A stretch of 31,705 nucleotides of DNA from a virus. Of this stretch, positions 1-31,705 are shown in pieces. The translations under genes and the position numbers were made by a program. Location of the stretch: positions 1 to 31,705 of IMG/VR virus record IMGVR_UViG_3300031898_000211, one strand, 5' to 3'. Numbering within the stretch: the first letter of the stretch is position 1; every line of letters begins with the position of its first letter. Below the pieces are notes generated by a model. The model did no database searches, was not told the origin of the DNA, and saw nothing but the letters and a program-made list of their open reading frames with translations.

Positions 1-401
1 CCTCCGAAATACATGGGATGTCTTGAAATACGGTAAACCCCTTCATTAATCGGTTCATGAAGTGGGGCAGTAGCGAAGGCAACTCCAGCCATGATGCCCA
101 AAACTAGGGTCATTAAACAAATGGGAAGACCTACATAGAACCATATTGTACCTAACTTCAGCGGTAGGAAGAAACTGTAGACAATAGTGAAAGGCATAAT
201 TAGGAAATGAGTAATCAAAGTTACGATCTTTTGAGTTTTACTAAACTCACTCCATGTGAGGGATTTCCCTATTCTCTTTTTTATTGTTTCATTGTTAACC
301 AGAAAAATTGGGAAAAGACCTCCACCCATTGCTAAAAAACCTAAAACTGTAATAATCCAGGCGTTCCAAAAGCCTAACTCAAATTCTGGTGTAAGTGACA
401 T
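1..401 (-). CDS. ICMT/PEMT-like membrane methyltransferase, partial (C-terminus outside window)
   Basis: This open frame runs off the left edge. It starts at ATG 401 after a strong Shine-Dalgarno (AGAGGGGA just upstream) and covers about 133 residues. The protein is hydrophobic, with roughly three membrane segments, and ends in the window with YRISRHPMYFG. That matches the R-HP-Y-G motif of the isoprenylcysteine carboxyl methyltransferase / phospholipid methyltransferase / NnrU superfamily, which uses S-adenosylmethionine at the membrane. The substrate cannot be told, and the C-terminal catalytic part is missing. It is probably a host gene. Confidence 0.6.
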   Translation of the reverse strand, partial: MSLTPEFELGFWNAWIITVLGFLAMGGGLFPIFLVNNETIKKRIGKSLTWSEFSKTQKIVTLITHFLIMPFTIVYSFFLPLKLGTIWFYVGLPICLMTLVLGIMAGVAFATAPLHEPINEGVYRISRHPMYFG

Positions 402-501
402 AGTTCCCCTCTTATAGTTACTATTATCAACTATCTAATACTTTAATCCTCAAACTATGCCTTCGGGACAGTTTCGAAAACGCTCTTGAAATCGCGTCAG
501 C

Positions 502-1269
502 TCAATCAGAAGGAGAAAGACAAGATCTCAGTTCTCTCTTCAGATAGTAGTTGATCTTGTTTTCTTTTAACCATGAAATCAGGGCTGGCAGACTTTTCGC
601 ATAGAATGATCTCGGGACATCGCAGTACTGCATGCTTCCGATGATGAAACGGTCAACGAAGTCTCGTAGCTTCTCGATTATCGATTGTGGATTAGATATG
701 TCCGGTATCCAAGGTTCTATGCTCACGAATGTCTTGATGCCCATGCTATGAGCTTTCTTCAAGGCTTCGATCCGCTTGGTGTTGCCCGGCGCATAGGGCT
801 CCCAGAAAAGAATGTCTTCCAAAGACGTTATTGTGAACCCCACTTCCACATTGTCTAGACCTTGAATCAGATCGTAATCCCTAGTCACTAGAGGACTTTT
901 GGTCAAGATCAAAACATGGAACTGTGAATTCAATAGGACCTCGAGAACTCTTCTCGCCAACCTCGTCTCAGCTTCAATCGGCTGATAGGGGTCCGTCATG
1001 CTGCAGAACATGATTCTTCCAAGACTCAGGGCCTTGATATCTCGTCTCGCTAGCTCAACTGCGTTCTCAACCATCTTGACATCTCGCCAGTCTAAAGGCT
1101 CAGGCTCAAACCGTTTCGTCATCAACCGTGCGTAGCAGTACTTGCAGTTGTGAGCGCAGCCATGGTAGATATTGGCGTTGTAATCCGTCCACTCGACTCC
1201 GGACCTTCTGATCAGAGTCTTCCGCCTAATTGCCACGGCTCTTCTTCTCCAACTCTCGTTTCGCTTCAT
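502..1269 (-). CDS. SPL-family (COG1533-like) radical SAM protein
   Basis: A 255-residue protein. Near residue 38 it carries CAHNCKYCYAR, the CxxxCxxC iron-sulfur motif of radical SAM enzymes, preceded by a YNANIYHGC context typical of the spore-photoproduct-lyase-like family widespread in archaea. Later segments (CSMTDPYQP, ILTKSPLVTRD, VGFTITS, SIEPWIPD) also fit this family. Family members cleave SAM to make a 5'-deoxyadenosyl radical, but most archaeal members have no assigned substrate, so DNA photoproduct repair should not be assumed. It overlaps the end of the upstream 78-aa gene by 44 nt, so the true start may be slightly downstream. Probably host. Confidence 0.75.
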   Translation of the reverse strand: MKRNESWRRRAVAIRRKTLIRRSGVEWTDYNANIYHGCAHNCKYCYARLMTKRFEPEPLDWRDVKMVENAVELARRDIKALSLGRIMFCSMTDPYQPIEAETRLARRVLEVLLNSQFHVLILTKSPLVTRDYDLIQGLDNVEVGFTITSLEDILFWEPYAPGNTKRIEALKKAHSMGIKTFVSIEPWIPDISNPQSIIEKLRDFVDRFIIGSMQYCDVPRSFYAKSLPALISWLKENKINYYLKRELRSCLSPSD

Positions 1270-1462
1270 AGTAGTCTAGGGAGATGTCGATCTCCTCGCT
1301 GTCGAGGCCGCTGGTCCAAGCCTTCTCGATAAGCAACGCCAACTCGAAGACGCCGAGCTTTATTCGCCGAAACTCTTGTCTCTGATACACGAGGAATCGC
1401 TGAATGACTTTCATGCGGTCCCGGGAAAACAGAAATTTAGGCCAAGCCCTGAATCCAATCAT
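1226..1462 (-). CDS. Hypothetical 78-aa protein upstream of the radical SAM gene
   Basis: A small charged, mostly helical protein with no recognised motif. Its composition (mixed Lys/Arg/Glu with hydrophobic positions) looks like real coding sequence rather than a shadow. It reads into the radical SAM gene with a 44-nt overlap in the same direction, suggesting co-transcription and perhaps translational coupling. The function is unknown. The overlap is long, so one of the two starts may be misplaced. Confidence 0.45.
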   Translation of the reverse strand: MIGFRAWPKFLFSRDRMKVIQRFLVYQRQEFRRIKLGVFELALLIEKAWTSGLDSEEIDISLDYYEAKRELEKKSRGN

Positions 1463-1571
1463 CCAGGTCCCAAGATAAACGGTTTAGCGTTCGAAGACCA
1501 AAAGGCTTGAGGCGTCCGAAACTATTCCATCTTCATGTTACTACAGATCTAAGCTGAAAAGTCTTTGAGCG

Positions 1572-4367
1572 CTATTTTCTCCGGCTGAAACGTATCGCAG
1601 CCTTTCTTGTCTCCTCGAGAACGAGTATCAATGGGGCCAGGCTGTAGAGGTAAATCCAATCTGATGGTGAGAGAGGCGCCGTCCCGAAGAGTGGTTGCAG
1701 GAAAGGAGTATACACTATGCACGCTAGGATGGCCAATTGTGACACTATCCCTAGGAAGAGCCATCTGTTCCTTAGTGGGTTCAGTCGGAAAATGGATTCC
1801 GAACTCGATCTGGCGGCGAAGAAGTTGCCCAATTGACCTGCCATTATGCTTGCCATAACGATCGTCGTACCTTTGGCGTATGCTATAGGATCGCTCACTA
1901 TCGCTTGTCCAAAGTTCCATCCTGTAGCCTTCCATGTTTGAAATGCCCAAAACAGTCCGCTGATTGAAATAATGATACCCACGTATAGCCCCCTCACTAA
2001 GATTCCAGGGTCTATCAGCCTGGTTCCTGTTCGTCTTGGCGATTTCTTCATGACACCTGCTTCTGGAGGTTCCATGATAAGAGCTAATGATGGCCAGACA
2101 TCCATAGCAAGGTCGATGGCCAAAACTTGGACGACTAACAGTGGAAGCGGCACCTGTAGCAAGACAAATGCAATGAAGGTTACGAGCTCAGCCCAATTAT
2201 GTGTGTATACATAGTAAACGAATTTTCTCAGGTTGTCGAACATCCCTCTTCCGAGCTTGACACCTTCAATCATCGAGATGAAGTTGTTATCCAACAGTAC
2301 CATGTCGGCTGATTCTCTCGCAACATCTGTGCCGCCTGCACCCATGGCGATGCCTACTTCGCCTTCCATTAAAGCTGGCGCATCGTTTAATCCGTCTCCA
2401 GTGACCGCTACCGTTTCGCCTTTTGATTTAAGGGCCCGGACTATCCTTAATTTTTGTTCCGGAGCGGTTCTCGCAAATACGATTTCCGGGGTATCTAAGA
2501 TTCTTGACAGTTCACTTTCAGAGAGTTTGGAAAGTTCGTGACCCGAAATCAACATATGCCTTGCATGCTCAGGTGAAGTCACAATTTCAACCCTCTTCGC
2601 AATTGCTTCCGCTGTCAGTTCATGGTCTCCAGTCACCATAATGACCCGTATACCTGCGCTTCTAGCGTCCGATACCGCTTTCTCGATCATAGGTCTCGGG
2701 GGGTCGAATAATGCCGCTAAACCGAGGAAGATTAGATCGTGCTCAACTTCTTCTGACGTGAACTCCTTCTTATCTGGGCGTTGAAGAACCCGCGTGCCCA
2801 TAGCGAGAACTCTAAACCCTTCCGCAGCGAAGGCCTCAATCTGTCTCTCTACAACTTTTCGCTCTGCATCATCAAGGAGGACATATTCGTTCTCAAGAAA
2901 TATTCTAGAGCATCTGGAGAGCAGTTCGTGAGGAGCGCCTTTAGTGTATGCGACGATCTTTCCGTTAGATCTTCTGTGAATACTCGTCATTAGGCACCTT
3001 CTCGAATCGAATGGAATCAACCCTATCCTCGGGTTCTTCGCTAGAGCCTCGTTTACGTTGAGGTCACCTTTACCAGCAAAGACCAAGAATGCGCCGTCAG
3101 TTGGATCGCCCAACACAGTCCATCTGGGGATTCTGTCTGAGGGCGCGTTGAGCTTCGCATTATTACAGAAGGCTGCAACCTCGAAGAGCGCTAGAATATG
3201 AGTTCTCTCAGCTCTGCTCGTACGTCTACCTTTAATTGTGGTGAAACCTTGTGGGCTGTATCCATCGCCAGTCACTTCGAAGACCTCGCCGTTGGCCCAA
3301 ACGTTCTTCACCATCATTTCTCCGCTAGTAATAGTGCCTGTCTTGTCGACGCACATCACAGTGGCAGAGCCCAATGTCTCAACAGAGGAGAGGCGCTTGA
3401 CAGCAACATTTCTCTTGGCCATAGCTGATGCGGTTAGCGCAAGAGACAGTGAAACCGTCAGCTGGAATCCTTCTGGAACAAGGCAGATCATTACGCCGAT
3501 CGCGAAGAGCAGGCTGTCAAGCATATTCAGGTTGACCAGCATCTTGGCGACGGCGAAGAAGATGCTTCCCACTAGAATAGCGACTATGAAGTTGATCTTG
3601 GCTGTATAATCGATGTCTTTCTGGAGAGGACTAAGAGGCTCTTTTATGTCACGTGAGAGGGATACGATCTTTCCGAACTCGGTGTCTCTGCCTGTTTTAA
3701 GGACGACGGCTCTGGCTATTCCAGTTACTATGGTGGCTCCTGCAAACACAATGTTCTGATAGTCCATTATGCTGGAGATCGTTGTGCTTGGGCTCATAGT
3801 GGCGAAACGTCTCTGGGGCTCAGATTCGCCTGTGAGGATCGCGTTGTCGACCGATATTTCGAATGCGCTAGTTAGTCTGGCATCGGCAGGAACTCTGTCA
3901 CCCTCTTCTAAGGTTATGATGTCACCAAGAACTACTTCCGCGACATTTACTTCTCTCAGCTGACCATCTCTCATCACTTTTGCTTTGGTGGGAACCAGTC
4001 TCGAGATGGCCTGAACTGCTTTCTCAGCCCTATATTCTTGGACCAAGCTGAAGACCGAATTGAGAATCACAACGCAGAAGATCGCCAATCCCATTTGGAT
4101 GGAGCTCGAATCGTTGTAGGCCCAGCCACTGAAGAACGAGAGTAGCGACGCTACGATCAGTAGGACATTAAATAGGTTCTTAAATTGAGTGAAAAATTTC
4201 TCGGTGGGACTTGTCTTCTTGCCTGAGGGGATTACGTTGGGTCCATATTTCCGAAGCCTTCGCTTTGCTTCCTCTTCAGAAAGACCGACGGGTCCAGTAG
4301 CAAGATCTCGATAGACCTCTTGAACACCAGAAAACGCTGCATGATCATATGACATGACGAACACCAA
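1572..4367 (-). CDS. P-type (P2-like) cation-transporting ATPase
   Basis: A 931-residue integral membrane ion pump, normal length for a P2 ATPase. The order is: N-terminal cation-ATPase domain (residues 1-80), two membrane helices, actuator domain with TGES at 179-182, helix M4 with PEGFQ near 298-302, phosphorylation motif DKTGT with Asp341, nucleotide-binding domain with KGAP, then MVTGD and GDGLNDAP hinge motifs, and six C-terminal helices. PEG in M4 excludes heavy-metal (CPx) pumps and fits Ca2+ or Na+/K+-type transport, but the ion cannot be decided. A second Met (codon 5) could be the start. It stands alone on the minus strand and is probably host. Confidence 0.9.
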   Translation of the reverse strand: MVFVMSYDHAAFSGVQEVYRDLATGPVGLSEEEAKRRLRKYGPNVIPSGKKTSPTEKFFTQFKNLFNVLLIVASLLSFFSGWAYNDSSSIQMGLAIFCVVILNSVFSLVQEYRAEKAVQAISRLVPTKAKVMRDGQLREVNVAEVVLGDIITLEEGDRVPADARLTSAFEISVDNAILTGESEPQRRFATMSPSTTISSIMDYQNIVFAGATIVTGIARAVVLKTGRDTEFGKIVSLSRDIKEPLSPLQKDIDYTAKINFIVAILVGSIFFAVAKMLVNLNMLDSLLFAIGVMICLVPEGFQLTVSLSLALTASAMAKRNVAVKRLSSVETLGSATVMCVDKTGTITSGEMMVKNVWANGEVFEVTGDGYSPQGFTTIKGRRTSRAERTHILALFEVAAFCNNAKLNAPSDRIPRWTVLGDPTDGAFLVFAGKGDLNVNEALAKNPRIGLIPFDSRRCLMTSIHRRSNGKIVAYTKGAPHELLSRCSRIFLENEYVLLDDAERKVVERQIEAFAAEGFRVLAMGTRVLQRPDKKEFTSEEVEHDLIFLGLAALFDPPRPMIEKAVSDARSAGIRVIMVTGDHELTAEAIAKRVEIVTSPEHARHMLISGHELSKLSESELSRILDTPEIVFARTAPEQKLRIVRALKSKGETVAVTGDGLNDAPALMEGEVGIAMGAGGTDVARESADMVLLDNNFISMIEGVKLGRGMFDNLRKFVYYVYTHNWAELVTFIAFVLLQVPLPLLVVQVLAIDLAMDVWPSLALIMEPPEAGVMKKSPRRTGTRLIDPGILVRGLYVGIIISISGLFWAFQTWKATGWNFGQAIVSDPIAYAKGTTIVMASIMAGQLGNFFAARSSSESIFRLNPLRNRWLFLGIVSQLAILACIVYTPFLQPLFGTAPLSPSDWIYLYSLAPLILVLEETRKAAIRFSRRK

Positions 4368-4705
4368 GAGGTCAGGAATCTCACTCTCGTTTGCCCTTTC
4401 AACGTATCCAACTTGACCTCTCCTATAATAAGTGCTCGCTCAATTCCTGTTAGCACCGTCAATATGAAAACAGTATGATACTTTAGGCGTGAAAAGTGCC
4501 AGCTAAAAACCGTTCTGACGAGGTCCAGATAAAAGAGATTGCCTGCTTATGCAGATATTCTATTGAAAATATTCGCAATCCTTGTCAGCCTGCAAAGTCT
4601 TATTTGTAGCTCTTCTAGTGTTTGTAGATCTTGAATGGTTTTCGATCTCGGCCGTGCTTCCTCAAATAGTGAGTTGCGCTCTTGCTCAAAGCCCTAGAGC
4701 TTTCT
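4368..4705. other. Intergenic stretch between ATPase and RHH genes
   Basis: No convincing gene. A 76-aa open frame on the minus strand (4232-4462) overlaps the ATPase start in another frame and looks like a shadow. A short plus-strand frame at 4582-4782 overlaps the RHH gene antisense and is also rejected. The stretch is AT-richer than its surroundings and holds the putative ATPase promoter. The left edge of the provirus could lie here or in 4904-5299. Confidence 0.4.
4423..4430 (-). promoter_or_regulatory. Possible TATA box for the P-type ATPase gene
   Basis: On the minus strand the sequence reads TATTATAG, about 56 nt upstream of the ATPase ATG. This allows a transcript start near 4400 with a short leader. 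Identified only by resemblance to an archaeal TATA element. Confidence 0.3.
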
Positions 4706-4903
4706 TCAGATCCCTAGAGCCTTCTTCTCTTCTTCACTCAGGTAGCGCATCTCAGCTAGATATTTCATCGCCGCTCTTCTAATGAAGACGGAGAGGTTCT
4801 CACGTCGAGACTCAGCGACCTTAGATAGCAACTCTAGATCGCGTTTGGAGAATCTTACATTCACATTCTCCGTCAAGCCGTTTTCATTCATCGAAGAGCT
4901 CAC
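4706..4903 (-). CDS. Ribbon-helix-helix (CopG/Arc-like) DNA-binding protein
   Basis: 65 residues, starting at GTG 4903. The segment NVNVRFSKRDLELLSKVAE followed by SVFIRRAAMKYLAEM has the beta-strand/helix/helix pattern of ribbon-helix-helix regulators, which bind operator DNA as dimers through the strand. It stands alone on the minus strand, divergent from the protease gene that opens the viral plus-strand block. It could be the provirus regulator or a host gene at the junction. An AT-rich TTTTAA element about 47 nt upstream may be its TATA box. Confidence 0.65.
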   Translation of the reverse strand: MSSSMNENGLTENVNVRFSKRDLELLSKVAESRRENLSVFIRRAAMKYLAEMRYLSEEEKKALGI

Positions 4904-5299
4904 AACTCAATACATTCCTATACATTTCTTTGCTCACAATTAAAAGTTTGATTCTTCTTTTGAATCTACCAACGCTGTAGACGCATAGCGTTTGCGTGAT
5001 GCCAGCGATTCGATCCCGGGCCTAGCGGATAGGAGGATCTTCTTATCGCAAAGAATCGATTTGGAAGCCCCTTCAGAGGCAGGCGCAGCGCTCAGAAGCA
5101 GGATCCACTTCGAAAATTGAAGAAAGACGAACTGAACCTGATCTTCAACGACGCTTTCCTCGACCGGGAACAGGCTGAGGTTGTAAGCTTGACTGAATCT
5201 CGTCTTCTCGATGTCGACCGCGGCGAGGTCCTCCGGAACAGCCGATACGTCCGAACCTTCACGCTCTAGGCGTCTTCAGCATTCTCAGAGGTTTTCTAG
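4904..5299. other. 396-nt stretch without a firm gene; candidate left boundary zone
   Basis: The first ~80 nt are AT-rich and probably hold the promoter of the divergent RHH gene. Further right, one plus-strand frame stays open from about 5036 to a TAG at 5267-5269 and contains plausible peptide (LIFNDAFLDREQAEVV) but has only a TTG at 5117 as a start. If real it would be a 50-aa protein or the tail of a decayed gene. A TTCGATCCCGGGC segment near 5010 recalls a tRNA T-arm but cannot form its stem. Confidence 0.3.
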
Positions 5300-6802
5300 T
5301 TGAGTGAAGTAGCAAGAAAGATCCATGCAGATCTCTTAGCGAAGATTCAGGCTGAGCCTGAAAAGAAATTCCAAATTCTGATTCGTCTCGACGAAGAATG
5401 GTTCCAAGAAGTAGGGAAATGGCCGCCCGACGAGGCTTTAGTAAACATAATTAGAGGAGCTTTCGGCTTTTGGAATAGGCGGTTCGGCAACGTTGTCTTT
5501 ATCGAATTCGTGAAAGCTTGGCACCTCCGGTTAAACTACATGGTTTTCGAAATTAAAGGCGAGCTGATTCCTCTCCTCGAGCAGATTCCTCAAGTCGAAT
5601 GGATCTCAGAGCAGCTCACATATCATGCTGTGGGATTTGAACCCACGGAAGAGGGAGTCCCAGGATCAAATCCAATCATTCAGCCTCTCATCAATCAAAT
5701 TGTTCCCTACCTCGGGTTCGATAAGGTCCATAAGGGTCAGAAATTTATCGAGAAAGGACTGGGCAAAGAGGGCCCCCCAGCCGGTATCGCGGATACAGGC
5801 ATCAGCATGAGCACTGGTGAGAAATGGAGTTGGCTCTACGAGAAGCCTGAGGGATCAGACAGAGGACGTTACCGAGTTCTCGAAGGCAAAGACTTCTCAG
5901 GATCGCCTCGTGGCCACATGGACGGAGTCGGCCATGGCTCTCATATTGCAAACATCATGGCATCAGCTGGAAAGAAATATCTCGGCTGCGTTCCACAAGG
6001 ACTCCTCTACTCGGCTAAAGTTCTGAATGACATGGGCTGGGGCTACACGAGTTGGATCATTAAAGGAATCGACTGGCTTGTTGGGAAAGGCTGCAAAGTC
6101 ATCAACCTCAGCTTGGGTAGCGAACAGAACACAGATGGCACAGATGAACTTTCAGTCGCATGCGATAAAGCCTGGGACCTAGGCGTCTACGTTTCCATCG
6201 CAATCGGCAACAACGGAACGAAGAACCGTCCCTACTGTGATGGAACAATCGGTACGCCAGCGTGCAGCAAGAAATGCGCGGTCACCGGCGCCACATCAGG
6301 CGTGAAGAGCCAGCCTGAGCAAACGCAGTACTTCTCTAGCAGACCGCCCACGAAAGACGGCCGCAAATTCGAGTTGAAGTACGTTGTCGCGCCGGGGCTC
6401 AAGATCGCCGGATACGATTCACGTATGAACGAGAAGAGCGGATCATCCTTCGCAGCACCCTGGCATTCAGCTCTCGCATGGATCCTACGCATAGTTCATC
6501 CAGACTGGACCAACGGCCAGGTTTGGCAAGCCATCTATAAAACTGCGGTTCCGCTAGGCTACAAGGACGCGTATGGTCCTGAAGAAGGATTCTGCCTTGA
6601 AGGCTACGGCCGCATAGACGCATGGGCAGCCTACAACTACAAGGCTGAACCTCAGCCTCCTCCAACACCGCCAACACCAACTCCGAAGCCTATCGTGAAA
6701 ATGCTCGTAACAGTCATGGTTGACGGCCACCAAGAGATGCATGAATATCAAGGCCGCGAGATCAAGGTGACTCAGAAAATTGAATCTGGACAAGCTGCGT
6801 AG
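5300..6802 (+). CDS. Subtilisin-like (S8) serine protease with I9-like prodomain
   Basis: 500 residues from TTG 5300. Residues ~20-110 resemble an inhibitor-I9 propeptide (FQILIRLDEEW and VEWISEQLTYHA edges). The S8 domain shows catalytic Asp165 in ADTGIS, His215 in GHGSHIAN, the oxyanion Asn near 304 in AIGNNG, and Ser383 in SGSSFAAP. A proline-rich linker (450-463) leads to a ~37-aa C-terminal tail. There is no signal peptide, so the enzyme should act inside the cell or be packaged in virions. It opens the plus-strand block and overlaps the next membrane-protein gene by 23 nt. Roles in host remodelling, egress or virion maturation are open; the expected maturation protease is a separate gene. 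Confidence 0.85.
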   Translation: MSEVARKIHADLLAKIQAEPEKKFQILIRLDEEWFQEVGKWPPDEALVNIIRGAFGFWNRRFGNVVFIEFVKAWHLRLNYMVFEIKGELIPLLEQIPQVEWISEQLTYHAVGFEPTEEGVPGSNPIIQPLINQIVPYLGFDKVHKGQKFIEKGLGKEGPPAGIADTGISMSTGEKWSWLYEKPEGSDRGRYRVLEGKDFSGSPRGHMDGVGHGSHIANIMASAGKKYLGCVPQGLLYSAKVLNDMGWGYTSWIIKGIDWLVGKGCKVINLSLGSEQNTDGTDELSVACDKAWDLGVYVSIAIGNNGTKNRPYCDGTIGTPACSKKCAVTGATSGVKSQPEQTQYFSSRPPTKDGRKFELKYVVAPGLKIAGYDSRMNEKSGSSFAAPWHSALAWILRIVHPDWTNGQVWQAIYKTAVPLGYKDAYGPEEGFCLEGYGRIDAWAAYNYKAEPQPPPTPPTPTPKPIVKMLVTVMVDGHQEMHEYQGREIKVTQKIESGQAA

Positions 6803-7472
6803 AATCGTCTTCTTCAGCATTCTAGCGGTCTTAGCGGCAGCCGTTATTGCGCTTTATCTTAAGACGCTTCCGCTGCTGGCGCCGGGACCAGACTACCTAG
6901 GACAAATTCTCTCGTACCTTCAATCCGAAGGATTCAACATTCTTTGGCAAACCGAGGGCTCCGGACCTATGATCCGGATGATCCCGATTCTTCTAGCAGT
7001 TCTATGGGGCCTCTATGCTCTGCAACGTCTCGTCCTCGACCGATACAGGTTCTATCTCATGTGGACAAACTTAGCTTGGATGCTGCTGACGACAGGCGCC
7101 TTAATCTGGCAGATCATCTTAGCCTCCGCAGCTCAACATTACAATTGGTACTGGAATCCGGCCCTCGGAGCTCCGGGAGAAGGCGATGATGTAACCCACT
7201 TCTTCTCGGGTTTCGCGATCGTAGCCTCCCTCTATAATTTCAACTATTTCGATCTCTTCAAGCTGAAAGGCAGACTTGGAAGATTCGCTGAGGCCGCGTT
7301 TGCCGGAGGCATTACTCTACTTTCAGCGGCTTGGTTTGAGTTCAATGAAGCTTTGCATCCTGAGCAATATCTGTCATTTCCTTGGGACATGAACAAGGAC
7401 TTTGCAATGGCTTTCCTAGCCGTCTTCGTTGCCGCGACCCTCTACTACTTCATCGTCAAATTCGAAGAGTAA
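6780..7472 (+). CDS. Multi-pass membrane protein with DDVTHFFSGF motif (YjdF/DUF2238-like pattern)
   Basis: 230 residues with about six hydrophobic segments. A conserved-looking constellation of polar residues lies in or near the membrane: DDVTHFFSGF, then an FEFNEALHP segment and DMNKDFAMAF. This His/Glu/Asp pattern resembles the YjdF/VanZ-like families, but I cannot assign it firmly. It overlaps the protease gene by 23 nt, which suggests coupled expression; the pair could form a membrane-associated module. The function is unknown. Confidence 0.55.
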   Translation: MNLDKLRRIVFFSILAVLAAAVIALYLKTLPLLAPGPDYLGQILSYLQSEGFNILWQTEGSGPMIRMIPILLAVLWGLYALQRLVLDRYRFYLMWTNLAWMLLTTGALIWQIILASAAQHYNWYWNPALGAPGEGDDVTHFFSGFAIVASLYNFNYFDLFKLKGRLGRFAEAAFAGGITLLSAAWFEFNEALHPEQYLSFPWDMNKDFAMAFLAVFVAATLYYFIVKFEE

Positions 7473-7479
7473 GCTGCCT

Positions 7480-8289
7480 TTGTCCTCGAGATGGGGTCTG
7501 CCGAAACGTCTCTTTCAACCGGCTAGCCTGGTGGATCTGAGCAGAATCCCATCCGGCGAAGTGAACGTTGACAAGCTCAATCTGCGGATGCAAGTCTACC
7601 GAATGTTTCCGCAGAAGACCGTCTTAGACCTGTTCGCGGGCCGAGGCTACCTGTCGAGCCTGTACGCGCCTTATTGCTGGCGTATCATCTGCGTCGAGAA
7701 GGATCCGGAGCAGTTCCGTTTTCTTGAACGTAACATGCGCGATTATAAGCATGCGGTTCTCATCAACGACGACAACATGAATGTATTGGATGCACTCGAT
7801 GAATCGAATGTAACCTACGTCGACTTCGACGCATATGGCTGCCCAAGCTTCCAGATCAAGAAGTTCTTCGAGAAGAACCCGATCCGCCAGGCGCTTATCA
7901 TAAGCGTCACAGACGGAATGCTGCTGAACTTTAGAACTTGGAGCTCAGCCGATCTAAGCAGATATTATCTACAGGACTTCTATCAGAGCCTTGGAGAACG
8001 CTACGGCGATCACGATCGATACCATGTAACGCGAAGCCTAGGCGAATACCTATTCGAGATTCAACGGCGCTTCATAGATATTCTCTGCATGCGGTATCAA
8101 GCGCAAGCCAACTGCCTATACTTCAAAGTCAAGCCGAGCAACACAGTCGCCTACTCCGCATACCTGATCCTCCCGAAGCTGATCGGCGTTACAGACTTCA
8201 AGCGCTACGTAGGCCTCAAAGAGCTGAAGCAGCCAACCCAACAAAAGACGCCGAAGATCAAAGTCACCAAGATAGGTCGTTACGGTTGA
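7480..8289 (+). CDS. Class I SAM-dependent methyltransferase, Trm1-like
   Basis: Motif I VLDLFAGRGY (residues 48-57) and the acidic end of strand 2 (VEKD, 72-75) form the SAM pocket. DFDAYGCP (115-122) resembles the D-PFGSP motif of Trm1, the archaeal/eukaryal tRNA G26 N2-methyltransferase. The C-terminal zinc/tRNA-binding part of Trm1 is not evident, so the target (tRNA, other RNA or DNA) is open. The frame can extend to ATG 7429, but those 17 residues are Ser/Thr-rich and overlap the upstream gene, so I prefer TTG 7480, eight bases after the upstream stop. It ends in a TTGA overlap with the next gene. Confidence 0.7.
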   Translation: MSSRWGLPKRLFQPASLVDLSRIPSGEVNVDKLNLRMQVYRMFPQKTVLDLFAGRGYLSSLYAPYCWRIICVEKDPEQFRFLERNMRDYKHAVLINDDNMNVLDALDESNVTYVDFDAYGCPSFQIKKFFEKNPIRQALIISVTDGMLLNFRTWSSADLSRYYLQDFYQSLGERYGDHDRYHVTRSLGEYLFEIQRRFIDILCMRYQAQANCLYFKVKPSNTVAYSAYLILPKLIGVTDFKRYVGLKELKQPTQQKTPKIKVTKIGRYG

Positions 8290-8705
8290 AGACCTTTCCA
8301 CCCTCAGAAGTAATTGAGATCCTTCGCTCCTTGAAGCGTGGAGACCGCATCGAAGTCCACTGGCTAGACGCAAGTGGATTCAAGAACATGAGCGAGAAGG
8401 AACTCCTCTCGCCTGAGAACTACACGACGCCGAGGGAAACGATAGGCAGATTCTTCGCATTCATCGACAATCATCTGGTCATCACAGCTGAGAGAAGCAT
8501 CGGGGGACCTGACGGACGACCACCGTATGAAGGGTCCTCCATACCCATCGGAACAGTCCAATCGATCGTGGTGTTGATGGCAGCCTCACCGCAACAGAAG
8601 AAGCAGCCGAAGAAACTGTTCAAGCACCATCTCGCACCGATGAAAGTCATTACCGAAATAGTGAAGGTTCCGGTGATCTCAAATGAGTTTGGTCAAATGG
8701 CTTGA
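8286..8705 (+). CDS. Small beta-barrel-like protein, 139 aa
   Basis: Starts at TTG 8286, sharing the bases TTGA with the stop of the methyltransferase gene. The frame is open further upstream, but that part only shadows the methyltransferase. The N-terminal 95 residues alternate in a small-barrel (SH3/Sm-like) manner: RGDRIEVHWLDASG, TIGRFFAFIDNHLVITAE, IPIGTVQSIVVL. A lysine-rich tail follows. It could bind nucleic acid or a protein partner; no family is recognised. It overlaps the next gene by 23 nt. Confidence 0.6.
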   Translation: MKTFPPSEVIEILRSLKRGDRIEVHWLDASGFKNMSEKELLSPENYTTPRETIGRFFAFIDNHLVITAERSIGGPDGRPPYEGSSIPIGTVQSIVVLMAASPQQKKQPKKLFKHHLAPMKVITEIVKVPVISNEFGQMA

Positions 8706-8967
8706 GAAAGCCCTCAGCAAAACCGTCCTTGTAGGCGTCGAGGAAGGCCCAGTCAAATATGCGAAGGAAACACGGAAGATTCAGGTCCCGCCAAAGCCAG
8801 CCTTGGTCTATGGAGTTCTCCTAGCCATAGTCTTCTTCGCAGGCCTACTCACGCTCGAGATAGTCTACTTGATCGTCTTCCGGCAATTCGAACAGAACAT
8901 CTTCAACGCCATGGTCTGGATCGTAACCTTCATACTCGGCGCATTCTTCGGAGCAAAAGCAAGTTGA
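8683..8967 (+). CDS. Small membrane protein, two transmembrane helices
   Basis: 94 residues from ATG 8683. A charged N-terminal half (~38 aa) is followed by two helices (ALVYGVLLAIVFFAGLLTL and a second around AMVWIVTFILGAFFGA) split by a short loop. Size and position just before packaging genes would fit a holin-like or other virus-encoded membrane protein, but there is no diagnostic motif. Its stop shares TTGA with the next start. Confidence 0.55.
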   Translation: MSLVKWLEKALSKTVLVGVEEGPVKYAKETRKIQVPPKPALVYGVLLAIVFFAGLLTLEIVYLIVFRQFEQNIFNAMVWIVTFILGAFFGAKAS

Positions 8968-9593
8968 CAGGCGTCATCTGTGATATCTGCGGCAACATTG
9001 TGCTCTCCGGAACCCTTAAGGTTGTACCGGTTAAATTCGGAGAGAGAACTGAGCGGGTCCGTGTTTGCGAGAGATGTTGGCGCCGAGATCGAGAAGCACC
9101 AGAGAAATACATTAGAAAACACTTCGAGGTTTCACGAGGCGTCAAGGTCACCCGCGAAAGGATTGTGAAGCTTCCAGGGGTACCCCCCGGGATATCCCGG
9201 GGGGTCCTCCAGATCCGCAGGGACATCGCAAAGATCAGAGGTCTATTATTCAAACCTGAGAAATGGCCTCTCAAAAAAGGCGTAGTGGATATCCGCGGTA
9301 TCAGAGCTGATGTCATCGCAAAGCTGGTTGACGCAATCAGTGTGGCGCAATCTCTAGCAGAGAAGGCCCCTGCGACGGCTGAGGTTGGCGCTGCTGACGT
9401 AACGAAAGCACGATACTACCATCTGCTAGGCTACATTGCTCAGGTGCTTGACTCAGTGCTGCGAAGCGCTTCGCAAGGCGAACTTGACGAACGGCTCAAG
9501 CGGGTTGAGAAGATACTAGATGAGCTCGAGAGAAAAGATCAGAAGCCTAGAACGGAGAGCCCAGCAGCTTCAACGTCTCAAGCGCAGCGCTGA
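8964..9593 (+). CDS. Zinc-ribbon/coiled-coil protein; candidate small terminase
   Basis: 209 residues from TTG 8964. An N-terminal zinc ribbon (CDIC ... CERC, residues ~6-36) is followed by a basic linker, a helical middle and a C-terminal coiled coil (ELDERLKRVEKILDELERK). It sits directly before the large terminase and overlaps it by 74 nt, the usual position of the small (DNA-recognition) terminase subunit. Small-terminase identity is inferred from position and architecture only. The gene contains a 24-bp perfect GC-rich palindrome at 9182-9205, possibly a packaging or regulatory site. Confidence 0.5.
   Translation: MTGVICDICGNIVLSGTLKVVPVKFGERTERVRVCERCWRRDREAPEKYIRKHFEVSRGVKVTRERIVKLPGVPPGISRGVLQIRRDIAKIRGLLFKPEKWPLKKGVVDIRGIRADVIAKLVDAISVAQSLAEKAPATAEVGAADVTKARYYHLLGYIAQVLDSVLRSASQGELDERLKRVEKILDELERKDQKPRTESPAASTSQAQR
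9182..9205. repeat. 24-bp perfect GC-rich palindrome inside the zinc-ribbon gene
   Basis: The half-site ACCCCCCGGGAT is followed by its exact reverse complement (centre GAT|ATC). It lies within coding sequence (peptide PGVPPGISRG) about 315 nt before the large-terminase start. Packaging start sites of several tailed phages lie inside the small-terminase gene, so this is a candidate recognition site; an RNA hairpin acting on translation is the alternative. Confidence 0.75.
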
Positions 9594-10419
9594 GATCAGC
9601 CGCGCAATCCCAGAGGATCCTGTTGAATTCGCTCAAGACTTCTTCCGGGTGAAAGCGTTTGGATATCAACGGAAACTCGCGGCTGCTTTCCTTACATTTC
9701 TCACGATCGTAGTGAGATGGAGTCGTCAAACAGGCAAGTCGTTCTTCGTTGCTATCCTGCTCATCTGGTATGCGTTGAAGCATCCAGGCGTAGAGATCGG
9801 CATCGTAGGGCCCTCTCTTCGACAAGCGAAGCTGTACATTCAACGCATCAACGGTTTGCTCACGAAGATTAATCCAGGCTACTACGAGCGGCCTTTCAGA
9901 AAGACCATGGTACGATTCCCAAACGGCTCGCTCATTCAAGCTTTCCCAAATAACCCGGAGACGATCCGAGGCCACACATTGCATGCGGTCTGCTGGACTG
10001 AGATGAACTTCACACCCGACGACTTGGACATGTACGATGCGATCAGCTATGCCATGGCAACGACAAACGGAATCTTCATCGGCGAATCAACACCCTGGAC
10101 CCGGAATCACCTCTTCTACCGAATGTTCACTGATGATGAAGCGTATCCGCCGAAAGAAGTCTTCCGATCGCATGTCTCCTGGCGAAACGCTGTAAAACCG
10201 AAAGGCCCACTGGAACCCAAATTCATCGAGCGGAAAAAGAGGGAAACCGCTTCGGATCCATCCAGATGGCAACGTGAAATGGAGGCGGAATGGGCTGAAG
10301 ACGAGGACCTCTACTTCCCACTGGACCTAGCCTCGAAATGTATCGGCACCGAGAAGAACATCGGAGTCGACCTCGAGTACATTCCAGAAGAATTGATCTT
10401 CGTAAAGCAGGGTGATTAA
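9520..10419 (+). CDS. terL: Large terminase, ATPase half (truncated before nuclease domain)
   Basis: 299 residues of the DNA-packaging motor. A Walker-A-like loop RWSRQTGKS spans 66-74, Walker B with catalytic Glu is HAVCWTEM (155-162), and the coupling motif is GESTPW (188-193). After the ATPase domain comes the linker DEDLYFPLDLASK, and the frame stops at TAA just after VKQGD, where a nuclease domain beginning GEF-YIGVDLG would be expected. That nuclease domain is found separately at 11187-11855, beyond an antisense gene. The gene starts at ATG 9520 inside the preceding coding sequence. Confidence 0.85.
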   Translation: MSSREKIRSLERRAQQLQRLKRSAEISRAIPEDPVEFAQDFFRVKAFGYQRKLAAAFLTFLTIVVRWSRQTGKSFFVAILLIWYALKHPGVEIGIVGPSLRQAKLYIQRINGLLTKINPGYYERPFRKTMVRFPNGSLIQAFPNNPETIRGHTLHAVCWTEMNFTPDDLDMYDAISYAMATTNGIFIGESTPWTRNHLFYRMFTDDEAYPPKEVFRSHVSWRNAVKPKGPLEPKFIERKKRETASDPSRWQREMEAEWAEDEDLYFPLDLASKCIGTEKNIGVDLEYIPEELIFVKQGD

Positions 10420-10454
10420 ATGTCTAGTAAAGAGCTGCTGACAATAGAGATTTT

Positions 10455-11150
10455 CTACCTGAAGAAGATGAGGGACACTGTTTCGAATATCGCGTTCAGA
10501 GCCGTTAGGACTGCGCATAGTATGAGCCATGGTAGGCTGGCCTTCAACTCTTTCTTCAATGTAAGCCTCCTCTGTTCCTCCTTTAGATGGAGTGGGGCTA
10601 TCAACGCGGTCTTAAGGAGGGCTTTTCCAGACAGTCCTTTCTGAGACTCCCAACCAACTCTATAGCCTATCGCGCACGCCACAATATAGCCAGAAGATTC
10701 AAACGCCAAGAACAACAGAAAGAATGCAAGTCCTAGTGGAGGAAGATTGGTCAGTATCTTCATGAAGCTTGGAGCACCCACCAAGAAGCCGAAGCCAAAC
10801 CCTGTAGTAACAGCGAAAAATAGTGGAAGGACATAGAATAGAATCCCCGTCACAACGAAGCGAAGCACCGAACCCAAAGAGAAGTTGAGCAAGAAGATCC
10901 AAAGACCCACCAGAAACGGGCTCCTAATCCTCACAGCCGCTGCCAAAGGTGAGGACCAAGGATCGCTGAACAATTTTCCAACCAAGAGCAACATCCAAGC
11001 TTCACTAACGGTAGGAAACAGTAAAGCTAGGAGAAGACCAACGCCATAAGAACAGGCATAGATCAAGAAACTTCTTTTCAACTCCAGCCTCAAAGCATCA
11101 GTACACCGTCGGAACTTGGTGTAAATACATGTATCTATGCTCCCAGCCAC
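10455..11150 (-). CDS. SpoIIM-like (DUF95) membrane protein inserted antisense in terminase
   Basis: 231 residues, GTG start at 11150, with about five membrane helices. The run LPPLGLAFFLLFLAFESSGY followed by IVACAIGYRVG, with Glu in a helix then a small-residue helix, matches the 'hG-fElpAi-iagaaG' signature of SpoIIM/COG1300 proteins, which are common in archaea and of unknown biochemical role. It is one of only a few minus-strand genes in the viral block and lies between the two halves of the terminase. It looks like acquired cargo rather than a virion gene. Confidence 0.6.
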   Translation of the reverse strand: MAGSIDTCIYTKFRRCTDALRLELKRSFLIYACSYGVGLLLALLFPTVSEAWMLLLVGKLFSDPWSSPLAAAVRIRSPFLVGLWIFLLNFSLGSVLRFVVTGILFYVLPLFFAVTTGFGFGFLVGAPSFMKILTNLPPLGLAFFLLFLAFESSGYIVACAIGYRVGWESQKGLSGKALLKTALIAPLHLKEEQRRLTLKKELKASLPWLILCAVLTALNAIFETVSLIFFR

Positions 11151-11186
11151 CTGATATCAATTCCGATCTTCGGTGAGAGTGTTTAG

Positions 11187-11855
11187 ATGGAATCTATTCA
11201 GCGAGTTTTGAAAGACGACGACCGCTACTTTCCATCAGATCTAGCATCGAAGCATATGGTCATGATTCTGGAACGTATTCCGGAGAGCGTGCTTTCTAAC
11301 ATGCAGCAGGTTCAATCATCTCTTTTGACGGGGGAATTCTACATTGGCGTGGACTTGGGCAAGAAGAGAGATCATTCCGTTATTGCGGTTATCAGGAAGG
11401 ACGGCGACATTCTGAAGCTTGTCTTCATGAAACAGTTTAAGCTTGGAGCAGATTACAGCGGCCCAGTGATGGGTTCGATCAGAATCCTCTGCGAAAAACT
11501 GAATATGGTCCATAAGATCTGCATCGATCAAACTGGTGCCGAATACTTCGTTGAAGACTTGATGAAGGTTGTCAAGGTTGAAGTCGAAGGTATCATGCTG
11601 ACGGTTCCCTCGAAGCAAGAAGTCCTCGGCTTCATGCGGACCGTTATGCAAGCTGGAAAACTCTACTATCCCTATGATGAGGAGTTGCTGGCTGAGATCA
11701 CTGTTGAACGCTATGAACTGATGAAATCCGGCCAGATCCAGTTCAGTCATCCAGATGGAACTCATGATGACAGGCTTTGGGCCCTCGCCCTAGCCGTTTA
11801 CGCTACTCGAGGCGTGAAACCTCCTAGACCTTTACCGACTACCAGGACGTTTTAG
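11187..11855 (+). CDS. terL: Large terminase, nuclease half
   Basis: 222 residues with the RNase-H-fold headful nuclease of large terminases: Asp56 in YIGVDLGKKRDHS, Asp114 in CIDQTG, and Asp194/195 in HDDRLWALALA. Residues 10-23 (DDDRYFPSDLASK) repeat the linker at the end of the ATPase half (DEDLYFPLDLASK) with clear divergence, so this is not simply the severed 3' part. Both halves keep their catalytic residues, so a functional two-chain terminase is possible. The ATG start at 11187 lies just after the antisense gene's start region. It ends PPRPLPTTRTF, three bases before the portal gene. Confidence 0.85.
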   Translation: MESIQRVLKDDDRYFPSDLASKHMVMILERIPESVLSNMQQVQSSLLTGEFYIGVDLGKKRDHSVIAVIRKDGDILKLVFMKQFKLGADYSGPVMGSIRILCEKLNMVHKICIDQTGAEYFVEDLMKVVKVEVEGIMLTVPSKQEVLGFMRTVMQAGKLYYPYDEELLAEITVERYELMKSGQIQFSHPDGTHDDRLWALALAVYATRGVKPPRPLPTTRTF

Positions 11856-11857
11856 AT

Positions 11858-13240
11858 TTGGCGGATAAAAAGAAGAAGAGTACCGGCAAGAGGCCGTTGC
11901 CGACTACACGCTCTCAATCGGGACCCTACAGTTTCGAGGAAGATCTAGCTAGAACTCTCGGAAGAAAGCCTGGCATAATCATCACAAGCTCGGCGGCACG
12001 CAACCCCTATGATACTCGACAGATCCTTATCCGCATGACGCCGAAGCAGTACGCAGCCTTCTCTAAGACTAGAGCAGCAGCCAAGACAAAATACGTGCCT
12101 TGGGCCTCTCCAGCTGAACAGGAATCTTACAGCGGTATGAACAAATATTACCGCGAGTACCGCCGTGACTCGCTTGTCCGCACTTGCATCAACACGCTGG
12201 GTTTCTGGTCCACGAACAAAGGCTTCGAGACCGTGCTAGAACCGACTGGTGACGTGAAGGCTGAGGAGCTTGAGAAGTATCTAGAGCAATACCAAGAAGT
12301 GAAAGCTTTCGTCGACAAGATCAATAGAGACGTGGGTCTCGACCAAGCGCTCCGCGTTGCGGTTATTAAAGCGAAGATCTTCGGGTGCTCTGCATTTGAA
12401 ATTGTATTGAATAAGAGTGGAGAGCCGAATCAGCTTATCCCTCTCGACTCAACGGCGTTCACTCCTGATATCGATGAGAACTGGCAGTTGACTGGCTACA
12501 CTTATGATCGCCTAGATCCCTCAGAGGGACCTTACCAGCCTCGTGAAATACTCTACTTCCCGAACAACGCTCTCGACTTGGACCGCATCGGCTTAAGCGA
12601 CATCGAACCCATCATCGAAGCGATCCAGACTCGACAGAAGATTATACGCGAAGATTTGAAGGAAGCTGCCTACACGCTTTGGGCTGGAATCGGCATCCAC
12701 ATCCTAGACGATGAAGGGCTGGATAATCAGCAAGTTGCCAAAGCCATCGAGGAACATATCAAACAGCTGAAGCCCGGCAAACACATCGCAACAAGCAATC
12801 GCTGGACAATCCAGATCGTCGATCTAAAACCGAACTTGGATATGCTGATCAACGAGAAGAAGGAGCTTGACCGCGAGATCATCGGCCACTTCTTGGTTCC
12901 TCGATTCATGCTCAACCGCGAGGAGCAGGTGAACCGGGCTACCGCTTTCGCTGAACTTCAAGCATTCGTGGACGGCCCGATCGCGGATATTCAACGCTGG
13001 GTTGGACGCGAGTTAGAGGCGCAGTGGTATGAACCGCTTGTCCGCATGAAGCTGAATCTTACGCCTGACCAGGAGCTTCCGGTTCGCATTAAACACAAGT
13101 GGAATCCGATCAGCACACAGGACATGATGGAGTGGGCTAAGATTGTCGCGCAGCTCTACGCTGAAGGCATGGGCGTAATCGACCGGAAGAAAGCTTATGA
13201 ATTGATGAACTGGGACCCGAAGGAAATTGAGTCTCTTTGA
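11858..13240 (+). CDS. Portal protein
   Basis: 460 residues from TTG 11858, two bases after the terminase stop. Position, length and sequence pattern (early YREYRRDSLVRTCINTLGFW, central ALRVAVIKAKIFGCSAFEIV, then LDRIGLSDIEPIIEAIQTRQ and an LNREEQVNRATAFAELQAF crown/stem-like helix) fit tailed-virus portals. These form a dodecamer at one capsid vertex, docking the terminase and later the connector. The first ~18 residues are Lys-rich and contain RPLPTTR, also present at the terminase C-terminus. The 3' end overlaps the next gene by 14 nt. Confidence 0.8.
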   Translation: MADKKKKSTGKRPLPTTRSQSGPYSFEEDLARTLGRKPGIIITSSAARNPYDTRQILIRMTPKQYAAFSKTRAAAKTKYVPWASPAEQESYSGMNKYYREYRRDSLVRTCINTLGFWSTNKGFETVLEPTGDVKAEELEKYLEQYQEVKAFVDKINRDVGLDQALRVAVIKAKIFGCSAFEIVLNKSGEPNQLIPLDSTAFTPDIDENWQLTGYTYDRLDPSEGPYQPREILYFPNNALDLDRIGLSDIEPIIEAIQTRQKIIREDLKEAAYTLWAGIGIHILDDEGLDNQQVAKAIEEHIKQLKPGKHIATSNRWTIQIVDLKPNLDMLINEKKELDREIIGHFLVPRFMLNREEQVNRATAFAELQAFVDGPIADIQRWVGRELEAQWYEPLVRMKLNLTPDQELPVRIKHKWNPISTQDMMEWAKIVAQLYAEGMGVIDRKKAYELMNWDPKEIESL

Positions 13241-13886
13241 GCTGCTGCCGAAACTTCACCCGCGCAAATTTGAGCCGGTTTTCCACAGGGACCTGCATCA
13301 ACTCTTCATGAATGCGAAGCGCATTGGCCCTACTCGAGCCCGGAAAGATGCGAAGCGAATTATTCGCGACGATGTGTTCAAAGCTTTCTTGGGAGGCAAA
13401 CTGAAAGCCACAAGGGAACTCAAAGAGCGATATAGCTACAGCATAGGCGACTATGATCTAGCGGTCATCCAGGAGATGCGTCAACGCTACATCAGCGATT
13501 TCAATGCGATCCTGAATGATCTCTTCGCTGGACGTGAAGAGCAGCCGAAGCTTCTCCAGCGAGTATGGGCTGTAGCGGTTACTGCCACATGGGAAGCCTA
13601 CAATAAAGGCAAGATCTCAACCTACCGGCAAGACGATGAAGGAAAAATTCGAGAGCGCGGATACGCAGCTCAAGCCGAATTCGAGCCAGTCGTCTACTGG
13701 ATCACCGCTGCAGATGAAAAAGTCTGCGAGTGGTGCTCTGAGAGGGATGGCCGTAGCTGGAGCCTCTGGAGAATAATCCCAGCGATGCCTGCTCATCCTG
13801 GTTGCAGATGCGAATGGCAATATGTAGAACGGCCGAGAGCTCCTCCAACCTACATCGCGGTAACGCAATCCCGAGAGAGCGGATAA
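13227..13886 (+). CDS. Phage head morphogenesis protein (Mu gpF / SPP1 gp7 type)
   Basis: 219 residues from TTG 13227, preceded by AAGGA. A helical N-terminal part is followed by the family's signature, WITAADEKVCEWCSERDGR ... PAHPGCRCEW (residues ~155-197), with conserved Cys and His. Members attach to the portal and enter the procapsid in few copies. It sits directly after the portal, the standard order. Confidence 0.8.
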   Translation: MSLFELLPKLHPRKFEPVFHRDLHQLFMNAKRIGPTRARKDAKRIIRDDVFKAFLGGKLKATRELKERYSYSIGDYDLAVIQEMRQRYISDFNAILNDLFAGREEQPKLLQRVWAVAVTATWEAYNKGKISTYRQDDEGKIRERGYAAQAEFEPVVYWITAADEKVCEWCSERDGRSWSLWRIIPAMPAHPGCRCEWQYVERPRAPPTYIAVTQSRESG

Positions 13887-13902
13887 TAGATGTCCGAGCC
13901 GT

Positions 13903-14079
13903 GTGCCTTGCCGAGCGGTGTTTGACCTCAAGTATCGGCGAAAGCAACTAGCAAAAACGGGCATTCGCGCCCTAGGTATTCTTTGCACTCAAATCGGATC
14001 TCCCCATCTAGAATCCGCTCCGGGAGAACTGAGTTTCCTTCTGGAAAGTGAGTTTCCAATTGGGAAGAGCGTGGGCTAA
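13903..14079 (+). CDS. Possible 58-aa small protein
   Basis: An open frame with GTG start between the head morphogenesis gene and the 82-aa gene, overlapping the latter by 32 nt. The peptide (FDLKYRRKQLAKTGIRALG ...) is basic and reads as plausible protein, with two Cys. The frame extends upstream without a stop for a few codons (CPSRVPC), which hints at a damaged zinc finger. There is no good ribosome binding site. It may be real, decayed or fortuitous. Confidence 0.25.
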   Translation: MPCRAVFDLKYRRKQLAKTGIRALGILCTQIGSPHLESAPGELSFLLESEFPIGKSVG

Positions 14080-14296
14080 ACTAACCTTTGAGATTAACAT
14101 GCCTGACATGGCAAGCGATCTCTTCGTGACGATTAAAGGCCACTACACAGGCTATCCATCTGGCGGAGTAAAGCAAACCGACAAAGACATTGAGATCATA
14201 GTTGAACGTGACGCGCCTATTCTTCGAGATGGCACTCGTTCGGTTAGAAAGATAGTGAGCCAACTCATCGCTTACTATCTTGACAAAGACCTATAG
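14048..14296 (+). CDS. Hypothetical 82-aa protein between head genes
   Basis: Starts at GTG 14048. The sequence alternates in a beta-rich way (AKLTFEINMPDMASDLFVTIKG, DIEIIVERDAP) and ends in a helix (SVRKIVSQLIAYYLDKDL). No family is recognised. It lies between the head morphogenesis and prohead protease genes, so a head accessory role is possible by context only. Confidence 0.5.
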   Translation: MSFQLGRAWAKLTFEINMPDMASDLFVTIKGHYTGYPSGGVKQTDKDIEIIVERDAPILRDGTRSVRKIVSQLIAYYLDKDL

Positions 14297-14301
14297 ACCA
14301 A

Positions 14302-14332
14302 ACGAATTTTCGTCTCACTCAGAATTCTGAGT
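14302..14332. promoter_or_regulatory. Two adjacent inverted repeats before the prohead protease gene
   Basis: 14302-14313 can form a 5-bp hairpin (ACGAA-TT-TTCGT). 14317-14332 is a 16-bp perfect palindrome with half-site ACTCAGAA centred on an EcoRI-like GAATTC. They fill the 65-nt gap between stop 14296 and TTG 14362. They may be an operator, a transcript-processing element or a weak terminator. Confidence 0.45.
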
Positions 14333-14361
14333 CTTACGATAACTTTTCGGAAGAGTTTCTA

Positions 14362-16086
14362 TTGCCGGTTGAAGAAAGCAGTGAATTCGTGCATGTTCGT
14401 TTACTGGATCCTGACCAGTTTGAGACATGTCGAATAACCGATCTGCAGGGGAGGCTGCCGGAAGGAGTTCGAGCGAAATACTGCAAGTACAAAGGTCGGG
14501 ATCAATGGGCTACACAGGCATACATCTTCACGAAGGCAGAAGGCTGGACCCGGGAGAAAGCGGTTGACTGGGCTGAGAAACATAAGGCCGCTCTGATTCC
14601 TTTCAGCTATATCGCAGCTTTCAAGCTTGAAGAACGCGACGGTAAACATTTCGCTCAGATCTACGTGATCGACAGCTCAGTGAACAGGAACAAATGGCAG
14701 GTTACACCGAAGGCCCGGGCTAAAGCTCTTGAAACTCTTCTTGACGCACCACTGCTAGGTCCCCCTGAGCTAGCGCATAAAGCCACAGAGAAAGTCGGCA
14801 GATTCGTGGATTTCCTCAGCAACAGCTACACAGCTGGCTTAGCCGAGATCACTGACGATGAAGCATGGGAGAAGATGAAAGCTGGAGAATGGACCGCCGT
14901 AAGCCCTCAGATAATCGCCTACGACATCACAGAACAGAATGGAATTGAAGTCATAGACGATTTTGTTTTCGATCACGTTGTCTTCGTGGAGAAAGCAGCG
15001 TATCCGAAAGCTCGCGTGAAAGATCTCTGCGAAGGCACCGAGGAGAGCTGCGGATTCAGTCGAATGTTGACTGCAGCCCTCGATTTTCGCAGTCATGTAG
15101 GACATGACGATGTGGCGTCTAGTCGCCCACAGGGCACGCAAGATGCCGAAAAGAACTCGTTCATTGACAACAAGGAGGTTGATCTCATGGACAATAAAGA
15201 AGGCTTGCAGACCGGATTCCTGGCGGCTTCAGTTATTCCTTACGCTGAAGCCAGTAAAGCTCCGGAAGATGAAGCATGGGACTTCAACGCTGCTGAATAC
15301 GATGCCGGTCAGCTGAAACGAGCCTGCGCCTGGTTCGACAGTGAGAATCCTGATGTGAAAAACAGCTACAAGCTTCCGCATCACAAGCCGGACGGCACAG
15401 TCGTCTGGCATGGGGTTTCGGCAGCTATGGCTGCTTTGATGGGAGGTCGAGGAGGCGTAGACATTCCAGCTGAAGATAAGCGTGGAGTCTACAATCATCT
15501 TTCCAAGCATTACGCGGATTTCGGTAAGGAGCCGCCTGAGTTCGGCGCGAGCCTGAAAGGAGGATGTCCAAAGTTGAATCCAGAAGAAAAGATCAAGGAG
15601 CTTGAAACTAAGTTAGCTGACAGCGACAAGACCATCAAAACACTGACCGCGGAGAAGCAGACTCTCGAGACGAGAGTCTCCGAGTTCGAGAAGAAGGTGG
15701 CGGAGTTCTCGAAGGATAAGCCCCTCGAGAAACTGGAAGCGCAAATGAAGGATTTGGACAAGGAGAACAAGGAACTCAAAGGCAAGCTGGCGAAGATCGA
15801 AGAGGAGAAGCACATGGTCCTCGTGGGCGAAGTGCTTGACCTCCGAGAGAAAGCCGGCTTAGTGAAGGACCGGGGGCAGGAAGTTGAAGGCTTGAAGAAG
15901 CTTTCAGCTGAAGTCCTCAACGGTATGAAGACTGATCTCGTAGCGATCATCGAGAGAATGGAAACTTCGCTTGGTCCTAGGGCGAAGTACACGGCTGAAC
16001 ACGCGAACAAGACAATCGAGAACGTCAGAGAGCAGCTCTTCGGTTTCCGGAGAGACGCATCCGGCAAGAAACTTGGAGGCGCCTAG
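14362..16086 (+). CDS. Prohead protease fused to scaffold
   Basis: 574 residues from TTG 14362. Residues 1-215 fit a caudoviral prohead protease (DUF2213/XkdF-like), with candidate nucleophile Ser181 in TAVSPQI and His205 in FDHVVFVE. Residues ~297-393 form a domain seen in many such proteases: APEDEAWDFNAAEYD, SYKLPHHKPDG, GVSAAMAALMGG, VYNHLSKHYADF. Residues ~405-490 are a long coiled coil, then a basic C-terminus, as in scaffolds. The enzyme would cleave the scaffold and perhaps capsid protein during maturation. An internal start at 15187 likely yields scaffold alone. Confidence 0.75.
   Translation: MPVEESSEFVHVRLLDPDQFETCRITDLQGRLPEGVRAKYCKYKGRDQWATQAYIFTKAEGWTREKAVDWAEKHKAALIPFSYIAAFKLEERDGKHFAQIYVIDSSVNRNKWQVTPKARAKALETLLDAPLLGPPELAHKATEKVGRFVDFLSNSYTAGLAEITDDEAWEKMKAGEWTAVSPQIIAYDITEQNGIEVIDDFVFDHVVFVEKAAYPKARVKDLCEGTEESCGFSRMLTAALDFRSHVGHDDVASSRPQGTQDAEKNSFIDNKEVDLMDNKEGLQTGFLAASVIPYAEASKAPEDEAWDFNAAEYDAGQLKRACAWFDSENPDVKNSYKLPHHKPDGTVVWHGVSAAMAALMGGRGGVDIPAEDKRGVYNHLSKHYADFGKEPPEFGASLKGGCPKLNPEEKIKELETKLADSDKTIKTLTAEKQTLETRVSEFEKKVAEFSKDKPLEKLEAQMKDLDKENKELKGKLAKIEEEKHMVLVGEVLDLREKAGLVKDRGQEVEGLKKLSAEVLNGMKTDLVAIIERMETSLGPRAKYTAEHANKTIENVREQLFGFRRDASGKKLGGA
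15187..16086 (+). CDS. Nested in-frame scaffold protein (internal start of protease-scaffold gene)
   Basis: AAGGAGGT at 15172-15179, one of the best Shine-Dalgarno matches in the window, lies seven bases before ATG 15187, which is codon 276 of the protease-scaffold frame. Initiation here gives a 299-aa product containing the KLPHH/NHLSKHY domain and the coiled coil but not the protease domain. This is the arrangement of lambda C/Nu3, where excess scaffold is made from inside the protease gene. The product itself is inferred. Confidence 0.6.
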   Translation: MDNKEGLQTGFLAASVIPYAEASKAPEDEAWDFNAAEYDAGQLKRACAWFDSENPDVKNSYKLPHHKPDGTVVWHGVSAAMAALMGGRGGVDIPAEDKRGVYNHLSKHYADFGKEPPEFGASLKGGCPKLNPEEKIKELETKLADSDKTIKTLTAEKQTLETRVSEFEKKVAEFSKDKPLEKLEAQMKDLDKENKELKGKLAKIEEEKHMVLVGEVLDLREKAGLVKDRGQEVEGLKKLSAEVLNGMKTDLVAIIERMETSLGPRAKYTAEHANKTIENVREQLFGFRRDASGKKLGGA

Positions 16087-16088
16087 AC

Positions 16089-16556
16089 TTGGCAGCAGGA
16101 GATGTCATTCAGGAATTTGCGTATCGGAAACGCAAGGTTAAACTGAAGACGACCACGGGATGCACGAAAGGCCAAGTGCTCGCATACGACACGGATGGCT
16201 ACGCATCAGTCGCCTACGTTCCTGGCACAGGAATACCGGGAACAGGCATAGGTCCATACTATGTTGCACTTCAAACCGTCGCAGCTCCAACCTCTGGCCA
16301 ATCTGAGGTTGAGGTTCTTGAGGAAGGAGTTGTAGAAATCGAGAAAGTCACAGGCGCAATCGCTGACGGAGCTTGGGTGGTCCTCTCAACGACAGCAGGG
16401 AAAGTCACTGCATTCACCAACGCAGATGTAGGCGCCACATACGCTGAAGACACAATTCAAGACGCGATAGAAATGATCTATCGACGAGTCGGCAGAGCTT
16501 ACGGAGCCGCCGCAAGCGGTGACACCACAGTGAAGATTCGACTGCTATCAGCATAG
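16089..16556 (+). CDS. Capsid decoration (cementing) protein, DUF2190-like
   Basis: 155 residues from TTG 16089, three bases after the scaffold stop. A beta-rich, Gly/Ala/Val/Thr-rich protein (GDVIQEFAYRKRKVKLKTTTG, GQVLAYDTDGYASVAY, VVEIEKVTGAIADGAWVVLS) with the composition of the small decoration proteins usually coded just before the major capsid protein. These bind the mature capsid surface and stabilise it. Confidence 0.65.
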   Translation: MAAGDVIQEFAYRKRKVKLKTTTGCTKGQVLAYDTDGYASVAYVPGTGIPGTGIGPYYVALQTVAAPTSGQSEVEVLEEGVVEIEKVTGAIADGAWVVLSTTAGKVTAFTNADVGATYAEDTIQDAIEMIYRRVGRAYGAAASGDTTVKIRLLSA

Positions 16557-16568
16557 GAGGAATCGACT

Positions 16569-16742
16569 TTGACAGATAAGATAACAGGAGTGCTGCAAGC
16601 GAAGGTTTGGAGAAACCCAGTTAACGGCAAGATCTTCCAGGGAGAGATGGACGTAAGATACGCGCAGTTCGTCGACATCACGAACATTCAGGCCATTGAG
16701 GCGCAGGTTGTTCTCGAGGAAGTGTTAGGGCTCGCGAGATAA
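16569..16742 (+). CDS. 57-codon ORF; probable N-terminal part of the major capsid protein or separate small protein
   Basis: Starts at TTG 16569 with GGAGG eight bases upstream and ends with TAA 16740-16742. The peptide (VWRNPVNGKIFQGEMDVRYA, then a helix NIQAIEAQVVLEEVLGLAR) looks like the N-terminal arm and helix of an HK97-type capsid protein. Joined to the next frame it would give 317 residues, a normal capsid-protein length. The next frame has no ribosome binding site of its own. Between them lies an 82-nt structured gap. Either this is an independent small protein, or both parts are joined by RNA- or translation-level recoding. Confidence 0.65.
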   Translation: MTDKITGVLQAKVWRNPVNGKIFQGEMDVRYAQFVDITNIQAIEAQVVLEEVLGLAR

Positions 16743-16811
16743 GTTGAGATCTAGCCCTTAAAAGGGCCTAGTTAAAAGATCCAGGTGAGCGCACTGGATC
16801 CGGGTCTCAAC
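16743..16811 (+). other. Three-way-junction RNA element between the 57-codon ORF and the major capsid gene
   Basis: Starting at the base after the stop codon: outer stem GTTGAGA (16743-16749) pairs with TCTCAAC (16805-16811), extendable by wobble and GC pairs. Inside are hairpin 1 at 16751-16771 (CTAG plus CCCTT pairing AAGGG plus CTAG, one bulged C) and hairpin 2 at 16778-16800 (GATCCAG/CTGGATC, 9-nt loop). All pairs were read directly. It ends 13 nt before the capsid GTG. It lacks the T-arm of a tRNA and the core of a hammerhead ribozyme. Confidence 0.6.
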
Positions 16812-16824
16812 TGCGCACCGGGAC

Positions 16825-17607
16825 GTGCAACCCCGATACACTTTGCGGGAACTATGCAGAATAGTTCGGATGAATGAACTGACCGCGGAGATCGACGTCG
16901 CGACAAAGCTCACCGGCGTAGAGAAAGTGCCGCCTCTCGTTGAAGCAGACGTGAGCGCACAATCCTACACGCGTGTACCCTTCGACCTCTGGAAGAACGT
17001 TGTCCACGTAGTTATCGCTGACGAATCAGTGAAGAAGGCTACTCACGACATCTATGGATTGCATACAAGCGATGCAGCTCGCGACTTAGGCCGCATGGAG
17101 AACAAGCAGATCGCAGACATCTTGAAGGATGCAACGGATATCACAGGTGAAGATTGGGGAGCGATGACAACGCCCCCGAACAGCGACTACAACCCCTTCA
17201 ATTCTGACAAAGGGATTCCAGCAGGGATCAAGGCAATATCGCAGGGCGGCTACTCGCCAACCCATGTGACCATGCACTCAGATGTGTGGGCTGACTTCAT
17301 CAGCAACAGCTACGTCCAGAAGTACGTTGACGCAGGCTTGCTCCGCGTACCGGAAGGACAAGCAGGCGTACTATCACTGCCAATGTACCCGAGCCTGAAG
17401 ATCATGATAGACGACGCTTTACTGAACACAGCTTGCTACGTGGTCGCTCAAGACGCGCCCGCTGTTGTGCTTGGCGAAGGCCCGACAGAATCTGCCAAAT
17501 ATCGCAATGAAGCCGCCGGATATTCAGCATTCATACTTAGAAGCTGGCTCCAGCCCAAGTTAGTGCTTTCAGCAGCAGCTCGCGAAATTACAGGGGTTCA
17601 CGCTTAA
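16825..17607 (+). CDS. Major capsid protein, HK97-like fold
   Basis: 260 residues from GTG 16825. The sequence (MNELTAEIDVATKLTGVEKV, VSAQSYTRVPFDLWKNVVHV, DAARDLGRMENKQIADIL, a Gly/Ser-rich loop, then a beta-rich C-terminal domain with VVAQDAPAVVLGEGP) fits HK97-type major capsid proteins by pattern and by position between decoration and connector genes. It is short for the family, and the missing ~50-60 N-terminal residues correspond well to the preceding 57-codon ORF. There is no Shine-Dalgarno before the GTG, odd for the most abundant virion protein. Confidence 0.8.
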   Translation: MQPRYTLRELCRIVRMNELTAEIDVATKLTGVEKVPPLVEADVSAQSYTRVPFDLWKNVVHVVIADESVKKATHDIYGLHTSDAARDLGRMENKQIADILKDATDITGEDWGAMTTPPNSDYNPFNSDKGIPAGIKAISQGGYSPTHVTMHSDVWADFISNSYVQKYVDAGLLRVPEGQAGVLSLPMYPSLKIMIDDALLNTACYVVAQDAPAVVLGEGPTESAKYRNEAAGYSAFILRSWLQPKLVLSAAAREITGVHA

Positions 17608-17633
17608 GGAAATTCGCCCGGCTAGCAAGATAA

Positions 17634-17714
17634 TTACGCCGGCGTAAAAACTTCTCATCCGCTTTTTTCGATGCGGATTCTCCTTCAATTCCGCGCGGAA
17701 TTGAGGGTTTTAGT
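17634..17714 (+). terminator. Cluster of three hairpins after the major capsid gene, last one terminator-like
   Basis: Three inverted repeats in the 135-nt gap: 17634-17647 (14-bp palindrome, half TTACGCC), 17657-17678 (ATCCGC/GCGGAT, T-rich loop) and 17685-17704 (20-bp palindrome, half TCAATTCCGC, extendable by flanking CC/GG to 17707). The last is followed by TTTTAGTTT. This could terminate, attenuate or stabilise the capsid mRNA, setting different levels for capsid and downstream genes. Confidence 0.6.
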
Positions 17715-17742
17715 TTCACAGTTATTTGAAGAGGTGAATTGA

Positions 17743-17934
17743 TTGCCGAAGAAGATGAGGAAGGTTGCGGAGCCCGTTAAGAAGACGCCAGCGGTAGTGA
17801 AGCCTCCTGAGCATCCGTGTCCAGCATGCGGTTTAGAGATGCAGCTGGTCAATGAGAATCCTCGCTACAAGATTTTCCACTGCGCGAAATGCGGGCTCAG
17901 CAGCTATCTTGACAAGAAGAGAGTTGAGGCTTGA
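17743..17934 (+). CDS. Small zinc-ribbon protein, 63 aa
   Basis: TTG start with GAGGTG upstream. A lysine/proline-rich N-terminus is followed by a zinc ribbon (CPACGLEMQ ... FHCAKCGLSSYL). No catalytic features. It sits right after the capsid gene's hairpin cluster. Such ribbons bind nucleic acid or protein; the role here is unknown. Confidence 0.65.
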   Translation: MPKKMRKVAEPVKKTPAVVKPPEHPCPACGLEMQLVNENPRYKIFHCAKCGLSSYLDKKRVEA

Positions 17935-17940
17935 AGATAG

Positions 17941-18366
17941 ATGCCTTGGGTAACTGCGAGCGAGATTAAACTGTACGCTCAACTGAAGTACTCTGATTTT
18001 CTAGAGGGCTCCTTCGCTGATGAAGATGCTTTCAACACGTTCATAACCGACACAGTTATCCCAGCGGTTGAAAGCCACATTGAAGCCTACTGCGACCGCG
18101 ACTTCGATGCGGATTTTCCTTCAGGGATCCCGGAAGCGATTAAAGATGTTACGCGTAGAGCAGCCGCAAACATTCTGCAGTACATGATCATGAACAAGCA
18201 GGGCCCACTCGTCCGCGTAGAAGACTTCAAGCTTGCGATTCCGGAACAAGAGATCTTAACGCCTGGGCTGCGAAAGCTTCTAGACCGCTGGAAGTATCGG
18301 CAGCCACACATCAAGTCAACTAGCTATGGAGCGATAGATGAATCATCGAGTGCGAACGAGAGCTGA
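17941..18366 (+). CDS. Head-tail connector (gp6/adaptor-like) protein
   Basis: 141 residues from ATG 17941. The pattern of an N-terminal helix (TASEIKLYAQL), IPAVESHIEAYCDRDF, then helix DVTRRAAANILQYMI, is typical of HK97 gp6-type connectors, which are helical and assemble as a ring under the portal. A 21-nt part of this gene (18103-18123) is almost exactly repeated in the intergenic hairpin cluster upstream. Confidence 0.6.
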   Translation: MPWVTASEIKLYAQLKYSDFLEGSFADEDAFNTFITDTVIPAVESHIEAYCDRDFDADFPSGIPEAIKDVTRRAAANILQYMIMNKQGPLVRVEDFKLAIPEQEILTPGLRKLLDRWKYRQPHIKSTSYGAIDESSSANES

Positions 18367-18383
18367 GCAGAGCCAACAATTCA

Positions 18384-18459
18384 CAAGAACCGATATATCC
18401 TAGAGTGCAATATTATTAATCGATTTTCAAGCTTTTGGTTGTTGCAGGGGAGGTTGATT
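18384..18459 (+). promoter_or_regulatory. Possible own promoter region of the DUF998 gene
   Basis: The AT-rich gap holds GATATATCC (~18391) and CAATATTATTAATC (~18406-18419), either of which could serve as an archaeal TATA element, followed at 18447-18453 by GGGGAGG as ribosome binding site. The break in tight gene packing suggests a separately transcribed cargo gene. Confidence 0.4.
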
Positions 18460-19059
18460 TTGGGGCGGTCTCCTCTCAAGTGGCCGATCCTTTGCACTGC
18501 GGGTATTGCGGTCATCGTGTTCTATTGCATCTTTACCTTTACTTCCCTTGCCTTGTTCCCCACTCCCTATACTCCGGTTAAGAATTGGATGAGTGATCTG
18601 GGAAATTCGAGTTATAATCCTAAGGGCGCAGCAGTTTATAATATCGGTTGCATCATCACGGGGCTTGCGCTCTTCCCCTTCTATGCAGGTATTCATGAAT
18701 GGTATACAGATGAGCGGTGGAGAAAGAGGCTCTTAATTGGCGTCCAGATTTTTGGATTCATTTCGGCTTTTGCCCTGATAATGATCGGTATATTTTCAGA
18801 AGATTACTTGGCGCAGCATATATTCTGGACCCAAGTCTTCTACATCACTACTCTTGCAGTCTTGATTCTGGTAAACATTTCGCTTGTGACCCATCCTCGC
18901 TTTATGAGGCCGATCGGATATTACGGGTTTGCCGTAGCGTTGATCGATCTCGGTTTCACTATCAGCTTTGCTCCCCTGTTCGAGTGGTCAACCACCTTCA
19001 CCGCGCTTGGCTACGTCGGATTGCTTGCGTATAATACATTTAAAGCGTTTGGAAATTAG
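18460..19059 (+). CDS. DUF998-family membrane protein (cargo)
   Basis: About 199 residues with six membrane helices. The early loop LFPTPYTPVKNWMSDLGNSS followed by YNIGCIITGLALF is the hallmark of DUF998 proteins, found in many archaea with unknown function. I chose TTG 18460, six bases after GGGGAGG; the frame also has TTG codons at 18439, 18442 and 18454. The gene sits between head and tail modules with its own promoter-like and poly-T terminator-like flanks, typical of an acquired non-virion gene. Confidence 0.7.
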   Translation: MGRSPLKWPILCTAGIAVIVFYCIFTFTSLALFPTPYTPVKNWMSDLGNSSYNPKGAAVYNIGCIITGLALFPFYAGIHEWYTDERWRKRLLIGVQIFGFISAFALIMIGIFSEDYLAQHIFWTQVFYITTLAVLILVNISLVTHPRFMRPIGYYGFAVALIDLGFTISFAPLFEWSTTFTALGYVGLLAYNTFKAFGN

Positions 19060-19072
19060 TGCGTGCCCACCC

Positions 19073-19079
19073 TTTTTTT
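19073..19079 (+). terminator. Poly-T terminator after DUF998 gene
   Basis: Seven consecutive T residues 14 bases after the stop, preceded by CCC. Archaeal RNA polymerase terminates at such T-tracts without needing a hairpin. The following ~140 nt up to 19222 hold no gene I can support. Confidence 0.5.
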
Positions 19080-19222
19080 GGCGCGCCAGTTTGTTGCAAA
19101 ATTAGGGCGAGTTTACATGTTTATGCTTACCGTATTCTTTGCTACAAATCAGTCGAGCAAGTCCACCCTACCACTTTGGTGACAACTCAGACTCATGCTT
19201 CGTCATAATCAGGATGAGATGA

Positions 19223-19336
19223 TTGAGCTATCAAGATAAGCCGATCGCGACGATTCGAGAGGCCTTGAAGAAGCTGCTCGACCCATTCGTGGAGCGGACT
19301 GTGCCATTCGGTACGAGAAGATGGGATGATGATTGA
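19223..19336 (+). CDS. 37-aa protein at the start of the tail module
   Basis: TTG start with AGGATGAG upstream. The stop TGA shares the bases TTGA with the next start. The peptide (MSYQDKPIATIREALKKLLD ... FGTRRWDDD) reads as real coding sequence. It may be a tiny tail protein or the N-terminal piece of a longer protein lost when the DUF998 gene was inserted upstream. Confidence 0.5.
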   Translation: MSYQDKPIATIREALKKLLDPFVERTVPFGTRRWDDD

Positions 19337-19782
19337 ATCCTCCTGAAAAGAGCATCCGCAATCTCATCTACAATAACTATGACATCTCTGAGCCCGCGAA
19401 GGCCAGCGTTAATTTCCCAGAGATCATGCGGCTTGACGAATTCAAGAAAATCGCTGACCGGGGCAAGAATATGATTTGGGTTGAAGCAGAGGAGGCGCCG
19501 ATGAAACCTTCTACATTCACACATATGCGAGTCGATCAAAGATGCGTCGTCCACATCTTGACGAAAGCTGCAAGCGGAACGAATACAGATGTGCTTGCGG
19601 CTAACACGCGGAAACAAAACATGATCGATGAGGTTTGCCAAATCATTCTTGCTAATGGACCTACCGGTGCGATAACTGAGTTCATTCCCCGGATCGCTCA
19701 CTTAATTGATCGAAGCGACATCTTCATGGACCCGCCGTTGCTGGCGGCTGATGTGGTCGTGAAATGCGTCTATCTGCGGTAA
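19333..19782 (+). CDS. Tail completion/terminator-like protein, 149 aa
   Basis: TTG start in a TTGA overlap. It has alternating beta and helix elements (MIWVEAEEAPMKPSTFTHMR, RCVVHILTKAA, a helix NMIDEVCQIIL, C-terminal LLAADVVVKCVYLR), similar in layout to tail terminator proteins coded just before the tail tube. Assignment rests on position and fold-like pattern only. Confidence 0.4.
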   Translation: MNPPEKSIRNLIYNNYDISEPAKASVNFPEIMRLDEFKKIADRGKNMIWVEAEEAPMKPSTFTHMRVDQRCVVHILTKAASGTNTDVLAANTRKQNMIDEVCQIILANGPTGAITEFIPRIAHLIDRSDIFMDPPLLAADVVVKCVYLR

Positions 19783-19798
19783 CCTTTCTCATAGGTAT

Positions 19799-19936
19799 GT
19801 GAGTGAAATGCCAGGACCATTGAAGATCTGCCTCAAATGTGGGGTGCAGTTTGAGGATGAAACAGGAGGCAGAGCTGACTTCTGCCAGAGATGTGCACCT
19901 CGAGAACCTGTGAAGAATAAGTCGAAGAATCAATAG
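19799..19936 (+). CDS. 45-aa zinc-ribbon protein
   Basis: GTG start (ATG at codon 4 is an alternative). It consists of a single zinc ribbon, ICLKCGVQFEDE ... DFCQRCAPRE, and a basic tail. It sits in the 157-nt gap between the tail completion and tube genes, ending four bases before the tube start. The role is unknown. Confidence 0.6.
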   Translation: MSEMPGPLKICLKCGVQFEDETGGRADFCQRCAPREPVKNKSKNQ

Positions 19937-19939
19937 GAG

Positions 19940-20371
19940 GTGAAGGATACGCCAACCATTGGATCTCAGGAAAAATCATGTTTCGGCGGAAAGTGCGTAG
20001 TGAAGATCGACGGCGACACAATAGGCTTAGCGGATCGCTATGAAGCTCAATGGGGTTATCCGGTTGCGAAACGACCTGTCTTCGGATCGCAGATCAAGAT
20101 ACGGGGAACCCAGAGCTTCGACGGTGAGCTTAGAGTTGAAGGCCTCTACTCGACGGACAACGTGATCGCTTCAAAGGCAACTCCTGTCACAGGGGTCCTT
20201 CCCTCTGTTACCGTAGTTATTGAAGAAACTGACATCCAAAGCCCCACTCCCATCAAGAAGACTTGGACTTTCGTGGGTCAGCTTCCATCTTTCCAGAAGA
20301 CTGGGCAAGCAGACCAATTCTCCATATTCCGAATGACCCTTGATCTCAGCGCCGAGCCAACCTGCGTCTAG
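19940..20371 (+). CDS. Major tail tube protein
   Basis: 143 residues from GTG 19940, AGGAGG just upstream. A beta-rich sequence with an early VVKIDGDTIGLADRYEAQWG strand pair, FDGELRVEGLY, and a final strand IFRMTLDLSAEP fits the single-domain tube proteins of long-tailed phages, which stack as hexameric rings. Position before chaperones and tape measure is standard. Confidence 0.6.
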   Translation: MKDTPTIGSQEKSCFGGKCVVKIDGDTIGLADRYEAQWGYPVAKRPVFGSQIKIRGTQSFDGELRVEGLYSTDNVIASKATPVTGVLPSVTVVIEETDIQSPTPIKKTWTFVGQLPSFQKTGQADQFSIFRMTLDLSAEPTCV

Positions 20372-20418
20372 TCACGAGCTCTCACATCGATAAGATTCAA
20401 TCTATCGGAGAGATTGCT

Positions 20419-20946
20419 ATGCCGAAGACTGAACAAGAGAAGATCGAAGCCATCCTTAAGATTCTTGAGAAGTGGCCGGAAGACTGCCCTAACAAACCGA
20501 CCTTGATGCAGGCTCTCCTAGATCCGAACATCCTGCACTCCAGAGATCTCCTTGAGGATCCTGGCATAGCAACATTAACCTCCGCGCTTGGAACCGTTGA
20601 ACTCTATCATCTCGAAAGACCGCCGGAGCTTCTTCCGACAAAAATGGAGGAAAGCGAGATTCCAGGAAGACACGGCGACATCTTCCACTATAGAGCAGAT
20701 AAGTCTGATCGCTTAGAACTGAGAGGACTCGTCGACGCTGAAAGCGAATACACGGCCATCAAATCGACTCTGAAGACTATGAGGCAGGGCCAAGATGCTA
20801 ATCCGATCAGCGTGACAGTTCGATGCGGAACCATAGCCTACATCAACGGGGTTCAATACTGGGTTGGAGATATCGAGATTGAACCTGAACCGGGATTCGG
20901 AATATTCTGGATGGGTTACTCGATCAAGCTTACCAAGAGAGATTGA
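20419..20946 (+). CDS. Tail protein with distal-tail (Dit)-like pattern
   Basis: 175 residues from ATG 20419. A helical N-terminus is followed by a beta-rich domain: LGTVELYHLERPPEL, IPGRHGDIFHYRADKSDRLE, a Cys-containing strand pair, and GFGIFWMGYSIKLTK. The 'R-G-IF-Y ... L-L-G' layout recalls Dit-type ring proteins, although Dit is usually coded after the tape measure. The stop shares TTGA with the next start. Confidence 0.4.
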   Translation: MPKTEQEKIEAILKILEKWPEDCPNKPTLMQALLDPNILHSRDLLEDPGIATLTSALGTVELYHLERPPELLPTKMEESEIPGRHGDIFHYRADKSDRLELRGLVDAESEYTAIKSTLKTMRQGQDANPISVTVRCGTIAYINGVQYWVGDIEIEPEPGFGIFWMGYSIKLTKRD

Positions 20947-21386
20947 GAGAAATGTTCACGTTAGAGGTTGAAGGTTTAGGACCGCTCTCATTCCGATTCG
21001 AGAAAGCTCTCAGGAAAATTCCAGAGGACCTTCAAGCAGTCCTAGAAACATCTGCGAACAATACGATTGAGAGAGCGAAGATTCTAGCTGGCGAACGTCT
21101 GAAGAATCCCGGATCCTATCTAGACTGCTTCTACATCTCAGCATCCCGATTGGAAGTAATGTTCGGCAATATCCATCCAGCGGCCCGATGGATCGAATTC
21201 GGAACAGCTCCCCATGTGATTCTTCCTGTTCGACGGAAAGCCTTAAGATTCGAGAAAGAAGGCGCAGAGATCTTCGCAAAGAGAGTTCTCCACCCTGGTA
21301 CCCAAGAGCTCTGGATCCTATCCGATGCTTTCCGAGAGGAGCTTACCGGATTAATGGATAAATTGAAGGAGGTAGCTGAAATCTGA
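20943..21386 (+). CDS. HK97 gp10-like tail/neck protein
   Basis: 147 residues, start TTG 20943 (ATG 20952 also possible). The block NIHPAARWIEFGTAPHVILP then RRKALRFEKEGAEIFAKRV and HPGT is the HK97-gp10-like signature (EFGT-PH ... HPGT), a component joining head and tail. The stop TGA at 21384-21386 overlaps a CTG (21383-21385) that appears to start the next gene after AAGGAGGT at 21366-21373. Confidence 0.75.
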   Translation: MREMFTLEVEGLGPLSFRFEKALRKIPEDLQAVLETSANNTIERAKILAGERLKNPGSYLDCFYISASRLEVMFGNIHPAARWIEFGTAPHVILPVRRKALRFEKEGAEIFAKRVLHPGTQELWILSDAFREELTGLMDKLKEVAEI

Positions 21387-21973
21387 GTGAATCAACATCA
21401 GAAATCCCAGATCAACCCTACTCAATCAGCTCAAGCGGAATGGTGGAATGCAAATGGCCGGGCTGCACCTCAACTTTCACTCAAGACACTTCTGGCCTCA
21501 AGGCATTCGCAGCTCATTGGGCTGCACATAAGAAGAAAGGCCTCAAGACCTCTGAATCGAGAAAGGGCTTGACACCGGAGGAATTGACTACCCTCCTAGA
21601 CTGGAGGAAACAATATGAGGAGCAGAGTAGACAGGCGGTCGTTAAGACTTGCGCTCAAATCCTCTCCGAGAAAAACCAGATCTTCGAAGTCTACATTCCG
21701 ATCTTCGACGGCAAAATCAAGTATGCTCGAATGGATGTCGAGGAATTCATGAGCATTATGAGCCTCAAGGAGGAGGACTTCCTCCGCAAAGCTATCTACA
21801 TCATGTGGTCTAAAGGCGATCCGACCGCCACATGGGATAAAGTGAAAAGCTACAAGATGGAGGAGATCAGGCAGATCTGGTTCTACATCCTGGAGAATAC
21901 TCGTTTTTTATTCCCAATGAAGAGCAGGACAGTCGAATCATCCAAGCACCCGAAATCCAAGCGATCTACCTGA
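21383..21973 (+). CDS. Tail assembly chaperone G-like protein with N-terminal C2H2 zinc finger
   Basis: 196 residues if started at CTG 21383, nine bases after AAGGAGGT and sharing CTGA with the previous stop; 177 if started at ATG 21440. An N-terminal C2H2 finger (CKWPGCTSTF ... FAAHWAAH) is followed by a helical domain (SIMSLKEEDFLRKAIYIMWS, EEIRQIWFYILENTRF). After the frameshift site at 21904 the zero frame continues 21 codons into Ser/Lys-rich sequence and stops. Position directly before the tape measure is that of lambda G. A zinc finger on this protein is unusual. Confidence 0.65.
   Translation: MSESTSEIPDQPYSISSSGMVECKWPGCTSTFTQDTSGLKAFAAHWAAHKKKGLKTSESRKGLTPEELTTLLDWRKQYEEQSRQAVVKTCAQILSEKNQIFEVYIPIFDGKIKYARMDVEEFMSIMSLKEEDFLRKAIYIMWSKGDPTATWDKVKSYKMEEIRQIWFYILENTRFLFPMKSRTVESSKHPKSKRST
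21904..21910 (+). promoter_or_regulatory. Programmed -1 ribosomal frameshift site (UUUUUUA)
   Basis: In the zero frame the bases split as T TTT TTA, an exact X-XXY-YYZ slippery heptamer identical to the one used by HIV-1. GGAG lies eight bases upstream (21892-21895) as a possible stimulating Shine-Dalgarno-like element. A -1 shift opens a 57-codon extension. I see no strong downstream hairpin. Confidence 0.65.
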
Positions 21974-22083
21974 TCCTCAAGAAAACCTACAGTCCTGAAG
22001 AGATACGGAAACTCCCCCTCGACGTCTTCAACTTTCTGAGGAGAATGGCTTTAGAGGAGAAGTTGAAAAGTGGCGGAGAATAG
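21910..22083 (+). CDS. -1 frame extension of the tail chaperone (GT-type product)
   Basis: This frame has no own start but stays open from the slippery site for 57 codons to TAG 22081-22083. The peptide (IIQAPEIQAIYLILKKTYSP, EEIRKLPLDVFNFLRRMALE) is well-formed helical protein, unlike the zero-frame tail over the same bases. Fusion gives about 233 residues from the CTG start (214 from the ATG). It overlaps the tape measure start by 14 nt, as GT proteins do. If not programmed, a one-base indel in the T run would explain it. Confidence 0.65.
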   Translation: MPNEEQDSRIIQAPEIQAIYLILKKTYSPEEIRKLPLDVFNFLRRMALEEKLKSGGE

Positions 22084-22915
22084 CGTTGACATAGTCATCA
22101 GAGCCAGAGATGAAGCGTCTGCTGAGATTCGGCGAATCTATGGTGAGATGAAGCAGCTCGGCTACGTTTCAGAGGATTCCCGGGGAAGACTAGCAGTCGC
22201 AGGGGAAACACTTCGAGAGCAGAACCGAGTTCTTCGACTCGTCTCAACTTCCACTCGAGTCCAATATTCCGATGCCATCTTGATGGCTAACGCGCTTTCC
22301 AGAGTCGGATCTATAGCAAGCCACGTCACCAGCATGCTGACTGCATACAACGTCGCCGCGATCCGAGTAACCGAGGCTCAACGAGACTATCGGGAGGCTT
22401 TAGCGGAATCAGGTCCAGCGAGCGAGAAGGCTCAGCAGGCCCTTGAACGGTTGAGGGCTGCTCAGCAAGCTCAACAGATGACAATGATCTCCTTGATCGC
22501 ACAGATTCCCGGATTGATCGCTCAATTAATCTCATTAAGCGTAGTGATGCAGACAGCCGGAGTCGCGGCTCGAGGATTCTGGGCGTCCATGGGCCCCATG
22601 GGATGGGCGGTCCTCGGCATCTCAGCCCTCGCCGGAGGCATGGCGCTATGGAGCGCAACTCAAACTCCGAGAGTTCCCTCAGCCCAAACTCTCCCCGGAC
22701 AGATCGCGGATATCTCTCGAACAGGCTTAGCGGTTGTCCATAGAGGTGAAACCATCAGTCGAGGAGGAGGCGGCTTAGAGGTTCACGGTCCGCTTCTCTC
22801 AGTCAGTAAGATCGAGATGAACCCTGAGGGAGAAAGCATCGACGCAGTCTCCCGAAGGCTTGGAATGAGGATTCAGGATTTCCTTCGGGCGAAAACAGTC
22901 GCCCTTCCGATTTAG
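22070..22915 (+). CDS. Tape measure protein (short)
   Basis: 281 residues from GTG 22070. It begins VDIVIRARDEASAEIRRIYG, the typical start of tape measures, then has a long helical/coiled middle (residues ~70-135), two hydrophobic helices (~140-200), and near the end LAVVHRGETISRGGGG, a motif common at tape-measure C-termini. At about 0.15 nm per residue it predicts a short flexible-type tail near 40 nm. Confidence 0.75.
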   Translation: MAENSVDIVIRARDEASAEIRRIYGEMKQLGYVSEDSRGRLAVAGETLREQNRVLRLVSTSTRVQYSDAILMANALSRVGSIASHVTSMLTAYNVAAIRVTEAQRDYREALAESGPASEKAQQALERLRAAQQAQQMTMISLIAQIPGLIAQLISLSVVMQTAGVAARGFWASMGPMGWAVLGISALAGGMALWSATQTPRVPSAQTLPGQIADISRTGLAVVHRGETISRGGGGLEVHGPLLSVSKIEMNPEGESIDAVSRRLGMRIQDFLRAKTVALPI

Positions 22916-22930
22916 AGTTAAAGGAGTTGA

Positions 22931-23683
22931 ATGAATATGAGTCAAGAAGCAAGCGAAACATATCCAAGCGGAACCGCGTATATGGTTCCAGCTGAAGTTT
23001 GGCTGAAAGAATACGACGCAGCGCTCGGCAAATGGAGACGAAGCCTATTCCTAGATCGCGTCCTGATGGAGGAGCGTTTCCAAGAAACCGATAAGTGGAC
23101 AGGTGAAGGAACTGGCACAGACTTTCTTGTGGACGGAGACTATGCAGGAGCAGAAGCCTACTTCAAGGACAAATGCTTGAAGATGCAGACCAAAGCGACA
23201 ACGCCAGCAGTAGGAGACTATGTACGAGGATACCGGTCTTTCGTCATGGCAGCCGGAAAGAAGATAATGGTCTTCTTCAAATTCCGGTTTGCATCGAGAA
23301 CGAACACAGCCTACATTGAGTTTCAAGCCTACTACTACGACACGACGAAGAGGCATGAAGCTAGAATCCGCTATGATGTTCAGAACAACAAATGGCAGTA
23401 TCTCAACAGCTCCAATGTTTGGACTGACTTTCCAACCTCGGCAACGCAGAAACTCAAGGAAGGCAAATGGCATCTCCTATACTTCTCAGTCGATTTGACG
23501 ACTGGAAAGCATGGTCCAATGTGGTGTGCCGGATACAGCCGAGATCTCTCAGCTTGCAGCTACTACAAGCCCGACGATACAGGCGACGAATACGCTGAGA
23601 TCGCAGCTAGACTTGAAACTGCGACAGCCAACCAGATAACCGGATATTTCGCAGACCTATTGATTGCCGAACTCCCGACCTAA
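22931..23683 (+). CDS. Tail-associated beta-sandwich (LamG/concanavalin-like) protein
   Basis: 250 residues from ATG 22931 with AAAGGAG upstream. Aromatic-rich alternating strands (IMVFFKFRFASRTNTAYIEF, EARIRYDVQNNKWQYL, GKWHLLYFSVDLTTGKHGPM) resemble jelly-roll glycan-binding modules. It sits between tape measure and hub, so it is probably a tail-tip or side-fibre protein contacting host glycans. Confidence 0.45.
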   Translation: MNMSQEASETYPSGTAYMVPAEVWLKEYDAALGKWRRSLFLDRVLMEERFQETDKWTGEGTGTDFLVDGDYAGAEAYFKDKCLKMQTKATTPAVGDYVRGYRSFVMAAGKKIMVFFKFRFASRTNTAYIEFQAYYYDTTKRHEARIRYDVQNNKWQYLNSSNVWTDFPTSATQKLKEGKWHLLYFSVDLTTGKHGPMWCAGYSRDLSACSYYKPDDTGDEYAEIAARLETATANQITGYFADLLIAELPT

Positions 23684-23698
23684 AAAAGCTGATCCGTC

Positions 23699-25405
23699 TT
23701 GGCTGGAACGCTCACCAAACCAGAGGCGGTTATCGAGTACAGTCAGGGCGGATCATCTTGGACTGAAATTGTAGGGAAACTAATCAATTATGATATTTGG
23801 CTTAGAGAGCTCGCTGCCGGAATGAGTCAAGCAACCTTCATCTTCGATGATAAAGGAAACAGCTTGATGAAAGACACTTTTCCATTTCAAGTCACGGAGA
23901 AAGGACTCTACTGGCATCTCAGAGCGAAGATAAACGACAAGTATCTTCTTAATGGAAGGATCTACAAAATTCATCCTTCAATCGGAATGAAGGATACGAT
24001 AGCGATTGAAGCGAGATGTTACGGTCAGGAGTTTCTCAGAAAATTCATCGACATAAACTATAGTAAGGATTCTAAGAAAGCAGACGACTTGATCGAAGAT
24101 GTCCTCAAAGTCTGCAAGGTTGTTGACGTCGACTACACATCCCCGCACGAGGCCTCACTGCCACTTCTGAACCCGGATTACACTGACAAATGCCCCTATA
24201 TCAATGATGTCGTCAGAGAAATCGCTGAGCAGGTGGATTATTCTGCTTTTGTCAAGACGCAGGCTGCTGTGACGAAGGGAACTCTCCTATTCTTTCCCAA
24301 AGACGACAGCAGCAAGCGCCATTCAACTATTCTAAAGAGCATTCTCTTCGATTCAACCATCAATATTCGAGAAGCGGATATGCCTCGAAGCATCGATGAG
24401 ATCGTCAACTGGATTGCGCTAGTCGGACGACAGGCGAACGCTGAACCGGTGGACTGTGATGCTTGGACTGAAGATCCGAACATGAAGGGCTGGTATAGCT
24501 GCGATGGAGGGATAACTCATGTCACTTGGTTCGGCGACAATCCGAGCCGAGGAAACTACTCAGTTGGAGGGCAGACGTTCTCGAAGACAGGTGTCCACTT
24601 CAAGCTTTCGCTTCCAGATGTCTTCGGCGACGTCTTCGACTGCGCGGCTCGGAAAGGAACCTCACTTAACTTCGACTTCATGGTCAGCCATGGAGCGGAT
24701 ATGCCTTACTTCATGCAGATTCAACCCATAGTCATCCTCGAGGATACTTCAGGAAACAGGATTCAGCATCTACTCTTCAACCCGATTTTGAACGACCTTA
24801 TGGGCCGCACTTGGAGGACCGAGAATGTCCCGATCGGGAGCGATGACTACATCTATTACCGTGAGCCGGGTGAGAAGCCGACGAGTAAGAACCCGTACTG
24901 GTGGTTCTATAATGGAGGCACAGGGCGTAACGGAGTTCCCGGCCAAGACTTCTTCTATTGGGATAAGATTCGCTTCATAGAATTCGAGGACGTTAACAAG
25001 ATTCGGGGAATATCTACAAGCACTTGGCTGCGGATCGACGCCTTATGGTTCGGGCAGTCTTATCAAGCTTCATATAGGGCGAAGGACGATGCGAGCATCG
25101 CTAAATACGGCTTAGCCATGCAGAAACCTATGAAAACCGAGTATGCTTCCTTCCAGAGCTTGAAGACTTACGGAGACGAGCTGATTAAAGGAACCTGCCG
25201 GCCGACCCTGCTCTTCAACATGCCGGAAGTCGTATTGGATCCGGGAGCTGAAAGCCTCTATCCCGGCTACTCGATTCAAGTCGATATTCCGAGAATGGGC
25301 ATACCTCCCGGCAAACCTTGGTTCAGAATCCTTGAGATTCACTACAAGTGGAGTCCTTTCCAAGTCAGTTTCCAGCTGATCCCGTCAACAATAAAGGTGA
25401 GCTGA
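23699..25405 (+). CDS. Tail hub/baseplate protein with inserted carbohydrate-binding-like domain
   Basis: 568 residues from TTG 23699. Residues 1-240 (WLRELAAGMSQATFIFDD, GRIYKIHPSIGMKDTIAIEA, DDLIEDVLKVCKVVDVDY) and 480-568 (LFNMPEVVLDPGAESLYPGY, WFRILEIHYKWSPFQVSF) fit the gp27/late-control-like hub ring of tailed viruses. The middle (~255-470) is aromatic- and Gly-rich with a beta-sandwich look, interrupting the hub domain. It would cap the tube and carry fibres. Confidence 0.6.
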   Translation: MAGTLTKPEAVIEYSQGGSSWTEIVGKLINYDIWLRELAAGMSQATFIFDDKGNSLMKDTFPFQVTEKGLYWHLRAKINDKYLLNGRIYKIHPSIGMKDTIAIEARCYGQEFLRKFIDINYSKDSKKADDLIEDVLKVCKVVDVDYTSPHEASLPLLNPDYTDKCPYINDVVREIAEQVDYSAFVKTQAAVTKGTLLFFPKDDSSKRHSTILKSILFDSTINIREADMPRSIDEIVNWIALVGRQANAEPVDCDAWTEDPNMKGWYSCDGGITHVTWFGDNPSRGNYSVGGQTFSKTGVHFKLSLPDVFGDVFDCAARKGTSLNFDFMVSHGADMPYFMQIQPIVILEDTSGNRIQHLLFNPILNDLMGRTWRTENVPIGSDDYIYYREPGEKPTSKNPYWWFYNGGTGRNGVPGQDFFYWDKIRFIEFEDVNKIRGISTSTWLRIDALWFGQSYQASYRAKDDASIAKYGLAMQKPMKTEYASFQSLKTYGDELIKGTCRPTLLFNMPEVVLDPGAESLYPGYSIQVDIPRMGIPPGKPWFRILEIHYKWSPFQVSFQLIPSTIKVS

Positions 25406-25408
25406 AAA

Positions 25409-26791
25409 ATGGTCGGTGAAGACTACACTCGCTCAAGATCGCGGAAACAATGGACTGATAGGACTGAAGGCGTCTTAAAAAATATTATTGATAAGCTCTG
25501 GGAGTCAACATCGATCCCGAGCACTCTGATCAACATTCCAGATTGGGTTCCTCAAGGCTTCCTCCTAACCGTCAGCGTCAACGAATTCGATTTGGTGAAA
25601 GACGTTGCTCATACACTCACGGTTTGGCTGACAGCTGTAAGCATAGGAGGCTGGGCTGGAACTGTCAATCTAACCCAATCGAACAATCTCTGCTCAGGAG
25701 GCAGTGTGAGCCTCGAGAGCTCCTCATTGGTCCTAGACTCCGAAAATCCCACTCGAGGAACCAGGATAACAATATCAATTCCCTCGAACTGTCCGGTTGG
25801 AACATATCGGGTCACCATAAAAGGAATAGGAGACTCTTTGACAAGAGAGCTCACGATCACGATTCATGTCGGAGTAGCGGGGCTTCCTCCTGAAGGTGAC
25901 AAGTGTAAGACCGATCAAGACTGCATCGATAAGTATGGATCTGGATATAGATGCGTTGACGGTCAATGCTTGAAGATCTGCGGAATCGCGGAGCAGTCGA
26001 ACTGCAACGACGACGACTGCGCTCCTGGACAGAAATGTATCTGGAACGCTTCAACTCTTCAATGCGTCTGCGTCGATCCAGACTTTCAATTAATCTGTCC
26101 TTCAAGCCTCACCGTCTATAGAGGAATCGAGGGAACAGTCCAAGGAACAATCTCAGTTATAAGCAGATATGGGTTTTCCGGACAAATCACCATACAGACT
26201 CGTGACTTATGCCAGCCTGAATGTATGAAGTGCATAGGTTACAATGTGACTCCGGCAACCATTAACCTAGGAGCCGGAGAAACCAAAAACGCAACCTTAA
26301 CACTGTATTCTCACAGCTGCCCTCTACTGACAACCTACCATTTAGAGATCACATCTTCAGGAGGAGGCAAGACTCATCAATGCATTATAAACATCGAGGT
26401 TAAGTCGCAGTCGGGGGGAGGATTGGGAGTAGGGAGACTATCAAGCCAATACCCGAACATATCTATTTTGATGGAGTATTTTCTTGACGCTGGAAGAACC
26501 CAGAAGTTCGCCGAACACACCTACTTTACGAGCGACAAAGCAGACGGATACTATTTCTCAGACTGCTACTTCTTCCCCATTCCCGGCAACTTCTGGTGGA
26601 GGGCGACTTGGAGCGGAAATGCTGGAAGTATGTTCATCCGGCATTGCCTTAGCCCCAATGCGCCTGACTGGTATACAACTTATGGAACGCCCGGCAGTCC
26701 TTGGAACGGTCAATGTGTTTGCGGTCCCGGTCCATGCGGAAATCCAACTGTGCAATGCAACACTCAAGGATGTATATGCCCGGAGGAATAG
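25409..26791 (+). CDS. Cysteine-rich tail adhesin with Ig-like domains
   Basis: 460 residues from ATG 25409. Two Ig/CARDB-like beta domains (~50-155 and ~225-330: LTVSVNEFDLVKDVAHTLTV, LICPSSLTVYRGIEG) flank a ~65-aa cysteine cluster (CKTDQDCIDKYGSGYRCVDG pattern). A third domain ends in GQCVCGPGPCGN ... CNTQGCICPEE. I count 26 Cys, about 5.7 percent, far above the neighbouring genes. Disulfide or metal cross-linking outside the cell is likely. No signal peptide, as expected for a virion protein. Confidence 0.55.
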   Translation: MVGEDYTRSRSRKQWTDRTEGVLKNIIDKLWESTSIPSTLINIPDWVPQGFLLTVSVNEFDLVKDVAHTLTVWLTAVSIGGWAGTVNLTQSNNLCSGGSVSLESSSLVLDSENPTRGTRITISIPSNCPVGTYRVTIKGIGDSLTRELTITIHVGVAGLPPEGDKCKTDQDCIDKYGSGYRCVDGQCLKICGIAEQSNCNDDDCAPGQKCIWNASTLQCVCVDPDFQLICPSSLTVYRGIEGTVQGTISVISRYGFSGQITIQTRDLCQPECMKCIGYNVTPATINLGAGETKNATLTLYSHSCPLLTTYHLEITSSGGGKTHQCIINIEVKSQSGGGLGVGRLSSQYPNISILMEYFLDAGRTQKFAEHTYFTSDKADGYYFSDCYFFPIPGNFWWRATWSGNAGSMFIRHCLSPNAPDWYTTYGTPGSPWNGQCVCGPGPCGNPTVQCNTQGCICPEE

Positions 26792-26794
26792 AAG

Positions 26795-27091
26795 ATGGGT
26801 TGTGGAAACTGCCCTGAAAGAATGAAAGCGAGCAAGACTGTTGAAGAGGAGATAAGAGAGATCCAGAGACTGCTAGCAGAGGCTCATGTCCGAGCTCAAA
26901 ACCTCTCGAATAATGTCGAATGCAAGAAATGTCTCAGGCGAATCAGCTTCCTGATCGAAGGCTTGGAGATCCTCTCCAAAATGAATGTCTTTGCAGACGC
27001 ATACAAGACCACGGTTGCGAAATGGCGTGAATGGATCACTCGGATGTCTCAGGATGAAGCTGAGCAGCAAGGAGGCCAGCCGACTCAATGA
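26795..27091 (+). CDS. Small helical protein with two CxxC pairs
   Basis: 98 residues from ATG 26795. An N-terminal CGNC, a helix (VEEEIREIQRLLAEAHVRAQ), then CKKC and more helix. The two CxxC pairs could together bind one zinc. It lies between the Cys-rich adhesin and a fibre gene and shares ATGA with the latter. A fibre chaperone or structural piece is possible; no family is recognised. Confidence 0.5.
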   Translation: MGCGNCPERMKASKTVEEEIREIQRLLAEAHVRAQNLSNNVECKKCLRRISFLIEGLEILSKMNVFADAYKTTVAKWREWITRMSQDEAEQQGGQPTQ

Positions 27092-28119
27092 AGAAGGAAG
27101 TCTACGAGGAAACTTTAAGGCTGATCGACAGTCGAATCAGCTATCTGCTTAGAGAGATTCAAATAGCGACCTCGAAGCCTATTGTTATTCGGACTCCACT
27201 TCAACCTCCGCTTATAGTCGATTCCTCCGCCGTCATCAGAAACTTGAATGCGGAGAGACTTGGAGGATTGACAATCGACCAAGTTTTAGCGAAGATCTCA
27301 ACAGCAGCTGGAGTCAGCAGCCTCGGAGAATACGGAGAGGCTGAAACGCTTACCGGAGATGTCAAACTGAAAGAAGGCGACAATATTGTTATTACGAGAG
27401 ACGCTGCTCTCAATGCTCTTATTATCGCTTCAACAGGAGGATTAATCGTTCACGACAACCAGTATCACGATCCGGATTACAGTCCAGTCGGACACACTCA
27501 CCTCGAAGCTGACATAACAAACCTAGACCATAACGCTCAGAAGATCAAAGGCAAGACAGTTGACGACGCCGCGATTGGAGATAACAGGATTCTAGTCTAC
27601 AAGTCCGCGAGCCAAACTCTCGTCTATGAGGATAAGCCAACTGGAGGAGGAGGCGCTGCAGGCTGGCAGAACTGTCTCTGCTATCCTTGGGCTGGAACAA
27701 CTGTCCTAGACGAAGATCCAGACCTCACATATACAAGCGAAGTCTCCGAGAACGCTGGAAACTATACTGAGGTTGCATGGTTCGACTTCGATATGCCCAG
27801 CGGGACTATAAAGTCGATCTTCGCCCATCTGGTTTGGGCGATGAAGGTCACAGGCTCTGGAACAGGCCTCGTCAAGTGGCAGATCGCCTCGGGATCCCAC
27901 TCGAGTCCAGGGAGTTGGGTTGACATAACCGATGAGGTTTCGACCGAGGCGACTTCCTATGGCGACAAAGCGAGAAGCGGAATCATCCACAAGATAACCG
28001 GACTTACGACGTCGACTCCTTTCACGATCCGTTGCTTGGTGAAGAGGGGAACGGCGACGTCGGCGGAGGCTAAAGTGAAGTCGAATACCTATCTCAGAGT
28101 AACCTACAAGGTGAGCTGA
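27088..28119 (+). CDS. Tail fibre protein
   Basis: 343 residues. A helical N-terminus is followed by fibre-like beta repeats (LKEGDNIVITRDAALNALII), a YHDPDYSPVGHTHLEADITN segment of the HxH type common in trimeric tail fibres, a Gly-rich hinge (TGGGGAAG, ~190), and a C-terminal beta-sandwich of ~150 residues (PSGTIKSIFAHLVWAMKV, VKSNTYLRVTYKVS) likely to be the receptor-binding tip. ATGA overlap with the upstream gene. Confidence 0.65.
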   Translation: MKKEVYEETLRLIDSRISYLLREIQIATSKPIVIRTPLQPPLIVDSSAVIRNLNAERLGGLTIDQVLAKISTAAGVSSLGEYGEAETLTGDVKLKEGDNIVITRDAALNALIIASTGGLIVHDNQYHDPDYSPVGHTHLEADITNLDHNAQKIKGKTVDDAAIGDNRILVYKSASQTLVYEDKPTGGGGAAGWQNCLCYPWAGTTVLDEDPDLTYTSEVSENAGNYTEVAWFDFDMPSGTIKSIFAHLVWAMKVTGSGTGLVKWQIASGSHSSPGSWVDITDEVSTEATSYGDKARSGIIHKITGLTTSTPFTIRCLVKRGTATSAEAKVKSNTYLRVTYKVS

Positions 28120-29216
28120 CGCTGATAAGACCGAGGCAGATATTCGGGCAGCTGGTTCCCCCTATCACGATAGACGCCTATGGAGCTCTGCCAAACTCTC
28201 ATAACAGAACCGTAATTTTCAATGGAACATACTACTGGATTGTTTACAAACACGCTATTTTCGGAGGAGATCGCCAAGACGTTTTCTACGCCACAATCGA
28301 CAAGTTCGGAGTCTTAAAGAAAATTGAGAAGATAGCTTTTACTGAAAACCTAGTCGTCTATGGTCTGGACGCGTATTCCTACCCGGCCTCAACGGAGATC
28401 CTTCTCGGCTATGCTCATGGAAACTATCTCCGAGCTCGAACCGGAACGATCTCAGGCGACTCAATCTCTTGGAGCTCTCCAACAAGCTTGGCAAGGACCA
28501 ACCCGAGGACTGCCGTCGTCATTAAGTCAACTGACGGCTACTACTGGTTCGAGGAATACTACAGTCACCAAAGCAATAAGGGAAATAGCCTCCCTAACAT
28601 CTTCAGCTCCTACTGCTCAGAATTCGCGAGCAGCTACGAGGTAACAGCTCAATACGCAAGGCTGCCCGACAACTATGTTCTCCTCATCTGCAGCGGATAC
28701 GATGACACCTACATCAGCTGGTATAGACATAAGCAGAATTCCTGTGGAGCTCGAAATAACTTTGCCTCAAAGACACAAAACTATCATTTGCTCGGTAGAT
28801 TAGGCTTAACCGAAGACGGCGACGGAAACGCCCATGCAATCTATGAGGACACTTCAGGCTACCTTCAATATAAGAAATACACCTACTCTTCCAACAGTTG
28901 GGGTTCAACTACTCAAATAGATGACGATGTCGAGAAGTGCGCCATTGGAGTAGATGCTAACGATGTGATCTATATCTTCTGGACTCGCCCTTCACCTGAC
29001 AATAATATCTACTGCAAGATCTCCGTTGATAAAGGTTCAAATTGGTCGAACAAGCTCACAGCCTTCAGCGAGTCAAGCCACCCCGATTGTATTTCATGCG
29101 AGCACAGATCTCCGAGATCCAACGCTCTCGGGTTGGCTTGGACGTTAGGCAACGAGATCAGATTCGGGATCTATCCGCCTGTTGACGGAGTCCTTCACGT
29201 CGAAAAGAACTGGTGA
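28116..29216 (+). CDS. Beta-propeller-like (BNR/sialidase-type) tail fibre or receptor-binding protein
   Basis: The frame has no ATG, GTG or TTG before TTG 28488, yet clear protein sequence starts at once (FGQLVPPITIDAYGALPNSH, TYYWIVYKHAIFGGDRQDVF). I therefore start at CTG 28116, which shares CTGA with the previous stop; CTG 28122 after AGGTGAG is the alternative. About 366 residues contain repeated 'YYW-VY ... D-FYATID' and GYLQYKKYTYSSNSWG blades, as in propellers with Asp-box-like turns (SVDKGSNWS). It is the last plus-strand structural gene. Confidence 0.6.
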   Translation: MTLIRPRQIFGQLVPPITIDAYGALPNSHNRTVIFNGTYYWIVYKHAIFGGDRQDVFYATIDKFGVLKKIEKIAFTENLVVYGLDAYSYPASTEILLGYAHGNYLRARTGTISGDSISWSSPTSLARTNPRTAVVIKSTDGYYWFEEYYSHQSNKGNSLPNIFSSYCSEFASSYEVTAQYARLPDNYVLLICSGYDDTYISWYRHKQNSCGARNNFASKTQNYHLLGRLGLTEDGDGNAHAIYEDTSGYLQYKKYTYSSNSWGSTTQIDDDVEKCAIGVDANDVIYIFWTRPSPDNNIYCKISVDKGSNWSNKLTAFSESSHPDCISCEHRSPRSNALGLAWTLGNEIRFGIYPPVDGVLHVEKNW

Positions 29217-29245
29217 AGCCTTGGCTGAAATCTTAATATTCCTCA

Positions 29246-29397
29246 ATAACCACCGTCAGTGGTAGCCATCAGCGGTAACCAGTAGCGTTATGGTTATATA
29301 ATACGCTGTTGCTGTTATAGTTGCGGTAAAAATACCGTAATTACGGAAAGTGACCGCAAATCCAGAAAGATACCGTGATTACGGAAAGTGAGCGTAA
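29246..29397. repeat. Iteron-like repeat region between fibre gene and tRNA
   Basis: A 150-nt non-coding cluster. Inverted repeat ATAACCA/TGGTTAT at 29246-29252 and 29291-29297 encloses the direct repeats CAGYGGTARCCA at 29257-29268 and 29270-29281. Then CGGTAAAAATACCG (hairpin), then a 28-nt direct repeat at 29332-29359 and 29370-29397 (four mismatches), each centred on CCGTRATTACGG. The recurring GCGGTAA/TACCG core suggests binding sites for an integrase arm-domain, repressor or replication initiator. Confidence 0.65.
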
Positions 29398-29434
29398 CTG
29401 CAGAGGAGAGAGGTCCAGAAGATAACAAAGGTGA

Positions 29435-29507
29435 GGGGCGGCCGGGGCTCGAACCCGGGCTCAGTTCTCCGCAAAAGAACTCTTCTATCCGTCTAAAGTA
29501 CCGCCCC
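29435..29507 (-). tRNA. tRNA with anticodon UGC (Ala-type anticodon, atypical identity elements)
   Basis: A 73-nt cloverleaf reads cleanly on the minus strand: 7-bp acceptor GGGGCGG/CCGCCCC, D-arm CUUU/GAAG with GG in the loop, anticodon arm GUUCU-UUUGCGG-AGAAC (anticodon complement at 29471-29473), 5-nt variable loop, T-arm CCGGG-UUCGAGC-CCCGG. UGC would read alanine GCA codons, but the G3:U70 pair needed by AlaRS is absent (G3:C70), the next base is U instead of A73, and 10:25 is C:G. CCA is not encoded. A promoter lies upstream. Confidence 0.8.
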
Positions 29508-29565
29508 ATTCACCGACCTGATCTCATCTCTTTTGATCGAGGCCACGAGAATTCCGGACAGAACT

Positions 29566-29581
29566 GGATATAAACCTTTCC
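29566..29581 (-). promoter_or_regulatory. BRE/TATA promoter for the tRNA gene
   Basis: On the minus strand GGAAAGG is followed by TTTATATCC, a good archaeal BRE plus TATA box. A start ~26 nt downstream falls near 29545, about 38 nt before the tRNA 5' end. Confidence 0.65.
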
Positions 29582-29662
29582 ATGCAAGAACATCCAATTA
29601 TTTATCGGAATATCAGAAATTAGTTAGCGGAATTTTTATTCATTTAACGCGTTGAGCGGAAG

Positions 29663-30220
29663 CTAGGTTCTACGCTGTCTAAATAGTTTAAGCAGAGTCA
29701 TAATGGATTTGTAGCAGTCTTCGATGGCGAGGTCGGAGGTTGTCTTGAATGAGGGTAACTGTAGGAGGCCGACTTCGTCTCGGAAACCTATCGTGATGAT
29801 TCGACTTTTCTTCTTGAACGCTGCAGCTAAGACGGGTCCTAGTAGAAAGGTCCGTAATGCTGTGATATCTCTTTCCTGTAGAACATTCAAGACTTCGATG
29901 GCATTGTAGGGAATGGCCTGCTCGAATCGATAATGATCTAAGAACATCAGAATGGAATCGGGTAGTATGGAGAGGGTCCCGCTGCTTCCCCACATGTCCT
30001 TCAAGCCGTCGATATAGAGGATCTCGTATTGCTTAACCAGCTTCTCTTCCTGGTCGGGTCTTAAATTGCGAATGGGATACTTCTCAAAGACTTCTTCGAG
30101 CTTGGATGGATCATCAGTTGAGGGGGCAAACTTTTTATCGCAAGACAAACAGTACCAAGCCTTCGTCTCCTCAAGCCACTGAAGCTTTCCGCCACAACTA
30201 GGACAGGTCTTCTCAATCAT
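29663..30220 (-). CDS. Zinc-ribbon protein with PH-like C-terminal domain
   Basis: 185 residues from ATG 30220, with AGAAGGAAG upstream. An N-terminal zinc ribbon (CPSCGGKLQWLEETKAWYCL ... CDKKF) is followed from ~75 by a beta-rich domain (GTLSILPDSILMFLDHYRFE, AIPYNAIEVLNVLQER) and SRIITIGFRDEVGLLQLPSF, resembling bacterial/archaeal PH-like folds, with a C-terminal helix. It is third in a minus-strand run after the integrase and the 48-aa gene. A regulatory role is possible. Confidence 0.55.
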   Translation of the reverse strand: MIEKTCPSCGGKLQWLEETKAWYCLSCDKKFAPSTDDPSKLEEVFEKYPIRNLRPDQEEKLVKQYEILYIDGLKDMWGSSGTLSILPDSILMFLDHYRFEQAIPYNAIEVLNVLQERDITALRTFLLGPVLAAAFKKKSRIITIGFRDEVGLLQLPSFKTTSDLAIEDCYKSIMTLLKLFRQRRT

Positions 30221-30270
30221 CTTCCTTCTCTTCTTTCTAGCATTTCCACGCCTTCAGCGTAAGCTATATT

Positions 30271-30417
30271 CTATCCGCTTCCTGTTTTCCGCGTCTCTTC
30301 AATCGGTCGGTGAATCTCTTTGAGCGCTGCTTCTAAGCGATCTTGAATCTCCTGTAGTAGAGCTTTCACCTTCGGCCGGCAGTTCTCGCAGAAATCCTCA
30401 AGTTTGGGTAGGCTCAA
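30271..30417 (-). CDS. 48-aa CxxC coiled-coil protein downstream of integrase
   Basis: TTG start at 30417 shares TTGA with the integrase stop. The peptide (FCENCRPKVKALLQEIQDRL EAALK split at a helix) has one CxxC and an amphipathic helix. It ends at TAG 30271-30273, after which the same frame continues with AYAEGVEMLERREGR to a TGA overlapping the next ATG. That downstream peptide looks coding, so the TAG may be a recent nonsense mutation, a readthrough site or chance. Confidence 0.5.
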   Translation of the reverse strand: MSLPKLEDFCENCRPKVKALLQEIQDRLEAALKEIHRPIEETRKTGSG

Positions 30418-31553
30418 GAATCAAGCCTCCTTCTGACTTGCTCTACTTCTCCATTGAGCAGATTGAGCTTTGCGAAGGCTCTCTCCATTATGGCAACCTT
30501 CTCTTTGAGTGTCCGTATCTCGTCCTGCTGATTCTTGCTGCCGGTTTCACCTGAGATCAGGTTCAGATAAGGTAGAGCTTTCCTGTATTCGTCGACTACG
30601 AATTGTGGGTGTGTCTTCCAGAACTTCTTGTAGAGGTTCGAGTCTATCTGCTTCAAGTGGCCCATCAGGAATTCGCAGACCTTCTCGTTGGCGCCGCTTA
30701 CGGTCCAGACGCTTGATGCTAGATCCCGGGTCTCATGCGAGTGGTAGCCGTACCTTGTGCCTCTATTGTTATGTTTGCGCGGCGTGAGCTCCAGCCTATT
30801 CGTTAAGCTCCGCCAAATATTCTGCATGCACTTTCGTGAGACTGGGATCCCTTTCTCAGTCAGCCAGATCGGTCCATTCTTGCTAGGCGGCTCCCCATAC
30901 TTCTCCAGGTAGGGCTTTAAACCGTACTTGATCGCGTCTCCGCCGATCAGCGTGTAGAAGGGATATTCACTTCGCTTGCGAGGCGGAAGATCCAAGTGGA
31001 TGATGTCTGCGCCGGCGTCCAGCTGCTGCTTTATCTGAGGCCAGCCGTGGAGATTCACGTATTCAAGCTCTCGGACACCCATCAACCCATGCCATTTGAC
31101 GAGGATCATGCAGCGGTCACGAGGCTTAGCAGCCATAATGATCTGCTTCACATCATCAATCGTCAGCTTCGCGGAGGTAGGAGGCTGGACGCCTTGCATA
31201 TGGAAGCTCCTCTGAAACCTCGGATCCCTAGGCAAAGGCGCATGATGATAAGCGAAAAGCTGCCCCAAAACGCTATAGACGGTCCGCTTGTAGCTACGCC
31301 TACCCTGAAGCTGAGCAACAAAACTCTCCACAACCTTCAAAACCTCATACGCATCATCGCCCCTCGCAAACTTCTGACGCTCAATCAAATCGGCAAGCGG
31401 CACCCCTGCATAACCCAGAAAACCCCTCACAATACTACGCAACGTCCTGCGGCTACCAGGATCATAACTGGAAAGCCAATCATCCACAAGACCAACCTGA
31501 AACAGCTGGGTCAAATCACCTACACAACCAGACTCTAAAAATGATTTAATCAC
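30414..31553 (-). CDS. int: Tyrosine recombinase (integrase)
   Basis: 379 residues from GTG 31553. An N-terminal core-binding helical domain (~1-120) precedes the catalytic domain with Arg161 (GLMGVRELEYVNL), His273/Arg276 (HETRD), His299 (FLMGH) and nucleophile Tyr308 (NLYKK). A C-terminal coiled coil (~345-379) could mediate oligomerisation. All catalytic residues are visible, so it looks active. It faces away from the adjacent uL22 gene and lies at the right edge of the provirus, the usual position next to an attachment site. Confidence 0.85.
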   Translation of the reverse strand: MIKSFLESGCVGDLTQLFQVGLVDDWLSSYDPGSRRTLRSIVRGFLGYAGVPLADLIERQKFARGDDAYEVLKVVESFVAQLQGRRSYKRTVYSVLGQLFAYHHAPLPRDPRFQRSFHMQGVQPPTSAKLTIDDVKQIIMAAKPRDRCMILVKWHGLMGVRELEYVNLHGWPQIKQQLDAGADIIHLDLPPRKRSEYPFYTLIGGDAIKYGLKPYLEKYGEPPSKNGPIWLTEKGIPVSRKCMQNIWRSLTNRLELTPRKHNNRGTRYGYHSHETRDLASSVWTVSGANEKVCEFLMGHLKQIDSNLYKKFWKTHPQFVVDEYRKALPYLNLISGETGSKNQQDEIRTLKEKVAIMERAFAKLNLLNGEVEQVRRRLDS

Positions 31554-31589
31554 ATCCCATTTAATAAGATAAACAGCAGATCAAAACCC

Positions 31590-31597
31590 TTTTTATT
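31590..31597 (+). promoter_or_regulatory. Possible TATA box for the uL22 gene
   Basis: TTTTTATT after AAAACCC, about 50 nt before the uL22 ATG, could direct transcription from near 31620. The 94-nt gap 31554-31647 must hold both the integrase control region and, if the element ends here, the right attachment site. Confidence 0.35.
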
Positions 31598-31647
31598 CAC
31601 TAGTGTTTTGTAACTAGCAACATAGCATTCAATGAACGGTGGAAAAG

Positions 31648-31705
31648 ATGCCTCGATGGGGCTACTCGATCAAAGGCTTAGATCCCGATAGAAGTGTGAA
31701 GTGCG
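31648..31705 (+). CDS. rpl22: Ribosomal protein uL22 (archaeal L22), partial N-terminus
   Basis: Only 19 codons are in the window: MPRWGYSIKGLDPDRSVKC. The 'YS---LDP---(A/V)K' start fits archaeal uL22, which lines the 50S exit tunnel and is normally in the S10 operon after uS19. GGTGG lies upstream of ATG 31648. If right, this marks host chromosome at the right flank and places the integrase beside a ribosomal protein gene. The call rests on a short peptide. Confidence 0.55.
   Translation, partial: MPRWGYSIKGLDPDRSVKC

Follow-up and report, generated by a model that had tools for sequence, protein, structure and literature searches.

A structured 91-nt insert in the major capsid gene of a putative Bathyarchaeia virus is a candidate archaeal mRNA intron

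The major capsid gene in the window, an IMG/VR virus record of 31,705 bases analysed here over its whole length, is interrupted by a 91-nt insert with a conserved RNA fold, and this insert is very probably removed at the RNA level, by one route or another. The route towards which we lean, taken as a whole, is excision as an mRNA intron by the host tRNA-splicing endonuclease (EndA) and joining of the exons by the ligase RtcB. Introns in archaeal protein genes are very rare, and cbf5 is the classic case. If the insert is spliced, virion production would be coupled to the host tRNA-splicing machinery through the mRNA of the most abundant virion protein, and this well-defined, conserved substrate would allow one to ask how widely archaeal pre-mRNA splicing is used. 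If it is self-spliced or bypassed by ribosomes, it would represent a new class of element. Gene callers annotate such interrupted capsid genes as truncated.

The initial annotation described a 57-codon ORF preceded by GGAGG and ending at TAA, an 82-nt insert, and a capsid frame opening at a GTG. The first ORF (16569-16742, TTG start) is present with its ribosome binding site, as is the second (16825-17607, 260 codons, in-frame GTG at 16825). Alignment with homologues placed the boundaries differently. The window reads EVLGLAR (to 16739), then the insert, then PRYTLR, with the frame resuming at CCC (16831); the insert is 91 nt long, its boundary being ambiguous by one base, and the supposed GTG start falls inside it. 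The coordinates of all parts are listed in Table 1.

Table 1. Features of the interrupted capsid gene, its insert and other genes in the window
Feature	Position	Strand	Basis or remark
Ribosome binding site AGGAGG of the interrupted capsid gene	16555..16560	+	sequence
Capsid exon 1, 57-aa N-terminal part up to GCG AG	16569..16738	+	joined to the C-terminal part without a break in 49 intron-less loci
Insert (putative intron), 91 nt	16739..16829 or equivalently 16740-16830	+	exact removal restores LGLAR-PRYTLR
Capsid exon 2	16830..17607 (frame from CCC 16831, stop 17605-17607)	+	53% identical to L001
Three-way junction	16742..16812	+	compensatory changes in P1, P2 and P3
P1	16742-16751/16803-16812	+	8/10 pairs with compensatory changes
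P2	16751-16758/16763-16771	+	4/6 pairs with compensatory changes
P3	16778-16784/16794-16800	+	3/7 pairs with compensatory changes
Hairpin P4 (GCAC/GUGC), predicted alternative to helix H	16815..16828	+	fold; similar hairpin in relatives
Helix H (putative), 5' strand CGCG	16733..16736	+	pairs with 16824-16827 (CGUG); kept in 5/5 at the bulge-helix-bulge register
Helix H (putative), 3' strand CGUG, at the 3' end of the insert	16824..16827	+	kept in 5/5 viruses
Putative exon-exon outer helix, exon-1 strand GUGUUAGGG with 16831-16839 CCCCGAUAC	16722..16730	+	complementarity higher in intron-bearing than in intron-less genes
Terminase large subunit, ATPase part	9520-10419		first ORF of two
231-aa membrane-protein ORF	10455-11150	-	between the two terminase ORFs
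Terminase large subunit, nuclease part	11187-11855		second ORF of two
tRNA-Ala	29433-29507	-	right end of window
Integrase	30414-31553	-	right end of window

Homologues bear out the proposal that the element splits a capsid gene. The gene is contiguous in 49 intron-less loci of related Bathyarchaeia viruses and proviruses, which comprise L001, L080 (the same record fetched again), 16 copies in Bathyarchaeia genomes and 31 virus-contig loci retrieved by a search with a nine-sequence alignment; some of the 49 are near-identical pairs. Contiguous capsids typically carry the motif EVLGLAR-P-x-Y-x-LR, and the 57-aa segment of the window aligns as their contiguous N-terminus. L001, for example, has a single capsid ORF of 306 aa, the N-terminus of which resembles the 57-aa ORF while the rest matches the 260-aa ORF (53% identity).

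The product of the window gene is an HK97-fold major capsid protein, as initially assigned. Among 34 aligned proteins, 28 were assigned to the PHROGs 'major head protein' annotation and 17 matched PF05065. An AlphaFold2 model of a contiguous relative reached a pLDDT of 86.5 with these 34 sequences as input (an earlier run with 9 sequences gave 45.6, was not used, and was repeated with the 34), and Foldseek matched it to the capsid of Haloferax tailed virus 1 (E = 2.9e-14). In this model, the position of the junction corresponds to the end of a confidently predicted long helix.

Exactly the same codon junction, GCG AGA^CCC, is interrupted in four other viruses (L081, L083, L084 and L085). Their inserts are 89, 89, 86 and 86 nt long, respectively, and thus differ modulo 3 from the 91 nt of the window; all have stop codons in the frame of exon 1, and exact removal restores the frame each time. 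The shared insertion spot makes it very probable that the insert is removed from the mRNA like an intron. A DNA pattern of the two exon ends at intron spacing, run against the whole of IMG/VR with possible omission of the window's own record, matched exactly these four contigs, and two further scans for intron-bearing viruses returned the same four only.

All five inserts share the three-way junction, and the RNA structure of the insert is under selection. The initial annotation placed a 69-nt element with two hairpins at 16743-16811; the element and both hairpins hold, and the closing stem has 8-10 bp rather than 7. The window insert folds at -37.2 kcal/mol (z = -4.1), a value equalled by 1 of 1000 dinucleotide shuffles, and the z-scores of the other inserts are -1.7 (L081), -5.1 (L083), -5.1 (L084) and -5.7 (L085). 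The covariation analysis called for at the outset showed that the stems covary with those of the four relatives. In the five-sequence alignment, which was fitted to the structure and represents about three independent lineages, 94.2% of cells pair and 15 of 38 pairs show compensatory double changes, a number reached by 0 of 500 shuffles; sliding the partner columns by 1-3 positions destroyed the pairing signal. A covariance model built solely from the four relatives gave a 62-bit match in the window (E = 2.7e-12, E-values from these searches being rough) over positions 16720-16850, which take in exon flanks. Covariance scoring was strongly strand-biased (148.7 versus 24.2 bits in L124), and the covarying pairs include G-U. 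Both observations argue that the element acts as RNA and not as DNA. We also noted an unpaired UNAAA between P2 and P3 (about 16772-16777 in the window) that occurs in 5/5 inserts even though the surrounding stems have changed almost completely.

The element was otherwise rare in our searches. No second copy was present in the loci searched with the four-relative covariance model. A 111-nt DNA query and a single-sequence model (R1) gave nothing above chance in 257 Bathyarchaeia genomes other than that of the window's host, and a further model (R3), applied with strict filters and no positive control, gave no match in 398 Thermoproteota genomes. DNA pattern scans with pieces of the window element returned chance or unrelated matches only, and Rfam, including its group I and group II intron cores, gave no match in the window or its relatives. 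A MITE or IS200-IS605 palindromic element was also considered and set aside, given one copy per virus, always at the capsid site, and none in the 257 Bathyarchaeia genomes.

The arrangement of the putative splice sites fits cleavage by EndA. In all five viruses, a 4-bp helix (helix H) can join bases -6 to -3 before the 5' cut with bases -6 to -3 before the 3' cut, by the pairings CGCG:CGUG, CGCG:CGCG or UGCG:CGCG; between the exon-1 end and the insert end, no further 4-bp helix is common to the five. If each of the triplets that follow, AG/A and NN/A, is cut behind its second base, the product has exactly the junction that the protein requires. Archaeal tRNA and cbf5 introns with a bulge-helix-bulge are cut in this geometry (PMC2738675, PMC4090602). 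Exon 1 and exon 2 are complementary around the junction at 8.8/10 positions in intron-bearing genes and at 5.0/10 in intron-less ones (p = 3e-4, with kinship ignored). All five intron-bearing genes have the codons GGG, GCG, AGA and CCC; among intron-less genes that encode the same residue, GCG occurs in 4/40 cases and GGG in 7/45. Synonymous identity rises close to the junction (40/56 versus 351/800). EndA (PF01974) was found in 15/15 related host genomes carrying related capsids and RtcB (PF01139) in 14/15. Eight of these genomes hold two EndA copies, which would suit a heteromeric enzyme, and enzymes of that type have relaxed specificity.

In the proposed mechanism, two pairings would form in the pre-mRNA: an outer helix between exons 1 and 2, and helix H (4-5 bp) between the end of exon 1 and the 3' end of the insert. 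The two triplets would stay unpaired. The three-way junction would bring both splice sites together, and it may also contribute to recognition or mobility. EndA would then cut after the second base of each triplet, and RtcB would join the exons to give AGA CCC (Arg-Pro).

This substrate would not be a canonical hBHBh' motif: across from the 3' bulge lie 1-2 exon bases, and the inner helix is not adjacent to the 5' bulge. Known relaxed substrates (BHL) also lack parts of the canonical form (PMC12397907), hence these departures lower membership in the canonical form only. Helix H has a probability of about 0.01 in the unconstrained fold of the window, where it is disfavoured by competition from hairpin P4 (2.3 kcal/mol). 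Moreover, most of helix H and of the outer helix is protein-coding sequence, which varies too little for covariation to prove either helix. It is due to the relaxed motif, the weak helix H in the window fold and these unvarying helices that we hold RNA-level removal to be no more than very probable and the EndA/RtcB route to be only somewhat favoured.

RNA excision was one of three joining mechanisms put forward initially, and it is the best supported of them. The second, programmed ribosome bypass as in T4 gene 60, would have the ribosome leave before the folded element and land after it, with no RNA cut. We consider it quite unlikely. The folded gap does follow the takeoff region directly, a stop codon comes immediately after AGA in the window and in L083 (AGA-TAA; the stop lies further on in the other three), and a GCG/GCG codon pair flanks the gap in 4/5 viruses. 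However, no takeoff/landing pair is conserved in 5/5: the window has GCG/GTG, which keeps the base pairing of helix H but breaks codon identity. Landing at the GCG-pair site would insert Gln, Thr or Lys rather than the family's usual Arg, and takeoff at AGA lacks a cognate landing codon (CAA, ACA, AAA). Bypass would predict neither the exon-exon pairing nor the fixed synonymous codons. The parts consulted of an archaeal recoding review explain ribosome hopping by T4 gene 60 and mitochondrial byps and give no archaeal case (PMC8211752). A new small self-splicing intron, in which the three-way-junction RNA would catalyse its own removal and exon-insert pairing would set the splice sites, also seems rather improbable. 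The strongly conserved structure with its joining sequence UNAAA goes beyond the needs of EndA, and the patchy distribution resembles that of mobile introns. Against this, known group I and group II introns are far larger than 86-91 nt, Rfam gave no match, and the loops of the insert are otherwise poorly conserved, unlike a catalytic core. The conserved core does exceed what EndA requires, and we regard it as possible, though unlikely, that archaeal viruses carry here an RNA element of a new kind (86-91 nt, possibly mobile) rather than an EndA intron; it would then be either a very small self-splicing intron from a novel class or the first archaeal bypass element.

The remaining explanations fare worse. 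Two separate polypeptides that assemble together, the second made by reinitiation or coupling at the second ORF, would suit the in-frame GTG (16825) and the two-ORF terminase of the same virus. Yet L081 and L083 lack that GTG, and L084 and L085 have another sequence in its place, hence the third of the initial mechanisms, reinitiation at the GTG, fails. No ribosome binding site was seen before a later ATG, upstream of which the conserved PxYxLR is still under selection, and the junction sits at the end of the predicted long helix; we judge this reading very unlikely. Excision at the DNA level, with the element leaving the genome before capsid expression, would explain the precise junction and the intron-less copies in relatives. 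It is highly improbable, as the G-U covariation and the one-strand model score point to RNA and there is no flanking repeat except the short GCG, which helix H explains. Insertion of a mobile element that broke the gene in a dying provirus is scarcely credible. The insert is short and hairpin-rich and the setting is that of a provirus, but the relatives already contradict such an event: it would need independent insertions at one site and no selection, whereas five viruses share the identical site, both exons are under purifying selection, any target-site duplication is at most 1 base, and no other copies were found.

The putative EndA intron has several counterparts. Archaeal pre-mRNA introns are known from cbf5, and the BHB-like, EndA-cut cbf5 intron of Crenarchaeota (PMC2738675) is likewise a small intron in an archaeal protein gene with a relaxed motif, an exon-intron helix and cuts after the second bulge base; the window insert is no multiple of 3 in length. 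Unlike the cbf5 intron, the present insert lies in a viral major capsid gene, has a conserved, covarying three-way-junction core and an outer helix between the exons that leaves exon bases facing the 3' bulge unpaired, and is patchy across its virus family. With archaeal tRNA and rRNA BHB introns it shares a central helix that pairs the 5' exon with the intron's 3' end, and its size is within the tRNA intron range (11-129 nt, PMC4090602), but it is in an mRNA and has no inner helix abutting the 5' bulge. The T4 gene 60 element and mitochondrial byps are also folded gaps in coding sequence that are skipped to join two frames; the capsid inserts differ in size (86-91 nt versus 50), in having no takeoff/landing pair common to all five, and in their exon pairing and splice-site geometry. 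Phage group I introns in structural genes likewise occupy a conserved position in an essential virion gene and occur in a patchy, non-monophyletic manner, but the capsid inserts are far smaller and have neither an Rfam match nor a homing endonuclease ORF. Putative introns in archaeal virus protein genes have a precedent in 12-bp insertions, which the passages of PMC2738675 citing Peng et al. describe as arising during infection, with splicing not shown; by contrast, the capsid element is long, conserved and structured. No intron in an archaeal virus capsid gene was found reported in the open-access literature, and the word 'intron' is absent from a survey of Bathyarchaeia viruses (PMC10848311).

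Judged by its gene content (portal, two-ORF terminase, capsid and later genes, integrase, tRNA-Ala), the window looks like an archaeal tailed virus or provirus. A P-type ATPase at its left end has a best Bathyarchaeia-class match of 59% identity, and no provirus-end repeat of at least 16 bases was found within the window. A 40-bp stretch (80% identical) is repeated at the inner ends of the two terminase ORFs. We had considered the split terminase as a mark of a decaying provirus and dropped this idea, since the terminase of relatives G033 and G032 (L050, L051) also consists of two ORFs, which overlap there. In another intron-bearing virus, the portal frame (L122:8719-10026, minus strand) has a TAG near its N-terminus, directly before a plausible internal ATG, which is probably trivial.

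Both exons are under purifying selection among the other four intron-bearing viruses (dN/dS 0.05-0.09 for exon 2, 0.09-0.31 for exon 1), which indicates that these are not dead or broken genes. In the capsid tree, the window is placed with L001, which has no intron (99/92), and the other four next to the proviruses L037/L038, likewise intron-less (96/84). The intron-bearing capsids are therefore not one clade, and at least two gains or losses are needed. The window's portal protein is closest to that of an intron-less virus (52%, versus 45-50% to the intron-bearing ones). This patchy occurrence would fit either spread to a specific site or numerous losses of an old intron. Lastly, IMG record 3300032069 holds both L001 (intron-less) and L085 (intron-bearing), members of the same capsid family in one metagenome, and the spread or loss of the element is thus traceable within a single habitat.
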